Of a stretch of 64,000 nt of DNA, positions 1 to 64,000 are shown in pieces. The notes under the pieces were generated by a model, which saw nothing but the letters and a program-made list of their open reading frames with translations, made no database searches and was not told the DNA's origin. The DNA comes from an uncultured Colwellia sp. (GTDB lineage Bacteria; Pseudomonadota; Gammaproteobacteria; Enterobacterales; Alteromonadaceae). Position 1 is the stretch's first letter, and every line of letters starts with the position of its first letter. The stretch spans positions 30,521 through 94,520 of the forward strand of contig CAJXUN010000011.1 in NCBI GenBank assembly GCA_913061475.1, in the 5' to 3' direction. Position numbers and translations under genes: made by a program.

Positions 1-1014
1 CAAGTAAAATAATAAGCTATAAATGACGGCAAATATACCGGTCCAAAAAAGGGCGATATTGACACTAGCAAAAATACTTTTTTGATTATTTTCGCCTTTT
101 GCTTTACCTACCATGACTTCCGCTGCATTGGCAATACCGTCTAAGCCAAACGATATCAGCAATAGAAAGTTCATTAATATGGCGTTAGCAGCAATAACAT
201 CGTCACCTAACCTAGCGCCTTGAAAAGTCATAAATATAAAACAAACCTCTAAACATAAAGTGCGGATCAAGATATCGCGATTAAGCTTAAAATACGTTAA
301 TAAAGCTGCTCGTTCCATAATGGCAAAAAGCATATTTTTTGTTGACGAAAACAAGCTAATAAACTTAGCTTGGAAATTACGATATACTACTGATAAACCA
401 ATAATTAACCCACTATACTCAGCAATTAAGGTTGCCATAGCAACACCTTTTACCTGCCAGGAAAAGCCAATGACAAAGAGTAAATCTAAACCCAAGTTAA
501 TAACATTGGTGGCAATAATTAACCACAACACAAGCTTCGCTTTATGATTACCTAAAAGCCAGCCTAGAATAACTAAATTAGCCAATGCTGCCGGTAAACC
601 CCAGACCCTAATTTCACTATATTCTCGGGCATGAAACTGCACTTGCTCTGAGCCACCCGCTAAAGACAAAGCTATATCTAAATAAAAGCTTTGCAGCACA
701 ATAACCAATAAGCCGATCGCAAAGGCGACAATAATGCCGCGTAATAAAATTAAGCCATTTAATTTTTCATCATTCTTGCCAAATGCCTGTGCAGATAAAC
801 CTGTGGTCGACATACGTAAAAAACCACACAACCAAGTAATAGCAGTAATTAACATAGCGCCCACCGTGCTACCACCTAAATAATAGGAATATTCGAGATG
901 ACCGATAACGGCAGTGTCGACTAATCCTAATAATGGCGTCGCAATATTTGACAAAATCATTGGCAGGGCAAGAATAAATAATTGCTTATGGCGTTCTATA
1001 TCATTGAATTTCAA
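1..1014 (-). CDS. MATE family efflux transporter (DinF-like), 3' end truncated by window edge
   Basis: Own reverse-strand translation gives a continuous polytopic frame (..ERHKQLFILALPMILSNIATPLLGLVDTAVIGHLEYSYYLGGSTVGAMLITAITWLCGFLRMSTTGLSAQAFGKND..), typical of MATE/DinF. Start uncertain (TTG at 1014 is one option). Absent from the ORF track, probably because it is partial. Confidence 0.85.
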   Translation of the reverse strand, partial: MKFNDIERHKQLFILALPMILSNIATPLLGLVDTAVIGHLEYSYYLGGSTVGAMLITAITWLCGFLRMSTTGLSAQAFGKNDEKLNGLILLRGIIVAFAIGLLVIVLQSFYLDIALSLAGGSEQVQFHAREYSEIRVWGLPAALANLVILGWLLGNHKAKLVLWLIIATNVINLGLDLLFVIGFSWQVKGVAMATLIAEYSGLIIGLSVVYRNFQAKFISLFSSTKNMLFAIMERAALLTYFKLNRDILIRTLCLEVCFIFMTFQGARLGDDVIAANAILMNFLLLISFGLDGIANAAEVMVGKAKGENNQKSIFASVNIALFWTGIFAVIYSLLFYL

Positions 1015-1116
1015 AAAAAGCCGACCTTTATTGGCAAATGGACTGTATAAATACTGGAAAAAAAGCTACTTTAAGCGAGAGCTTAAACCGCCAAAAAATA
1101 TTTGAGGAAGATTATC

Positions 1117-2166
1117 ATGAAATACCGTTTGTTGGCAGTACTGTGCTATTGTCTCCACATGACCAGTTTTGCCACGGTTATTCTGCAATATCATCATGTC
1201 AGCGCTACCACTCCTGCTAGCACCAGCATTTCTCCAGAGCAATTTTCACTGCATATGCAGTACCTAAAAGACAATCACTTTAATGTTATACCATTATCAA
1301 GTTTGATGGATGCGATTAAACAACAACACGCTTTACCCAATAAGTCAGTAGTGATAACTTTTGATGATGCATATTTAGATATTCTAACTCACGGTAAACC
1401 TATTTTAGATAAATACCAATTTCCGTTTACCATCTTTATAAACCCGAGCATAGTCGACAGTAATTCGACTCACTATTTGTCATGGCAACAACTTAAGTCT
1501 ATGGCAGACGACGGTGTGATTATCGCCAATCACGGTATGAAGCACGATTCATTAACTCGCATTCCTGAGGGCCTTACTCAGCAAGCTTGGCTCGCGCAAA
1601 ACACCGAGTCATTATTAAAAGCAGAACAGATCATTGCCGAAAAGACAGGCCAAAGTTGGCGCTATTTTGCTTACCCGTACGGTGAATATAGCCCAGAGAT
1701 CCAACAATGGATACGAGCGAATGATTTTGTCGCGTTCTCACAACAGTCAGGCGCCGTTGGCTTAGCAACGGATATCACGAGTATTCCACGTTTTCCTGCT
1801 TCTCAACCTTATGATCAACTATCGAGCTTACGTGACAAGCTAAATTCATTACCTTTTAAAATTCAGCTTGATGGGGAAAATCAAAAAACAATTTTTCAGC
1901 AGGGTGAGTCAACATCCGTTAGCTTTACTATTGATGTTGATGATTTTAATCCGGAACAACTGCACTGCTACATTTCGGGTCTAGGCCGTCAAAAAATAGA
2001 GTGGCAAGGTGAGGAAGTGTTTACCATTAATTATAGTGCGCCTTTACCGACAGGTCGGGTACGTTGCAACTGTACTGCACCCAGTATTAGTGAACCTGGG
2101 CGATACTATTGGTATTCTAAACCTTGGTTTATTCTAAAAGAAAACCGTCAGTGGTACCCGCTTTAA
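1117..2166 (+). CDS. Polysaccharide deacetylase family protein (exported)
   Basis: ORF 1102..2166; ATG at 1117 gives a signal peptide (MKYRLLAVLCYCLHMTSFA) and NodB-like motifs (ITFDDAYLDI, ANHGMKH, FAYPYGEY). Confidence 0.85.
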   Translation: MKYRLLAVLCYCLHMTSFATVILQYHHVSATTPASTSISPEQFSLHMQYLKDNHFNVIPLSSLMDAIKQQHALPNKSVVITFDDAYLDILTHGKPILDKYQFPFTIFINPSIVDSNSTHYLSWQQLKSMADDGVIIANHGMKHDSLTRIPEGLTQQAWLAQNTESLLKAEQIIAEKTGQSWRYFAYPYGEYSPEIQQWIRANDFVAFSQQSGAVGLATDITSIPRFPASQPYDQLSSLRDKLNSLPFKIQLDGENQKTIFQQGESTSVSFTIDVDDFNPEQLHCYISGLGRQKIEWQGEEVFTINYSAPLPTGRVRCNCTAPSISEPGRYYWYSKPWFILKENRQWYPL

Positions 2167-2196
2167 TCGCTATACTTGTCCAAACTAAGTATTAGC

Positions 2197-2841
2197 TCAA
2201 TATAGCGCAACTATTTTAGCAAAATCGCTAACCAGTTTATCACCTTCAATCACCGGTACTTCGCCCAGTGCCTGTTTAGGTTTAAAAATAGCTTCTACCC
2301 TGCCGGCAGGGTTAATTAGCACTAAAGATGCACTATGATCAACTAGGTAGCTTGTAGGGCTTTCGCCATGATTGTCGCTACCGGCCTCGGTTATGGCGTA
2401 CATTAAACCTAAATTTCTCGCAAAAGGGAAAAGCCTGCCATGGTCGCCATGTAATGCTTTAAACTCAGGATTAAAATAACCAATATAACTGGCGAGTTTT
2501 TCTTGGCTGTCACGTTTAGGATCAACCGATACCAACAGCACTTGGCTATTATTGGCAATAGCTTTTAGCTCATCATAAATAAAGTTCATTTCTTGCAAGG
2601 TTGTCGGACATACATCCGGACAGGATGTATAGCCAAAAAACACCCAACTCCAATGCTCTTTTAATGACGCATTATTGAAGCTATTACCAAGATGATCAGT
2701 TAATTCAAACGGTTTCACCTCACGAGCTTGTTGATAATGCAACGCGAAATCAACCGGGGCCTTTTTATCTAACTGAGCAAATAATATTATGCCTGCAACC
2801 AATGCACCGAGTGCAACAATTAGCGTAACAACTTTATTCAT
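2197..2841 (-). CDS. SCO1/SenC family copper chaperone for cytochrome oxidase
   Basis: CxxxC motif in GYTSCPDVCPTTLQEM, thioredoxin-like fold, next to heme A genes. Confidence 0.9.
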   Translation of the reverse strand: MNKVVTLIVALGALVAGIILFAQLDKKAPVDFALHYQQAREVKPFELTDHLGNSFNNASLKEHWSWVFFGYTSCPDVCPTTLQEMNFIYDELKAIANNSQVLLVSVDPKRDSQEKLASYIGYFNPEFKALHGDHGRLFPFARNLGLMYAITEAGSDNHGESPTSYLVDHSASLVLINPAGRVEAIFKPKQALGEVPVIEGDKLVSDFAKIVALY

Positions 2842-3758
2842 TAGCCGGTCACCGGTAATAAGTAATGATCGAGTAAAAGAATAATAAATAGCGCCATTAA
2901 ATGCACAATGGAAAATTTAAAGGTATCCATAGCGGTATTTTCATCGGCATTAAATTTTAGTTTCCACGCATAAGCAAAGAATACTAAATTCAACACGACA
3001 GCACCGATTAAGTATAGCCAGTTACTCATACCCACTAAATAAGGCAGTAAACCGACGACAAACAGTAAAACGGTATACAGAAGTATTTGCGTTTTAGTAA
3101 AGTTAACACCATGAGTCACCGGTAACATAGGAATGTTTACTTTCGCATAATCATCTTTACGATGAATCGCTAAGGCCCAAAAATGGGGTGGTGTCCAAGT
3201 GAAAATAAGTAGCACTAATAACAAGGCATTTGGGTGTATTTCATTGGTCATTGCTGTCCAACCCAATAATGGTGGAATAGCACCAGCCAAGCCGCCTATC
3301 GTAATATTTTGCGGTGTCGCACGTTTCAAATACATTGTATAAACAAAGCTATAGCCGACTAAGCCTGAAAACGTTAACCAGGCCGTAAGTGGGTTAACAA
3401 AGCTATATAGCACTGCAAAACCCGTGACAGCTAAGATCATGGCAAACATTGATGCACTGCGCGCTGTAAGTCTGCCATTAGGTAATGGACGATTATGGGT
3501 ACGTCCCATCACGCTATCGATACGTTCATCAACAATATGATTAATTGCCGCGGCGGCCGATGACAAAAATCCTATCCCGATCATTGACGGTACAAGTACC
3601 TGCCAAGGAATAACACCCGGTGAGGATAAACACATCCCCACTAATGCAGTTAACACTAATAAAGCAACGACACGTGGCTTAGTAATTTCATAATAGTCAC
3701 GCCAAATCGGCGTGCTGGGTGCGCTATGACTCGATGCGATTGTGTTACTTTGACTCAT
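2841..3758 (-). CDS. cyoE: Protoheme IX farnesyltransferase
   Basis: UbiA-type motif [26 protein letters not shown] overlap with the SCO1 gene. Confidence 0.93.
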
Positions 3759-3767
3759 AATATACCC

Positions 3768-4775
3768 CTAAATTTTACGTTTTAAACTATATGTCATGGT
3801 GATTAATGACATCATTAACATAGCAGCTACCACATTGTGGCTAACGGCAACACTCAGCGGTAATGAAAACCAAACATTACTAATGCCTAAGCCAACTTGC
3901 ACGCTGAGAATAAAACCCAAGCTCAGCGCCGCTTTTCTAAAAAATGGCGATTGTGCTTTACGATAAATACTAATAGCTAGCCAGAATAAATATATTGCGG
4001 TGATAATCGCGCCGAAGCGATGCATAACATGAATGGTAACCCGTGACGCGTGATCAAGATGACCAAATTCATAACTGTCTTTTTCTGGCGGTACTAAATC
4101 AAAAGCATGTTCAAAATTTAATTGCTCAGCCCATCCTGCTTGGCAAATAGGTAATTCAGTACACGTAAGTGCAGCGTAGTTAGATGAAGTCCAGCCGCCC
4201 AAAGCAATTTGCCCGGTTAAAATAACAATGCCAACCACACCGAATTTAACGTATTTTTTCAGATTAAAGTCACCACCAGGAACCCGATAATCACTTAAGC
4301 GTAAATACAATAAAAACAATAAGCATAGCGTCGTAAATCCACCCAATAAATGTCCCATTACCACCACAGGCATTAGCTTCATGGTAACCGTCCACATACC
4401 TAACGCTGCTTGAAATATCACCACCAATAAAATAAAGATAGGTAAACCCAATGGGCCACCCTGCGCCCTTCGTTTTAGCGACATCAAGGCAATAATTAAT
4501 ATCAATATCCCTAATGAACCAGCGAAATAACGATGGATCATTTCATTCCATGCTTTATGGGGTTCAACAGGGCGTTCTGGAAATGCTTGTTCAGCAGCAC
4601 TAATTTGCTCGCTGGTTTGAGGAACATCAATTAAACCATAACAGCCGGGCCAATCAGGACAACCAAGCCCTGCATGCGTAAGCCGTGTATATGCGCCTAA
4701 GCTAACAACAACAATGGCTAATAAAATGCTGACAAAAACCAGCTTTCTAAGGTCGGAAGAGCTTTGTGTTCTCAT
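3768..4775 (-). CDS. ctaA: Heme A synthase (COX15/CtaA)
   Basis: COX15 motifs: GAYTRLTHAGLGCPDWPGCYG, MIHRYFAGSLG, HVMHRFGA. Confidence 0.92.
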   Translation of the reverse strand: MRTQSSSDLRKLVFVSILLAIVVVSLGAYTRLTHAGLGCPDWPGCYGLIDVPQTSEQISAAEQAFPERPVEPHKAWNEMIHRYFAGSLGILILIIALMSLKRRAQGGPLGLPIFILLVVIFQAALGMWTVTMKLMPVVVMGHLLGGFTTLCLLFLLYLRLSDYRVPGGDFNLKKYVKFGVVGIVILTGQIALGGWTSSNYAALTCTELPICQAGWAEQLNFEHAFDLVPPEKDSYEFGHLDHASRVTIHVMHRFGAIITAIYLFWLAISIYRKAQSPFFRKAALSLGFILSVQVGLGISNVWFSLPLSVAVSHNVVAAMLMMSLITMTYSLKRKI

Positions 4776-5336
4776 TTAGCCAATCCTTGAATATTTTAGT
4801 AATTTCTTAAAATCCGCCAATATTGCCTTGCCAAATGCTGGCAGCTGTTCTGCATTCTCTGGTGGTAGATGGCTCAGAATGACATTGCCTAATGGATCAA
4901 CAATCAATACTTGCGATTGTGTTATCGCTGCTTTGGCCAAAGCCGGCATGGTTTGAATATGCCATTTTTTAATTTGAATTTTATTGGCTTGTTCACTGCT
5001 TAACGTTTGTTGTGTTAATGCCACTGGTTTAACCCGTGGCATTTCTTTTCCTAAGGCAATATAGGTATGATGAACGCTAATTAAAGTTTTTTCACACTGT
5101 TCATCACAGCGTTCAGGTAAGGTGTACAACATTAACCATTGATGCTCAAAGTCATCAACATTTAAGCCAAGCTTGGCTAAGGTTAATTCGTTTTCAATGA
5201 GCTGTCCTTGGTTAGTGACACCATAATTGAACCATTGTTGATTCAACGCTAGTTTGGCCAAGACAATGGGAATGATAAACACCGCTAAGAGAATTAGCAT
5301 ACTACGGCGCGATTTTTTTAATTCTGAAGAACTCAT
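4776..5336 (-). CDS. Hypothetical membrane-anchored protein of the cytochrome oxidase biogenesis cluster
   Basis: N-terminal TM helix; tightly packed between SURF1 and CtaA. Confidence 0.75.
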   Translation of the reverse strand: MSSSELKKSRRSMLILLAVFIIPIVLAKLALNQQWFNYGVTNQGQLIENELTLAKLGLNVDDFEHQWLMLYTLPERCDEQCEKTLISVHHTYIALGKEMPRVKPVALTQQTLSSEQANKIQIKKWHIQTMPALAKAAITQSQVLIVDPLGNVILSHLPPENAEQLPAFGKAILADFKKLLKYSRIG

Positions 5337-5391
5337 ACAACTCAGCCTTTTATTCTTATTATTTGGTTTCGGTATTTTTCTTATTTATTCA

Positions 5392-6144
5392 TCATATAGT
5401 ATTATCGTGATGACTTTTGCTCATTTTTATTGCCGCCCAAATCATCAAACTTATCCAAGCCAGCGCCAAACTAAACCATTGAAAGGCATATGCTCGATGT
5501 TTTTCGGGTGGCATTACGATGGGCTGCCAATTTTTTTTATAACCAATACTTTCTTTTTTATCTAAGTAAACCACAAAGGGCAATAGTTTCTTGCCAATTA
5601 ATTGTGAAAACTTATCTAATTCGATTTGCTGTACCCTTAAAGGCCAAGTTGGATTGGTAAGATTTTGCGCTTGTAATTGAATACCCATTTCAATTTCTCG
5701 CACATGACCATTGATAATATGCTGTCCGGAAATTGCGGTTATTTCAGGTAATACATTGCGGTCTATAGAGCCTCGGACCCAGCCCAAATTAATCAATACG
5801 GCATTGCCACTACTTGTTATTATTTGATAAACACGATAGCCGAATCGCCCTTTATCAGGTTGGTTATCAAGTAGAAAAACTTTATCGTCATCAAACTCAC
5901 CGGCAAGTTTAATAGGTAAATCATTAATGCCATCTTGTAAGCCATTAAGTGCCAATACTTGGGTTAACGAAAGTGCCTGTTGTTGACTTAATTCACTAAT
6001 GCGTTGTTGACGTTGTTCTTTTTCAAGTGCTCGGTCAATTTGCCAAAATCCAAGCTTGATTAATAACGAAAATACTAGCATGGTAAATAAAACCATTGGC
6101 CAATTGAGTTGCTTTAATTTGTATTTAAGTGATACAAAATCCAT
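5392..6144 (-). CDS. SURF1 family protein
   Basis: N- and C-terminal TM helices, GFWQIDRALEKEQ, NLGWVRG, YAFQWFSLA motifs. Confidence 0.88.
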   Translation of the reverse strand: MDFVSLKYKLKQLNWPMVLFTMLVFSLLIKLGFWQIDRALEKEQRQQRISELSQQQALSLTQVLALNGLQDGINDLPIKLAGEFDDDKVFLLDNQPDKGRFGYRVYQIITSSGNAVLINLGWVRGSIDRNVLPEITAISGQHIINGHVREIEMGIQLQAQNLTNPTWPLRVQQIELDKFSQLIGKKLLPFVVYLDKKESIGYKKNWQPIVMPPEKHRAYAFQWFSLALAWISLMIWAAIKMSKSHHDNTI

Positions 6145-6250
6145 AGACTACCGCGTGTTGACTAACTAAAAGCTCACTAATACCAATTAAACTAACTAAG
6201 TAGTTTTTAAAATGCTCTAAATAAAAACAAATTATATAAGAGAGAATGTT

Positions 6251-6460
6251 GTGTTAATTAAAATTATTGTTGTCGGCTTATTAGCCTTTATGATTTATAA
6301 CCTGTTTCGCGCATTATTTATTATGAACAAAAATGATCCGAATAAACCTCCGATGTCAAAATTTATTGGTCGCAGGGTGATAACCTCTGTCGCTATCGTC
6401 ATACTACTATTGCTTGGCATACTCACTGGCGTGATAACGCCGAATCCACGTCCATATTAA
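6251..6460 (+). CDS. Small twin-TM protein (DUF2909-like)
   Basis: 69 aa, two TM helices, in the usual position between SURF1 and cox3 on the opposite strand. Confidence 0.7.
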   Translation: MLIKIIVVGLLAFMIYNLFRALFIMNKNDPNKPPMSKFIGRRVITSVAIVILLLLGILTGVITPNPRPY

Positions 6461-6484
6461 TGTCAATGACGCGTTAAGGTTAAA

Positions 6485-6530
6485 AGGAAGTGCGACGATT
6501 ATGTTAAAAATCGGCACTTCCTATTTATTT
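6485..6530 (+). terminator. Rho-independent terminator downstream of DUF2909-like gene
   Basis: AGGAAGTGC...GCACTTCCT inverted repeat followed by ATTTATTT. Confidence 0.6.
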
Positions 6531-6549
6531 AACCTGAATAAATTATCTG

Positions 6550-7434
6550 TTAAATAATATAAACAAAAACAAATAATATCACCCAAACTACATCAACAAA
6601 ATGCCAATACCAACTTGCTGCTTGGAAGGCAAAATGATTTTTCGGGGTAAAATGACCTTTAAATACCCGAATCAGCATCACCAATAGCATGATGGTACCT
6701 AAAGTTACATGCATACCATGAAAGCCAGTCAATAGATAAAAAGTATTCCCGTAAATGCCACTGTCTAAGTACAACTTCATTTCATCAGCATAGCCATGGG
6801 CATACTCTAGACCTTGGCAATATAAAAATACACAACCTAAGAGTACCGTTAAGCCTAACCAAAATTTCAGTAAACCACGCTTTTCTTGCTCTAAAGAAAC
6901 ATGAGCAAAATGTGCAGTAACTGATGAAGTTAATAACAAAATAGTATTAATTAATGGCAAGCCATACCAACCCATAGCGGTTGTTGTCGTACCATCAGGG
7001 GTCTTAATTAATGGCCAAGTAGCAGTAAAATCAGGCCATAGTATGGCAGCTGTTGCGGCATTGTTACCGGCACCGTCAAGCCATGGTACCGAAAATGTGC
7101 GGGCATAAAGTAAAGCACCAAAAAATGCCGCAAAAAACATCACCTCAGAAAAAATAAACCAACTCATGCCTTGGCGGAATGAATTATCCATTTGGTGACT
7201 ATATTTTCCTGACATTGATTCGGTAATAACGTTGTTAAACCAACCAAACATCATATAAATAATCAACGCAATGCCGGCTAATAAAATCCAGCCTCCACCG
7301 GAACTTTCAGGATTATTTAAATTAGAAACATAATTGCCCGCTCCGACGGCAATTAAAAATAGCGCGATAGCGCCGATGATCGGCCATTTGCTTTGCGCTG
7401 GTACATAATAACTTTCGTATTCTTTTGTTGTCAT
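6550..7434 (-). CDS. Cytochrome c oxidase subunit III
   Basis: MTTKEYESYYVPAQSKWPIIG; GFHGMHVTLG and WHFVDVVW. GAGGGG precedes the ATG at 7434. Confidence 0.93.
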   Translation of the reverse strand: MTTKEYESYYVPAQSKWPIIGAIALFLIAVGAGNYVSNLNNPESSGGGWILLAGIALIIYMMFGWFNNVITESMSGKYSHQMDNSFRQGMSWFIFSEVMFFAAFFGALLYARTFSVPWLDGAGNNAATAAILWPDFTATWPLIKTPDGTTTTAMGWYGLPLINTILLLTSSVTAHFAHVSLEQEKRGLLKFWLGLTVLLGCVFLYCQGLEYAHGYADEMKLYLDSGIYGNTFYLLTGFHGMHVTLGTIMLLVMLIRVFKGHFTPKNHFAFQAASWYWHFVDVVWVILFVFVYII

Positions 7435-7464
7435 TGTTGTTCCCCTCATTTAAGTGCCAAGCAC

Positions 7465-8043
7465 TTAAGAATCAACTGAGCTCGTAATGTCGTACAACGT
7501 GTACGATAGGGTAATGGTAGAAACGTCGTCGGGTAAGTCTAAGTCGACATAAAACTGTAATCCCATTTCAACGTCTTCACTGGCTTTTAACGGCTGATTA
7601 TTAAAACAAAAACATTCGATTTTTTGAAAATAAACAGCCGCCCTTCCTGGAGATACTGACGGCACAGCTTGGCCGACAATATCGCTTACAGACTCATTTT
7701 TGGCATAAAACTTAACGGTTTTTCTTTCACCTGGATGCACTTTCACTTCGTTAATCATCGGCTCAAATTGCCATGGAATACCCTTGGCTGTTCGAGTCAA
7801 AAATTGCACTGTGATAGTACGTTCAGTATCGATACCGACAGCGTTATAACTGGCTGCCACATCAGATGTTTTCCCGTTTAATCCGGTGATATCACAAAAC
7901 ACGTCATATAACGGCACCATCGCAAAGCCAAAACCAAACATACCAAAGACAATCAGCATCAGTTTTTTTACGGTTTTCTTCACTGAAGCATCATGCGTTT
8001 GTGCTTGTTTTGATAATTTATTTTGCGATTTGCCGTTAGTCAT
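7465..8043 (-). CDS. Cytochrome c oxidase assembly protein CtaG/Cox11
   Basis: Single TM plus IECFCFNNQPL copper site and FVDLDLPDD. Confidence 0.93.
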   Translation of the reverse strand: MTNGKSQNKLSKQAQTHDASVKKTVKKLMLIVFGMFGFGFAMVPLYDVFCDITGLNGKTSDVAASYNAVGIDTERTITVQFLTRTAKGIPWQFEPMINEVKVHPGERKTVKFYAKNESVSDIVGQAVPSVSPGRAAVYFQKIECFCFNNQPLKASEDVEMGLQFYVDLDLPDDVSTITLSYTLYDITSSVDS

Positions 8044-8054
8044 TTTGTACCCAA

Positions 8055-9659
8055 TTAATCAATTTTCGGTGGTGTTTCAAAGGTGTGGTATGGCGCAGGG
8101 CTAGGCACTGTCCATTCTAACCCTTCCGCTCCATCCCAAGGTTTTGCCGGTGCTTTTTCGCCACCTTTAATACACTTAATGACGAGCACTAAGAAAATTA
8201 ATTGTGAGATACCAAAAGCAAAACCACCAATACTGACCCACTTATTAAAGTCAGCAAATTGCAAGGCATAATCAGGAATACGACGCGGCATACCTGCTAA
8301 ACCTAAAAAGTGCATTGGGAAGAATAATAAGTTCACAGAAACTAATGAACACCAAAAGTGCCACTTACTTAAGGTATCGTTGTACATATAGCCAGTCCAT
8401 TTTGGTAGCCAGTAATAAGCGCCGGCAAAAATGGAAAATAACGCACCTGTAACTAATACATAGTGAAAGTGAGCAACAACGAAGTAAGTATCATGATATT
8501 GAAAATCTACCGGTGTCATTGCTAGCATCAAGCCAGAGAAACCACCAATAGTGAACAATATAACGAAGGCAATAGAGAACAACATTGGCGTTTCGAAACT
8601 AATTGAGCCACGCCACATAGTTGCCGCCCAGTTAAAGACTTTCACACCAGTAGGCACCGCAATTAGCATTGTGCAGTACATGAAGAACAGTTCGCCAAAT
8701 AACGGCATACCTGTGGTAAACATGTGATGCGCCCAAACGATGAACGACAAGAAGGCAATTGATGCAGTCGCGTAAACCATTGAGCTATAGCCAAATAGTG
8801 GTTTGCGTGAAAATGCTGGAATAGTCGTAGATACAATACCAAACGCAGGCAAAATCATAATGTAAACTTCAGGATGACCAAAGAACCAGAAAATATGCTG
8901 GAACATCACGGGGTCACCACCACCGGCGGCATCAAAGAAACTGGTACCAAAGTAGGTATCAGTTAACACCATAGTGACCGTACCCGCGAGCACCGGCATT
9001 ACCGCTATTAGCAAGTACGCCGTAATGAAAAATGTCCAAACAAACAATGGCATTTTCATATAAGTCATACCTGGCGCACGCATATTCATAATGGTTACTA
9101 CAATATTAATAGCCCCCATAATTGACGATATACCCATGATATGAACAGCAAAAACAAAAAATGCGGTACTACCATTACTGTAGGTCGTTGATAATGGCGC
9201 ATAGAACGTCCAACCAAAGTTTGGTGCACCGCTTTCCATAAAGAACGACGATAATAAAATAGCAAAAGCAAAAGGTAAGATCCAAAAGCTCCAGTTATTC
9301 AACCGTGGTAGTGCCATATCTGGCGCACCAACCATCATAGGTAGCATCCAGTTAGCCAAGCCAGTAAAGGCCGGCATAATAGCGCCAAAGACCATAATAA
9401 GACCGTGTACTGTGGTCATTTGGTTAAAGAAATCAGGCTCAACTATCTGTAAACCCGGCTGAAATAACTCAGCACGGATAACCAGCGCCATCACGCCGCC
9501 AGTTAAAAACATGATAAATGAGAACCACAAGTACATCGAACCTATGTCTTTATGGTTAGTGGTATATAACCAGCGTTTCAGGCCGGTCATTTTATGATCA
9601 TGGTGCTCACCGTCATGTGAATCATGCTCGGATTGATCATTAATTACATCTGTAGTCAT
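8055..9659 (-). CDS. ctaD: Cytochrome c oxidase subunit I
   Basis: Heme-copper oxidase motifs: WFFGHPEVYIMILPAFGI, YHDTYFVVAHFHYVL. Confidence 0.97.
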   Translation of the reverse strand: MTTDVINDQSEHDSHDGEHHDHKMTGLKRWLYTTNHKDIGSMYLWFSFIMFLTGGVMALVIRAELFQPGLQIVEPDFFNQMTTVHGLIMVFGAIMPAFTGLANWMLPMMVGAPDMALPRLNNWSFWILPFAFAILLSSFFMESGAPNFGWTFYAPLSTTYSNGSTAFFVFAVHIMGISSIMGAINIVVTIMNMRAPGMTYMKMPLFVWTFFITAYLLIAVMPVLAGTVTMVLTDTYFGTSFFDAAGGGDPVMFQHIFWFFGHPEVYIMILPAFGIVSTTIPAFSRKPLFGYSSMVYATASIAFLSFIVWAHHMFTTGMPLFGELFFMYCTMLIAVPTGVKVFNWAATMWRGSISFETPMLFSIAFVILFTIGGFSGLMLAMTPVDFQYHDTYFVVAHFHYVLVTGALFSIFAGAYYWLPKWTGYMYNDTLSKWHFWCSLVSVNLLFFPMHFLGLAGMPRRIPDYALQFADFNKWVSIGGFAFGISQLIFLVLVIKCIKGGEKAPAKPWDGAEGLEWTVPSPAPYHTFETPPKID

Positions 9660-9671
9660 TATAACGCCTCC

Positions 9672-11234
9672 CTACTTCGCGCTAGCAGCAACATCTGCTG
9701 GCTGGACTAAATCACCGGTATTGTTACCCCAAGCATTACGCTCGTATGTGACAACCGCAGCAATTTGCGTTTTAGTTAATTGGCCGCCAAAAGCTGCCAT
9801 CGCTGGATTTTTCTTACTGCCGTTTAATACCATATCGATATGAACCGCTACATCGCCCATAGCTATAGCACTGCCTTTAAGGGCAGGGAACACTGGCGCC
9901 ATACCAGCTCCACTGGCTTGATGACAAGCTGCACAAGCGGTCATGTAAACTTCTTCACCCATAGTCATTAATTCGTCTTGGCTATAAACCTTAGCTAAAT
10001 CTTCTGCCGGAATGATGTCTTCAATAACGTCAGCCACTTGCTCAGTAACATTTTCTACCGCTTCTTCAACGGTATCTAAGATACTTGTTTCTGTACTACC
10101 CGACACAGCTTTTACATCGGCGGCTTGCACAGCATCACCGGTATTGTTACCCCAAGCATTACGCTCGTAAGTTACAACCGCGGCAATTTCTTTTAAACTT
10201 AATTGCTTGCCATAACCTTGCATACCTGTACCGGCTTTACCGTTATAAACAATATCAATATGCTCGCTAGCTGGACCTGTTGTAGCAACCGCACTGCCTT
10301 TAAGGGCTGGAAATGCGGGTGGTAAACCTTGTCCACTGACTTGATGACACGCGGCACAATAGGCAGTGTAAGTAGTTTCACCTAATTGCATTAATTCTTC
10401 CATCGGCACAGAAGCATTTAACGATGCGGCTTCTGCAGCGGCGGCGTTAGCTTTTAGTTGCTTCTGCTCATCAAGCCAGATGGCGTAATCAGCTTCAGAT
10501 TTAACTTCGACAACTATCGGCATAAAGCCGTGGTCTTTACCACACAACTCAGCACATTGGCCGCGATAAACACCGGGTTCATCGACCTTAGTCCAAGCTT
10601 CGTTAATAAAACCTGGGTTGGCATCTTGTTTAACTGCAAATGCTGGCACCCACCAAGCGTGAATAACATCATCAGAGGTAATAACAAAACGTACTTTTTT
10701 GTTGGTTGGTATTACCAAAGGACGATCAACTTCTAGTAGGTAATGTTCACCTTTTTCTGCTGACGTACCATCTTGGTTTTCGTATTGTTCACGTGGAGTA
10801 GAAAGCACCGAATAAAACTCAAGATCTTGATCAAAGTACTTATAATGCCACTTCCACTGGGAACCAGTCACTTGAATCGTCAAATCCGCATCATCGTTAT
10901 TTTCCATATCGATAAGCGTAATAGTGGCAGGAACAGCCATAGCGATTAGAATAACGACAGGAATAGCCGTCCAGAGAATTTCAACTTTTGTGCTTTCATG
11001 GAAGGTTGCTGGTTTAACGCCTTTTGATTTACGGTGAAACACCATAGACCAAAACATAGCACCAAATACCACAATCCCAATGGCAGTACAGATATAGAGC
11101 ACCAACATATGTAAATCGTATACGTCTCTACTTACTTCTGTTACACCCTTGGTTAAGTTCAGCGACATATCTGCCCAAACTGAACTAGACAACAAGCCCC
11201 CTAGCAACAGCACACCTAGGTTACGTCTTTTCAC
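9672..11234 (-). CDS. Cytochrome c oxidase subunit II with two C-terminal cytochrome c domains
   Basis: CuA motif GQCAELCGKDHGFM plus two CAACH heme-c motifs in two similar domains (each ending AAVVTYERNAWGNNTGD). Confidence 0.95.
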   Translation of the reverse strand: MKRRNLGVLLLGGLLSSSVWADMSLNLTKGVTEVSRDVYDLHMLVLYICTAIGIVVFGAMFWSMVFHRKSKGVKPATFHESTKVEILWTAIPVVILIAMAVPATITLIDMENNDDADLTIQVTGSQWKWHYKYFDQDLEFYSVLSTPREQYENQDGTSAEKGEHYLLEVDRPLVIPTNKKVRFVITSDDVIHAWWVPAFAVKQDANPGFINEAWTKVDEPGVYRGQCAELCGKDHGFMPIVVEVKSEADYAIWLDEQKQLKANAAAAEAASLNASVPMEELMQLGETTYTAYCAACHQVSGQGLPPAFPALKGSAVATTGPASEHIDIVYNGKAGTGMQGYGKQLSLKEIAAVVTYERNAWGNNTGDAVQAADVKAVSGSTETSILDTVEEAVENVTEQVADVIEDIIPAEDLAKVYSQDELMTMGEEVYMTACAACHQASGAGMAPVFPALKGSAIAMGDVAVHIDMVLNGSKKNPAMAAFGGQLTKTQIAAVVTYERNAWGNNTGDLVQPADVAASAK

Positions 11235-11900
11235 TCGACATCTCCTTCACCCTTTAAAGGCCAAATAACACAGTTTATTTATCAAAAAAAACGATTATTT
11301 AGCGCATACATTTATTATTATTTAAGTGACGCATATTTAGACAACCGTCAATTGCGCCCTATTGTTATGTTTGTACGTTTTCTAGACTAGAATTACTTAA
11401 AACTTGATCAGGGTCAATTTAAAATTTCAAAAGAGCTATAAATAAAAGCTAATAAATACAATAGAGTAATAACCCTAAATACTGCTATAACACCATTTTT
11501 AAAAGGATTGCTTTAATGTTTACTTTTTGTTCAAGGGTGATAATTCATGTTGAATAATAAATAATTATCACAAAAAGTTATCGTATAAAAAACAATCTAT
11601 TGAGTGTATATCTTGGCGAGAATATGAATTATTCTAAACAAACAAACGCTAGGTACAAAATAACTAACAAAAGTAAGAAAATAGCAAATTTTAATCAGCA
11701 AGCATCTTGAGCTTTATTTTTGGCAAGTTCGCAGAATTATATGAAGTAAATTAGCTGGCATATATTATCAAACAAAAAATCTATAGTGTTTGATCGTTTT
11801 TGGGAGAGAAAAATGAAATAAGAAAATGACTGCAGATTGAAGTTTTTTTAACTAACCTGCAGCTCGATATCGTTTTATAGTAGACAAATTAATCGTTTAT

Positions 11901-12515
11901 TTACATCCAGTCAGCAGCGCGAATAACACCAACCGCTATACCTTCAACATTAAAATTTTGCGACGTTAAATCAACCTTAATTGGTGAAAAGTCTTCATTT
12001 TCAGCATGCAAATAAACTATATTGCCCTCACGCTTAAAACGCTTAACGGTAACATCATCTTCAACACGGGCGACAATTACTTGGCCATTTTTCACATCAG
12101 TAGTTTGATGTACAGCCAACAAATCGCCATCTAAAATACCGATATCTTTCATACTTTCGCCATTAACACGTAGCAAATAATCAGCGGCAGGACGAAATAA
12201 ACTGCCGTCTATTTTATAGTGCTGCTCTACATGCTCTTGGGCTAAAATAGGTTCGCCAGCGGCAACACGACCTATCAACGGCAAACCATCTTCTTCGATA
12301 AATTCTTCCGCAAGACGAATGCCACGAGATGTGCCTGGCAGCATTTCGATATAGCCTTTTTTGGCTAACGCTTTTAAATGCTCTTCAGCGGCATTAGCCG
12401 ATTTAAAGCCGAAAAAATTAGCTATTTCTGCACGTGTTGGCGGCATACCCGTATCAGAAATCTTTTCTCTGATCAGATCAAAAATCTGTTGTTGCCTTGG
12501 TGTTAAAGGGCGCAT
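11901..12515 (-). CDS. lexA: LexA repressor
   Basis: [19 protein letters not shown]..., AAGEP cleavage region, S24 peptidase SMKDIGI. Confidence 0.97.
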
Positions 12516-12545
12516 AGTTATTCCTTAATCGACTTACAAGCAAGC

Positions 12546-12561
12546 CTGTATTTTTAAACAG
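12546..12561. promoter_or_regulatory. LexA (SOS) box 1
   Basis: CTGTATTTTTAAACAG = CTGT-N8-ACAG, upstream of lexA. Confidence 0.88.
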
Positions 12562-12566
12562 TATTA

Positions 12567-12582
12567 CTGTCATTGTATACAG
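12567..12582. promoter_or_regulatory. LexA (SOS) box 2
   Basis: CTGTCATTGTATACAG = CTGT-N8-ACAG, 21 bp centre to centre from box 1. Confidence 0.88.
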
Positions 12583-12733
12583 GCTGTAAATAAAGGCAAG
12601 GACTTATTGTCCCGCGACAAAGCGGGTTAAGCGAAACGGGGATTAATTCCCCGTGATCACCATGAGTAGCTCACAAGGTAGGAGAGCCCATCCAAATACA
12701 ATTTGCTGACGGGCTAGGTCATCAAATTGATGA

Positions 12734-14575
12734 TTATATTTTAAAAATACTTGCCTCTTCGTGTAGCTTACTAGCAAGAGTCGCTACATCATCACTAGCA
12801 CGAGAGTTCTCTTGTGAGTCATTAGCAACTTGCTCGCCGATATCTCTTATTCGGATAATATTTTCATCAACTTCTTTGACAACAATCGATTGCTGCTCGA
12901 CCGCTGTTGCAACAAGCACGGTCATTTCAGCAATAGCATTAACGTCGGTGATAATCTCATTAAGCACTTCTTCGGTCTCTTGCGCTTGGTTAACACTATT
13001 TAACCCTTGCTCTTTACAAATCCCCACAGTAGTAACAATTTCCGACGTGGTTACTTGTAGTTCGTTGATAATTGTCGTGATTTCAGCGGTAGAATCTTGT
13101 GTGCGAATAGCTAGTGTTCTTACTTCATCAGCAACCACGGCAAAACCTCGCCCTTGCTCTCCAGCTCTTGCCGCTTCGATTGCAGCATTAAGTGCCAGTA
13201 AATTAGTTTGATCGGCTATGCCTTTAATGACTTCCAGCACTGATGTAATGCCGTTACTTTTTGCTTGCAACTGCACAATTTCTTCACCTGCAGTATTCAG
13301 CTGTGCAGATAATTCATTAATATTTACCACGGTACTGTCAAGTTTTTCTTTGCCTTCTAGTGCCTTAACTGATGCTCCATCCGTTTTATCTTTGGTTTGG
13401 CGTGCATTGTTAGCGATCTCGCCAGCCACGATGCCCATTTCCGTCACTGCGGTTGCCACCATGTCACTTTCATGTGATTGGTTAACAATCCCTTCCGTAG
13501 TTTTTGCGACACTTTTCGAAACCACGGATGACGAAGCACTTAATGCGTCAACCGTTTTGTTAATACTTTTAATTAAGGTTTGAAAATGTGCCATGAAAAT
13601 ATTGAATTCTTTTGAAATAGTACCGATTTCGTCATGGCGTTCTTCAATGCGCTGAGTCAGATCATTGCCTTTTCTTATTTCGGAAATGCGCTTTGAGAAA
13701 TTAGTCAATGGCGAGATAATTTGCTGTGCAACAATAATAACCACCACAGCAATCAGCAATGATACGATTAGCGTCACAATTAGATGTTGTGTGTGGCTTT
13801 GCTCAATGCCTTCGCTAATATATTGATTCAAAATAACAATTTCTTTATTTAGTTCGCTTTCTGCACCTTTTACAGTTTTGCGCATATTGCCACGAATTCC
13901 TGATTTTTCATCCAAACCAATTTTCTTAGACATGGCAAAAAATTGCTCAAATTCACTTACATAAGTTGATAGCAGTTGTTCAGCATTCGCATCAGACAAA
14001 CGCATTTTTAGTTTATTTGAAGTTTCAAGCAGGCGTCCGAGATATTTTTCATCGCTACGTAAAATAAAGTCTTTCTCATGCCTTCTTAGCGTCAATAAAT
14101 AGGTATGTGACTCAAAGTCATTCGCAGCTTCAATATTGGTTTCTAATGCATGGGTGGCATCTCTAAGCTTGCCATAAAAGCCTGAGCTTTTATCTAGGCC
14201 TTGTGCTATTGAGGCAGTGATTAACTGCTCAAATGTTTGCTGATATGTTTGTAAGCTATTTTTAATAGTCGTTAATTTAGTTTCTGTAATGTCAGTCGAA
14301 ATTAACCGTTGTTCCAAGCCACTAATTAGCTGTAATGCTTGTTTAAACGTATCATTAAATGTTTTTTGATATTTTACATCTTTGCGCAGTAAAAAATCTT
14401 TTTCATTACGACGTAATTGCAACATGGCAATTTGTAAATCTTTCAATTCTGATTTGATTTCAACTAAATTTGTCACTTTATCTTGATTTGCAGTGTTTTC
14501 CATATACAAACCAAAGAGACCTAATATAACCAAGGACACTATGACGTAAAGCTTTTGCTTAATAGTAAATTTCAT
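12734..14575 (-). CDS. Methyl-accepting chemotaxis protein with helical bimodular-type sensor region
   Basis: Hairpin motif [41 protein letters not shown]; two LRRxEKDFxLR repeats in the periplasmic region. Confidence 0.93.
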
Positions 14576-14787
14576 ATAACATCTCAACAACGTAAAAGAA
14601 TGGAAGTAATTGACAACAGTATAAAATCTATTTGCTCACTCCGCTATATTTCGATTAGCCCTCTTTAACACCAAAACAACAACATCTTTATTAACAACGA
14701 CTTATATTAAACTTAATTTACACACTAGCTAAACATAAAAGAGCAAGTTAATATCAATTAAATATTAAATATCAATAGATATTAACT

Positions 14788-15687
14788 ATGATAAAACTTC
14801 GCGATTTGGAATATTTGACGGCTATCGCCGAATACAAACATTTTGGCCGCGCCGCCGATGCTTGCTTTGTAAGTCAACCAACGCTAAGTGGCCAAATCCA
14901 AAAGTTAGAGCAACGATTAAAGTTAACCTTAATTGAGCGACAACCGCGTAATGTCATGTTAACGCCAGCAGGTGAAAAGTTAGTACAGCAAGCAAGGCAA
15001 GTACTCAACGCTGCGAGAAACTTTGAAGAGGCTGCTAAGTCATTACTTGACCCACTTTCCGGTGATTTGCATATTGGCTTAATACCGACATTAGCCCCTT
15101 ATGCGCTGCCGCATATTATGCCGTCACTAAACAGCAAGCTTGCAAAAATAAATTTCTATTTGCATGAAAATAAGACCCAAGATTTATTGGACCAACTCAC
15201 AACAGGCAAGCTCGATATTTTAATTTTACCTTGGCTACCAGACATGACTGGTTTTGAGCGTTATGATTTATTTAATGAGCCGCTTGTTATGGCAACATCC
15301 CCTTCACATGTACTCGCTAATAAATCACAAGTAACTTTTGATGATTTGCATAATCAAAAAATACTCACATTGGAAGATGGCCATTGTTTAAGAGATCAGG
15401 CAATGGGTTATTGTTTTAGCGCCGGTGCAGAGGAAGATCATAGTTTCCGCGCTACCAGTCTTGAAACGCTTCGCTATATGGTGGCAAGTAATATGGGTAT
15501 TACGTTGTTACCACAATTAGCCACCTTGAATTATGCCCCGCAACAGCATATCCACTACATTCCCTTTGCAAACCCAAAACCAATGCGTGAAATAGTATTA
15601 CTTTGTCGAACGGGCTACGCTCGAATGGAAAGTGTCAGGGCTGTGGTCAATGAAGTGCGCCAAGCGGTAAAAGGTTTGTTTGATTAA
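14788..15687 (+). CDS. oxyR: Hydrogen peroxide-inducible LysR regulator OxyR
   Basis: MIKLRDLEYLTAIAEYKHFGRAADACFVSQPTLSGQIQKLE, GHCLRDQAMGYC with both redox-cysteine positions; next to ahpCF. Confidence 0.92.
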   Translation: MIKLRDLEYLTAIAEYKHFGRAADACFVSQPTLSGQIQKLEQRLKLTLIERQPRNVMLTPAGEKLVQQARQVLNAARNFEEAAKSLLDPLSGDLHIGLIPTLAPYALPHIMPSLNSKLAKINFYLHENKTQDLLDQLTTGKLDILILPWLPDMTGFERYDLFNEPLVMATSPSHVLANKSQVTFDDLHNQKILTLEDGHCLRDQAMGYCFSAGAEEDHSFRATSLETLRYMVASNMGITLLPQLATLNYAPQQHIHYIPFANPKPMREIVLLCRTGYARMESVRAVVNEVRQAVKGLFD

Positions 15688-15695
15688 TCTCAATA

Positions 15696-15873
15696 TATAC
15701 CCAAGCCACTTGAAGATGCAGAATTCATTGAGTCGAGAAAGTGCTAGCACCAAGGCATTGATTGAAGAGAGTGATTGTTCCATTTTCGAAATCAATAACG
15801 CCACAGATGACCATTTATCGCCTTGCCCGAAGGGAGCTAAGCTAGAAAACCAGCTCCGTGTGGTTTGGGTATA
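15696..15873. mobile_element. MITE-like non-autonomous element with ~14-bp terminal inverted repeats
   Basis: Left end TATACCCAAGCCAC, right end (revcomp) TATACCCAAACCAC (13/14); about 178 bp; no convincing ORF. Confidence 0.6.
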
Positions 15874-15889
15874 CAATCTTTAATAACGA

Positions 15890-15920
15890 AAAAAGCGTTA
15901 CCGTTCAGTACGGTAACGCT
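15890..15920 (-). terminator. Rho-independent terminator of ahpF
   Basis: AGCGTTACCGT tcagt ACGGTAACGCT; on the minus strand followed by TTTTTTCG. Confidence 0.8.
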
Positions 15921-15943
15921 GCAAATAATTTTTACTCTCTAGA

Positions 15944-17545
15944 CTATGCAGCTACTTGCTTATTACCGCTGATATTTTCCATTGGATTAGGAGTTCTAAT
16001 CAAATAATCAAACGCCCCTAAAGCCGCCGTTGCACCACTACCCATCGCAATAATGATCTGCTTATAAGGTGTATTAGTTACATCGCCTGCCGCATAAACA
16101 CCAGCGATATTAGTTTCACCTTTTTGATTAACGATCACCTCACCGCGCTCGGTCAAATCAATCGTATCTTGTAAAAATTGTGAATTAGGTACTAAGCCAA
16201 TTTGGACAAATATGCCGGCAAGTTCGATAGTTTCTTGCGTGTTTGTCGCACGATTAAGGTAATTAAGCCCAGTAACATGCTTGCCATTACCTAATACTTC
16301 TGTGGTTTGCGCATTAACAATAATCTCGACATTAGGTAACGAACGCGCTTTATTTTGTAATACAGCATCAGCACGTAATACGGTATCAAATTCCAAGACG
16401 GTAACATGCTCTACTAACCCTGCAAGGTCAATGGCAGCTTCAATACCGGAATTACCACCACCAATAACGGCAACTGATTTTCCTTTAAATAAAGGACCGT
16501 CACAATGTGGGCAATAAGCAACACCTTTGCCGCGGTATTCTTGTTCACCTGTAACGTTCATTTCTCTCCATCTTGCACCGGTTGCAATAACGGTTGAACG
16601 GGTTTGCAAGGTGGCACCATTTTCTAATTCAACGGTAATTAAGCCACCTTCAACATCACTTTCAATAATATTTTTGACCCGTTGATTATTCATAATATCA
16701 ACATCATAGTCATTAACATGGTTTTCTAAACTCGCTACAAGTTTGGGACCTTCGGTAGCACTGACGGAAATAAAGTTTTCAATCGCCATCGTATCTTGCA
16801 CTTGACCACCAAAGCGGTCAGCAACGATACCGGTGCGTATGCCTTTACGGGCACTATATATTGCTGATGCCGCGCCCGCTGGGCCGCCACCAATCACTAA
16901 TAAATCAAAAGCTTCTTTGTTGTCTATTGCTTTTGCTTGTCTCGCGCCAGCATTTGTATCTACTTTATTTAAGATCTCAGTGACGGTCATTCTGCCCTGC
17001 GCAAAAGCTTTGCCGTTTAAGTACACCGCAGGCACAGAAAGAATATCGCGCTGATAGACTTCTTCTTGAAATAGGGAACCATCAACCATCACATGTTTAA
17101 TTTGTGGGTTAATCGCCGCCATCATATTAAGCGCTTGCACAACGTCTGGACAATTTTGGCAACTTAACGAAATATAAGTTTCAAAGCTATACTCACCTTC
17201 AAGTGCAGCTACTTGTTCGATAACTGCTTTATCAAGCTTAATTGGGTGTCCGCCACTATGTAATAGGGCTAACACTAATGAGGTAAATTCATGCCCCATC
17301 GGTACACCAGCAAAGCGCATTTCGCCGCCGGTTTTTACCGATTTGACTAACATTGATGGCACACGTTCATTGCTAGCATCTGCTGCAACAACCGTTACTA
17401 ATGCTGACATTTCAGCAATTTCTGTCACCAAGGTCGCTAATTCTTTTGATTTTAAGTCTTCGCCTAAAAATACTGACAATTCAACAGCCGAGGTTAAATT
17501 TTGTAAATAGGTCTTTAGTTGTTGCTTTAAGTTCGTATCTAACAT
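15944..17545 (-). CDS. ahpF: Alkyl hydroperoxide reductase subunit F
   Basis: N-terminal thioredoxin-like fold plus [21 protein letters not shown] and CPHCDGP redox motif. Confidence 0.95.
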
Positions 17546-17644
17546 GGTTTATTCCTTCGAGAATACTGATGAATATGATTTTTATTTATTTTTTGGAACA
17601 TACCGCGATACTTTCAGTCATACCGCGGTGATGTTAGCTGCAGT

Positions 17645-18214
17645 TTAGATTTTGCCAACTAAGTCTAATGATGGTGTTAACGTTTCTGCACCTGGCTGCC
17701 ATGCTGCTGGACATACTTCACCGTCATGGTCAGCTACATATTGTGCGGCTTGAATTTTACGCACTAATTCTTTCGCTGAACGGCCTATACCTAGGTCATG
17801 TATTTCGGCAATTTTAACTTCGCCTTCAGGGTTAACAACAAACGTACCACGAAGTGCTAAACCATCTTCTTCAATCATGACGCCAAAATTACGGGTAATT
17901 TTACCTGTTGGGTCACCAATCATTGGGTAAGTAATTTTACCAATAGTGTCTGAACTACCGTGCCATGCTTTATGGGTAAAGTGTGTGTCAGTTGATACTG
18001 AGTAAACTTCAACACCCATTGCTTGTAGTTGCGCATAATGGTCAGCCATGTCGCCTAATTCAGTCGGACATACAAAGGTGAAGTCAGCTGGGTAGAAGAA
18101 AAATACTGCCCATTTACCTGCAACATCTGCTTCTGATACTTCAATGAATTCGCCGTTGCTAAATGCTGTTGCGTTGAAAGGTTGAATCGTTGAATTGATA
18201 ATTGAGTTATACAT
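17645..18214 (-). CDS. ahpC: Alkyl hydroperoxide reductase subunit C (peroxiredoxin)
   Basis: [22 protein letters not shown] and [23 protein letters not shown] before the ATG at 18214. Confidence 0.96.
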
Positions 18215-18294
18215 GTTTATCTCCAATTGTTTTTTAAAAATGTGGGTACTTGTTAAGTTGGGATAATAATACGTCGAACTTTAAAATAGGGACA

Positions 18295-18331
18295 ATCGTT
18301 TGAATTTATCATTGCAATAGATAAAAACTAT
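18295..18331. promoter_or_regulatory. Predicted OxyR operator upstream of ahpCF
   Basis: ATCG-N7-TTAT-N7-ATAG-N7-CTAT, 14/16 to ATAG-N7-CTAT-N7-ATAG-N7-CTAT. Confidence 0.75.
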
Positions 18332-18538
18332 TATTAACAAAAGCAGACTGGTTAATACTAAGAAACCAATGTTAATGTTAGTTAATAAATAATGGCTAGA
18401 ACTACGCTGTGCTATAACTTTATTTTATAGCTTGCTAAAGTTTTAATACTGTTCAAAAAATAATGTTCATTAGAAGATAGTTTCATCACTAAATATTATA
18501 TTTTAAGTTATACCAAACGAATTAATGGGATGAACGTT

Positions 18539-18718
18539 ATGAATATTTCACATATAGAAAGCAACGAGCAGCAAAGCGATGATGAACATAGCTATATAGC
18601 AGCTGCATATGCGGCTAGAGACAATAAAGCTAAGATCGAGATAAGCGAACCACTATTAGAAAAAGTATTAGCAGTGCTCGATGACAGTACGCCCAATTAT
18701 GTATTGGGCTATAACTAA
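18539..18718 (+). CDS. Small hypothetical protein (59 aa)
   Basis: MNISHIESNEQQSDDEHSYIAAAYAARDNKAKIEISEPLLEKVLAVLDDSTPNYVLGYN; single ORF, no family recognised. Confidence 0.4.
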   Translation: MNISHIESNEQQSDDEHSYIAAAYAARDNKAKIEISEPLLEKVLAVLDDSTPNYVLGYN

Positions 18719-18778
18719 TTGAATGGATAGAAACTGAATTTAGAATAAGTTATGTACCTTGATGCTTGCCGAAAAAAA

Positions 18779-20383
18779 TTAATGTACAAACTTACCAGCA
18801 AGCTTTTCCTCAAAGTTACCATTTTTGATAACTTGTTGGCCATTAAGCCATACTTGTTCAACACCAGATGAATATTTATTCCAGTGAGAAAAGTCAGCAT
18901 TGGCGGAAAACTCCTTGGCATCAAAGACAATAATATCAGCTATGTAGCCTAGCTTAAGTTGACCGCGATCTTCAAAACCTAAAATTTCTGCGGTTCTACC
19001 GGAACTTTGCTTAATAAACTCACCAAGGGTAAGTAAGGATCGTTCACGAACATATTGCTGGTATTTTTGCGGAAAGCTAGCATATTTACGGGGGTGGCCA
19101 TTAGTGCCATCAGATGAAGTAACCACCCAAGGTTGCACCATAAAGTTTTCTACATCAGCATCAGACATATTAAATGATGCTACACGGACCTCTCCTTCTT
19201 GTACTAACTGTATTGCTGCAGTGACGGGATCTATTGCTCTTTTTTCTGCTACTTGCGCTAACGTTAAACCAACCAACTCACGGTCTTGAAAAGCAGTGAT
19301 CAGCAATGAGGTTGGCCCGCCACGACGACGAATGTTCTCTTTAATTTCATCGATAAGTTTTTCTGCCAAACTGACATCGTTGAGGCGTTGGTGAAATGCC
19401 TGCGTTGAATCAGCCATTACCCACTTGGGCATAACAGCACTATGTAACTTAGTACCTGAAGCAAGCCAAGGATATTGATCAGCTGAAATACTAATGCCCT
19501 TTGCTTTTGCCTGCTCTATTTTTTCAATGGCAAGGTTGCTTTGTCCCCATACGTCAACCCCTAACGCTTTAATATGGGCCAGATGTAAATGAATATTGGC
19601 TGTGTCGGCTATGTTAATGGCTTCTTCTAAGGCGGCGATAAAGCCAATATTAAATGTACTTTCATCACGTAAGTGTGTGTCATAAATACCCTGGTATTGG
19701 CTCGCCACTTTTGCCAAAGTCACCACTTCTTCGGTATTAGCAAAACTCCCGGGCACATAATACAATCCAGTTGACAAACCTAACGCACCAGCTTCCATAC
19801 CCTTAACAAGCAACTGTGACATATCAGCTAATTCTTCAGCATTGGCAAAGCGTTGCGCCCGCCCCATAACTTGTTCTCGTACACTGCCATGACCAATCAA
19901 TAAAGCCACATTAGTACCGATTCCATTAGCTTCAAGTTCAGCTGCCGTTTTCGCAATATCAACGGGGCCTTCACCGTCGTTACCATTAACAACAGTCGTA
20001 ACCCCTTGTGTAAGGTAATTTAAGTTATGGTTTTTATCTTTGCTGTAAAGTTCTTCTAGTGTATGAGTATGAGGGTCGATAAAGCCTGGGCTAACAACTT
20101 TACCACCAACATCAATGGTCGTTGTCGCTTTAACTGCATGCTTACCTGTTGGATATAGGCCACAAATCTCAATACCACATATCGCAATGTCTAACGCTTG
20201 TGGCTTAGTTTCAACACCATCGTAAACGTTGCCGTTAATAATTAAGGTGTCAACCACTACCAGCTTAGTATCACTTACCGATTCATTATTGGTGGGCTTA
20301 TTTTCGGAGCAAGCTGAAAGTATTATTACACCACTGACGAATACGGCTATCGAGAAAATTCGCTTTAATCTTTTACTAGGCAT
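18779..20383 (-). CDS. N-acyl-D-amino-acid deacylase family amidohydrolase (lipoprotein)
   Basis: Lipobox ILSACSENK, PGFIDPHTHTLEELY, AHIKALGVDVWG, ISADQYPW, VTSSDGTNGHPRKYASFP typical of D-aminoacylases. Confidence 0.85.
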   Translation of the reverse strand: MPSKRLKRIFSIAVFVSGVIILSACSENKPTNNESVSDTKLVVVDTLIINGNVYDGVETKPQALDIAICGIEICGLYPTGKHAVKATTTIDVGGKVVSPGFIDPHTHTLEELYSKDKNHNLNYLTQGVTTVVNGNDGEGPVDIAKTAAELEANGIGTNVALLIGHGSVREQVMGRAQRFANAEELADMSQLLVKGMEAGALGLSTGLYYVPGSFANTEEVVTLAKVASQYQGIYDTHLRDESTFNIGFIAALEEAINIADTANIHLHLAHIKALGVDVWGQSNLAIEKIEQAKAKGISISADQYPWLASGTKLHSAVMPKWVMADSTQAFHQRLNDVSLAEKLIDEIKENIRRRGGPTSLLITAFQDRELVGLTLAQVAEKRAIDPVTAAIQLVQEGEVRVASFNMSDADVENFMVQPWVVTSSDGTNGHPRKYASFPQKYQQYVRERSLLTLGEFIKQSSGRTAEILGFEDRGQLKLGYIADIIVFDAKEFSANADFSHWNKYSSGVEQVWLNGQQVIKNGNFEEKLAGKFVH

Positions 20384-20390
20384 GAATAAC

Positions 20391-21575
20391 TTACTCTTTA
20401 TTGTGATCGGTTTCTGACATCAAAGTTTTCATTAATAACACCGCGGCATTATTGGCAATAATTTTAATGCTATCTCGATTTGTTTCATCACCCATTTCAT
20501 AGGTTATGGCATGAACCTGATAATTATCGGCAAAATACTGTTTGGAAACACCATTATTAGGGCGGTTACCCGGCTTTTGTACGACATCAAAATTTGGCAT
20601 CGCTTTATCTAACGCACCCAGCCAATGCTTCACAAAGTAGCGACTTTCAACACCGTAATCAACCGGCATAGTATAAAAAACATCATGTTGGGTAGAATGA
20701 AAATCAATAGCAAATTTTATCTTTTGCCCACTAGCGACCAAGCTTTGTAGGTATTGATGAACTTGCTTAGTCTCAGGCTGTTTAAAAGTGATCCAGTCAC
20801 GATTCAAATCAACGCCATTGGCATTATGACGCCAATTGCCCATCGCAACACCATCTGGATTTAAATTAGGGATAATAAGTAGATTATATTTTTGTCGAAA
20901 ACTATCAGCAAATGGATTATTCGCTAATAAGGTTTCAACAAAAGGAAATAATGCCAGCGCACCCGTTACTTCTGGTGGGTGTAAGCGGCCTAAAATAACT
21001 AACCATTCTTTACTGTCGCTGTGACTTTCAATTTTATAAATTGGTCGCCCTAGTTGAGATATACCTAATTGTTGGTGTGAAATCTGGCTAGATTTTTGTA
21101 ATTTTTTTGCCCAGTCGATGTAATATTGATTACTAATAATTTCCTGACCAGCAATATATAATGGCTGTGTTGAAGCCTTAATTTTAAGTATTAGCTTCTT
21201 ATTACGGTATTGATGCGGATATACCGACCAAGTTTTCATATCTTGGCTAAATTTAGGTAAATAGCGATTATCTCGCTTCCCACTAATTTTAATATTAACC
21301 GTAATGTCTATTGGTGTATCTGCAACAACCTTAAATGCATACCAAGGACTAGGGTTGATGGGTGTGTTTTCTGGCTTAATAGTAATAACAAAATTATTGT
21401 TGCCCAAATTAATGCACTCATCCATGCGACTCGCTTCAAAGTCTGCCGTTAGTCTAACTGCACCGATATTACATGTTTGCGAATTATTACTTTTGTTAAC
21501 TACAGAAGTTTCAGCACACGACGCCAAAACCAATAGAGAAAATAACCATACGCAAATAGGTAGTAATTTTTTCAT
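20391..21575 (-). CDS. M14 family zinc carboxypeptidase (lipoprotein)
   Basis: Lipobox LVLASCAE; LGRLHPPEVTG (H..E), GVDLNRDW, AIDFHSTQHDVFY, AITYEMGDETNRD. Confidence 0.88.
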   Translation of the reverse strand: MKKLLPICVWLFSLLVLASCAETSVVNKSNNSQTCNIGAVRLTADFEASRMDECINLGNNNFVITIKPENTPINPSPWYAFKVVADTPIDITVNIKISGKRDNRYLPKFSQDMKTWSVYPHQYRNKKLILKIKASTQPLYIAGQEIISNQYYIDWAKKLQKSSQISHQQLGISQLGRPIYKIESHSDSKEWLVILGRLHPPEVTGALALFPFVETLLANNPFADSFRQKYNLLIIPNLNPDGVAMGNWRHNANGVDLNRDWITFKQPETKQVHQYLQSLVASGQKIKFAIDFHSTQHDVFYTMPVDYGVESRYFVKHWLGALDKAMPNFDVVQKPGNRPNNGVSKQYFADNYQVHAITYEMGDETNRDSIKIIANNAAVLLMKTLMSETDHNKE

Positions 21576-21599
21576 ATTAAATCTTCTAAATTTGAATAA

Positions 21600-21632
21600 G
21601 TTAAGTGTAAAAATAAAGCTCGGCCGTTAATC
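21600..21632 (-). terminator. Terminator or intra-operon attenuator downstream of TonB-dependent receptor
   Basis: GCTCGG...CCGAGC inverted repeat; minus strand followed by TTTATTTTTAC. Confidence 0.6.
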
Positions 21633-21675
21633 ACGCACCGAGCCATATTATATTATTGAAACCACGTGCTATGAA

Positions 21676-24522
21676 TTAGAAGTCTTTTCTTACACTCATG
21701 TAGAAGTAACGACCACGATTCGAATGCAAGGCACCGAAATAACCATGTGCTAATTCATCAGCCACTGGTGGCTCTTCGTCACCAATATTGCGTACGCCAA
21801 AACGAATTTTAGTGCCGTCTAATGCACTGTCATCGGCAAAACGGTAGTCTGCATAGACATTCACAGTAGTAAAGCTATCTACTGGCAACATAATCACGTC
21901 ATCGTTAACCGTTGCCGTAGTGCTAGTATCAACAATTTCGCTAACATAGTTGGCATTAATGCCTGCACCCCATTGTTGATAATCCCAATCAATCGATGCT
22001 CTAGCTCGCCATTCTGGACGACCATTTTGTTTAATTAAATCACCCGCACCTGCGACAGTTCTATCAGCTGGCACCGCTGGATTATTAGCAGCTTGTGCAG
22101 CGATAAGCTGTGCAGAAATAGGATCAGCATCTTGTTCAAATTTGCTTAATTTAGCAGCGTTAACCGTGAACTCCCATTCACCAAAGCTTGTTTCAAGATC
22201 ATAAATCAAACTAAAATCAACGCCTTCAATATTACGCTTATCTAAATTCAGATAGTCATTGTTTATTTGAATCACTTCATTGGTGTTGGCGTCACGAACT
22301 ACCGCACTATTGTTAGTACCTTGACTCCTTAACAGTGAATCATAAAGCAAATGCGATGAACCGGGTAAAATGCCCACTAAGTCTTTTTGCTTAATCTTCC
22401 ACGTATCTATCGTAAAAGTAAGGTTTTCAAGTGGCTCAAATATCAAACCAAATGAGGTGTTTTCGTCGTCTTCTGGTTTTAGGTCTGTGGTACCACTTCT
22501 GATATCGACAATACCGTAAGTTGAATCAAGTACTGGATCATACAAACTATTAGAACGTGGCACACCTTCTGCGGACACTTGTGGTAAACCAGGAGCACGG
22601 AAGCCGCCAGCATATGACGCTCTAAAACTGATCCATTCTGCTGCTTGCCAAAATAACGCAACTTTAGGCTTTAATGCACTACCCACATCAGAGAAGTTTT
22701 CATACCGACCAGCAACTTGTAATTCAACATAATGAGAGCCTGAGTCGACCAAGGGCACCAAGAACTCGGCATATGCTGACGACACATTACGCGACGCCTT
22801 TGAATCAGGTGTTGGGCTACTACCTAAAACATCGCTGCCAGATAATTCAACACCCGTGATTTGATCAACAAAGGGGATACTGCCATCAAGTAACGGGTCT
22901 CTGTTATCTTCAAAGGTTTCTCTTCTAAACTCTACACCCATAGCAAGCCCAACATCCCCCGCGGGCACGCTCCAAAGCGCACCATTGCTGACCTTAAAAT
23001 CAACTGAGGCCAAACTTGTTTTTGAGTCTCGATTAACATTAACCATAAATTGGTCAATAACACTTTGTGGATTTAACGTTGTGTCACCACTATTTGGATT
23101 ATTAACATCACCACCCGTAAAGATGTTATACGCTAACGTTGGATCAGTGCTATTAATGGATGCTTGAAACTTGCTCGCTTGAATACGGTTGGCTGAATCA
23201 TTGGTTTCAGCTTCAGTGTAAAATGCCGCTGTTTCCCAATCCCAATCGTTATATGAACCTTTCAAACCACCTAGTACTCGGTAGCTAGTATCGTCAACTT
23301 CAACATTCCGAGGTCCGGTATCAATCGCTCGGTAGCTTCGTAATAAAACTTCTTCGCCAAATGGATTATGGGCAGCGTCAGCAGAAATAAGGAAACGTTG
23401 TGCGGTTAGGTTATGGGTTTGTTCACGAGTACGTTCAGCTTTTGCACTGTAATATGTTACTTCTGAAAAGAAGTCTAAATCACTGTTTATTTCATGGGTA
23501 AAATAAGTATATAAGTTTAAGCGATTAACATCAGAAACCAGTGAACGAGTAGTACCGCGGTCGAAGCGTAAATCGCGAGGAAAACTACCACTGTCGGCAC
23601 AAACGCTTCCCGCTAAATCAACCACACAACCAGAGTCGCTGTCAGGTTGGATATGGAATCGACCTAAAGCATCTGATTGGAAATCACCCCAAGGTGTTGC
23701 TGTAGAACGGTTATCTAATTGGGTATCGCCAATGAATTCTTCTGGTAAGCCAGAAAATTCACGTAAATCATGACTAGCTGAATATGGTCGTTCGCTTGCC
23801 ATCATGCCGTTACGGTCATAATAGCTAAAAGAAGCGGTTAAATGTGAGCGGCCTTCATTTAAATCAAAACCAGTTAAATAGCTAAAGGTGGTTTCATCAA
23901 GCGATGTACCTTCTGAACCACCATAAGATAACCTAACTTGGTTGCCTTCGTAATCATCTTTTAATTGGTAATTTACCACACCAGCTACGGCATCAGAGCC
24001 ATAAATAGCAGCCGCGCCATCACGTAAAACTTGTAACGAACGCAAACCCGAAACCGGTAAGGTATTGGAATTTGAGGTCGATACCGGTACGAAGTTTTCT
24101 GACTGCGTACCTGGGTGTGTGACTAGCCTACGACCATTTAAGAGTGTCAAGGTATTACCCGAGCCAACACCACGTAAGTTAATAGATGCAACGTCACCAC
24201 GAGCGTCATTTACCCCACCATTACCTGTAGCCCCGCCAAAGTTAACCGCTCCAATTTGAGGAATTGAACGTAATAATTCGTCACCGGACATCGCAGCGGT
24301 ATTCTCGATATCTTTTTCGGTTAAAGCAGTAACAGGTAAAGCACCAATATCTGAAGCACGCTTAATATTGGAGCCAATAATACTTATACGCTCAATTTCT
24401 GCTACCTTGGCTGCTTCTTCAGCATTGGCTTGTTGAATAAAAGTTGTTTGGGCTGTTAAGGCTGTTATTACACATAGACTTAGATGCTTCAGTTTATGTC
24501 TGTTTTTAGTTATTTCTTTCAT
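21676..24522 (-). CDS. TonB-dependent receptor
   Basis: Signal peptide, plug motifs (ERISIIGSNIKRA, VLRDGAAAIYGSDAVAGVVNYQLK), C-terminal aromatic beta-barrel end YFYMSVRKDF. Confidence 0.95.
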   Translation of the reverse strand: MKEITKNRHKLKHLSLCVITALTAQTTFIQQANAEEAAKVAEIERISIIGSNIKRASDIGALPVTALTEKDIENTAAMSGDELLRSIPQIGAVNFGGATGNGGVNDARGDVASINLRGVGSGNTLTLLNGRRLVTHPGTQSENFVPVSTSNSNTLPVSGLRSLQVLRDGAAAIYGSDAVAGVVNYQLKDDYEGNQVRLSYGGSEGTSLDETTFSYLTGFDLNEGRSHLTASFSYYDRNGMMASERPYSASHDLREFSGLPEEFIGDTQLDNRSTATPWGDFQSDALGRFHIQPDSDSGCVVDLAGSVCADSGSFPRDLRFDRGTTRSLVSDVNRLNLYTYFTHEINSDLDFFSEVTYYSAKAERTREQTHNLTAQRFLISADAAHNPFGEEVLLRSYRAIDTGPRNVEVDDTSYRVLGGLKGSYNDWDWETAAFYTEAETNDSANRIQASKFQASINSTDPTLAYNIFTGGDVNNPNSGDTTLNPQSVIDQFMVNVNRDSKTSLASVDFKVSNGALWSVPAGDVGLAMGVEFRRETFEDNRDPLLDGSIPFVDQITGVELSGSDVLGSSPTPDSKASRNVSSAYAEFLVPLVDSGSHYVELQVAGRYENFSDVGSALKPKVALFWQAAEWISFRASYAGGFRAPGLPQVSAEGVPRSNSLYDPVLDSTYGIVDIRSGTTDLKPEDDENTSFGLIFEPLENLTFTIDTWKIKQKDLVGILPGSSHLLYDSLLRSQGTNNSAVVRDANTNEVIQINNDYLNLDKRNIEGVDFSLIYDLETSFGEWEFTVNAAKLSKFEQDADPISAQLIAAQAANNPAVPADRTVAGAGDLIKQNGRPEWRARASIDWDYQQWGAGINANYVSEIVDTSTTATVNDDVIMLPVDSFTTVNVYADYRFADDSALDGTKIRFGVRNIGDEEPPVADELAHGYFGALHSNRGRYFYMSVRKDF

Positions 24523-24649
24523 CACTCTCACCGTCATAAGTTGCATTTATTATGTTGTGTTGCCGAATATATTTTTATTCGATCTTGGTTTCTAGATTCA
24601 CCATGCCCAATTATGAAAAGCAATACTATTGACACTTCGTTTACACCCC

Positions 24650-24664
24650 ATAACCTAAAGTTAT
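24650..24664. promoter_or_regulatory. Candidate LysR operator (site 1)
   Basis: ATAACCTAAAGTTAT (ATAAC-N5-GTTAT); the same pattern recurs upstream of dgcN. Confidence 0.45.
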
Positions 24665-24878
24665 AGCAAAGTTACACATTCAGCTAATAGTTTGAATTTT
24701 CCATTAAAATAGCTTGACTACTTTTGTCGATGATTTACTCCTTATTAGCTACAGCCTTTGGTTATGACATGCAAAAGTTTTTGAACTGCTGTTCTATTGA
24801 TTAGCTCTTTACAATCAAATATAGCTTCATGGGCAAATAACGACTAAAGATGCCACATCAAAAAGGTAAAATGCTGAT

Positions 24879-26093
24879 ATGAATATTGAAATTTCGACTT
24901 CAGAAACACTATTAATAGCTTTGCTCATACTTTTTACGGGCTATTATCTCAACAGTAAAATTGCGGTACTAAAAAATAACAACATTCCTGAGCCAGTGGT
25001 AGGTGGTATTGCCTTCTCTATTATTGCCGCCATTGCTCACCTTTATTTTGATATTAATTTTCAATTTAATATGGCATTTAAAAACCCATTAATGACAGTA
25101 TTTTTCACTACGGTCGGTCTAGGTGCTAGCTTTAGTTTATTAATCAAAGGCGGTCCAAAAGTGGCACTTTTTCTAGGTGTTGCTACCTTATATTTACTGG
25201 TACAAAATGCTGTTGGTGTGTCGATTGCAGTTGCTAGCGGCATGGAACCGTTAATGGGCTTAATTGGAGGATCGGTGACACTTTCTGGAGGTCACGGCAA
25301 CGGCGCAACATACGCAGATCTATTTATTAATCAATACGGTATGCATAGTAGTGTTTTTGAATTGGCGATGGCGGCTGCAACACTAGGTCTTATTCTTGGC
25401 GGTTTAGCTGGTGGGCCAGTCAGTAAACGTTTAATTAAAAAATACAACTTAACAGCTGATACTTCCTATCACGAAGATCTCGACGATACGATAACCTTTG
25501 ATCCCGAAGATCATGATTTAGTCACGCCTCGAAAAATGATGGAAACCTTATTTGTGATTTTACTATGCATGTATTTAGGCCGCATCGGTTATGATGCACT
25601 CAACGCGATTGATGTGATCTTACCAGCATTTTTAATCCCATTATTGTTTGGCGTGGTCATTACAAACCTAGCTGAATTTACTAAAGTATATAAGGTTAGT
25701 CGAGCTTGTATCGATCTTTGGGGAACGATGGCACTATCCATCTTTCTTGCGATGGCATTAATGTCGTTAAAAATATGGGAATTGGTCAGCTTAGCCGGGC
25801 CAATGATATTTATGATTTTGGTACAAGCAGTACTACTGATGCTTTTCGCCTACTTTATTACCTTTAGAGTCATGGGTAAAAATTATAATGCGGCCATCAT
25901 GGCTGGCGGCCATTGCGGTTTTGGCCTTGGAGCCACACCAACCGCTGTCGCTAATATGGAATCATTAGTCTCACGCCATGGACCGTCGCCACAAGCTTTT
26001 TTAGTGGTACCATTAGTCGGTGCATTTTTTATTGATATCACCAATGCTTTGATTATACAGTTATATTTAAGCTTGCCATTTGTCACTGGCTAA
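24879..26093 (+). CDS. gltS: Sodium/glutamate symporter (GltS family)
   Basis: NNNIPEPVVGGIAFS, GGSVTLSGGHGNGATYADLF, GGHCGFGLGATPTAVANM. Confidence 0.92.
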   Translation: MNIEISTSETLLIALLILFTGYYLNSKIAVLKNNNIPEPVVGGIAFSIIAAIAHLYFDINFQFNMAFKNPLMTVFFTTVGLGASFSLLIKGGPKVALFLGVATLYLLVQNAVGVSIAVASGMEPLMGLIGGSVTLSGGHGNGATYADLFINQYGMHSSVFELAMAAATLGLILGGLAGGPVSKRLIKKYNLTADTSYHEDLDDTITFDPEDHDLVTPRKMMETLFVILLCMYLGRIGYDALNAIDVILPAFLIPLLFGVVITNLAEFTKVYKVSRACIDLWGTMALSIFLAMALMSLKIWELVSLAGPMIFMILVQAVLLMLFAYFITFRVMGKNYNAAIMAGGHCGFGLGATPTAVANMESLVSRHGPSPQAFLVVPLVGAFFIDITNALIIQLYLSLPFVTG

Positions 26094-26132
26094 ATACTTC
26101 ACTTAGCCGAATAACGTTATCGAGGACCTTGA

Positions 26133-27017
26133 ATGCGCTTACGACACATTGAAATTTTTCACGCGATTTATACCACGGGTTCGATTACCAATGCGGCTAA
26201 AATACTGCATGTCTCACAACCCTCTGTCAGCAAAGTTCTATCACATGCCGAACTACAGCTCGGCTTTAATCTTTTCGAGCGGGTTAAAGGTCGACTCATC
26301 CCAACAGATGAAGCGGAAATGCTCTTTGATGAAGTTGACAAAATTTACCAACAGATGCGCTCGATAAAAAATACCGCACAGAACATTAAAAAATCAGAAT
26401 TTGGCAGCATGAGTTTAGGAGTTACACCAGCACTGGGGTTTGACGCCCTGCCAAATGTTATTGCCAATTACCATCAAGACTACCCCAATGTTACCTTTGA
26501 TATTCAAACTATCCATAATGATGCTGTTACGCAGTCATTGCTCGAGCATAAGTGTGATTTAGCGATTTTATTTTCACCACCCAACATGCCAGGTATCACC
26601 ACCATCCCATTGGCCATGTCGGAACTAGTGATTGTTTACCCTAAAGACAAATTTCCACATTGCCCAGATAAACTGACCTTAACACAAGTCTGCGATTTGG
26701 AGTTTATCGACATTAGTGACAGTGGCCCCTTAGCTGACATGCTTTGGGCGCGTGTGATGGAGGAAGCCATTGACTTTAAATCATCGATTAAAGTACAGAC
26801 CTATTTTATTGCCGCTAGATTGGTGGCGCGTGGTTTAGGTGTTTGTGTTGTAGACCGCTATACTGCAGAAGGCAATTTATCTGATAATGTTGCCATTGCT
26901 TCTTTCGAACCCGCTTTAACTTTTAGCATCAATGCTGTGCACTTAGAAAACCGAACTAAATCTAAAGTTATCGATGAATTTATTCCTTATTTAAGACAAG
27001 GAATTTCAAGTAGTTAA
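26133..27017 (+). CDS. LysR family transcriptional regulator
   Basis: N-terminal HTH MRLRHIEIFHAIYTTGSITNAAKILHVSQPSVSKVLSHAELQLGFNLFER. Confidence 0.93.
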   Translation: MRLRHIEIFHAIYTTGSITNAAKILHVSQPSVSKVLSHAELQLGFNLFERVKGRLIPTDEAEMLFDEVDKIYQQMRSIKNTAQNIKKSEFGSMSLGVTPALGFDALPNVIANYHQDYPNVTFDIQTIHNDAVTQSLLEHKCDLAILFSPPNMPGITTIPLAMSELVIVYPKDKFPHCPDKLTLTQVCDLEFIDISDSGPLADMLWARVMEEAIDFKSSIKVQTYFIAARLVARGLGVCVVDRYTAEGNLSDNVAIASFEPALTFSINAVHLENRTKSKVIDEFIPYLRQGISSS

Positions 27018-27024
27018 ACATCAT

Positions 27025-27041
27025 CATAACCCTAGGTTATG
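27025..27041. promoter_or_regulatory. Candidate LysR operator (site 2)
   Basis: CATAACCCTAGGTTATG, 7-bp perfect arms around a 3-nt centre, upstream of dgcN. Confidence 0.5.
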
Positions 27042-27138
27042 ACCGATAAAAGCCTTCCCACTTTCAATGCATAGCCACTAAGATAAGCTCGATGTAACAA
27101 ACATAGTTAAATCAGCTTTTAATTTTAGGAACATCATC

Positions 27139-28137
27139 ATGCATATCGTTTCTCCTTATCTGTTATTTATCGGTGACGCCACCGACCAACTTTCAATAAA
27201 AATGGCACGTGGTGCAGCTGATTGGCGTCCAGAGCTTTGTATTGGTGAATTCAGTGTCAGTGGCTGTACAGTGACTACTGGCATTGAAAAAATGACCATT
27301 GAACAGGCAGCAGTGAGAGGCGCTAAATCATTTATTCTTGGTTTTGCTAATAGCGGGGGCGTGTTAGAAAAAAGGTGGCTGCCTTATATTTTAAACGCGA
27401 TGGAGCACGGCATGGATATTGTTTCTGGCCTGCACGACAAACTCACTGACTTTCCTGAGTTGGTTGAAAAAGCTCAACAATGCCAACAACAACTGCTTGA
27501 TATTCGCCATCCAAAAGCAGAATTTGTGACCGGCACCGGAGTGAAACGTTCAGGTAAACGCTTACTTACCGTCGGCACTGACTGTTCAGTAGGAAAAATG
27601 TATAGCTCACTTAGTCTCGAGAAGTCGATGAAAAAGTTAAACTTTGATGTCGATTTTCGCGCCACAGGCCAATGTGGCATTTTAATCGCCGGCCAAGGTG
27701 TTGCGATTGATTGTGTTATCTCAGATTTTTTATCTGGTGCTACTGAATCACTTTCACCCAACAATCATCCAGAGCATTGGGATATTATTGAAGGACAAGG
27801 CTCATTATCTCATCCCGCTTTTGCTGGGGTCAGCCTTGGCTTATTGCATGGTTCACAACCCGATGCCTTGGTTATATGTCACGATTTAAACCGAACACAT
27901 ATGCGTGGCCTACCTAGCAGCCAATTCCCCAGTATTGCCACGACCATCAGCTTAAACTTGCAAGCCGCAAGGCTCACCAATCCCGATGTAAAAGTGGTTG
28001 GTATTACGGTGAATACCTCTAGTGTTAGCATTGAAGAGGGCAAACGTATTTGTCAGCAATTAAGCGAAGAATTTTCATTACCTTGTGTTGACCCTTTACG
28101 CGACGGCACTGATAACATAATAAAAACCTTGGCATAA
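27139..28137 (+). CDS. dgcN: DUF1611 family protein, probable D-glutamate N-acetyltransferase DgcN
   Basis: DUF1611-like P-loop VGTDCSVGKMYSSLSLE; directly upstream of a dipeptide-epimerase-family gene, the known dgcN-dgcA arrangement. Confidence 0.8.
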   Translation: MHIVSPYLLFIGDATDQLSIKMARGAADWRPELCIGEFSVSGCTVTTGIEKMTIEQAAVRGAKSFILGFANSGGVLEKRWLPYILNAMEHGMDIVSGLHDKLTDFPELVEKAQQCQQQLLDIRHPKAEFVTGTGVKRSGKRLLTVGTDCSVGKMYSSLSLEKSMKKLNFDVDFRATGQCGILIAGQGVAIDCVISDFLSGATESLSPNNHPEHWDIIEGQGSLSHPAFAGVSLGLLHGSQPDALVICHDLNRTHMRGLPSSQFPSIATTISLNLQAARLTNPDVKVVGITVNTSSVSIEEGKRICQQLSEEFSLPCVDPLRDGTDNIIKTLA

Positions 28138-28150
28138 GTGGCGACACAAC

Positions 28151-29212
28151 ATGGCTATTGAACAAAGTACTCAAACCTATAATGTGAAAAATGCGACTAA
28201 ACCAAGTAATTTAGTCATTAAAGTGGTAAAAGAGCAGTTTTCATTGCAACATGTTTTTCGCATTGCCCGTGGCGCAAAAACCCAAGCAGATGTCGTTGTG
28301 GTAACCATTAGCGATAATCATAATACTGGCTGGTCAGAAGCGGTGCCTTATGCGCGTTACCAAGAATCGCTTGATAGCGTAATAGAGCAAATAAACACTC
28401 TGTCACAATCAACACTTAACAGCGAAAATATTACTGGCCTTATTGCCTCATTACCTTCTGGCGCAGCACGTAACGCCTTAGATTGTGCTTGGTGGGATTT
28501 ACAAGCAAAGCAAAACAAAACAACAGTTGCAGCATTATTTGCGTTAGCGCCAGCACTGCCTTGTGTAACAGCGCAAACCTTAAGTATAGATAGTCCCGAA
28601 GCTATGGCTAAAGCAGTTTTGGCATTAAATAACCCACCATTAGTTAAAGTAAAACTCGATAATCAAGATATCGTAGAAAAAATGACTGCTATTGCTCAAG
28701 CCGCTCCAAACAGCAAGTTTATTGTTGATGCTAATGAAGCCTGGACTATTGATGATTTACGTCATTGTTGTCTGCAATTAAAAGACCTTAATGTGGTATT
28801 GATTGAACAGCCTTTACCTGCAGGAGAAGATCAAGATCTCATTAATTTTTCTTCACCCATTCCGCTATGTGCCGATGAGTCGTGCCATACACGTGCAGAA
28901 CTGAAATATTTAAAAAATCGTTATCAAGTGGTGAATATAAAACTCGATAAAACTGGCGGCTTAACCGAAGCAGTATTATTGGCTCAAGAAGCGAAAAATC
29001 AAGGTTTTGAGTTAATGCTAGGCTGCATGGTTGGCAGCTCACTAGCGATGGCGCCATTAGCATTATTGGTTAACGAAGCAAAGTTTGTAGATTTAGACGG
29101 GCCACTTTTAATTAGTGCCGACAGAGAGGATGGTTTTGAATTTAACCAAGGGCTGATGCAGCCACTTTCAGGTAAACTTTGGGGAGGAAATCGTAATCAT
29201 ACTAATGCGTAG
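28151..29212 (+). CDS. dgcA: Enolase-superfamily epimerase, probable N-acetyl-D-glutamate racemase DgcA
   Basis: VKVKLDN..., FIVDANEAWT, IEQPLPAG, CADESCHTR, NIKLDKTGGLTEA, MLGCMVGSS motifs; pairs with DUF1611. Confidence 0.8.
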   Translation: MAIEQSTQTYNVKNATKPSNLVIKVVKEQFSLQHVFRIARGAKTQADVVVVTISDNHNTGWSEAVPYARYQESLDSVIEQINTLSQSTLNSENITGLIASLPSGAARNALDCAWWDLQAKQNKTTVAALFALAPALPCVTAQTLSIDSPEAMAKAVLALNNPPLVKVKLDNQDIVEKMTAIAQAAPNSKFIVDANEAWTIDDLRHCCLQLKDLNVVLIEQPLPAGEDQDLINFSSPIPLCADESCHTRAELKYLKNRYQVVNIKLDKTGGLTEAVLLAQEAKNQGFELMLGCMVGSSLAMAPLALLVNEAKFVDLDGPLLISADREDGFEFNQGLMQPLSGKLWGGNRNHTNA

Positions 29213-29260
29213 CGATAATGAGTGCCTCTAGTTTCCCTTTGACATGCATGATTCAATGTC

Positions 29261-29292
29261 AGCCCTGATCACAGGGCTTTTTTATTTTAGCG
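29261..29292 (+). terminator. Rho-independent terminator downstream of dgcA
   Basis: AGCCCTG atca CAGGGCT TTTTTATTTT. Confidence 0.85.
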
Positions 29293-29367
29293 ATTGAGCA
29301 GCTGATAAGTTCCACCAAAATAATTTTTTGTTACTCCATATGAATACATTTTCAAAAGCTGTAGTGA

Positions 29368-29832
29368 TTAGCGTTTTACATCCAAATGCGCAACAATACT
29401 GGCCATAGTTGCCTCGATATGATTTACATCAGTGGGAATAACTAAAATTGTACTATCACTTGCCATACAAGCAAGTACCCCCGACTGTTCACCCATACTT
29501 TCAATCATTTTAGAGATCAACGTAGCCGCACCAATAACGGTCTTAATAATAATTTGCACCTGATTATGCTTAATATCCAACACCACTGAATCTATCGCTT
29601 GTTGACCATACGGAATATATTGTTTTTCAGGTAGCCGATAAACGGCATCATTATTATGATTTCTAATTTTTATCGCGCCGACTTTATGCAACAACCGAGA
29701 CACGCGTGTTTGTGTGACATTTTCAAAGCCTCGCAAAGATAAAGCCCGAGCAAGCTGCAACTGAGAACCAAAACGCTGGTCTTGCAGCAATGTTTTAAAC
29801 GTGTCGAGTAACTCTGGCTCAGCAATTTTCAT
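29368..29832 (-). CDS. ArgR family transcriptional regulator
   Basis: N-terminal winged helix (SRLLHKVGAIKIRN) and C-terminal GVLACMASDSTILVIP oligomerisation region. Confidence 0.85.
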   Translation of the reverse strand: MKIAEPELLDTFKTLLQDQRFGSQLQLARALSLRGFENVTQTRVSRLLHKVGAIKIRNHNNDAVYRLPEKQYIPYGQQAIDSVVLDIKHNQVQIIIKTVIGAATLISKMIESMGEQSGVLACMASDSTILVIPTDVNHIEATMASIVAHLDVKR

Positions 29833-29854
29833 GCTATTTTATTTCCTATGCTTG

Positions 29855-31912
29855 TTAGTGGTTAAATTTAATCATAATAGGTGCCGATATCACTTTATCA
29901 ACACCAAGATAGGCCGATTGATAGCTCAATGTATTATAAAAATTTGGTTGTATATTTTTGCTGAAGGCGCTCTGCCATTCAATTAAAGCAAAGTCATCAA
30001 TGTTAATCGCGGAACTAGTTCCATCTTGTGAGGTTATTTCTGCAATCACTCGATAACTTTTATAACCAATACGCGGAGAATTGAAATCTAACTCTACATT
30101 TTGCCAAGCTTGGCTTGCCATCAATTCAGTTGTGCCAATTAAATGTTTAGGGCTATTGTCAAAGGCATCAAATAGTTTCTGACGAGTTTTACGCCCCTGC
30201 CAATAAAAGTTAATTTTGATTGGTGCTTGGACATTAAATTTAGCTTTGACTGTCATTGCGCTGCTAGCTTTGTACACCCGTCTAAAACTTTGCATGCCAA
30301 AAATACTTGGGTTAGCAACCGTTAATTTAATATTTAAACTGCGCTGCCCACTGGCACCGAAATTATTCAGTGTTGTGGCGCTGCGTTGAAATACCCAACC
30401 CCGTTCAGGGCTATCAAATGTCGCAAAACTCTCAAAATCGCTGCCGTTAATTAAGTTAGTGCCCAGGCGGTATCCAACATTGTCATCAGGCAATTCAACA
30501 TGAGTTATCGTTCTATGCCACGGCAATTGGTAGAGTGGAATGACTTTCTCACCATTGACCGGATATACCGCTAATGTCAATTTTTCACTCGTTGTTTGAT
30601 TATTTGCTCGGATAACACCATGACCACCTGATGGTATGATCAGGGTATTTCTTTGTTTAGAAAGCTCAGTTAAGCGCTTCATTACGGTATAGCGATGCAT
30701 ACCTGTGGCTGGCGTTGGTTTGTAACCTTTAACATATAGCGGCACAATTTCAGCACGGTGAAACTTACCATCGTCCAGCCAAACATAAAGAATAAAGCTA
30801 TGTTGAGTTGCACTAAAGTTTTGGTCAAAAATAAAATTTCCCATCGAATAAGCAATAAGCTTATTGTTATATAACTCTAGACCTTGAGTGACATGAGGGT
30901 GATGTGCAATTGCCAGAGCAGCGCCTGCATCTAGTGATGACTTTAAACGTTGCTCAGTAACACCGGTGGGGTTATTGGCGTATTCTTGACTACCGTGATA
31001 TTGCACTATCGTGACTTTATTTTTATCTACCTGCTCAGTAACAGACTTCACTATATTGTTCATTGAACCATAAGCGGCACCACCGTGTTGGTCATTTGCT
31101 GTTTGTGTTGGGTTAGCACTACCCTCCCATCCCACATAACCTAACATGGCAAACTCGGTATTTTTAATAGTTTCTGTATGTGCTTTTAAGGCTGACTTTT
31201 CGTCAACACCTGCACCTGAATATCCTAACTCGCTTTTTTCAAGAAAAGCTAACGTTGAGTGAAGGCCAGAATCCATATAGTCATAGGTATGATTATTCCC
31301 TAACGAAACATAGTCAACACCTGCCCAAGTGAGCGCAGAAAGTATTTCCGGCTCAGAGTAAAAGGTGACTGATTTGGGCGCACGCTCTGCGGGTTTTTCA
31401 TCAGCTATTTGAGTTTCCAAATTGATTGCTGCATAGTCAGCCAAACTCATGTAAGGCTTAATATGCTGAACTATCGCTTTGCTATCTTCGAGCTTATTAT
31501 CTTGATGAATAAGTACAGGATCACCAAAGTAAGGTTGATAGTATCTACGCCCCATCATTACATCACCACCAAAAGCAAGCATCACGCGTTTAGACGCTTT
31601 TTTAACTAAACTAATATCGGTGATTTTCGCAGATTGTTGTAACTCAGAATGGCTAAAGGTTTGAATTGAATCAAAATACCCGTCTTTACTAAACCTTAGC
31701 TGATAAATATCATTAACGGCAGCTTTTAAACTGAACTCCCCTATTGCATTGGTTACGGTCTTGACGTTATTTATTTCTACAACAACAGCTTTTAGGGCAT
31801 GACTCTCTTCATCAATGATTCTGCCACTTAAGGAGAAATGTGTTGCCGCAAATGCACTGATATTTAGATTTACGGCGATGATCATCAAAATACAAAAAAA
31901 AATACGAGACAT
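29855..31912 (-). CDS. CapA family (PGA_cap-type metallophosphatase fold) exported protein with N-terminal carboxypeptidase-regulatory-like domain
   Basis: Signal peptide; MLAFGGDVMMGRRYYQPYFGD, INLETQIAD, SLGNNHTYDY, GYSGAGVDE, HPHVTQGLELYNNKLIAYSMGNFIFDQ motifs. Confidence 0.85.
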   Translation of the reverse strand: MSRIFFCILMIIAVNLNISAFAATHFSLSGRIIDEESHALKAVVVEINNVKTVTNAIGEFSLKAAVNDIYQLRFSKDGYFDSIQTFSHSELQQSAKITDISLVKKASKRVMLAFGGDVMMGRRYYQPYFGDPVLIHQDNKLEDSKAIVQHIKPYMSLADYAAINLETQIADEKPAERAPKSVTFYSEPEILSALTWAGVDYVSLGNNHTYDYMDSGLHSTLAFLEKSELGYSGAGVDEKSALKAHTETIKNTEFAMLGYVGWEGSANPTQTANDQHGGAAYGSMNNIVKSVTEQVDKNKVTIVQYHGSQEYANNPTGVTEQRLKSSLDAGAALAIAHHPHVTQGLELYNNKLIAYSMGNFIFDQNFSATQHSFILYVWLDDGKFHRAEIVPLYVKGYKPTPATGMHRYTVMKRLTELSKQRNTLIIPSGGHGVIRANNQTTSEKLTLAVYPVNGEKVIPLYQLPWHRTITHVELPDDNVGYRLGTNLINGSDFESFATFDSPERGWVFQRSATTLNNFGASGQRSLNIKLTVANPSIFGMQSFRRVYKASSAMTVKAKFNVQAPIKINFYWQGRKTRQKLFDAFDNSPKHLIGTTELMASQAWQNVELDFNSPRIGYKSYRVIAEITSQDGTSSAINIDDFALIEWQSAFSKNIQPNFYNTLSYQSAYLGVDKVISAPIMIKFNH

Positions 31913-32038
31913 AGAGCATCCAAAGCTTAGTAATTTGTCTTAGTATATCGTTTTAAATACCTAGATTTCATTCCGAATGATATGTCGACTATAACGTTAG
32001 GGTATGGCAAAAATAATATCCTCTCAATATCAATAGGC

Positions 32039-32150
32039 AAAAAAAACGCCCCTCATATGAGGAGCGTATAACAAACATAAATTTAAAAATAAAACCGAGT
32101 GGGAGAATCTCTTATTAAGTCAGAACCTAACATTCATAATTAGTTCAAAA
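32039..32150 (-). ncRNA. Candidate small RNA, copy A
   Basis: Minus strand: GAACTAA-N27-AGAGATTCtCCCaCTCGGTTTTaTTTTTA...CGCTCCTCATATGAGGGGCGTTTTTTTT; paralog of copy B; ends in an intrinsic terminator. Confidence 0.55.
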
Positions 32151-32220
32151 CTTTTTTAAAATAAAGCCATAATACGCAATTTTTCGTTATTGAGCTGATG
32201 AGTGATATTTTATCATCGGC

Positions 32221-32327
32221 AAAAAAAACGCCCCTCAAATGAGGAGCGGATAAAAACACTAATAAAAACAAAACCGAGGGGGAATCTCTTGCTAAGTATG
32301 AGCATCTTAGTCGTTGTTAGTTCAATT
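32221..32327 (-). ncRNA. Candidate small RNA, copy B
   Basis: Minus strand: GAACTAA-N27-AGAGATTCcCCCCTCGGTTTTgTTTTTA...CGCTCCTCATTTGAGGGGCGTTTTTTTT. Confidence 0.55.
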
Positions 32328-32391
32328 TTATTTAAAATTTTTCGTAGCAATCCCCTCACAGAAAATAGCCAACTGTTTTTTTTGTTAATAT

Positions 32392-32805
32392 TTAAATTGT
32401 TTCAAGCGCCCAGCGTTTGGCAATAAAGTTAAGTACTTTGGTTAATTTTTTACCCAAATAGCCTGATAGTAACTTAGGTGTTTGCTGCAATAGCAATAAC
32501 TCTGACGCTGTTATCGCCACATAACAATCGACTAGCTGATCATCCGACGAAACCATCAGCACATCGTCAGCTAGAAATTCTTTTTTCAGACTGTTTTCTT
32601 CATCTTCGCCGCTATGACCTAGTTCACTAATATCGCAAAGGTAAAAGTTAATCTGCAGAACATGCTCTTCCTCACCGTACCAATTAGCGGTCATAGTATG
32701 AAAGTTTAACTGTGCTTCAAGTTTATTGCTCACTGAGGAAATATTTTCTATCTTAACAACTAAATCATCACTGACTTGAATAGAAATAGGTAACTTTTCA
32801 GTCAT
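32392..32805 (-). CDS. Hypothetical protein
   Basis: ORF MTEKLPISIQVSDDLVVKIENISS...; no family recognised. Confidence 0.7.
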   Translation of the reverse strand: MTEKLPISIQVSDDLVVKIENISSVSNKLEAQLNFHTMTANWYGEEEHVLQINFYLCDISELGHSGEDEENSLKKEFLADDVLMVSSDDQLVDCYVAITASELLLLQQTPKLLSGYLGKKLTKVLNFIAKRWALETI

Positions 32806-33046
32806 AATATCCATGAAGTTAAACGCCTTTTAGTAAAATTATATTGCTCACCAGCCCCTAGTAGAACTTTCAGTTTTTCAACCTACTCAAGCTGCTAAAG
32901 TCACTATATCAATAACCCCGCTCATTTTCTAAGCTTTTGCCTGTGGAATAGTACGGGGAAAATTACAAACGATTCTGGTTGGCAAAATATATCGGCAGTT
33001 ACTCGACCACAGTAATAGCAATAAATGTTTTGCCGATTTTTTCTTT

Positions 33047-33196
33047 ATGGTTTATTTTATGAATTATGGTGATAAAGCTAGCTTTAATAATATTCAACTG
33101 ATGTTATTTGCTTTTGTCACTTTGTGGCTAACCTTATCAAGACTTATCTGGACAGTGCATGTGTTGCGTAACGGCCAATACCGTATAAAGCGCTGA
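33047..33196 (+). pseudogene. Small membrane-protein ORF, possibly the 3' part of a frameshifted gene
   Basis: MVYFMNYGDKASFNNIQLMLFAFVTLWLTLSRLIWTVHVLRNGQYRIKR; another frame directly upstream reads YGENYKRFWLAKYIGSYSTTVIAINVLPIFSLWFIL* without an ATG. Confidence 0.35.
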
Positions 33197-33265
33197 CGAA
33201 ATTAGCAATAACATTAGCGTCAGTTGCAGATAAATAGACAGTAAAATAACCGTAGGTATTTAGAG

Positions 33266-33691
33266 ATGAAAGTTGAAGAGGTTATGGCGAATAATGTCAT
33301 CTGTATTAATATGGATGACAGACTCACTGTGGTAAGGGAATTATTTATTAAACATAAGTTTCATCACTTATTGGTGATTAATAATAATGGTGAACTTATT
33401 GCGGTTCTTTCTGAACGAGATTACTTTAAAGCGACAAACTCCAATCAAGAGCTACCAAGCGCAAATGACAAAGACTTGGCAATGCTAAACAAGCGCGTGC
33501 ACCAAATAGTATCTAAAAAGCTAGTTGCAATCCAAGAACTTAGTACGTTTAGCGCGGCAATAAAATTATTTCATGACACTGGCGTTTCTTGTCTCCCTGT
33601 TATTAACAGTAAAAATAAGCCGGTCGGTATATTAACGTGGCGAGATATTGTTAAATGGCTCTATGGCAAAGTTAACGCACCTAAGGCTTAA
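33266..33691 (+). CDS. CBS domain-containing protein
   Basis: Two CBS repeats (MKVEEVMANNVICINMDDRLTVV..., VSCLPVINSKNKPVGILTWRDIVKWL). Confidence 0.9.
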   Translation: MKVEEVMANNVICINMDDRLTVVRELFIKHKFHHLLVINNNGELIAVLSERDYFKATNSNQELPSANDKDLAMLNKRVHQIVSKKLVAIQELSTFSAAIKLFHDTGVSCLPVINSKNKPVGILTWRDIVKWLYGKVNAPKA

Positions 33692-33851
33692 TTTTTCAAG
33701 TGACGAAGCAATAATTATCTAGCTAATAACGGGCTATTACTATTAGCTAAGCAAAATCACGAGTTTTTAATTCAGAATAAAACCAGCCATTTGTGTTTAA
33801 TCTGACGAGGCCTATATGGTCCCTTGGTATTAAAGTATTAGCTTATGTCTA

Positions 33852-34568
33852 TTACGGATTGTTAATATCAAACTCGAATTCAATCTCCAATAGTTTGCTG
33901 CCACCACTTGCCGGCGGATAACGCCATTGCAGTAAGGCTTGCTTTGCCGAACGCTCTAATAAACGATTGCCATGCTTATTCAATCCAATAACATCTATTA
34001 CCTTACCTTCATCTGAAATGCGGTATTGTAGCTTTACCGTGCCTGATTTACGTGAATATAGTGCCGATTTCGGATATTCAGGCATCACGCGATGAGTCGG
34101 AACAATTGTAATGGCGGGTTGATTAATTTTTGGTACGTTAACCATATCACTTAAGGTTTTATTCACTGATAAACCTGTGGTTGCGAGCGCAATAGTGTCT
34201 TGATGTACACGACTATTTTCGATGTACTTAGGCGGCAAAATTTCCGGCTTAGGTGGCAAGGGTTGCTTTATCGGTGGCAGCGTTGCTTCTTCTGACTTAA
34301 CTTCGATTACCTCTAATACACGCACAGAATGCTGCTTATATTGATTAGAAACGCCATGTACTGGTGGCTTAGCAAAATGTGTGATCACCGCCATTATACC
34401 AAAAGACGCCGCCCCGCCCGTTATCAATAAAGCCATAATATGCCAGATTGACCGCGTGGATTTAATCGGCTGAGTTTCAGATGCCACGTTGACTATCGGC
34501 GCTTGCAGTTGTTTTTTTCTTTGTTGATAAAGACTCGATAGCTCCTTATCAAATTTATCGTCACTCAT
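33852..34568 (-). CDS. TonB C-terminal domain protein with N-terminal cytoplasmic segment and single TM
   Basis: Pro-rich PPIKQPLPPKPEILPPKY linker; TonB_C: MPEYPKSALYSRKSGTVKLQYRISDEGKV...ALLQWRYPPA; overlaps ECF sigma gene by 4 nt. Confidence 0.85.
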   Translation of the reverse strand: MSDDKFDKELSSLYQQRKKQLQAPIVNVASETQPIKSTRSIWHIMALLITGGAASFGIMAVITHFAKPPVHGVSNQYKQHSVRVLEVIEVKSEEATLPPIKQPLPPKPEILPPKYIENSRVHQDTIALATTGLSVNKTLSDMVNVPKINQPAITIVPTHRVMPEYPKSALYSRKSGTVKLQYRISDEGKVIDVIGLNKHGNRLLERSAKQALLQWRYPPASGGSKLLEIEFEFDINNP

Positions 34569-35128
34569 GATGATGATCCTAACAAATGGCCTAAATTATT
34601 GCGGGCATAACGCAAACGACTTTTTATGGTTTCAAAACTATCGTTCGTTAATACTGAAATTTCCATCACTGAAAAACCTTCTTGCTGGAAGATAAACGCT
34701 TCCCTTTGTAAAAACGGCAACTGCTCAAGTGCAGCATTAAATTGCGTTATTCTATCCGCCGTCAACACTGATTTCTCTAGCGTTAGCGTCAACATTTTAT
34801 TTTCATCTAACAACTGGTTTTGCCATTTTTGTTGGCGTCGAAATTCGTCAATTAAAGTATTGCGAGCAATCGTGAATAACCAACTTTTAACATTACGTTG
34901 CGGAGTATTTTGCGTAGTTTTCATCACTTTTAACCAAGTAGTTTGTACCACATCTTCCGCCACCTCTTTATTCGATTGGCTTAATAAATAGTGATATAGC
35001 GACAAGTTAAATTGCGCAACCAATAAAGACAAATACTTGTTTTTACCGGTTGCAATATAATTTGTCAGCAACATTTCTGGACTGGTTTTGGGGTTATACC
35101 AACCTTTAATCATTGACGGTAACTGCAA
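34565..35128 (-). CDS. ECF-family RNA polymerase sigma factor
   Basis: Region 2 EVAEDVVQTTWLKVMKTT...SWLFTIARNTLIDEFRRQ and region 4 LPFLQREAFIFQQEGFSVMEISVLTNDSFETIKSRLRYARNNL. Confidence 0.9.
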   Translation of the reverse strand: MQLPSMIKGWYNPKTSPEMLLTNYIATGKNKYLSLLVAQFNLSLYHYLLSQSNKEVAEDVVQTTWLKVMKTTQNTPQRNVKSWLFTIARNTLIDEFRRQQKWQNQLLDENKMLTLTLEKSVLTADRITQFNAALEQLPFLQREAFIFQQEGFSVMEISVLTNDSFETIKSRLRYARNNLGHLLGSSS

Positions 35129-35137
35129 ATTTTCATC

Positions 35138-35746
35138 CTAACTTTGTTGGTCCATTTTAAACTCTAATTGAACAGTTAAACCCTGTTGGCTAACCGTTTT
35201 ACCATCTTCTGACTTTGCGCGATATTTCCATTTTCTTAATGCTTGCCGAGCAGCTTTATCAAATACGCGTTTAGGCTCAGCATCAATCACTTCAATATTA
35301 CTGACACCGCCTACGGCATTAATATCAAAGCGCAGTTTCACCCAACCTTCAACACCATCGCGGGCGGCGTCAGCGGGGTATTTAGGGTTAATGCGTACCA
35401 CAGGGCGAGCATCATTATCACCTGTTTGACCGCCAAAACTTAACTTAGCGTTACCAGCCGGCAATTTAATTGGCCCGTTATTGTAATGATAACCACCTTC
35501 AACAAGGGTTTCTACGGGTGCTTCAAAAGTTCTTGGCATAGGTTTAGGCGTTGGTGGTGGATCATTTTTAAATGGTGGCTTAGTTTCCGGCGGCCTTTCT
35601 TCGGGCAACTGTGCAACCTCTACTATCACTTTTGGCAACAACTCGGGGGGCAATACCTGATCGTTATTAACTAAATAGGCCATAAAAGCAAATAAACCAA
35701 AGGTTGTTGCACTGGCAAGGGTTGTTATCGTTATTATCTTTTTCAT
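35138..35746 (-). CDS. TonB family protein
   Basis: N-terminal TM, PEERPPETKPPFKNDPPPTPKPMP linker, TonB_C RINPKYPADAARDGVEGWVKLRFDINAVGGV...ALRKWKYRAK. Confidence 0.9.
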   Translation of the reverse strand: MKKIITITTLASATTFGLFAFMAYLVNNDQVLPPELLPKVIVEVAQLPEERPPETKPPFKNDPPPTPKPMPRTFEAPVETLVEGGYHYNNGPIKLPAGNAKLSFGGQTGDNDARPVVRINPKYPADAARDGVEGWVKLRFDINAVGGVSNIEVIDAEPKRVFDKAARQALRKWKYRAKSEDGKTVSQQGLTVQLEFKMDQQS

Positions 35747-35955
35747 ATTTATTCCTCAATAGTTATCGACTAGAGATTATCTAAGTTAAAGAGGTGTGAT
35801 CACACGCTAAGCCAGCGGCCATTTCTGACTCATAGCCAGTTGAATAACTCATTAATCAATTGGCTATAAGTAAAACGATGGGCGGCAAGAAAAGGGGTTA
35901 AAGTAAATTAGAAAAATATTAAAAAAATATTAAAAAAATAAAGTACGCTTGAAGA

Positions 35956-36234
35956 TTAAGATTTTTTCAATAATAAAAATAATCTTTTCATCGTGAAAAT
36001 AATAATCAAATAACCAAAATATTGACCACTTAAAAATATCGCCATTTTTGGCCAAAATGCAGTTTCTTCACTAAAAAAGCTTAATGAAAACCTAGCTGGT
36101 GCGGTGATTAAGCCATAACCAGGAAAAACACTGGCAATAAAGTAATAGTTATAGCAAAAAGCGGTGATACCGATAACGATACCCGACAGTGCCCAACGTA
36201 AAGACCATTTGATATCAGACAATACAGTGCTCAT
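35956..36234 (-). CDS. Small hypothetical membrane protein
   Basis: 92 aa with about two TM segments. Confidence 0.65.
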   Translation of the reverse strand: MSTVLSDIKWSLRWALSGIVIGITAFCYNYYFIASVFPGYGLITAPARFSLSFFSEETAFWPKMAIFLSGQYFGYLIIIFTMKRLFLLLKKS

Positions 36235-36293
36235 ATTATTTATGTCACTAACTGCACAGTGCAGCTAGTGACCCTTTTTAAAATTGGCTGGGC

Positions 36294-36737
36294 TTATTTA
36301 GTCAGTAAAGCGTTAATTTTTTCTTGATCGGTATATTTTGCGTAATTAGTCAGCGCCTGCATCGTAACTTGGTTGGACATTAACTCTTGCATTGCAACTC
36401 GACCCACCAGCTCGAATGCTTTTCGAATCGCAAGCGGATCTCGCTGATTCGCCAAGGTTAATTCTGCTGGGCAATCAACCGTTAGTAGTCGAGTGATAAT
36501 TTTTCCAACATATTTATCACTGTTATCAATGTCTTCTGAACTTGCCTTAGAATAAATAGTTATCTCAGGATGAGATGAAATAGCGAGAAATATCCATTTC
36601 GCTAGGCCTTTGCGCTCCTTACCATTTAACGCGTCAATCATACAGTTGCCGAGTTTATCACTCGGGTCATTAGCAAGCGTTTGTGTTGCAAAGCTCAAGG
36701 TTAAACAAATTAGCAATAGTTTCAAAAGGTTAGGCAT
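36294..36737 (-). CDS. Hypothetical exported protein
   Basis: Signal peptide MPNLLKLLLICLTLSFATQTLA; no family recognised. Confidence 0.7.
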   Translation of the reverse strand: MPNLLKLLLICLTLSFATQTLANDPSDKLGNCMIDALNGKERKGLAKWIFLAISSHPEITIYSKASSEDIDNSDKYVGKIITRLLTVDCPAELTLANQRDPLAIRKAFELVGRVAMQELMSNQVTMQALTNYAKYTDQEKINALLTK

Positions 36738-36977
36738 GATTATTCCGTTAAATTTGATTGATTTAGCAAAGTATTATCATCTTTCAATAAAAAGTTTTTG
36801 ATAAGTATTTATATATCAGTTAGCTAAGCGATAATACCAAGTTCATTAAATTGATATTACTATAGTTTTTTGCACCCAAGCAAGATAAGTGACCCAAGAA
36901 GCTCCCTGATCTCTTTACTTGAATTTACTTTACCAAAGGTTACTATAGCTACCCAATGTATAATCTAGAATTACCTA

Positions 36978-37877
36978 ATGACAAAATTAATTAGTTTACT
37001 CACCATAGCACTGGCATTGTTAAGTTCCGCTACCTTTGCGGAAACATTAAAAGTTGCTTCTTGGAACATCGCTTGGCTTGGTTCACACGAATATAATCAA
37101 CGCAAAGACACTGACTATGAAAAATTAGCGCGCTATGCCAGAGAGTTAGACGCAGACGTTATCGCGTTACAAGAAGTTGAAAGTGAAAAATGGGCAAAAA
37201 AAGTTTTCGGTGATGAGTATGATTATTTCTTCACAACAAAAGACTGGGTGCAACGTGTTGGCGTAGCGGTCAGAAAAAGCAGTGGCTATAAAGCCAACGC
37301 TATTGAGTACCGTGAGCTTGATCAAGGCCTGGCGCGCAGAGGTATGGACGTTACCTTAACCAAAGATGGTAAGAGCGTGCGCTTGTTAGCTGTGCATATG
37401 AAGTCAGGTTGTTTTGATAAAGCGCTTGATCAAGCCAGCATAGCTAATATGCCAAATACTAATGAAAAAGAAGCCTATGCAAAAACGGCCTGTGCTGAAC
37501 TTGCTAAGCAAGCAATACCTTTAGAAGCTTGGGTTGATGCTCGGGCTAAAGAAGGTGTACCATTTCTTTTATTAGGTGACTTTAACCGTCGATTTGTTAG
37601 AGATATTTCATTAAATCACACGGAAATACAAGGTTTATGGCAAGCGATTGATGATGAAGGTGCTGAAGCATTATGGGCGCCGACGATTAAAGCTGAATCT
37701 AAATGCTGGGGTGGCTATTACAAAGACTATATCGACCACATTATTTTTGATCCGAACGCCAAAGCTCGTTATGTTGTCAATTCTTTCGCTCAACTAGTCT
37801 TCGAACCAAAATATACAAAAGAGCTGAGCCAAACATTAAGTGACCACTGCCCTATTTCAGTAGAGCTAACGCTGTAG
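36978..37877 (+). CDS. Endonuclease/exonuclease/phosphatase family protein (exported)
   Basis: VASWNIAWLG, DVIALQEVES, LLGDFNRRF, DHIIFD, SDHCPISVEL. Confidence 0.92.
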   Translation: MTKLISLLTIALALLSSATFAETLKVASWNIAWLGSHEYNQRKDTDYEKLARYARELDADVIALQEVESEKWAKKVFGDEYDYFFTTKDWVQRVGVAVRKSSGYKANAIEYRELDQGLARRGMDVTLTKDGKSVRLLAVHMKSGCFDKALDQASIANMPNTNEKEAYAKTACAELAKQAIPLEAWVDARAKEGVPFLLLGDFNRRFVRDISLNHTEIQGLWQAIDDEGAEALWAPTIKAESKCWGGYYKDYIDHIIFDPNAKARYVVNSFAQLVFEPKYTKELSQTLSDHCPISVELTL

Positions 37878-37890
37878 TTTCAGTTATTAA

Positions 37891-37932
37891 ATAAGCCCAG
37901 TATTTATCACCTAAATCTGGGCTTATAATTTT
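37891..37932 (+). terminator. Rho-independent terminator
   Basis: ATAAGCCCAG...CTGGGCTTAT followed by AATTTT. Confidence 0.7.
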
Positions 37933-37959
37933 CAAGCTGTTTTTATCTTTATTTAAGCA

Positions 37960-38760
37960 TCACAAGCTAACAACTTCACCGGTACTATTCAATACTACAG
38001 CGCTTGCCAATAAATCATTTTTTTGCAGATACTGACTAATGGTAGTGAATGTTGTGGTACTTACTTTTCCTCGATGATCTTTGGTCGAAACATCATCAAT
38101 AAAAAAATTACCTAACATAAGTTTTAACGGGTTTATTTTCACTCTTTGCGCTTGAAAATGCTGTTTGGCGTTACTTTTTAATACCGTTAAATCTGTGGTT
38201 TGATAAATGCCGGCATTTATAATATTTAACGTGTGCTCGGTACAATTTTGAAATTCGTTATTAAAAGGATTAGCAATAACGGAATAGTTTTCATTATGAA
38301 TTTTCTTATCTTTACCGCTAGCAATAACATCAATTATACGTTGCTGTATTTCGACAGCTGGAATAATGATACCGGCCTTAAGCGCACTAACACCCCAAAA
38401 AAAGTCGATGGGATAATCAATAACTAGCTCGCTTTTATCACGTTGACCTGCTTTTTGGTAAAGATTATGAATGGCATAACCTTTAACTTTTTCGCCTGAA
38501 TCTAAGCTGATTTCTGAATATATAGCAATGGCGGTATGGGTGAACTTTATGCCTTTGGGCAAGTCACTTTCAGGGCGACCAACACGCGCAAGAATAAACG
38601 CTCGGGCTCCTTGTGCTGCAGCATAATGCTCTACCTGCTTGGCAAATACTTCCACCTGCTCAATCGGTAATAAGCTTTCCTGTGTTTGAGCACTGCCTGC
38701 ACTTGCTACTTGTGTAAACAGTAAACTAACGCTTAGCATTATCGAGTTAATTTTAACCAT
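37960..38760 (-). CDS. DUF2145-like exported protein
   Basis: Signal peptide; ARAFILARVGRPESDLPKGIKFTHTAIAIYSEI; NCTEHTLNIINAGIYQTTD. Confidence 0.75.
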   Translation of the reverse strand: MVKINSIMLSVSLLFTQVASAGSAQTQESLLPIEQVEVFAKQVEHYAAAQGARAFILARVGRPESDLPKGIKFTHTAIAIYSEISLDSGEKVKGYAIHNLYQKAGQRDKSELVIDYPIDFFWGVSALKAGIIIPAVEIQQRIIDVIASGKDKKIHNENYSVIANPFNNEFQNCTEHTLNIINAGIYQTTDLTVLKSNAKQHFQAQRVKINPLKLMLGNFFIDDVSTKDHRGKVSTTTFTTISQYLQKNDLLASAVVLNSTGEVVSL

Positions 38761-38761
38761 G

Positions 38762-39097
38762 CTATAACTCCTCAGTAATAACAGTTTTCATCATTTGCTT
38801 TGGCGAAGGTGCTACTGTAATCGTTTTTTCGGTAATTTCTAATGGCCCATCCGCAATCGCACTTGCCATTAATTTAGTGCCTAATTGTTGAGATACATGC
38901 CCCACTGACCCAGCAACAATAAGCGGTGTTGCCAACACCGCACTGCCAACTTTAACACTGGCTGTTGCGCCATGAGAGGCAGCTAGTGCCGAATGTTTAC
39001 TTGCTGCGCTAGCATTTTCTGATGCGCCACTATTAGCGAAAGATTGCATACTCGTTACGGCTAATGCCAGCGTTAAAACCATGTTATGTGTTTTCAT
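38762..39097 (-). CDS. Hypothetical exported protein, likely co-transcribed with the DUF2145-like gene
   Basis: Signal peptide, Ala/Ser-rich; adjacent, same strand. Confidence 0.65.
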   Translation of the reverse strand: MKTHNMVLTLALAVTSMQSFANSGASENASAASKHSALAASHGATASVKVGSAVLATPLIVAGSVGHVSQQLGTKLMASAIADGPLEITEKTITVAPSPKQMMKTVITEEL

Positions 39098-39212
39098 CTT
39101 GCTTCCTTAATGAGTGTTAAAACAACATCGAGTATGAACGAGGGATTGTATAAATAAACTAAAATAGTTAATGTATTATCTATCAATACCAAAGGTATAG
39201 GAATTTAATACT

Positions 39213-39947
39213 TTGAGTCAATTAGAAGATGTATGTGCGACATTAAAGGCTTTACTGAAACAACAACATATCACCTATAAAGCGCTAGCTGAGCACTTAG
39301 CCATGAGTGAAGCAAATATCAAGCGCATGTTTTCGTTGAATCAATTTGCTTTAGCACGACTGGAGCAAATTTGTACGGTATTAAATATTTCGTTATCCGA
39401 TTTATTTCTATTAGTTGAAAAGCAAAAAAAGAAAATTAGTCAACTGACCGCTGAACAAGAACTCGAACTGGTCAGCGACGTTAAGCTTATTTTAGTTGCT
39501 GCCTGTGTGCGAGATGGCTGGACATTTGACGAAATTATCAGCCATTACGAAATAGATAAATTCGCTTGTATTCAGCTTTTAGCTAAATTAGATCGCTTAA
39601 AAATGATCGAGTTATTACCCAACAACCAGTACAAAGTTTTGATTGCGCAAGATTTTCAATGGATACCTCATGGCCCTTTAGAGCAATTTATGACCAAAGA
39701 TGGTATCGCGACGTTTATTTCAACCCCCTTTACCGAAGACAACAGTTTTCGCTTTTACATTCGAGGTACTTACAGCCAAACTTCAATCGATATTATTAAA
39801 CGTAAACTGAATCAACTTAAAAAAGAGGTCGCGCAATTAAATCAAGAAGATGCGGCATTACCGTTAGAAAATCGTCAGCATATTGGGTTACTATTGGCGA
39901 TGAGGCCATGGGAATTGCCACATTTTCAAAAGTTGAGAAGAAATTGA
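39213..39947 (+). CDS. XRE-type helix-turn-helix regulator
   Basis: N-terminal HTH ITYKALAEHLAMSEANIKRMFSLNQFALARLEQICTVLNISLSDLF; the start annotated here is TTG or the ORF-track start. Confidence 0.85.
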   Translation: MSQLEDVCATLKALLKQQHITYKALAEHLAMSEANIKRMFSLNQFALARLEQICTVLNISLSDLFLLVEKQKKKISQLTAEQELELVSDVKLILVAACVRDGWTFDEIISHYEIDKFACIQLLAKLDRLKMIELLPNNQYKVLIAQDFQWIPHGPLEQFMTKDGIATFISTPFTEDNSFRFYIRGTYSQTSIDIIKRKLNQLKKEVAQLNQEDAALPLENRQHIGLLLAMRPWELPHFQKLRRN

Positions 39948-39957
39948 AATCATCATA

Positions 39958-41547
39958 ATGTTTATAAGGAATTTATCATTGTCGTATTTACAGCTTTTTA
40001 ACTGGAAAGAATTGATTTCCAGCAAGATATTACTTGCGCTAGCACTCTGTTTAGGACTATTTTCTTGCAGTGTAAAAGGCGACCGACTTATCGCGTCAAC
40101 AACGGATCATTGTGCTGCTATCCCACAAAACAACAATAAGCTACTGTCTGAATACCTTGCACCCGTGGCACAAAATATGCGCGAAAAAACCGGAGTGTAT
40201 ATTCTCGAACAAGGCATAGAAGCCATGTTATCTCGTGCTTGGTTAACTGAACATGCAGAGCACACGCTTGATGTGCAATATTTCATTTTTTCCACCGATA
40301 ACATCGGCTTAATTGCCATTGATTATTTAGTTAGAGCAGCAGAGCGTGGCGTACGCGTGCGTATTTTAGTCGACGACATCATGATCGAAGCTAGCGGTAG
40401 TGAACTACAGACCTTAGCTGCCCACAAAAACATTTCGATAAAAATTTATAATCCTGTGGCTAACATCGGCAAGAATTTATTCGATAAGATCATTACGTTA
40501 ACCACCAACTTCCATCAATTAAATCAACGTATGCACAACAAAACATTTACCGTCGATGGTAAAGTCGCCATTACCGGTGGTCGCAATGTTGCGGATGAAT
40601 ATTTTGGCTATGATCACCAGTATAATTTTCGAGACCGCGATGTCTTGCTAGTTGGTGGCGTCACTGAAAACGTTCAAGCATCGTTTGAACAGTTTTGGCA
40701 AAGTGAACTCAGCGTCGACGTAAATGACTTAATAGCAGAAAAAACCGCCAAAGATTACCAACCTAACTTTCAGCCTTTACATCAATACGCTTGTGATCCT
40801 TTGAATTTTGTCGCTTCAGTAAGAGATAAGATTCGTGATATACCGAAAGCGATTACCGCAATACAAAAAACGCAGCAGTTACAATGGTTAGACAATGTAG
40901 AATATATTTCCGATATTCCAGGAAAGAACAATGCCAATAAATTTTTAGCGGGTGGCGGCTTATCGACTGAAAAATTAGTCACGTTATTACAAAGCGCAGA
41001 GCACTCTGTGGTGATTCAAACCCCATATTTAATCACGACTAAGGCAACACGAAAAATACTTAAAAGCCTGGTAGATAAAGGTGTAGAGATCAGTATATTA
41101 ACTAATAGCCTTGCTTCGAACGACAATTTAGAAGCCTTTAGTGGCTATCAACGCGATCGTGATGCGTTATTAAAAACGGGGGTGAGCATCTTTGAATTTA
41201 AACCTGATGCTAAAATTCGTCAAAAAGTGATGTCTGAAGTGATGCAAAAGCAGTTAAAACAAGCGCCAATTTTCGGCTTACATGCTAAATCGATGGTGAT
41301 AGATGATCATACTGCGGTCGTCGGCACCTATAACGTTGACCCTCGCAGCGCTAACCTCAATACTGAGAATTTTGTTATTATCCCTTCAACAAAAATTGCC
41401 CAAGAAATAAAACACGGCATGTTAGAAGAAATGCAGCCTGAAAACGCTTGGCCTATTAGCCTAGATTGGAACCCTGACGGCGAAGTTGATTTAATGAAGC
41501 GACTAAAAGTAAAATTACGTCGCATTGTCCCGAAAAGCATCCTGTAA
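39958..41547 (+). CDS. Phospholipase D / cardiolipin synthase-like family protein (lipoprotein)
   Basis: Two HKD motifs: MHNKTFTVDGKVAITGGRN and LHAKSMVIDDHTAVVGTYNVDPRSANLNTE; lipobox LFSCSVKG. Confidence 0.92.
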   Translation: MFIRNLSLSYLQLFNWKELISSKILLALALCLGLFSCSVKGDRLIASTTDHCAAIPQNNNKLLSEYLAPVAQNMREKTGVYILEQGIEAMLSRAWLTEHAEHTLDVQYFIFSTDNIGLIAIDYLVRAAERGVRVRILVDDIMIEASGSELQTLAAHKNISIKIYNPVANIGKNLFDKIITLTTNFHQLNQRMHNKTFTVDGKVAITGGRNVADEYFGYDHQYNFRDRDVLLVGGVTENVQASFEQFWQSELSVDVNDLIAEKTAKDYQPNFQPLHQYACDPLNFVASVRDKIRDIPKAITAIQKTQQLQWLDNVEYISDIPGKNNANKFLAGGGLSTEKLVTLLQSAEHSVVIQTPYLITTKATRKILKSLVDKGVEISILTNSLASNDNLEAFSGYQRDRDALLKTGVSIFEFKPDAKIRQKVMSEVMQKQLKQAPIFGLHAKSMVIDDHTAVVGTYNVDPRSANLNTENFVIIPSTKIAQEIKHGMLEEMQPENAWPISLDWNPDGEVDLMKRLKVKLRRIVPKSIL

Positions 41548-41564
41548 ACACGCTGGAAATCACC

Positions 41565-42221
41565 ATGACTACAAGCAATAGCGCGAAAACTGAATGTGTA
41601 ATTTTATTGCATGGATTAGCACGTTCAGCGCACTCCATGGACAAAATGGCAGAAAAATTAACAGAACATGGCTATCAAGTATTAAACATCGATTATCCTT
41701 CACGAGCTTACTCAATTGAAGAACTTGCTGAACAAACTATTAGTGATGCACTAAAACAATGCCAAGGCATGCCGGTAAGTTTTGTTACTCATTCAATGGG
41801 CGGTATATTAGTCAGGCAATTCCTCAGTAATCACAAGGTAGAAAGCTTAAATAAAGTCGTGATGCTTGGGCCACCCAATAAAGGCACCGAAATTGTTGAT
41901 AAGCTCAGTCATTTACCTGGCTTTAGCTTTATTAATGGCGAAGCTGGTATGCAATTGGGCACCGGTGAGTTGAGTTTGCCAAACCAGCTTGGCAAAGCCA
42001 ATTTTGATGTTGGCATCATTGCTGGCACACAAAGCATTAACTTACTATTATCATCACTTATACCGGATACTGACGACGGTAAAGTCTCAGTCGAAAGTAC
42101 CAAAATTGATGGTATGAATGATCACATTGAAATGCCCACCACCCATGTCTTTATGATGCGAAATGATGCCGTGATAGCTCAAGTTATTTGCTATCTAGAG
42201 CAAGGGAAATTCAACCATTAA
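41565..42221 (+). CDS. Alpha/beta hydrolase (lipase/esterase)
   Basis: VILLHGLARSAHSMDKMAEKL and VTHSMGGILVRQFL. Confidence 0.88.
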   Translation: MTTSNSAKTECVILLHGLARSAHSMDKMAEKLTEHGYQVLNIDYPSRAYSIEELAEQTISDALKQCQGMPVSFVTHSMGGILVRQFLSNHKVESLNKVVMLGPPNKGTEIVDKLSHLPGFSFINGEAGMQLGTGELSLPNQLGKANFDVGIIAGTQSINLLLSSLIPDTDDGKVSVESTKIDGMNDHIEMPTTHVFMMRNDAVIAQVICYLEQGKFNH

Positions 42222-42367
42222 TTGCCTAATTTTTACGCTCAACTGAGCTATCCCCATTAAAATACGTAGATGAAATAACAATAAAAAAATAAACTGATAA
42301 CAATTATGAAGTTATTGTGATGATTCAAATTAACGCTAGCATTCGGTGCTATATTTAGTAAAGTGTG

Positions 42368-42502
42368 AAGGCCTGTTTAACTTTCATTTTAGTCTCTGCT
42401 ATGAGCTAATTTTTAAGATAACAAGGCGAAAGTCGTGCTATGTAGTCATTCTACTTTAACTATTTTCAACGATGTTAGGTTGAAAATTAGCTATAGGCCT
42501 TA
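42368..42502. repeat. Imperfect inverted-repeat element (REP/MITE-like)
   Basis: Outer AAGGCCT/AGGCCTT and inner AGCTAATTTTTAAGATAACA / TGTTAGGTTGAAAATTAGCT arms. Confidence 0.45.
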
Positions 42503-42676
42503 GGGTTGACTTGAAAAAGCGTCATTCTTGTTGCTTAGTATATATTTGGAACAACCAAACATTAAAGCAAGCACCTTGATTATCGTCTTTTCAAATACAA
42601 CAGAGCTATAAAATGAGAGGTCTACAGGCCCTAGTAAGCTTAAGCAGTATTTAATGAATCTAGATGGGGAATCAAG

Positions 42677-43018
42677 ATGAAATTATTTAAACAACTAGCG
42701 CTATCAACCATAGTGTTATCAAGTGTTTTATCAAGCTTTACGTCAGCAAACGAAATGGAAATCACCGCAAAATCTCAAGTTATATCTAAAGACAGTAAAC
42801 TCCATACGTACAGTGGCAATGTTCGAATTGCTTTTGCTGACGGTAACTTATCAACTAAATCTAGTCACGCCTCATTTGAAAAAGGTAAAACCGTGATGGA
42901 AGGTGATGTCGAAATCATCCTCAGCAACGCGCTCGCTAAAACAGACAGAGTAACCTTTATCCCTTCTCAACACGGCTTTGTGGCTGAGATGGACCGAGTG
43001 ACCTTTACTTATAAATAA
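42677..43018 (+). CDS. LptA/OstA-like periplasmic protein
   Basis: Signal peptide; YSGNVRIAFADGNLSTKSSHASFEKGKTVMEGDVEIILSNALAKTDRVTF resembles OstA-like repeats. Confidence 0.65.
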   Translation: MKLFKQLALSTIVLSSVLSSFTSANEMEITAKSQVISKDSKLHTYSGNVRIAFADGNLSTKSSHASFEKGKTVMEGDVEIILSNALAKTDRVTFIPSQHGFVAEMDRVTFTYK

Positions 43019-43029
43019 CCCCATTTAAA

Positions 43030-43494
43030 CTATTTTTTTAGCACGGCTTTATCATGCTGATCAATGCTCATATTCATGGCTTGGTGAGGCCCACTGTTAA
43101 AATTGACGGGTGAAGAGTAACCGATAATATCTTCACTGCTTTTTTGATGCGGATTTTTACTCTTAGTTGCTTTGGCGACAATAACCACACTTTCTGCTTG
43201 CTGTAAGGTTAAATGCGGCAATAAATACATACTTTGATGTAATATGATCTCACTAGGCAGTTGCGACAATTTCCCCTTAAAGTTTGCTAAAGGCAGACGC
43301 TCGCCCGGTTTTGAGGCGTAAACATAAAGCACCCAATCCTCTGCGTCGTTTGGCATTAAACCTTGCTTAATATCAACCTGAACGGTAATGCTTCTGCTCG
43401 GTTTTTCACTAATAAGCTCCTGAGCTTTTAGCTGAGTTTGAAGCGATAACGTTACCAATAGAATACTACTCAAGAAAAGAAATTTTCTCATCAA
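43030..43494 (-). CDS. Hypothetical exported protein
   Basis: Signal peptide; RSITVQVDIKQGLMPNDAEDWVLYVYASKPGERLPLANFKG resembles CcmH/CycH C-terminal-like beta region. Confidence 0.65.
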   Translation of the reverse strand: MMRKFLFLSSILLVTLSLQTQLKAQELISEKPSRSITVQVDIKQGLMPNDAEDWVLYVYASKPGERLPLANFKGKLSQLPSEIILHQSMYLLPHLTLQQAESVVIVAKATKSKNPHQKSSEDIIGYSSPVNFNSGPHQAMNMSIDQHDKAVLKK

Positions 43495-43722
43495 TATGTC
43501 CCTATGCTTTGCGTATGATATGACATGGCTAGTTAAAATAGAGCCATAGTTTTACCATTGCAATATTAAGTCGAGCAAGCGAACCTGACGATATGAGCAT
43601 TATTTTTCAACAAAACCTGACCTAGCTCAATAAAGCTATTAGGTAGCTCAGGCGTAGGTAAAAAACCTAGCAAATAAATAGCGTCTCACGTACGCTGAGC
43701 ATTACTAAACACTAAAGGAATA

Positions 43723-44457
43723 TTGATGAAAAAGGTTGTTGTGATCACAGGCGCTGGACGCGGTATTGGTGCTGCCACGGCTATTTTATTAGCGTCACAA
43801 GGCTATGCAGTTTGTGTCAACTACCAAAGCCGAGCAGAGAATGCCAAACAAGTGGTGGATACAATTGAAAAGAATGGTGGGCAAGCGTTTGCTTTTGCTG
43901 CTGATGTTTCCATTGAAGCTGATGTCTTAGCGCTATTTTCTGCCGTACAAAGCAAATACGGCACAGTAACTCACTTAGTTAATAATGCGGGTATTTTGTT
44001 TGCGCAATCAACATTAGCCAATTTATCAGTCGAACGTTTTAACAAAGTACTCATCACCAATACCACCAGTTGTTTCCTTTGTTGTCGAGAAGCTATTCGA
44101 GTAATGCCCAGTGGCGGCGCGATTGTTAATGTCTCTTCTGCGGCATCACGGCTTGGCGCTCCTGGTGAATATATTGATTATGCGGCTTCAAAGGGTGCCA
44201 TGGACTCACTCACCCGCGGCTTGTCATTAGAGTTAGCCGATCGCAATATTCGGGTCAATGCCGTTCGACCCGGCTTTATTGATACAGCAATGCATGCAGA
44301 TGGCGGTGAAACCAATCGAGTGGCGCGTTTAGCGCCACAAATTCCTTTAAAACGCGGAGGAACACCAGAGGAAGTAGCCAACAGCATTGCGTGGCTGCTA
44401 TCAGACCAAGCGTCTTATGTCACCGGTACTTTTATAGATATAGCGGGCGGTAAGTAA
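43723..44457 (+). CDS. SDR family oxidoreductase
   Basis: TGAGRGIGAATA, NNAG, YAASKGAMDSLTRGLSLELA. Confidence 0.93.
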   Translation: MMKKVVVITGAGRGIGAATAILLASQGYAVCVNYQSRAENAKQVVDTIEKNGGQAFAFAADVSIEADVLALFSAVQSKYGTVTHLVNNAGILFAQSTLANLSVERFNKVLITNTTSCFLCCREAIRVMPSGGAIVNVSSAASRLGAPGEYIDYAASKGAMDSLTRGLSLELADRNIRVNAVRPGFIDTAMHADGGETNRVARLAPQIPLKRGGTPEEVANSIAWLLSDQASYVTGTFIDIAGGK

Positions 44458-44575
44458 AAGTGTGCTTAAAGACCTTAGGGTGAAAGATTATCATAATAAA
44501 AGTAATGCTTAATTCTCAACAATCGACTAACGAAATAACAATAACACTAGTTCGTCCATATGATGCTCTAAAGCA

Positions 44576-45475
44576 TTATAGGCTAGCAACAGATTTAGGC
44601 GTTGCATTGAAATGACGTTTAAACTCTCGACTAAATTGTGATGAGCTAGTATAGCCGACTAAAGACGCCGCTTCAGTTGCTTGCTTGCCATCAGTAATAA
44701 TCAAGTCTTTAGCTTTATTTAAACGGATTTTTTTTAAGTATTGAAGCGGGGTTTCACTGGTGACTTGCCTAAATGCGCGATGAAAACCTGAAACACTCAT
44801 ATGTGCTTGATTAGCTAGATGCTCTACCGATATCACTTCTGCATACTCTTTGTGCAAAGTATCCAAAACGCGGGCTATTCTGGCATAGTGACCATCGTGA
44901 CGCGCTAAATCGAACAAAATATGGCCGTTGGATCCTATTAGAGCACGATAAACAATTTCCTCTACAATGGCAGGACCCAAAATTGCTGCTTCAACATCGT
45001 TATGTAAAACCTTCAGTAAACGCATTATCGTACTATTAAAATCTTCACATGCGCTATTTGACTTAACGCCAAAATCAAGCAAGTTTTTATCATTTTCACT
45101 GACACTATTCGCTTGCTTATCTTGCTGGTTAATTTGGCCCACAAGCTTATGTAAAGTATGTGAATCTACATCAATAGCTAGCCCCATAATCGGTAGTCCG
45201 TTTTCAGTAAACGCTTCACACTCCAAAGGCATAGGCACACCGAGTACTAAATAATCACCCGGGCCATATTGCAGACAATTATCAGCAATATAGATATTTT
45301 TTCGTCCCTGCCCCATAACAATGATGCCTGATTGATAAAGTAAAGGCTCGCGGCGACTACTGGTACCTGCACGATAAAATTTAACCCCTGGGATCACAGT
45401 ACGATAGGCACCATTTAGCTCCTGCAAAGACTTTAACTGAGTGAAAGATTGCATTAATGGCGCTAACGCTTGCAT
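44576..45475 (-). CDS. AraC family transcriptional regulator
   Basis: AraC_N cupin and C-terminal HTH MSVSGFHRAFRQVTSETPLQYLKKIRLNKAKDLI; MQALAP at 45475 is a likely start. Confidence 0.9.
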   Translation of the reverse strand: MQALAPLMQSFTQLKSLQELNGAYRTVIPGVKFYRAGTSSRREPLLYQSGIIVMGQGRKNIYIADNCLQYGPGDYLVLGVPMPLECEAFTENGLPIMGLAIDVDSHTLHKLVGQINQQDKQANSVSENDKNLLDFGVKSNSACEDFNSTIMRLLKVLHNDVEAAILGPAIVEEIVYRALIGSNGHILFDLARHDGHYARIARVLDTLHKEYAEVISVEHLANQAHMSVSGFHRAFRQVTSETPLQYLKKIRLNKAKDLIITDGKQATEAASLVGYTSSSQFSREFKRHFNATPKSVASL

Positions 45476-45627
45476 AATTTTCCCAATACTAAGTGACCAA
45501 TTCACTTTTATACGAATAGGCAATGATTATCGATAAAAACGGCTATTTAAGCAATATAAATTACATTAATATGCAACCCATAAAGAGATAGTATTGTTCA
45601 TTAAATAAATATTAAAAAAGGTGTTCC

Positions 45628-46776
45628 ATGGAATTTTCATACGTTAACCCAACTCAAATCCACTTTGGTCAAGGTAAAATTGCCAGTGTTAGTGACGCAA
45701 TTCCAAGTACGAGTAAGGTATTAGTTATTTATGGTGGTGGCTCTATTAAAAAGAACGGAGTTTATCAACAAGTGCAAAGTGCACTTGCTAACCACACGTG
45801 GTTAGAATTTTCAGGTGTTGAGCCCAATCCAACTATGGAAACGTTAGATAAAGCCGTGATTATCGCTAAAGCTGAAAATATAGATTACATACTTGCTGTT
45901 GGCGGTGGCTCAGTCATTGATGGTGCTAAATATGTTGCTGCTGCAGCATGCTATGACGGTGCTGGTTGGGATATTCTATTAGGTAAACATACGGTCACTA
46001 AAGCTATCGCCATTGGCGCGGTACTAACTCTACCTGCGACAGGCTCAGAGTCCAATGCCGCTTCGGTGATCACACGTGCTGCCACTAAAGACAAACTGCC
46101 ATTCTTTGCACCTGCCGTACAACCAAAGTTTGCGGTGCTTGATGCTGATGCGATGAAAACTCTACCTGAACGCCAATTAATCAACGGTTTAGTTGATGCT
46201 TGGGTGCATATTTGCGAGCAATATTTAACTATGCCGACTGGCGCTATGGTACAAGATGGTTACGCTGAAGCGTTACTGAAAAACTTACTTGTGCTGGCTG
46301 AGCAATACGACCAACGCGAAACACTACACTGGCGTGAAAACCTGATGTGGACGGCTAACCAAGCGCTAAATGGTTTAATTGGTGCCGGTGTACCACATGA
46401 CTGGGCTACTCATATGATTGGCCATGAACTAACTGCACTTTACGGCGTTGATCATGCACGTTCGTTAGCGATTATTCAGCCATCGCTATTGCGTAACCAA
46501 CTCGCGGTTAAGAAAGATAAATTAGAGCAACTCGGTAAGAATGTTTTTGCTTTAGCGGCGAGTGACGATTTAGCAGAACGCACTATTGCAGCGATTGAAG
46601 CGTTTTATCATAGTCTAAATGTGGCAACACAATTAACCGAACATGGTGACGACAAAGCCGCTGCTATTGATAAGATCATCAAACAGCTTGAAGTACATAA
46701 GATGTTAAAGCTGGGTGAGCACCAAGCGATAACGTTAACGCAAAGTCGTGAAATTTTAGCGTTAGCGGTAAAATAG
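45628..46776 (+). CDS. Iron-containing alcohol dehydrogenase (YqhD-like)
   Basis: MEFSYVNPTQIHFGQGKI, AVGGGSVIDGAKYVA, TLPATGSESN, HDWATHMIGHELTALYGVDHARSLAI. Confidence 0.92.
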   Translation: MEFSYVNPTQIHFGQGKIASVSDAIPSTSKVLVIYGGGSIKKNGVYQQVQSALANHTWLEFSGVEPNPTMETLDKAVIIAKAENIDYILAVGGGSVIDGAKYVAAAACYDGAGWDILLGKHTVTKAIAIGAVLTLPATGSESNAASVITRAATKDKLPFFAPAVQPKFAVLDADAMKTLPERQLINGLVDAWVHICEQYLTMPTGAMVQDGYAEALLKNLLVLAEQYDQRETLHWRENLMWTANQALNGLIGAGVPHDWATHMIGHELTALYGVDHARSLAIIQPSLLRNQLAVKKDKLEQLGKNVFALAASDDLAERTIAAIEAFYHSLNVATQLTEHGDDKAAAIDKIIKQLEVHKMLKLGEHQAITLTQSREILALAVK

Positions 46777-46807
46777 TCTACTAATTGCCAGTCGAAGTAG
46801 ATAAAAA

Positions 46808-46848
46808 TAAAGCGAGTATTGATGTTCAATACTCGCTTTATTTATTTT
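46808..46848. terminator. Bidirectional Rho-independent terminator
   Basis: TAAAGCGAGTATTG atgtt CAATACTCGCTTTA, perfect 14-bp stem. Confidence 0.9.
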
Positions 46849-46868
46849 ACATGACAATAATTTTAACC

Positions 46869-47396
46869 CTATTGCTGAGCGGCTAAAATTGCTCTTACTT
46901 CATTTAATGCCGCAACGGCAAAGCCTTGATCATAGAAATACAAAATTTTACCTTGCTCATCCAATAATACTACTCGTGTATTCGAGGCGTTTTCATTACC
47001 GGTCAGTGCTTGAATTTTTTCACCGTCATCGTAAACGGTAACCACCCCTTTCCATAAGTCTTTAGGAATACCTGCGCGCATACCATTATCAATAAACGTG
47101 CTGAACATTTGTGGAAACAAGCCTTGAATTGTCGGTATTTCATAGGCATTGACTTGGGTTTCTGTCATATCCAAAGCAATTAACCAACGATCGATGTCAA
47201 ACTGCGAATTTTGTACATAACCAATTAACAATAAGGTGACTTCACCATTGAAGTCAGCAGGGATAGCGACAGTATTTTTTTCTAATGACTGGCCAACAAC
47301 ACTCGGAAAGGTTTGTCCGGTAATATCTTTATTTGGATATACCGTACTACAGCCTGTTATTAACAATAAAGCGAAAGCCAAGATGATTATTTTCAT
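46869..47396 (-). CDS. Hypothetical lipoprotein, redoxin-like
   Basis: Lipobox LLITGCSTV; NTRVVLLDEQGKILYFYDQGFAV. Confidence 0.75.
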   Translation of the reverse strand: MKIIILAFALLLITGCSTVYPNKDITGQTFPSVVGQSLEKNTVAIPADFNGEVTLLLIGYVQNSQFDIDRWLIALDMTETQVNAYEIPTIQGLFPQMFSTFIDNGMRAGIPKDLWKGVVTVYDDGEKIQALTGNENASNTRVVLLDEQGKILYFYDQGFAVAALNEVRAILAAQQ

Positions 47397-47587
47397 TTTT
47401 ATATTCTCAATAAATTATAAATGTCTAATCAATATTACGTAACGATTTTTATTTTGGTTCACTTTCGCTGCGACTCGGTGATATTACCTATATTTGCTGA
47501 ACACCGCGGAGTTAGATAACAAAAGAGTTTATATGCCCCAAAATTATTTACACACTTCAAGGTGTGCTTCTCGAGGTTAGTATATGG

Positions 47588-48679
47588 CTAGTCGCCTTGG
47601 TCATCACCTTGTTGCTTAATTCCTCTTAATCTATCTCGATATTTGTCGCGGGCTAGCGCTTGCATGTCCGTCACGGCATCACTTTCATCAACTATCTCGC
47701 GACCTAATAAGGTTTCAATGGCGTCTTCTAAGGTAACAACGCCAGATGTTTGGCCGTATTCATCTTCTACTGCGTAGATATGCATATGATTTTTTATAAA
47801 AATATCTAACAACTGTTGAACAGGTAATTTTTCCGAGACAGCGGTTAACGGCGTAATAAACTTGCTAATAGGTTCATCACCATGGCCACTGCGTTCAGCT
47901 TCATATAAGTCACCTTTAATGACCTTACCGATAATATCATCAATGGTATTGCCATAAACGGGTATTCGGGTAAATTGGCGAGTTTGCTCATGATTTAACG
48001 CTACAGTTACTGTGATATCTTGATGTAACATGTGAACAACGGTGCGAGGGGTAAACACATCGCCAGTGCGCAATTCTCGTAAATTAAGCATGTTAGACAA
48101 ATATTCGTTTTCGTGTGAGAACAAACTGCCGTATTTGTGCCCCAACGACGCTAAAGCTATAATTTCTTCTCGAGTAATTTCACTGGTTTTATCTTTTTTA
48201 AATAAACGTGTTAGCCGAGTTGCCAGCCAAACTAGTGGATAAACTATCCGCACCAACCAAGCAATGACATGGGCAGAAGGAATAGCCAAACTGCGCCAAA
48301 ATGTGGCACCTAAAGTTTTAGGAATAATTTCTGAAAAATACAAAATAATTAAGGTCAGTAATACTGCAATCGCGGTTTCCCACTTTTCGCCAAATATACC
48401 AATAGCCTGAGCGCCAACACCCGCCGCTCCCATAGTATGAGCGAAGGTATTGAGAATTAAAATACTAGAAAGTGACTCCTCCATACGGGTTTTAACTTTG
48501 ATTAATACCGCTCCCGAGAGAGGCTTATGAGTTTTAATTTGTTCAACGTAACTTGGGGTTATCGATAATAAAACAGCTTCAAGCACAGAACACAAAAATG
48601 AAACACCAATGGCAATGGCTAAATAAATAAAAAGTAGGGTCACGCAGTCATTCCATATCAACGAATAATTTATTTCCAA
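47588..48679 (-). CDS. CNNM/hemolysin family protein (DUF21 + CBS)
   Basis: Polytopic DUF21 N-terminus (SEIIPKTLGA) and CBS domains. Confidence 0.9.
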   Translation of the reverse strand: MEINYSLIWNDCVTLLFIYLAIAIGVSFLCSVLEAVLLSITPSYVEQIKTHKPLSGAVLIKVKTRMEESLSSILILNTFAHTMGAAGVGAQAIGIFGEKWETAIAVLLTLIILYFSEIIPKTLGATFWRSLAIPSAHVIAWLVRIVYPLVWLATRLTRLFKKDKTSEITREEIIALASLGHKYGSLFSHENEYLSNMLNLRELRTGDVFTPRTVVHMLHQDITVTVALNHEQTRQFTRIPVYGNTIDDIIGKVIKGDLYEAERSGHGDEPISKFITPLTAVSEKLPVQQLLDIFIKNHMHIYAVEDEYGQTSGVVTLEDAIETLLGREIVDESDAVTDMQALARDKYRDRLRGIKQQGDDQGD

Positions 48680-48855
48680 ATAAAGAGCATATCACAATGT
48701 CAGCAATAACGTCCTCAAGGCAGCAAGCGCTGTAATCATTTATACGTAAAAAGTGCTTTTTGAGATTAAATTGGCTAAAAATAATTTAATTTATTGCTCT
48801 GATGGTTATAAATTCCTAAAATGTAGTTAACTGTAGTAATTATAGACAAATTCAT

Positions 48856-49104
48856 ATGGCACATTTTTCCGGAATAGAATTAAAAAGCTTAAGAAAAGAA
48901 GCGGGCTTTACGCAAAAAATACTCGCCAGTAAAATAGGTATCAGTCGCGAAACGGTGGTTGCTATAGAAAATGAGCATCCGAAAACCATCGACTCACTCA
49001 GCCTTGAAGTCGTTAATGCTTGGTGGCTTGCCTGCAGAAAGTCAGTATCTGAATCAAGTCAATTGTCATTTAAAGTACAGGTAATGAAGTTTTTTGGCAT
49101 GTAA
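48856..49104 (+). CDS. Small Cro/CI-type helix-turn-helix protein
   Basis: LKSLRKEAGFTQKILASKIGISRETVVAIENEHPKTIDSLS. Confidence 0.85.
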   Translation: MAHFSGIELKSLRKEAGFTQKILASKIGISRETVVAIENEHPKTIDSLSLEVVNAWWLACRKSVSESSQLSFKVQVMKFFGM

Positions 49105-49107
49105 AAG

Positions 49108-49836
49108 ATGATTTTCCGGCAATACGTCAGCAGTGGCATAACCAATATACTCGCCATTGTTTTTTTAACGATTGCCTTGCTGACTTTTGGATATGCACAA
49201 TATTTTGATCGGCTTTTTATTATCTTCCTGCTCGGCTTAATTCTCTTTAACATCCACAATGCTAACATTATCAGCATTGCCATAATTTTTCTGCTCGAAC
49301 GATTTTTAGAAGAGGTTGTTTTTTTCTCTAGCAGCTATTTATTTATTAAGCCTTTAATCTATTTACTGTCGCTGTGGTTAATTAAGCTCTTTTGGTACGA
49401 CTCACTCATTCGACGGATAATTTTACCCACAATCATAATCTGTGTAATATGCGAGGTATATTGGTATACAACTGACTACAACGCGCCAAAAATATATTAT
49501 TACATCGCAATGATGTCTCTCAACATTATCACTCGACACTTAATATTTCTACGTGTGCCATTATTCAGAAAATTTCAAGCAATACCTCGTATACAAAAAA
49601 TAATTTCTCAACCATTAAAGCAAACTGCTGTCGATCTTCCTTTATATACATTAGCTATGGTGAATATTTTGGTGATTGTCACTATGATCTCTGAATACTT
49701 GGTTCGTCACTTAACATCATTGGATCCTTTATTTTTCTATAGCCTATACTCTGAAGTTGTACATTTATTATCAGTTGTTACACTATTTTTTATAGTCCAG
49801 TTTATTATAAAGTCTACGTATAAAATTAACGCTTAA
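49108..49836 (+). CDS. Polytopic membrane protein of unknown function, coupled to HTH gene
   Basis: Multiple hydrophobic segments; starts 3 nt after the HTH stop. Confidence 0.8.
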   Translation: MIFRQYVSSGITNILAIVFLTIALLTFGYAQYFDRLFIIFLLGLILFNIHNANIISIAIIFLLERFLEEVVFFSSSYLFIKPLIYLLSLWLIKLFWYDSLIRRIILPTIIICVICEVYWYTTDYNAPKIYYYIAMMSLNIITRHLIFLRVPLFRKFQAIPRIQKIISQPLKQTAVDLPLYTLAMVNILVIVTMISEYLVRHLTSLDPLFFYSLYSEVVHLLSVVTLFFIVQFIIKSTYKINA

Positions 49837-49986
49837 ACATTAATGTTTTGCTCAATTATCGTTCATTTTGAACTGAATAAAACCAGTTTCAGATATAACT
49901 CAAATCAGTACGATATCACTACTCGCTATTTTCCTTGATAATGAAGGTGGATTTAAATCCACTAACTCATTAATTAAGGAATATCT

Positions 49987-50127
49987 ATGAAAACTTTAAA
50001 ACTAACTTTAATCGTATCTTTATTGGTAATTAGTTCAACAACCTTCGCTACAGGCGGAAAAAAAATGCCTCCAGAGCCTACTTTAATTGAAGAAATTATT
50101 GAAATTTTTACCGGCACAAAAAAATAG
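49987..50127 (+). CDS. 46-aa putative secreted microprotein
   Basis: MKTLKLTLIVSLLVISSTTFATGGKKMPPEPTLIEEIIEIFTGTKK*; AAGGAATATCT RBS before ATG; clear signal peptide. Below the ORF-track cutoff. Confidence 0.6.
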   Translation: MKTLKLTLIVSLLVISSTTFATGGKKMPPEPTLIEEIIEIFTGTKK

Positions 50128-50205
50128 ACTTACTTACATGATGAACGTCATAATGTTTTGCGTGCCACTTCGCACGCAAAACACTTTACGCACTGCCAAT
50201 CGGTT

Positions 50206-50913
50206 TTATGGCGCATCAATAATAAGTATTTCACTATTTTCCAAGGCGTTAATTGTTATTAGCTGTGTTTGAATGATCTCTGCACCATCGCCTTTCGACA
50301 TGTTAACCGTTTGTTTTCCAGCCGCTAACGTAAAACTACCTTGTGAAGCGATCACATACGCTTGATGACTAATTTGATGAACTATCTCACAGCCTTGCGT
50401 AACTTTACCGGCATAGATACGTGCTTGTTGCTGAATAAATAGCGCCTTTTGTCGATCTTCCGCATAGCCAGAAACGATAAGAGGTAAGCTTGATTCATGC
50501 ATTTTCTGTGGAAATTTCATACTATCCCAACGCGGTGCTACATTATACTTATTCGGCTCTAGCCAAATTTGAAACATAGTTGTTGGCTGGTTAGTGCGAT
50601 TATATTCAGAGTGCCAAATCCCCTTTCCTGCGCTCATCACCTGTACTTCACCGGCAGCTGTCACACCTTGATTACCTTTACTATCTTGGTGTGAAATTGC
50701 CCCTGAGCGAACAAAACTAATAATTTCCATATTCTTGTGTGGGTGCTCAGAAAAGCCAGTATGCGGCGCTATCCAATCATCATTAATTACTCGTAAGCTG
50801 CCAAAGCCCATACGTCGAGGATTATAATAGTGTGCAAAACTGAAATGATGATGAGCTTTCAACCAGCCATGACTACCTTTACCAAGTTGCTGAAATGGAA
50901 AATGTTTAATCAC
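50206..50913 (-). CDS. Pirin family protein
   Basis: Cupin motifs GFSEHPHKNMEIISFVRSGAISHQDS, GKGIWHSEYN. Confidence 0.93.
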   Translation of the reverse strand: MIKHFPFQQLGKGSHGWLKAHHHFSFAHYYNPRRMGFGSLRVINDDWIAPHTGFSEHPHKNMEIISFVRSGAISHQDSKGNQGVTAAGEVQVMSAGKGIWHSEYNRTNQPTTMFQIWLEPNKYNVAPRWDSMKFPQKMHESSLPLIVSGYAEDRQKALFIQQQARIYAGKVTQGCEIVHQISHQAYVIASQGSFTLAAGKQTVNMSKGDGAEIIQTQLITINALENSEILIIDAP

Positions 50914-50991
50914 TTTTCTTTCTCCCTGATTGTGGTTTTAAAAAGCCAGTAACATAAAGGCTATACTGACTTTTAATCGACTATCTCACTG

Positions 50992-51435
50992 CTAAAGCTT
51001 GCGACTGATCATCTGGTCGAGAGAATATTTGCCACCCCCGTGAATGGCGAGAGCGACGCTAATAGCCAGTAATGCTAAACCAAATTCATAGCCATTATTT
51101 GCCATAAATAAGCCATTAACTAAATGCACTTTAACAATGGCTACCAACATAGTGATTGCTAATACCACACTTGTTGGCCGAGTAAACAAGCCTAAAATTA
51201 GCAGCAAACCGCCAAAAAACTCGGCACTACCAGCTAATAAAGCCATAACATAACCGGGCCCTAAGCCAATTGAATCCATCCATTGCCCTGTACCATCTAA
51301 TCCATAGCCGCCAAACCAAGCAAATAACTTTTGTGAGCCATGAGCCGCAAAAATAATGCCGGCGACAAGACGTAAAGGTAAAGTAGCAGCATTGTCGTTA
51401 GTATCGAATATGTTCTTAGTAATTGAATTGTTCAT
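50992..51435 (-). CDS. DoxX family membrane protein
   Basis: LRLVAGIIFAAHGSQKLFAWFGGYGLDGT; AEFFGGLLLILGLFTR. Confidence 0.92.
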   Translation of the reverse strand: MNNSITKNIFDTNDNAATLPLRLVAGIIFAAHGSQKLFAWFGGYGLDGTGQWMDSIGLGPGYVMALLAGSAEFFGGLLLILGLFTRPTSVVLAITMLVAIVKVHLVNGLFMANNGYEFGLALLAISVALAIHGGGKYSLDQMISRKL

Positions 51436-51494
51436 AGTAGTCTCTGTTTCTTTGTGTGTTTAAGATGTGAGTATTCTACGAGTTGCGTAATCAG

Positions 51495-51523
51495 TGAATA
51501 ACCCCTAAAATCTGTCTTATTCA
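51495..51523. promoter_or_regulatory. Candidate LysR operator in doxX/lysR divergent region
   Basis: TGAATAA-N15-TTATTCA inverted repeat. Confidence 0.4.
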
Positions 51524-51559
51524 TTCAAATTTTTTGAACATTTATATAGGGACGAGAAA

Positions 51560-52459
51560 ATGAATGGTCCACCACTCACTTTAGAAGCATTACTGGTACT
51601 GGATGCTATCGATAACCGAGGTAGCTTTGCTTCCGCTGCTGAGCAACTCAATAAAGTGCCTTCCGCACTGTCATATATCGTTCAGAAACTCGAAGAGCAA
51701 CTATCAGTAACCTTATTTGTCAGACAAGGGCGACGCTCTGTACTGACACCTGCCGGGCAGCACTTATTACGTGAAGGCAGAAAAATATTAGCCGCTGCCA
51801 GTAAAGTAACAGAACAAACACAAACACTAGCACATGGCTGGGAGCCTAAAATTAGCATTGCTTTCGACTCAATTATTGCTGTTGAACCCATCATGCAATG
51901 TTTGCAGAAATTTCTCGATGAGCACCCCAATGTTGAAATAGATATCTGTGAACAGGTGATGAATGGCTCATGGGAAGCATTAATAGACGACAAAGTAGAT
52001 TTACTGATTGGTGCACCACCGCCGATACCAAATCAGGCAGGTATACGGGCAATCAAAATATGCCAACTAGATACGGTATTAGCCACACCTAAACAGCATG
52101 AGTTAAGCCACCTTAATCGCCCAGTCACACGTAGTGACATTGCCGACTATCGCACCGTAATAGTCCATGATTCATCTAAAAGTACCGTGCCGTGGTCGTC
52201 AAATCTAATTGACCAAAGTCGACATTTTTATGTCACGAGTGTTGAACAGAAAATTCAAGCAATTGTTGCTGGTATTGGTGTTGGTTTTTTACCACGAGCA
52301 AGAATTCAGCACTATATCAATAACGCTCAATTAGCGGTATTAGAAGCTGACACCCAAGAGCAAAAATCAGCATTATTTCTGGCCTGGAAAACGGTTAACA
52401 AAGGCAAAGGTTTATTAAGGTTGCGAGCATTATTACTTGCGCACTACGAAAACATGTAA
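51560..52459 (+). CDS. LysR family transcriptional regulator
   Basis: N-terminal HTH LEALLVLDAIDNRGSFASAAEQLNKVPSALSYIVQKLEEQL. Confidence 0.93.
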   Translation: MNGPPLTLEALLVLDAIDNRGSFASAAEQLNKVPSALSYIVQKLEEQLSVTLFVRQGRRSVLTPAGQHLLREGRKILAAASKVTEQTQTLAHGWEPKISIAFDSIIAVEPIMQCLQKFLDEHPNVEIDICEQVMNGSWEALIDDKVDLLIGAPPPIPNQAGIRAIKICQLDTVLATPKQHELSHLNRPVTRSDIADYRTVIVHDSSKSTVPWSSNLIDQSRHFYVTSVEQKIQAIVAGIGVGFLPRARIQHYINNAQLAVLEADTQEQKSALFLAWKTVNKGKGLLRLRALLLAHYENM

Positions 52460-52540
52460 GCCACCAAACGCAGCAATAATAGTCAAAAGTCGCTTTAGCT
52501 AAAGCGCACTTATTGAACACTCTGAATTAGGTTCTGTTGA

Positions 52541-52912
52541 TTATTTACCTAACAGTTTTAAGGTTTTCAAATCACTGCGTTCAATTTCTTGAGCATAAAT
52601 AGCCGTCGGGTTATCAGTGATATTGGCATATAACACCACTTTACTGTCGGTCACTTGGATGCCATATTGCCCAGATGTTAGATAAATACCACCGGCATAT
52701 CGTCCTGATGTAGACAGCCAGCTTGTTTGATGTTGCTCAAGCCATGCTTTCAAGATGGCATATTCAGCATCGTCCTCTGTTAAGCGTACCGTCGCAGTAC
52801 TCCCTGCGCTTAAAAAAACCACCACTTCAGGATCAAGCGGCACCTCGACTGATTTACCGCAGCCTATTAGCAACAGCGCCAGCATTGATAAGTTAAGTAC
52901 GTATTTTTTCAT
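52541..52912 (-). CDS. Hypothetical lipoprotein
   Basis: Lipobox LALLLIGCGKS. Confidence 0.75.
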   Translation of the reverse strand: MKKYVLNLSMLALLLIGCGKSVEVPLDPEVVVFLSAGSTATVRLTEDDAEYAILKAWLEQHQTSWLSTSGRYAGGIYLTSGQYGIQVTDSKVVLYANITDNPTAIYAQEIERSDLKTLKLLGK

Positions 52913-53189
52913 TATTTATCCACCGTTAAAAATAACCCATATAGTTACGCTAAGATGAGAGATATTTTAGCCAGATCGAAATATCTTACTTTGATAAATC
53001 GCAAAGTTTCGGCAGATTATTCATAAGTTTATTATTGACGTCATAAATGACCGAATATGCAAAACTAACTGATAAAGGTGCTGTTTTATATATAAAAACA
53101 CCTTCTTCACCAATTCTTCACCAAACTGATACTGTCTTTTTAACGCTTTCTGATAGTGTTTAATGCTCATTAAATATACCGGTGTTGTT

Positions 53190-54434
53190 ATGAAAATAAA
53201 AAATATAATCTTACTACTAGCGTCGCTAACTGCCTTTAGTGTTACCTGTTACGCTGCAGACTCAACTAATGCTGGCAAGGCAATTGTTAGCGGTTACGAA
53301 CGTCAGCATTCATCAAAGGTATTCGCTGAAAATAGACGCTATATGGTCTCGTTACCTGAGCGCTATTTCATGAACAAACGGCACTACCCTAGCCTTTTTG
53401 TTATTGATGCTGACTTTCAATTTCAACATGTATCTGCAGTCGTAAAAAACCTCACTCGTATGGGAAAAATACCGCCGATGATCGTTATCGGCATCGCTAA
53501 CCAAGGCGGCGATGATTACCTTAAAACAACGACATGGGCAGACGGAAAAGATGATGCATTTGGCCATGCAAGCAAACTGCAGGCGTACTTAAGCCAAGAG
53601 CTACTGCCATTAGTTGATCAGCAATATCGTACCAATAGCCAAAAAGCCCTCTCAGGTTATTCACTGGGTGGCTTGTTTACGCTTTATAGTATGATGCAAG
53701 TCGATACGCCCTTTAACGCTTTTCTCGCCATGAGTCCCAGTGCCTGGTTTGATGAAAATAGCTTACCGAGTAAATTAAAACCATTGCTGGAAAATAACCA
53801 ACTAACCGCACCGGTTTTTATTTCCTTGGCCAATGAAGAAGGTATGGGGGTTGATAAAGTTATCGAGGTATTTACCGCATCCGCGAAACCATCATTAAAG
53901 TGGCAATATCAGCACTACCCAAATGAAAACCATTTTACCACTTCATTACCTGCGCTTTATGACGGCTTACAATTTTTAGCCCCTGACTATGCGATTGATG
54001 GTACCGACATGCTAGCGATCGGTGATTACAAACAAGTATTCGCCCATTTTAAAGCTCAACAACAGCAATGGGCTGGCTTTCAATTTGAATGGTTACACAG
54101 TTATCAGTTTGCGAAATATATGTTTTGGTCTAAACAAATTGAGCAAGTTGATGAAGTTTTATCTGTCGTTGCTGATGAATTTCCGGAATCCTTAACCATG
54201 GTTAGTATTCAATTAGCCAATGGTTTTAACAAAAAGAAGAATTTTCCGAAAGCCTTACAATTGCTAACGCAAGTGAAAGAGCAAGGCGAAAGCTTTCCAG
54301 GTTGGCATAAGCAAATGAGCGCTTACTATGCGGGTATTGAACGACAAGATTTAGCGGCAAAGCACCAAGCCCACGCATTAAAACTTGCAGCACAATTTCA
54401 ATTTGAAAGCTGGGAAGTGTGGGAGTTGATGTAG
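53190..54434 (+). CDS. Alpha/beta hydrolase-fold esterase (esterase D / IroE-like), exported
   Basis: SGYSLGGLFTLYSM nucleophile elbow; ENHFTTSLPALYDGL; signal peptide from MKIKNIILL. Confidence 0.85.
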   Translation: MKIKNIILLLASLTAFSVTCYAADSTNAGKAIVSGYERQHSSKVFAENRRYMVSLPERYFMNKRHYPSLFVIDADFQFQHVSAVVKNLTRMGKIPPMIVIGIANQGGDDYLKTTTWADGKDDAFGHASKLQAYLSQELLPLVDQQYRTNSQKALSGYSLGGLFTLYSMMQVDTPFNAFLAMSPSAWFDENSLPSKLKPLLENNQLTAPVFISLANEEGMGVDKVIEVFTASAKPSLKWQYQHYPNENHFTTSLPALYDGLQFLAPDYAIDGTDMLAIGDYKQVFAHFKAQQQQWAGFQFEWLHSYQFAKYMFWSKQIEQVDEVLSVVADEFPESLTMVSIQLANGFNKKKNFPKALQLLTQVKEQGESFPGWHKQMSAYYAGIERQDLAAKHQAHALKLAAQFQFESWEVWELM

Positions 54435-54542
54435 GGACTTATCCAAATGTCTGTCAATTCCACTGGCAGACATTTGCAATAATCCGTGATATACACAGCT
54501 TAACGTCACGACAAAGTTGAATTTATCACGCTGACTAAGCAT

Positions 54543-55778
54543 TTAATAATTAGCCAAATTATCCCAATGTGCGTCCAATATTTTCTTTGCCTGTGCCAAC
54601 GCAACCGCATGATAAACACCCTGTTTTACCTCGGTTAATTGCAAACGCTTGAGTTTATCTAATGCATCCGAAATTTCAAAGTCCAATACACATTGATAAT
54701 GCTCTTGAAACCATGCTTCTATTTGCTCATCTAACGCCTGCGCAGTTAAGCCCTCAGGATTATTGAGTAAAAAACTATAGGCTAATACCACCTCTTTAAA
54801 ATCTTCTTCCTCGGCGGCATCAACTAGGGTATGAAAAACTCCAGCATTATTGTCCAGATTCTTAAAGTAAAGATTATCGGATAAAGCTTTCATAAATTTA
54901 ATTTTTCTATTTTTAAATTTACTCCACTCTTTAAAAATAAAACCAGCAAAAACCCCCAAACCCAGCGCAAAAGTAATAACGTGCTGTTGCGTCATTTCAA
55001 CTGATTCTGCTCGCCAGCCAAGCCAAAATGCCAGTAATGCCGCTAACAACACAAGTGAGGCACCCAGTTTAGTCACTAATACGACTGCACCACCTACCAC
55101 CGCCGACGCACCAATAAAAGCTTTATCAATGGGGCGCATGCGTACTTCACTATTCGGAAATAGCATTTCTAAGTCCGCTTTAGGTACGTTTTGAAACAAT
55201 TTCACTATCGTTGAACCGGGTTCAAACCCCATCAAAGCTTTATTTTTACGGGCAAAGTGCTCTTTATCTTTAAAGGTAATAAAAACCGCTACCCGATCGT
55301 AATTAGTAAAATTAATCGTTTGCTTACGTAGGCCAAATAACGAGGTAATGGTTTCGGTTAATTGCGACTCGCCACGACGATAAAAAACCACTTGCTCAAA
55401 GTCATCAAACTCGACTTCTAACCTGACTTTAAATAACGACTCTTCGGTTAATGCGTCTTGTAAATCTTGCTCGGTAATTTTTTCAAAATTAGCCGCATTT
55501 AACACCTTGGCGAAATTCTCAGCAAAATCAGCCTGGCATTGGGCTTTTTGTTCTAACGTATAAGGCGCTAACGGCTGAGTATCAGCATTCGGATCAAAGG
55601 GTGCATAATCATTTTTTAGCGACTCAACAATCTGATGATATTCAACATGTAAAGAGTTTGACAATAAATGACAAAATTGTCGAAATGATGATGCTACAAC
55701 ATGCTCAAATTTGAGCTCAAGTAAACACATTTCAATAATGTCTTTTTTTCGGTAGGGAATAAATCGGTCGGCAGCCAT
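54543..55778 (-). CDS. DUF3754-like (TMEM143-type) membrane protein
   Basis: RFIPYRKKDIIEMCL N-terminus, YRRGESQLTETITSLFGLRKQTINFTNYDRV, two TM helices. Confidence 0.75.
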   Translation of the reverse strand: MAADRFIPYRKKDIIEMCLLELKFEHVVASSFRQFCHLLSNSLHVEYHQIVESLKNDYAPFDPNADTQPLAPYTLEQKAQCQADFAENFAKVLNAANFEKITEQDLQDALTEESLFKVRLEVEFDDFEQVVFYRRGESQLTETITSLFGLRKQTINFTNYDRVAVFITFKDKEHFARKNKALMGFEPGSTIVKLFQNVPKADLEMLFPNSEVRMRPIDKAFIGASAVVGGAVVLVTKLGASLVLLAALLAFWLGWRAESVEMTQQHVITFALGLGVFAGFIFKEWSKFKNRKIKFMKALSDNLYFKNLDNNAGVFHTLVDAAEEEDFKEVVLAYSFLLNNPEGLTAQALDEQIEAWFQEHYQCVLDFEISDALDKLKRLQLTEVKQGVYHAVALAQAKKILDAHWDNLANY

Positions 55779-55949
55779 TACACAATATCAGTTATGTCAG
55801 ATAGTGTGAGTGTAAGGTAATTAATGGGTTATTGAAATGTGAAAATGCAACAATGACTTATTTCAGCATTGCCGCATAATCACCCACTAATCATACGTTA
55901 ATCTGTTAGTAAATATTCATAGGTCGCTAACAACTTCTCAGCAATATAG

Positions 55950-57194
55950 TCATCCTCGTGCGCGACTAAAGTTAACCGTAACGCTAAATAGATTATTTTC
56001 AGCACTTTGCTGCCACTGCCAATCTAGCTGCTGGCATGCTTTATCGACCATCACCAAACCAATACCATAACCATGCGTTTGACTATCTTCACTTAATGTT
56101 TCGATACTACCAGCACGCACGTCATTACTAATTTTTAATTGTCGCGCTGAAAGTTCAATCAACACCTTAGTAGCGGCGTATTGCTTACTGTTTTGCAGTA
56201 ATTGCTTTAGTAACAATGCCACCATATTAACATTTGCCAGTATCGTTACTGGGGAAGCCACTATTTGAGTGTCTATGGTTAACCTTGTCTCATCAAATAA
56301 TCTTATATGTTCCGTTAATAAGGCGGTAAATTCTACCGACGTTTTATGCTCAGTGCTGTTTTGCCATAATTGCAACACCATGGTGGTAAGTTGACTAAGC
56401 GCCTTATTGGTTAATTTCATATCAGCAATAATCGCTAACGAGCGCAAAGGTAGCTGATCAATTTGGTCGAGCAAGGAAAGATTATTCGTCATACGCGCTA
56501 GTGGCTGTCTAAGCTCATGACTCAGAAAGCTAGCAAAGTCTTTTTCTCTACTTAGCGCTTGATGTTGTGCCTGATAATACTGCTCAATAACATTAAAGGC
56601 GTACTGATAATCGGCAAAAACCAGCGGACTTTCCGGCCCATTGCTAGCACTTGTTAAACGGCTTATTTTACTTGCCATCAACTGTGTTTGTCGACCGATG
56701 CGCGTGACCACAAACTTGACCACCAAAGCGAGCGCAAAAAACGCTAATAGCCCGATAAGTAATTGATAAGGTATTATATTGATGGAATCATCTTTAGCAA
56801 ATCGATGCACTATATAAATATCAGCGATTTCTCCTGATGATGAATAAGGTAAGACATAGCTATCATACAAGGGACTTGCAATAAGTATTGCCTGATTTAC
56901 CGGCGGCATATTAGCTTTTACTGTCGCTTTAATATCAGCAGGTAACTGCTCAATAGTTAAGTAGCTTTGCCTAAATTCCGAGTTAACAAAATCGTGCCCT
57001 AAGCCCTGAGACATAAAAAACAGGGCATTTTCAGCATCTTCGATTAAATAAAATTCCGCGGTGTCGTCTAAGGCAAAATGATAACTCTGCGTTGCTAGAA
57101 TCCCCCATGCGAGGGTAATAAAAAACAATGCTATATATAACCGGCTAGCAATAAAGCGCGGCATTGAGCGGGAATTTTTAGTCCATGGCAGCAC
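55950..57194 (-). CDS. Sensor histidine kinase
   Basis: HisKA FASFLSHELRQPLARMTNNLSLL; HATPase SQTHGYGIGLVMVDKAC. Confidence 0.9.
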   Translation of the reverse strand: MLPWTKNSRSMPRFIASRLYIALFFITLAWGILATQSYHFALDDTAEFYLIEDAENALFFMSQGLGHDFVNSEFRQSYLTIEQLPADIKATVKANMPPVNQAILIASPLYDSYVLPYSSSGEIADIYIVHRFAKDDSINIIPYQLLIGLLAFFALALVVKFVVTRIGRQTQLMASKISRLTSASNGPESPLVFADYQYAFNVIEQYYQAQHQALSREKDFASFLSHELRQPLARMTNNLSLLDQIDQLPLRSLAIIADMKLTNKALSQLTTMVLQLWQNSTEHKTSVEFTALLTEHIRLFDETRLTIDTQIVASPVTILANVNMVALLLKQLLQNSKQYAATKVLIELSARQLKISNDVRAGSIETLSEDSQTHGYGIGLVMVDKACQQLDWQWQQSAENNLFSVTVNFSRARG

Positions 57195-57849
57195 GTAACG
57201 CGACTCCTACCTTTTTAGCACTAAATAGTAGACAATTTTCACCTACACCGGTCAGGTTAGTTCTCAATCTCGATAATAAAGATTTATACATATCATTACT
57301 GACATCTTGATCTGGCCACACGGTGGCGATAATTTGTTGTTTCGAGACATAAGCCGGACTTTGTTGCGCCAGCAATGCCAATAAGATCCATTGTTGAGGT
57401 GACAAGGTAATGGCTCGCTTACCCCGGGACAATATTTTTTCCGCAAAGTTAACGCTCAAATCAGCAAGTATAAAATTTGACTGACGCGTTCTGCCTTTAG
57501 TTAACAACAATTTTAATCTTATCGTTAATTCCGCTAACTCAAAGGGTTTAGTCAAGTAATCTAGCGCGCCGGCGTCAAACGCCGATAACTTATCACTAAT
57601 ATTATCTTGCCCCGTTAAGAAAATAATTGGGGTTTCTGGCCTATCCCGTTGAAAATATTGCGCGAGTAAGGTGCCGTCACCATCGGGTAATTTCATGTCA
57701 AGAATTATTGCATCATATCGCTGCGCCATACTCACTTGTTTTGCCGCAGAAATTGATGAAACATAGTCAACATCAATATCTTCTAGTGCCAAAAAATCAA
57801 TGGTTTGCTGCGCTAACTTTTGGTCATCTTCAACAAATAAAACTATCAT
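57178..57849 (-). CDS. OmpR-type response regulator
   Basis: MIVLFVEDDQKLAQQ, IILDMKLPDGDG, YLTKPFELAEL, C-terminal winged helix; overlaps kinase gene. Confidence 0.92.
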   Translation of the reverse strand: MIVLFVEDDQKLAQQTIDFLALEDIDVDYVSSISAAKQVSMAQRYDAIILDMKLPDGDGTLLAQYFQRDRPETPIIFLTGQDNISDKLSAFDAGALDYLTKPFELAELTIRLKLLLTKGRTRQSNFILADLSVNFAEKILSRGKRAITLSPQQWILLALLAQQSPAYVSKQQIIATVWPDQDVSNDMYKSLLSRLRTNLTGVGENCLLFSAKKVGVALRAAMD

Positions 57850-57890
57850 TAAACAACACCTGTATATGTTAAACACAGCAATTCTATCAG

Positions 57891-57912
57891 TTTGGTGACC
57901 ATTTGGTTACTG
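57891..57912. promoter_or_regulatory. Candidate OmpR/PhoB-type operator
   Basis: Contiguous 11-bp direct repeats TTTGGTGACCA / TTTGGTTACTG in the divergent promoter region. Confidence 0.5.
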
Positions 57913-57950
57913 ACGGTTTGTTAGAGTTTCTCAACACCTAGGAGTAAACT

Positions 57951-59660
57951 ATGACAGAGAAACTTAATATGTTAGCCACTTGCACCCTACTCACCGCCCT
58001 AGCTTTATCAGGCTGTGGTAATTCAGAGCCACAAGAAAACCAAGAAATACCATTAATTACCAGCGCCACCACCGTATTTACTCACGGTAATATTTACACC
58101 GTTAACCCGCAGCAACCTTGGGCCGAGTCCGTGGCAATTAAAGATGGTAATATTATTTACGTTGGGGATAACACCGCGATAAAGCAATATATTGGTCAAC
58201 AAACTCAAGTAATAAACTTACAGGGAAAAATGATGATGCCGGGCATCCATGACGTGCATATTCATCCACTTGAGTCTGGCTCAGACGCTACACAATTCAG
58301 CTTAGATGAAAATGAATACAATATTGAAAACTATATCGATGAAATTGCCTATGCAGCTAACGCTAACCCCGAGGCGGCTTGGTTAATTGGTTATGGCCAC
58401 ACGATAGGCGCCTTACTCGACGCGAAACGTTCACCAAGAGAAATTTTAGATGATGCTGTGCCAAACCGCCCAGTGATCATTATGGAACAAACATCTCATT
58501 CTATGTGGGTAAATTCTAAAGCGCTTGAATTGGCCAACATCTCCCAAAATAGCTCAGACGCCATTGGCGGTGTCGTCAGTCGTGATAGCAACGGCGTTCC
58601 CGATGGAATTTTATACGATAATGCCGGCAATGTTGTCATGGATATTGCCATGCGAGCGCAACCAAGTGCAGCTGAAAGTGACTACCTTGGACTAGTGGAA
58701 TATACCATTCCTGCATTAAACAAACATGGCATTACCTCAATTAGCGATGCGAGAACCTATTGGCAACGGGGTCATTTGGCCACTTGGCAACGGGTCGAAC
58801 AAGCTGGTTTTCTAACGTTACGAGTAAATTTAGGCTTGTGGGCATATCCAGAAGCAAATGACGATAGTCAGTTACGCGAACTTGCCGCCTTATACCAAGC
58901 AAACCCTGACAGTAATTTAAAAATAAATCAGGTGAAGTTTTATATGGACGGTATTGTCATCAATACCACGGCGGCAATGCACGCCCCTTATGAAACAAAT
59001 TGGTTAGACTTATATCAAAACAAGGGCTTAAACTACTTTAGCCAAACCCGTTTAGAAAAATATATCAAAGTGTTAGAGCCCATGGGTTTTGATTTTAACA
59101 TTCATGCCATTGGCGATAGAGGCATTACTGAAGCATTAAACGCCATTGAAAACGCTTCAGGCGGTAAGTCTCGCCACAGAATTACCCATGTTGAAGTGGT
59201 AGCCCCAGATGACTTGCCGCGCTTCAAGGCACTGAACGTTATCGCCGATGCGCAGGTAGCAGGAGACTTTACTCAACCTGCACATTGGCCAGAAAATATC
59301 GCATTCATAGGTACAGAACGCTCAAAAAACTTAGTTCCTATCGGTAGTTTACAGGCGCATGATGCCACCTTGACCTTAAGCAGCGACTGGAATGTCAGCA
59401 CCTTTAACCCGTTTGTCGGTATCAGTCATGCTGTTTCGCGCGCGCCAGAAAATATTTCCTTAGCACAGGCTATTCAGGCATATACCATTAATGCTGCTTA
59501 TGCGATGCAACAAGACAGTATTGTCGGTTCAATTGAAGTGGGTAAGCAGGCTGATTTAATCGTTTTAGATCGGGATTTGTTTGCTGTGAGTAGCGAGCAA
59601 ATAAAAAATACGCAAGTGCTAATGACCTTACTAAAAGGCCAACAAGTTTATATAAAATAA
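57951..59660 (+). CDS. Amidohydrolase family protein (YtcJ-like), lipoprotein
   Basis: Lipobox LALSGCGN; MMPGIHDVHIHPLESG, FNIHAIGDRGITEALN, QADLIVLDRDLF. Confidence 0.9.
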   Translation: MTEKLNMLATCTLLTALALSGCGNSEPQENQEIPLITSATTVFTHGNIYTVNPQQPWAESVAIKDGNIIYVGDNTAIKQYIGQQTQVINLQGKMMMPGIHDVHIHPLESGSDATQFSLDENEYNIENYIDEIAYAANANPEAAWLIGYGHTIGALLDAKRSPREILDDAVPNRPVIIMEQTSHSMWVNSKALELANISQNSSDAIGGVVSRDSNGVPDGILYDNAGNVVMDIAMRAQPSAAESDYLGLVEYTIPALNKHGITSISDARTYWQRGHLATWQRVEQAGFLTLRVNLGLWAYPEANDDSQLRELAALYQANPDSNLKINQVKFYMDGIVINTTAAMHAPYETNWLDLYQNKGLNYFSQTRLEKYIKVLEPMGFDFNIHAIGDRGITEALNAIENASGGKSRHRITHVEVVAPDDLPRFKALNVIADAQVAGDFTQPAHWPENIAFIGTERSKNLVPIGSLQAHDATLTLSSDWNVSTFNPFVGISHAVSRAPENISLAQAIQAYTINAAYAMQQDSIVGSIEVGKQADLIVLDRDLFAVSSEQIKNTQVLMTLLKGQQVYIK

Positions 59661-59674
59661 ACCCGGGTCACCCT

Positions 59675-59709
59675 AAAAAGCACCATATATAACAACATGG
59701 TGCTTTTTT
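59675..59709 (+). terminator. Rho-independent terminator
   Basis: AAAAAGCACCAT...ATGGTGCTTTTTT. Confidence 0.88.
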
Positions 59710-59796
59710 GAGTCTGCACTTTATTAATGGTATTAGTAACTCAAGCGAGGCATTATCGCTTGTAGTGACTTTTACAAATAATTAAAGGATTAATTT

Positions 59797-60402
59797 ATGC
59801 GCTTCAAAGGAAAGCTACTTCAGTGGCACGATGATAAAGCGTTCGGCTTTATTAAACCTAACAGTGGTGGTGAGGATGTTTTTATTCATAAAACTGCATT
59901 CTCAAATCGCCAGCGTATTCCTAAAATAAATGATGTCATCACTTTCTCGATAACAAAAGATAATCAAGGCCGATATTGTGCTGATAAGGCAACTTACTCA
60001 GGTGAAAAGCTCATAAAACGACAGGCAAAAGGTGTGAGTAAATTTTCAGTTTATCTGTCAGTGAGTTTTTTGGGTTTATTAATACTGGCAGTAATAACTA
60101 ACCATATGCCCGGAAACTTGCTGATTGCATATCTTGTATTGAGTAGCGTTACTTTTATTGTTTACGCCTTGGACAAATCCAAAGCCCAACGTGGCGCTTG
60201 GCGCACAGCAGAAAGTGCCTTACATTTATTAGCGTTAGTTGGCGGTTGGCCTGGCGCAGCTATTGCCCAGCAAATACTGCGTCATAAATCAAAAAAGCGA
60301 GATTTTAGAATAATGTTTTGGTTTACCGTAATAATTAATTGTACTGCGCTAATCTGGCTTATGTCTGCGCAGGGCGCTCAATTATTGCTGATGCTGAAAT
60401 AG
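59797..60402 (+). CDS. Cold-shock domain / DUF1294 membrane protein
   Basis: N-terminal CSD GKLLQWHDDKAFGFIKPNSGGEDVFIHKTAF; C-terminal DUF1294 DKSKAQRGAWRTAESALHLLALVGGWPGAAIAQQILRHKSKKRDFR. Confidence 0.92.
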   Translation: MRFKGKLLQWHDDKAFGFIKPNSGGEDVFIHKTAFSNRQRIPKINDVITFSITKDNQGRYCADKATYSGEKLIKRQAKGVSKFSVYLSVSFLGLLILAVITNHMPGNLLIAYLVLSSVTFIVYALDKSKAQRGAWRTAESALHLLALVGGWPGAAIAQQILRHKSKKRDFRIMFWFTVIINCTALIWLMSAQGAQLLLMLK

Positions 60403-60575
60403 TTTCACTAATTAACCGCAATAAAGCCAAGGTAAGTTAACTTCCCCCTTACAAAAAACGCCACTGCGTATTACTGACAAATTAAACTAATATATTTACC
60501 TTGCAAACAAGTTACTCTATAACATAAGACATCGTATAAATTACGCCGCGGCTAATTAAAACAAAAATCAAGGAA

Positions 60576-62264
60576 ATGACGATGGAAACTCTGTGGATTA
60601 AATGCAAAAAATTAAGCACAATTGTTATCAGTGTTTACGTTCTGTTGTTTACTTTAGCCGGCAATATAGCGAGCGCCAGTGATTACCAGTCGCTTACACA
60701 ACTTTTCACACAATGGCGAGAATTTGAACACCCACCTTTATTTAATGGCGCACCCGATTACCGCACTAAAACCTTTGATAGTCGTCAACAAAATTTTCAA
60801 GCTATCCGCCAGCAACTGTTAAAAATTGACAGTAAAGATTGGCCGATTGCGCAGCAAGTTGACTGGCATATTTTATGGGCAGAATTAAATGGCTATGAGT
60901 TTAACTATAAAGTACTCAAACCTTGGCAACGAGATCCGGCTTTTTACAAATCAGTGTGGAGTCATCGCAGTGATGTACCTGCTCATGAGGGGCCAACTCA
61001 TCATGGAGTCACTGAATTATGGAACTATCAATTTCCACTTAACGCGACAGCACAGCAAAGATTAATTGCTGATTTAATTAAAATAGAGCCTCTTAATCAA
61101 CAAGCGAAACAAAATCTCACCGGCAATGCTGCTGAACTTTGGCAGGCCGGTATTCGAGATATTCATCAACAAACTAAAGCATTACTCGATTTACAGGCAA
61201 AAGTAAAAGATAACGCTAGCGATGAATTACAGCAAGTGATTAAGCTTGCGATAACGTCAACCAGTGACTTCGCTGACTGGCTTGAAAAACAAGCTAAACA
61301 GAAAAATGGACCGTCGGGTATCGGCCGAAAAGAATATACGTGGTATATCAACAATGTGCACTTAGTACCGTTGAGCTGGCAAGATGAGGTAAGGTTGCTC
61401 AAAAGAGAACTCGACAGATCATGGTCTTCATTAAAATTAGAAGAGCATCGCAACCGAAAATTGCCGCCATTAGTGGCGGTGACTAATCAAGCAGAGTACG
61501 ACGAATTAAAAAAACGTGCTGAAGAAAATTTTATTAACTTTTTAGACCAACAAGATATCGTCACCGTTGCTGACTATTTCAAACCGGCACTTACTGGGCA
61601 TCTTGGTGATTTTGTACCAGCTAATAAACGAAATTTCTTTTTAATTGGCTCGCATTTAGATCCAACACCACTGTACAGCCACTTTTATCACTGGTTTGAA
61701 TTGGCACGTATGCAACACGAACCCAATGCCAGCCCATTACGTCGCAACGCCTTGCTTTACAATATATTTGATAGTCGCAATGAAGGTACTGCAACCGCTG
61801 TTGAAGAAATGTTTATGCAGGCGGGTTTATACGACAACAACCCAAGATCACGTGAAATAGTTTGGATCATGATAGCGCAACGGGCGGCCCGAGGTTTAGG
61901 TTCGCTTTACGCCCATGCTAATGAAATGACCATGGAACAAGCAGGGAAAATTCATGCCGACAATACACCGCGCGGTTGGATGAAAGTTGAACCTGAATTG
62001 CTCATTTTCGAACAACACCTTTACATGCGTCAACCGGGCTATGGCAGCAGTTATATTACTGGAAAATACTTATTGGAACGTACTATGGCCGACTACGCAA
62101 TATTGCTCGAGTCTCAAGGTAAAGCCTTTCATATTAAAGACTTTTTCGATCAGCTAAATGCTATTGGCGGTATTCCTATTGCCTTGGGTCGCTGGCAAAT
62201 GACAGGTTTAGATGATGAAATTAAGCAAATCCGTAAAAACTATCAAGCGCTAGATACGTTATAA
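60576..62264 (+). CDS. Exported DUF885-like protein
   Basis: Signal peptide; [57 protein letters not shown] resembles the NEGWALYAE region of DUF885. Confidence 0.65.
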
Positions 62265-62326
62265 ATATTGTTAAATTCATAAAGTAGATGTTACTCACAC
62301 ACCTTTAAAGGCAGTTGTATTAAAGG

Positions 62327-63106
62327 TCAGTGATAATATTCAGGGTGCTTGAGTCTAAATTCGTCAATAACCTGCTTAAATTCACCATTTTCATATAAGG
62401 TTGTCGATAGCTCGCTAAATTCAGATGCGAGGTAAGCAGCCTTAGATTTCTTTGACAACGCGGTAAACAGTAAAGAACCATCGTTTAACTTTACTTTTAC
62501 TTCAGTAATTTTTTCTAGTGATTTAGTGTCTGTTTTTAATTTTTCAAAGTCAAAAAAATCTGTAGTAATCACTACATCCACCTTACCAGCAACCAATACT
62601 CTAAAAGCGGCATCCAAATCACTAACATGAACCTTTTGAACATATCCTTCAGGGGCATTGTCAAACTCTGCGAACTGCTTAACTCCTCTTATTACCGCGA
62701 CTTTCAAGCCTTTCAAATCTGAAAACTTACCTATATTGCGCCTATTTTCATTGACGTAAAATGACTTTTCTTTAAATTCACTATAAGCAAATAAGTGAGC
62801 AAAATCGCGTCGTTCCGGCGCATCTAATAAGCCAGACATAACATCAACCTTGCCTGCTTTTAGCATAGCTAAACAGCGCCAAAAAGAATTATTGGGTGTA
62901 AAGCGAAGGGTATATCCCAACTTATTAAAAAAATAACTTGCTACGGCAATGTTTTCACCCATTGGCGCTTGGTTTGGTAACACGACCTGATGTGGCGGAT
63001 AATGAGACACGCACATGGTAAGCGGCTGAGCTGCTTTCTCATTGATAACACTTCCTTGTGCTGTTAACGATATAATGTATAAGGCTAACGTGTATCTTGT
63101 TAACAA
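62327..63106 (-). CDS. Transporter substrate-binding domain-containing protein (SBP_bac_3-like)
   Basis: Signal peptide; MCVSHYPPHQV...GYTLRFTPNNSFWRCLAMLKAGKVDVMSGLLDAPERRDFAHLF. Confidence 0.85.
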   Translation of the reverse strand: MLTRYTLALYIISLTAQGSVINEKAAQPLTMCVSHYPPHQVVLPNQAPMGENIAVASYFFNKLGYTLRFTPNNSFWRCLAMLKAGKVDVMSGLLDAPERRDFAHLFAYSEFKEKSFYVNENRRNIGKFSDLKGLKVAVIRGVKQFAEFDNAPEGYVQKVHVSDLDAAFRVLVAGKVDVVITTDFFDFEKLKTDTKSLEKITEVKVKLNDGSLLFTALSKKSKAAYLASEFSELSTTLYENGEFKQVIDEFRLKHPEYYH

Positions 63107-63318
63107 TTGGCTTTCTCACAGACATGACTAATTCAGATTATTACTAGCCTAGGGTAAATTTAAAAGTAAGTAAACAGAATGGCACCTCCTTATTACATTT
63201 GTACAATTTAGAGGCTTATTTTATTCATCACTCATTACTTTTCTTTGTAGCATCATTTTGAATTATGCTTAAATGCTTCTCTGTGCCCTTTGTTGCTTTT
63301 TCCACTGTAAACAATAAA

Positions 63319-63645
63319 TTAATGAATAGTGCGTTTTTGCTTATCCCACATACTTCCTTGCCAGTGAGAAATTGAGCCCTCTGCTGCACAGGTATCACAA
63401 TGCCATTCAATAATGCCGACATACTTTGCTTCAATGCTACCCTCACAAGATAATGAATCTGCGCGTGAATTGCAGGTTAAATCGACATTAATTATCGGCT
63501 GATTAATATCTTTAGAAACTGATAACACTATCGTGCTCAGAAATTTAAAAATTTTTTCGGCTTGCTCCGTAAGCTCCAGCACATTGCCTTCTTCATCAAG
63601 AAAATCCCTCAAATCTGCTGTTAACGTCATATGTTTTGTCATCAT
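63319..63645 (-). CDS. Hypothetical protein
   Basis: MMTKHMTLTADLRDFLDEEGNVLELTEQAEKIFKFLSTIVLSVS; CDTC Zn-like motif. Confidence 0.6.
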   Translation of the reverse strand: MMTKHMTLTADLRDFLDEEGNVLELTEQAEKIFKFLSTIVLSVSKDINQPIINVDLTCNSRADSLSCEGSIEAKYVGIIEWHCDTCAAEGSISHWQGSMWDKQKRTIH

Positions 63646-63885
63646 AAATTACCAATAAAGCAAACATATAACACTTAAGGCTCACGGTACATTACTTCTA
63701 ATGCTAGATTGTCAACTTGGCATATAATCAAGGGGTTTATCTGTGTGTAAAATTACTAACACAATAACTTAACGAAAATAATTCATGCATAGAAACTATA
63801 TACTTATAAATAAATGACAATTAAAAGTAACCATTTTCCTCAGAATAAAGTCTTAATGAATACTATTAACATATTTGCGAATTGA

Positions 63886-64000
63886 ATGAACGTATCTTCA
63901 GGGATGAAAAAAATCGGTTTCCAACAGGTACTGCCCGTAGAGGTTTTTTCGGTGCTTGCTGAGCCAATAACAAATGATTTTTCGCTTCAGTATAATCCCT
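63886..64000 (+). CDS. Partial ORF running off window end
   Basis: MNVSSGMKKIGFQQVLPVEVFSVLAEPITNDFSLQYNP open to window edge. Confidence 0.35.
   Translation, partial: MNVSSGMKKIGFQQVLPVEVFSVLAEPITNDFSLQYNP

Follow-up and report, generated by a model that had tools for sequence, protein, structure and literature searches.

The question raised by this locus is what two short repeat units encode, if anything, and what might switch them on. The units, B and A, lie on the minus strand of a 64,000-nt stretch of DNA from an uncultured Colwellia sp. (the window), their GAACTAA motifs spaced 177 bp apart. Both consist of GAACTAA, exactly 27 nt, AGAGATTC, CCC(C/A)CTCGGTTTT and then a terminator. This build had been described in a first-pass annotation, and our reading of the sequence and the homologues agree with it; a terminator scan also found both of the near-identical intrinsic terminators that it reported. 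The annotation took the units for duplicated small RNAs of ~105 nt, with an anti-Shine-Dalgarno core and a constrained hairpin in the 27-nt segment, and not all of this survived.

Conservation and promoter layout of the units

A blastn search with a 351-bp stretch established that the region is conserved beyond one strain, since each of the 16 further genomes of the genus gave a match, with E from 1e-12 to 1e-58; outside the genus the search returned short chance-like matches only. A degenerate pattern run against one genome per species (84,980 species) hit 11 contigs, all from Colwellia or Cognaticolwellia, and the strong matches of R1, a covariance model of the RNA searched over 299 Colwelliaceae genomes, were confined to the genus. 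We collected 40 units from 17 Colwellia/Cognaticolwellia genomes, 1-5 per genome and usually in tandem. Given these units and the blastn matches the repeats lie far above chance, and the proposed duplication of small RNAs is borne out, with arrays that in fact hold one to five copies. The anti-Shine-Dalgarno core was likewise upheld, being conserved across the genus.

Over the 40 units the order of columns is an invariant GAACT, ~16 nt of variable sequence, TCxxA (with T, C and A invariant), CTTA and a AAGAGATTC block. The consensus for sigma-E promoters is GGAACTT at -35 and TC-A at -10 (PMC1804206), and the units carry a GGAACTT-like -35, a spacer of ~16 nt and a TC..A -10. Upstream of rpoE, in the genome that holds the window and in the congeners searched, we found GAACTT-N16-TCCTACTT or a close variant, and the gene after rpoE reads as anti-sigma-like (RseA-like); the -35 of most units of the window class is GAACTA as against GAACTT at rpoE. 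When the whole 4.3-Mb genome (G000) was searched for GAACTN-N16-TCNNACTT, the three matches were rpoE, unit A and unit B. Because the reversed pattern, used as a control, gave three matches as well, the count alone is not rare, and it is the identity of the three matches that constitutes the evidence for a promoter. The first-pass annotation had seen no convincing -35/-10 elements, which is correct in that good sigma-70 elements are lacking, but sigma-E elements are present; the elements were missed because they are of the sigma-E and not the sigma-70 type. Judged from these sequences, sigma E, the envelope-stress factor, very probably turns on both units.

As a control for the 5' end we used a true MicA (L268 in genome G316; Rfam match 79.8 bits), which has the promoter GAACTT-N16-TCTGA and an Rfam-defined first base 33 nt after the G of GAACT. 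Applied to units B and A, this distance leads exactly to the conserved AAGAGAUUC in each, so that the RNAs would start with AAGAGAUUC-CCC-CUCGG and run for about 70 nt (B) and 75 nt (A) (Table 1). The transcript of ~105 nt proposed earlier would accordingly shrink to ~70-75 nt, with ~33 nt at the head of the claimed unit taken up by promoter. Each unit then has the layout of a short intergenic RNA with an intrinsic terminator and a predicted 5' end just past the -10. On folding, the C-rich 5' segment was mostly unpaired, and the terminator hairpin was the sole consensus structure of the alignment, with three pairs changed on both sides; two terminator stems were found (starting at 32248 and 32067) against a mean of 0.5 in shuffled sequence.

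Table 1. Positions of the two units, their predicted elements and related features (window numbering unless a contig is named)
Feature	Position	Strand	Basis or remark
Unit B	32323-32221	minus	GAACTAA at 32323-32317
A/T-rich tract preceding unit B -35	about 32324-32343		
Unit B candidate -35, GAACTA (sigma-E type)	32318-32323	minus	GAACT invariant in 40/40 units; layout as in rpoE promoter
Unit B 16-nt promoter spacer (predicted)	32302-32317	minus	constant length, variable sequence; part of the claimed 27-nt segment
Unit B candidate -10, TCATA	32297-32301	minus	T, C and final A invariant in 40/40 units
Unit B predicted small RNA, ~70 nt	32221-32290	minus	5' end placed at 32290 (+-2) from MicA control; CM R1 match
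Unit B 5' segment AAGAGAUUCCCCCUCGG, proposed seed	32274-32290	minus	conserved, mostly unpaired
Unit B intrinsic terminator CGCTCCTCATTTGAGGGGCG + T8	32221-32248	minus	terminator scan, folding, compensatory changes
Unit A	32146-32039	minus	GAACTAA at 32146-32140
Unit A candidate -35, GAACTA	32141-32146	minus	unit alignment and genome-wide pattern search
Unit A 16-nt promoter spacer (predicted)	32125-32140	minus	unit alignment
Unit A candidate -10, TCTGA	32120-32124	minus	unit alignment and genome-wide pattern search
Unit A predicted small RNA, ~75 nt	32039-32113	minus	5' end placed at 32113 (+-2) from MicA control; CM match
Unit A 5' segment AAGAGAUUCUCCCACUCGG, proposed seed	32095-32113	minus	conserved in unit alignment
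Unit A intrinsic terminator ACGCTCCTCATATGAGGGGCGT + T7	32039-32067	minus	terminator scan, folding, compensatory changes
140-aa orphan gene	32392-32814	minus	just upstream of the array
Two gshA-locus units	L285 (G000 contig 53), 1069-1174 and 1316-1418		173 and 420 nt from the gshA stop
Two contig 4 units, GAGAGACTTTATT(T)CCCCC	L300 and L301 (G000 contig 4), 86958-87063 and 93453-93557		

Predicted action on outer-membrane proteins

TonB-dependent receptors are an abundant class of outer-membrane protein in these marine bacteria. Were the promoters read as proposed, unfolded outer-membrane proteins would cause sigma E to be freed from its anti-sigma factor, and both RNAs would be transcribed, each from its own sigma-E (RpoE) promoter (GAACTA, 16 nt, TCxxA) to its own terminator. 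The conserved, mostly unpaired 5' end (AAGAGAUUC..CCC..CUCGG) would then pair with outer-membrane protein mRNAs, those of TonB-dependent receptors foremost, at their G-rich ribosome-binding sites; Hfq would probably assist at the linker and tail, whose U-richness fits such a role. Pairing would block translation and destabilise the mRNA.

Predicted sites point to the receptors as a group. GGGA occurs in the ribosome-binding sites of 11 of the 29 TonB-receptor genes of G000, compared with 22 of 323 background genes (p = 1e-5), and in G004 the corresponding figures are 6/22 and 11/258 (p = 8e-4), the background for target scoring being 21 stretches per genome with start codons predicted by script. 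Predicted seed pairing was also better for the receptors (p = 5e-4 in G000 and p = 0.012 in G004, a related genome and so not a fully independent replicate), and in either genome a single shuffled seed out of 200 reached the contrast. The best example of a receptor site, GGGAGAGUACUUAAUG, is identical in the two. For Porin_4 and OmpW genes, pairing was not clearly different from background; the earlier proposal that the core pairs with ribosome-binding sites has statistical support for TonB receptors in two genomes, with no clear effect for these two families. It may also be that TonB receptors just favour GGGA sites. Pairing of the small RNAs with TonB-receptor mRNAs has moderate support from these predictions, and the RNAs probably silence genes for outer-membrane proteins. 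On the whole we consider it likely that the units are paralogous sigma-E small-RNA genes, belonging to a multiplied family, that repress outer-membrane proteins.

The rival that fares best accepts the sigma-E dependence and places the main targets elsewhere than in outer-membrane receptors (GGGGA-site mRNAs, or sponges), and it gains from several non-OMP genes that are predicted to pair equally well or better, for example at GAGGGGAUAAAAUG and GAGGGGAACAACAAUG sites. However, in two genomes the TonB receptors show enrichment when taken together, and the sigma-E small RNAs already known target omp mRNAs (PMC1804206), which makes this rival rather unlikely in our estimation.

Relation to known small RNAs and further units

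If the units are sigma-E small RNAs that repress outer-membrane proteins, they have well-known counterparts: MicA in enterobacteria, and RybB and VrrA in enterobacteria and Vibrio, are sigma-E-dependent repressors of this kind. The family had not been recognised in the first-pass annotation, and in Rfam no family reached its gathering score for the window units: MicA (RF00078) gave no match for 31900-32500 even at E<10, VrrA (RF01456) scored 19.7 bits where 50 are needed, and RybB (RF00110) stayed short of the gathering score. A literature search found no paper on such small RNAs in Colwellia. With MicA the units share the predicted sigma-E promoter and an identical distance from -35 to 5' end, a length of ~70-75 nt, a purine-rich GAAAG/AAGAG start, UCCC in the 5' half, and a terminator with a U tail; they differ from it in their seed and their tandem copies (1-5), and whereas sister units of the same genome occupy the MicA locus (gshA downstream, antiparallel), the window units stand beside the 140-aa gene instead. 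With RybB and VrrA they would share control and probable mode of action, but there is no significant sequence match and the 5' seed is different. The best reading is that the units are MicA/RybB-like in action and, by the tests run, outside those families. To our knowledge, sigma-E small RNAs have been described mainly from enterobacteria and Vibrio and as single genes, RybB and VrrA included.

Tandem or multiplied copies with a common seed are shared with OmrA/OmrB, PrrF1/2, LhrC, Qrr and NgncR_162/163, none of which is known to be under sigma E, other regulators controlling them; no sequence relation to any of them was found. The resemblance to the OmrA/OmrB type (at least two tandem copies, a conserved 5' seed, own promoter and terminator) is one of architecture, not homology.

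Profile searches brought the number of units in the same genome to six at three loci, four of them beyond the window pair. Model R2 returned the window pair, the pair at the gshA locus (E 0.10 and 0.0018) and the pair on contig 4 (E 8e-5 and 1e-4). The second of the gshA-locus units (GAAAGC..CTCCCTGGACTGCTTTC) is strongly conserved across Colwelliaceae, and the contig 4 units, ~6.5 kb apart, flank a region with a TonB-receptor gene. The position downstream of gshA, in antiparallel orientation, is that of MicA in E. coli (PMC2956633). When this locus was read in 30 genomes, sigma-E-type units with terminators appeared in most of the Colwelliaceae examined, that of the window included.

With model R3, run over 41 genomes at E < 1e-4, each same-genus genome yielded 3-7 units, and several more came from other genera of the same family; the next matches followed only after a clear gap. 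Nearly all of the 20 places that we read had a promoter, a RAGAG start, a C-run and a terminator, the purine start and the C/T-rich core being partly selected for, as the script required them. Among the weak R1 matches in other genera, four of 14 loci read (L248, L249, L250 and L253) had a rightly placed promoter. At L249 there are two tandem copies and at L253/L262 four, with rightly placed promoters and RAGAG starts, and the L262 array lies immediately downstream of gshA and antiparallel to it; at L248/L250 the promoter is present and the distance from -10 to core differs. Most other weak R1 matches in other genera look like unrelated terminators. Two further places in another genus (L266:6237 on the plus strand and L267:7050 on the minus strand) show a sigma-E-type promoter, then a longer gap before the core (CTCTCCCC/TTCTCCCC) and the terminator (CCTCCGCATGCGGAGG), and are possibly another branch of the small-RNA family.

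The window units would thus form one class of a multiplied sigma-E set, with other classes at the gshA (MicA) locus and at one other locus. Seed and terminator vary from class to class (AAGAGATTCTCCCCTCGG in the window class, GAGAGACTTACTTCCC, GAGAGAGTTATTCCCC, and GAAAGCAAAACCTCCCTGG at the MicA locus), and their build and position suggest that all derive from one gene. More tentatively, a MicA-like ancestor sited at the gshA locus may have multiplied in Colwelliaceae into dispersed tandem arrays with diverging seeds (3-7 units per genome, up to five per array), making a dosage-tuned envelope-stress battery directed at TonB receptors; we regard this as possible but doubtful.

The family is uncatalogued and unusually multiplied in cold-water Colwellia, and would make a clean new Rfam entry. 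If our reading is right, tandem duplication and changes of seed are the route by which the RNA arm of the envelope-stress response evolves in this marine lineage, and that arm is tied to TonB-receptor dosage in nutrient-scavenging bacteria. The one to five copies per array provide a natural copy-number series for asking why small RNAs duplicate.

Neighbouring genes and the 27-nt segment

The 140-aa gene encodes a protein that matched no Pfam or NCBIfam family, and a homologue of it adjoins the array in 16 of 17 other loci, the exception being a contig-end fragment. This constancy, together with the finding of no further terminator between the gene and unit B, would suit a view of the units as mere duplicated terminators, or as the 3' UTR of the gene. 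Conservation is highest, however, in the promoter elements and the 5' segment and not in the terminators alone, and unit A sits behind the terminator of unit B. Because like-built units with promoters of their own occur where the 140-aa gene is absent (the gshA locus, contig 4 and other places), the 3' end of an mRNA is a very unlikely explanation.

An ECF sigma factor is encoded with TonB-like partners 2 kb away (34565-35128), and conceivably it, and not RpoE, could read the promoters. Yet a promoter matching that of the units stands upstream of rpoE itself, and whereas the array is conserved, a homologue of the ECF gene adjoins it in 4 of 17 other loci; linked in only a minority of loci, this factor is a highly improbable driver. 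The ECF gene stands between two genes with TonB C-terminal domains (33852-35746), one of which overlaps it by a few bases, and the three possibly form a regulated TonB system.

As for the constrained hairpin claimed for the 27-nt segment, both window copies allow a CTAAG/CTTAG stem, but only 3 of the 40 units retain it intact, 58% of cells being paired, and in stability the segment does not exceed shuffled sequence, which leads us to regard it as promoter spacer. The segment is the spacer and -10 region of the predicted sigma-E promoter GAACT(T/A)-N16-TCxxA, and its constant length is the spacing of that putative promoter. That the two copies allow the stem would favour a ~105-nt small RNA under sigma-70 with its 5' hairpin conserved, but such an RNA is hardly credible given the loss of the hairpin in the homologues and sigma-70 matches that are weak and nowhere properly positioned. 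An alternative CTCTT/AAGAG hairpin, with 92% of cells pairing, was rejected, as it spans the -10 and the 5' end and its near-invariant arms give no proof of pairing.

One array, that of genome G014, contains between two of its small-RNA units a ~160-bp element with inverted ends, AACCTGAACTC..GAGTTCAGGTT (L054:5880-6045), which looks like a small inserted repeat.
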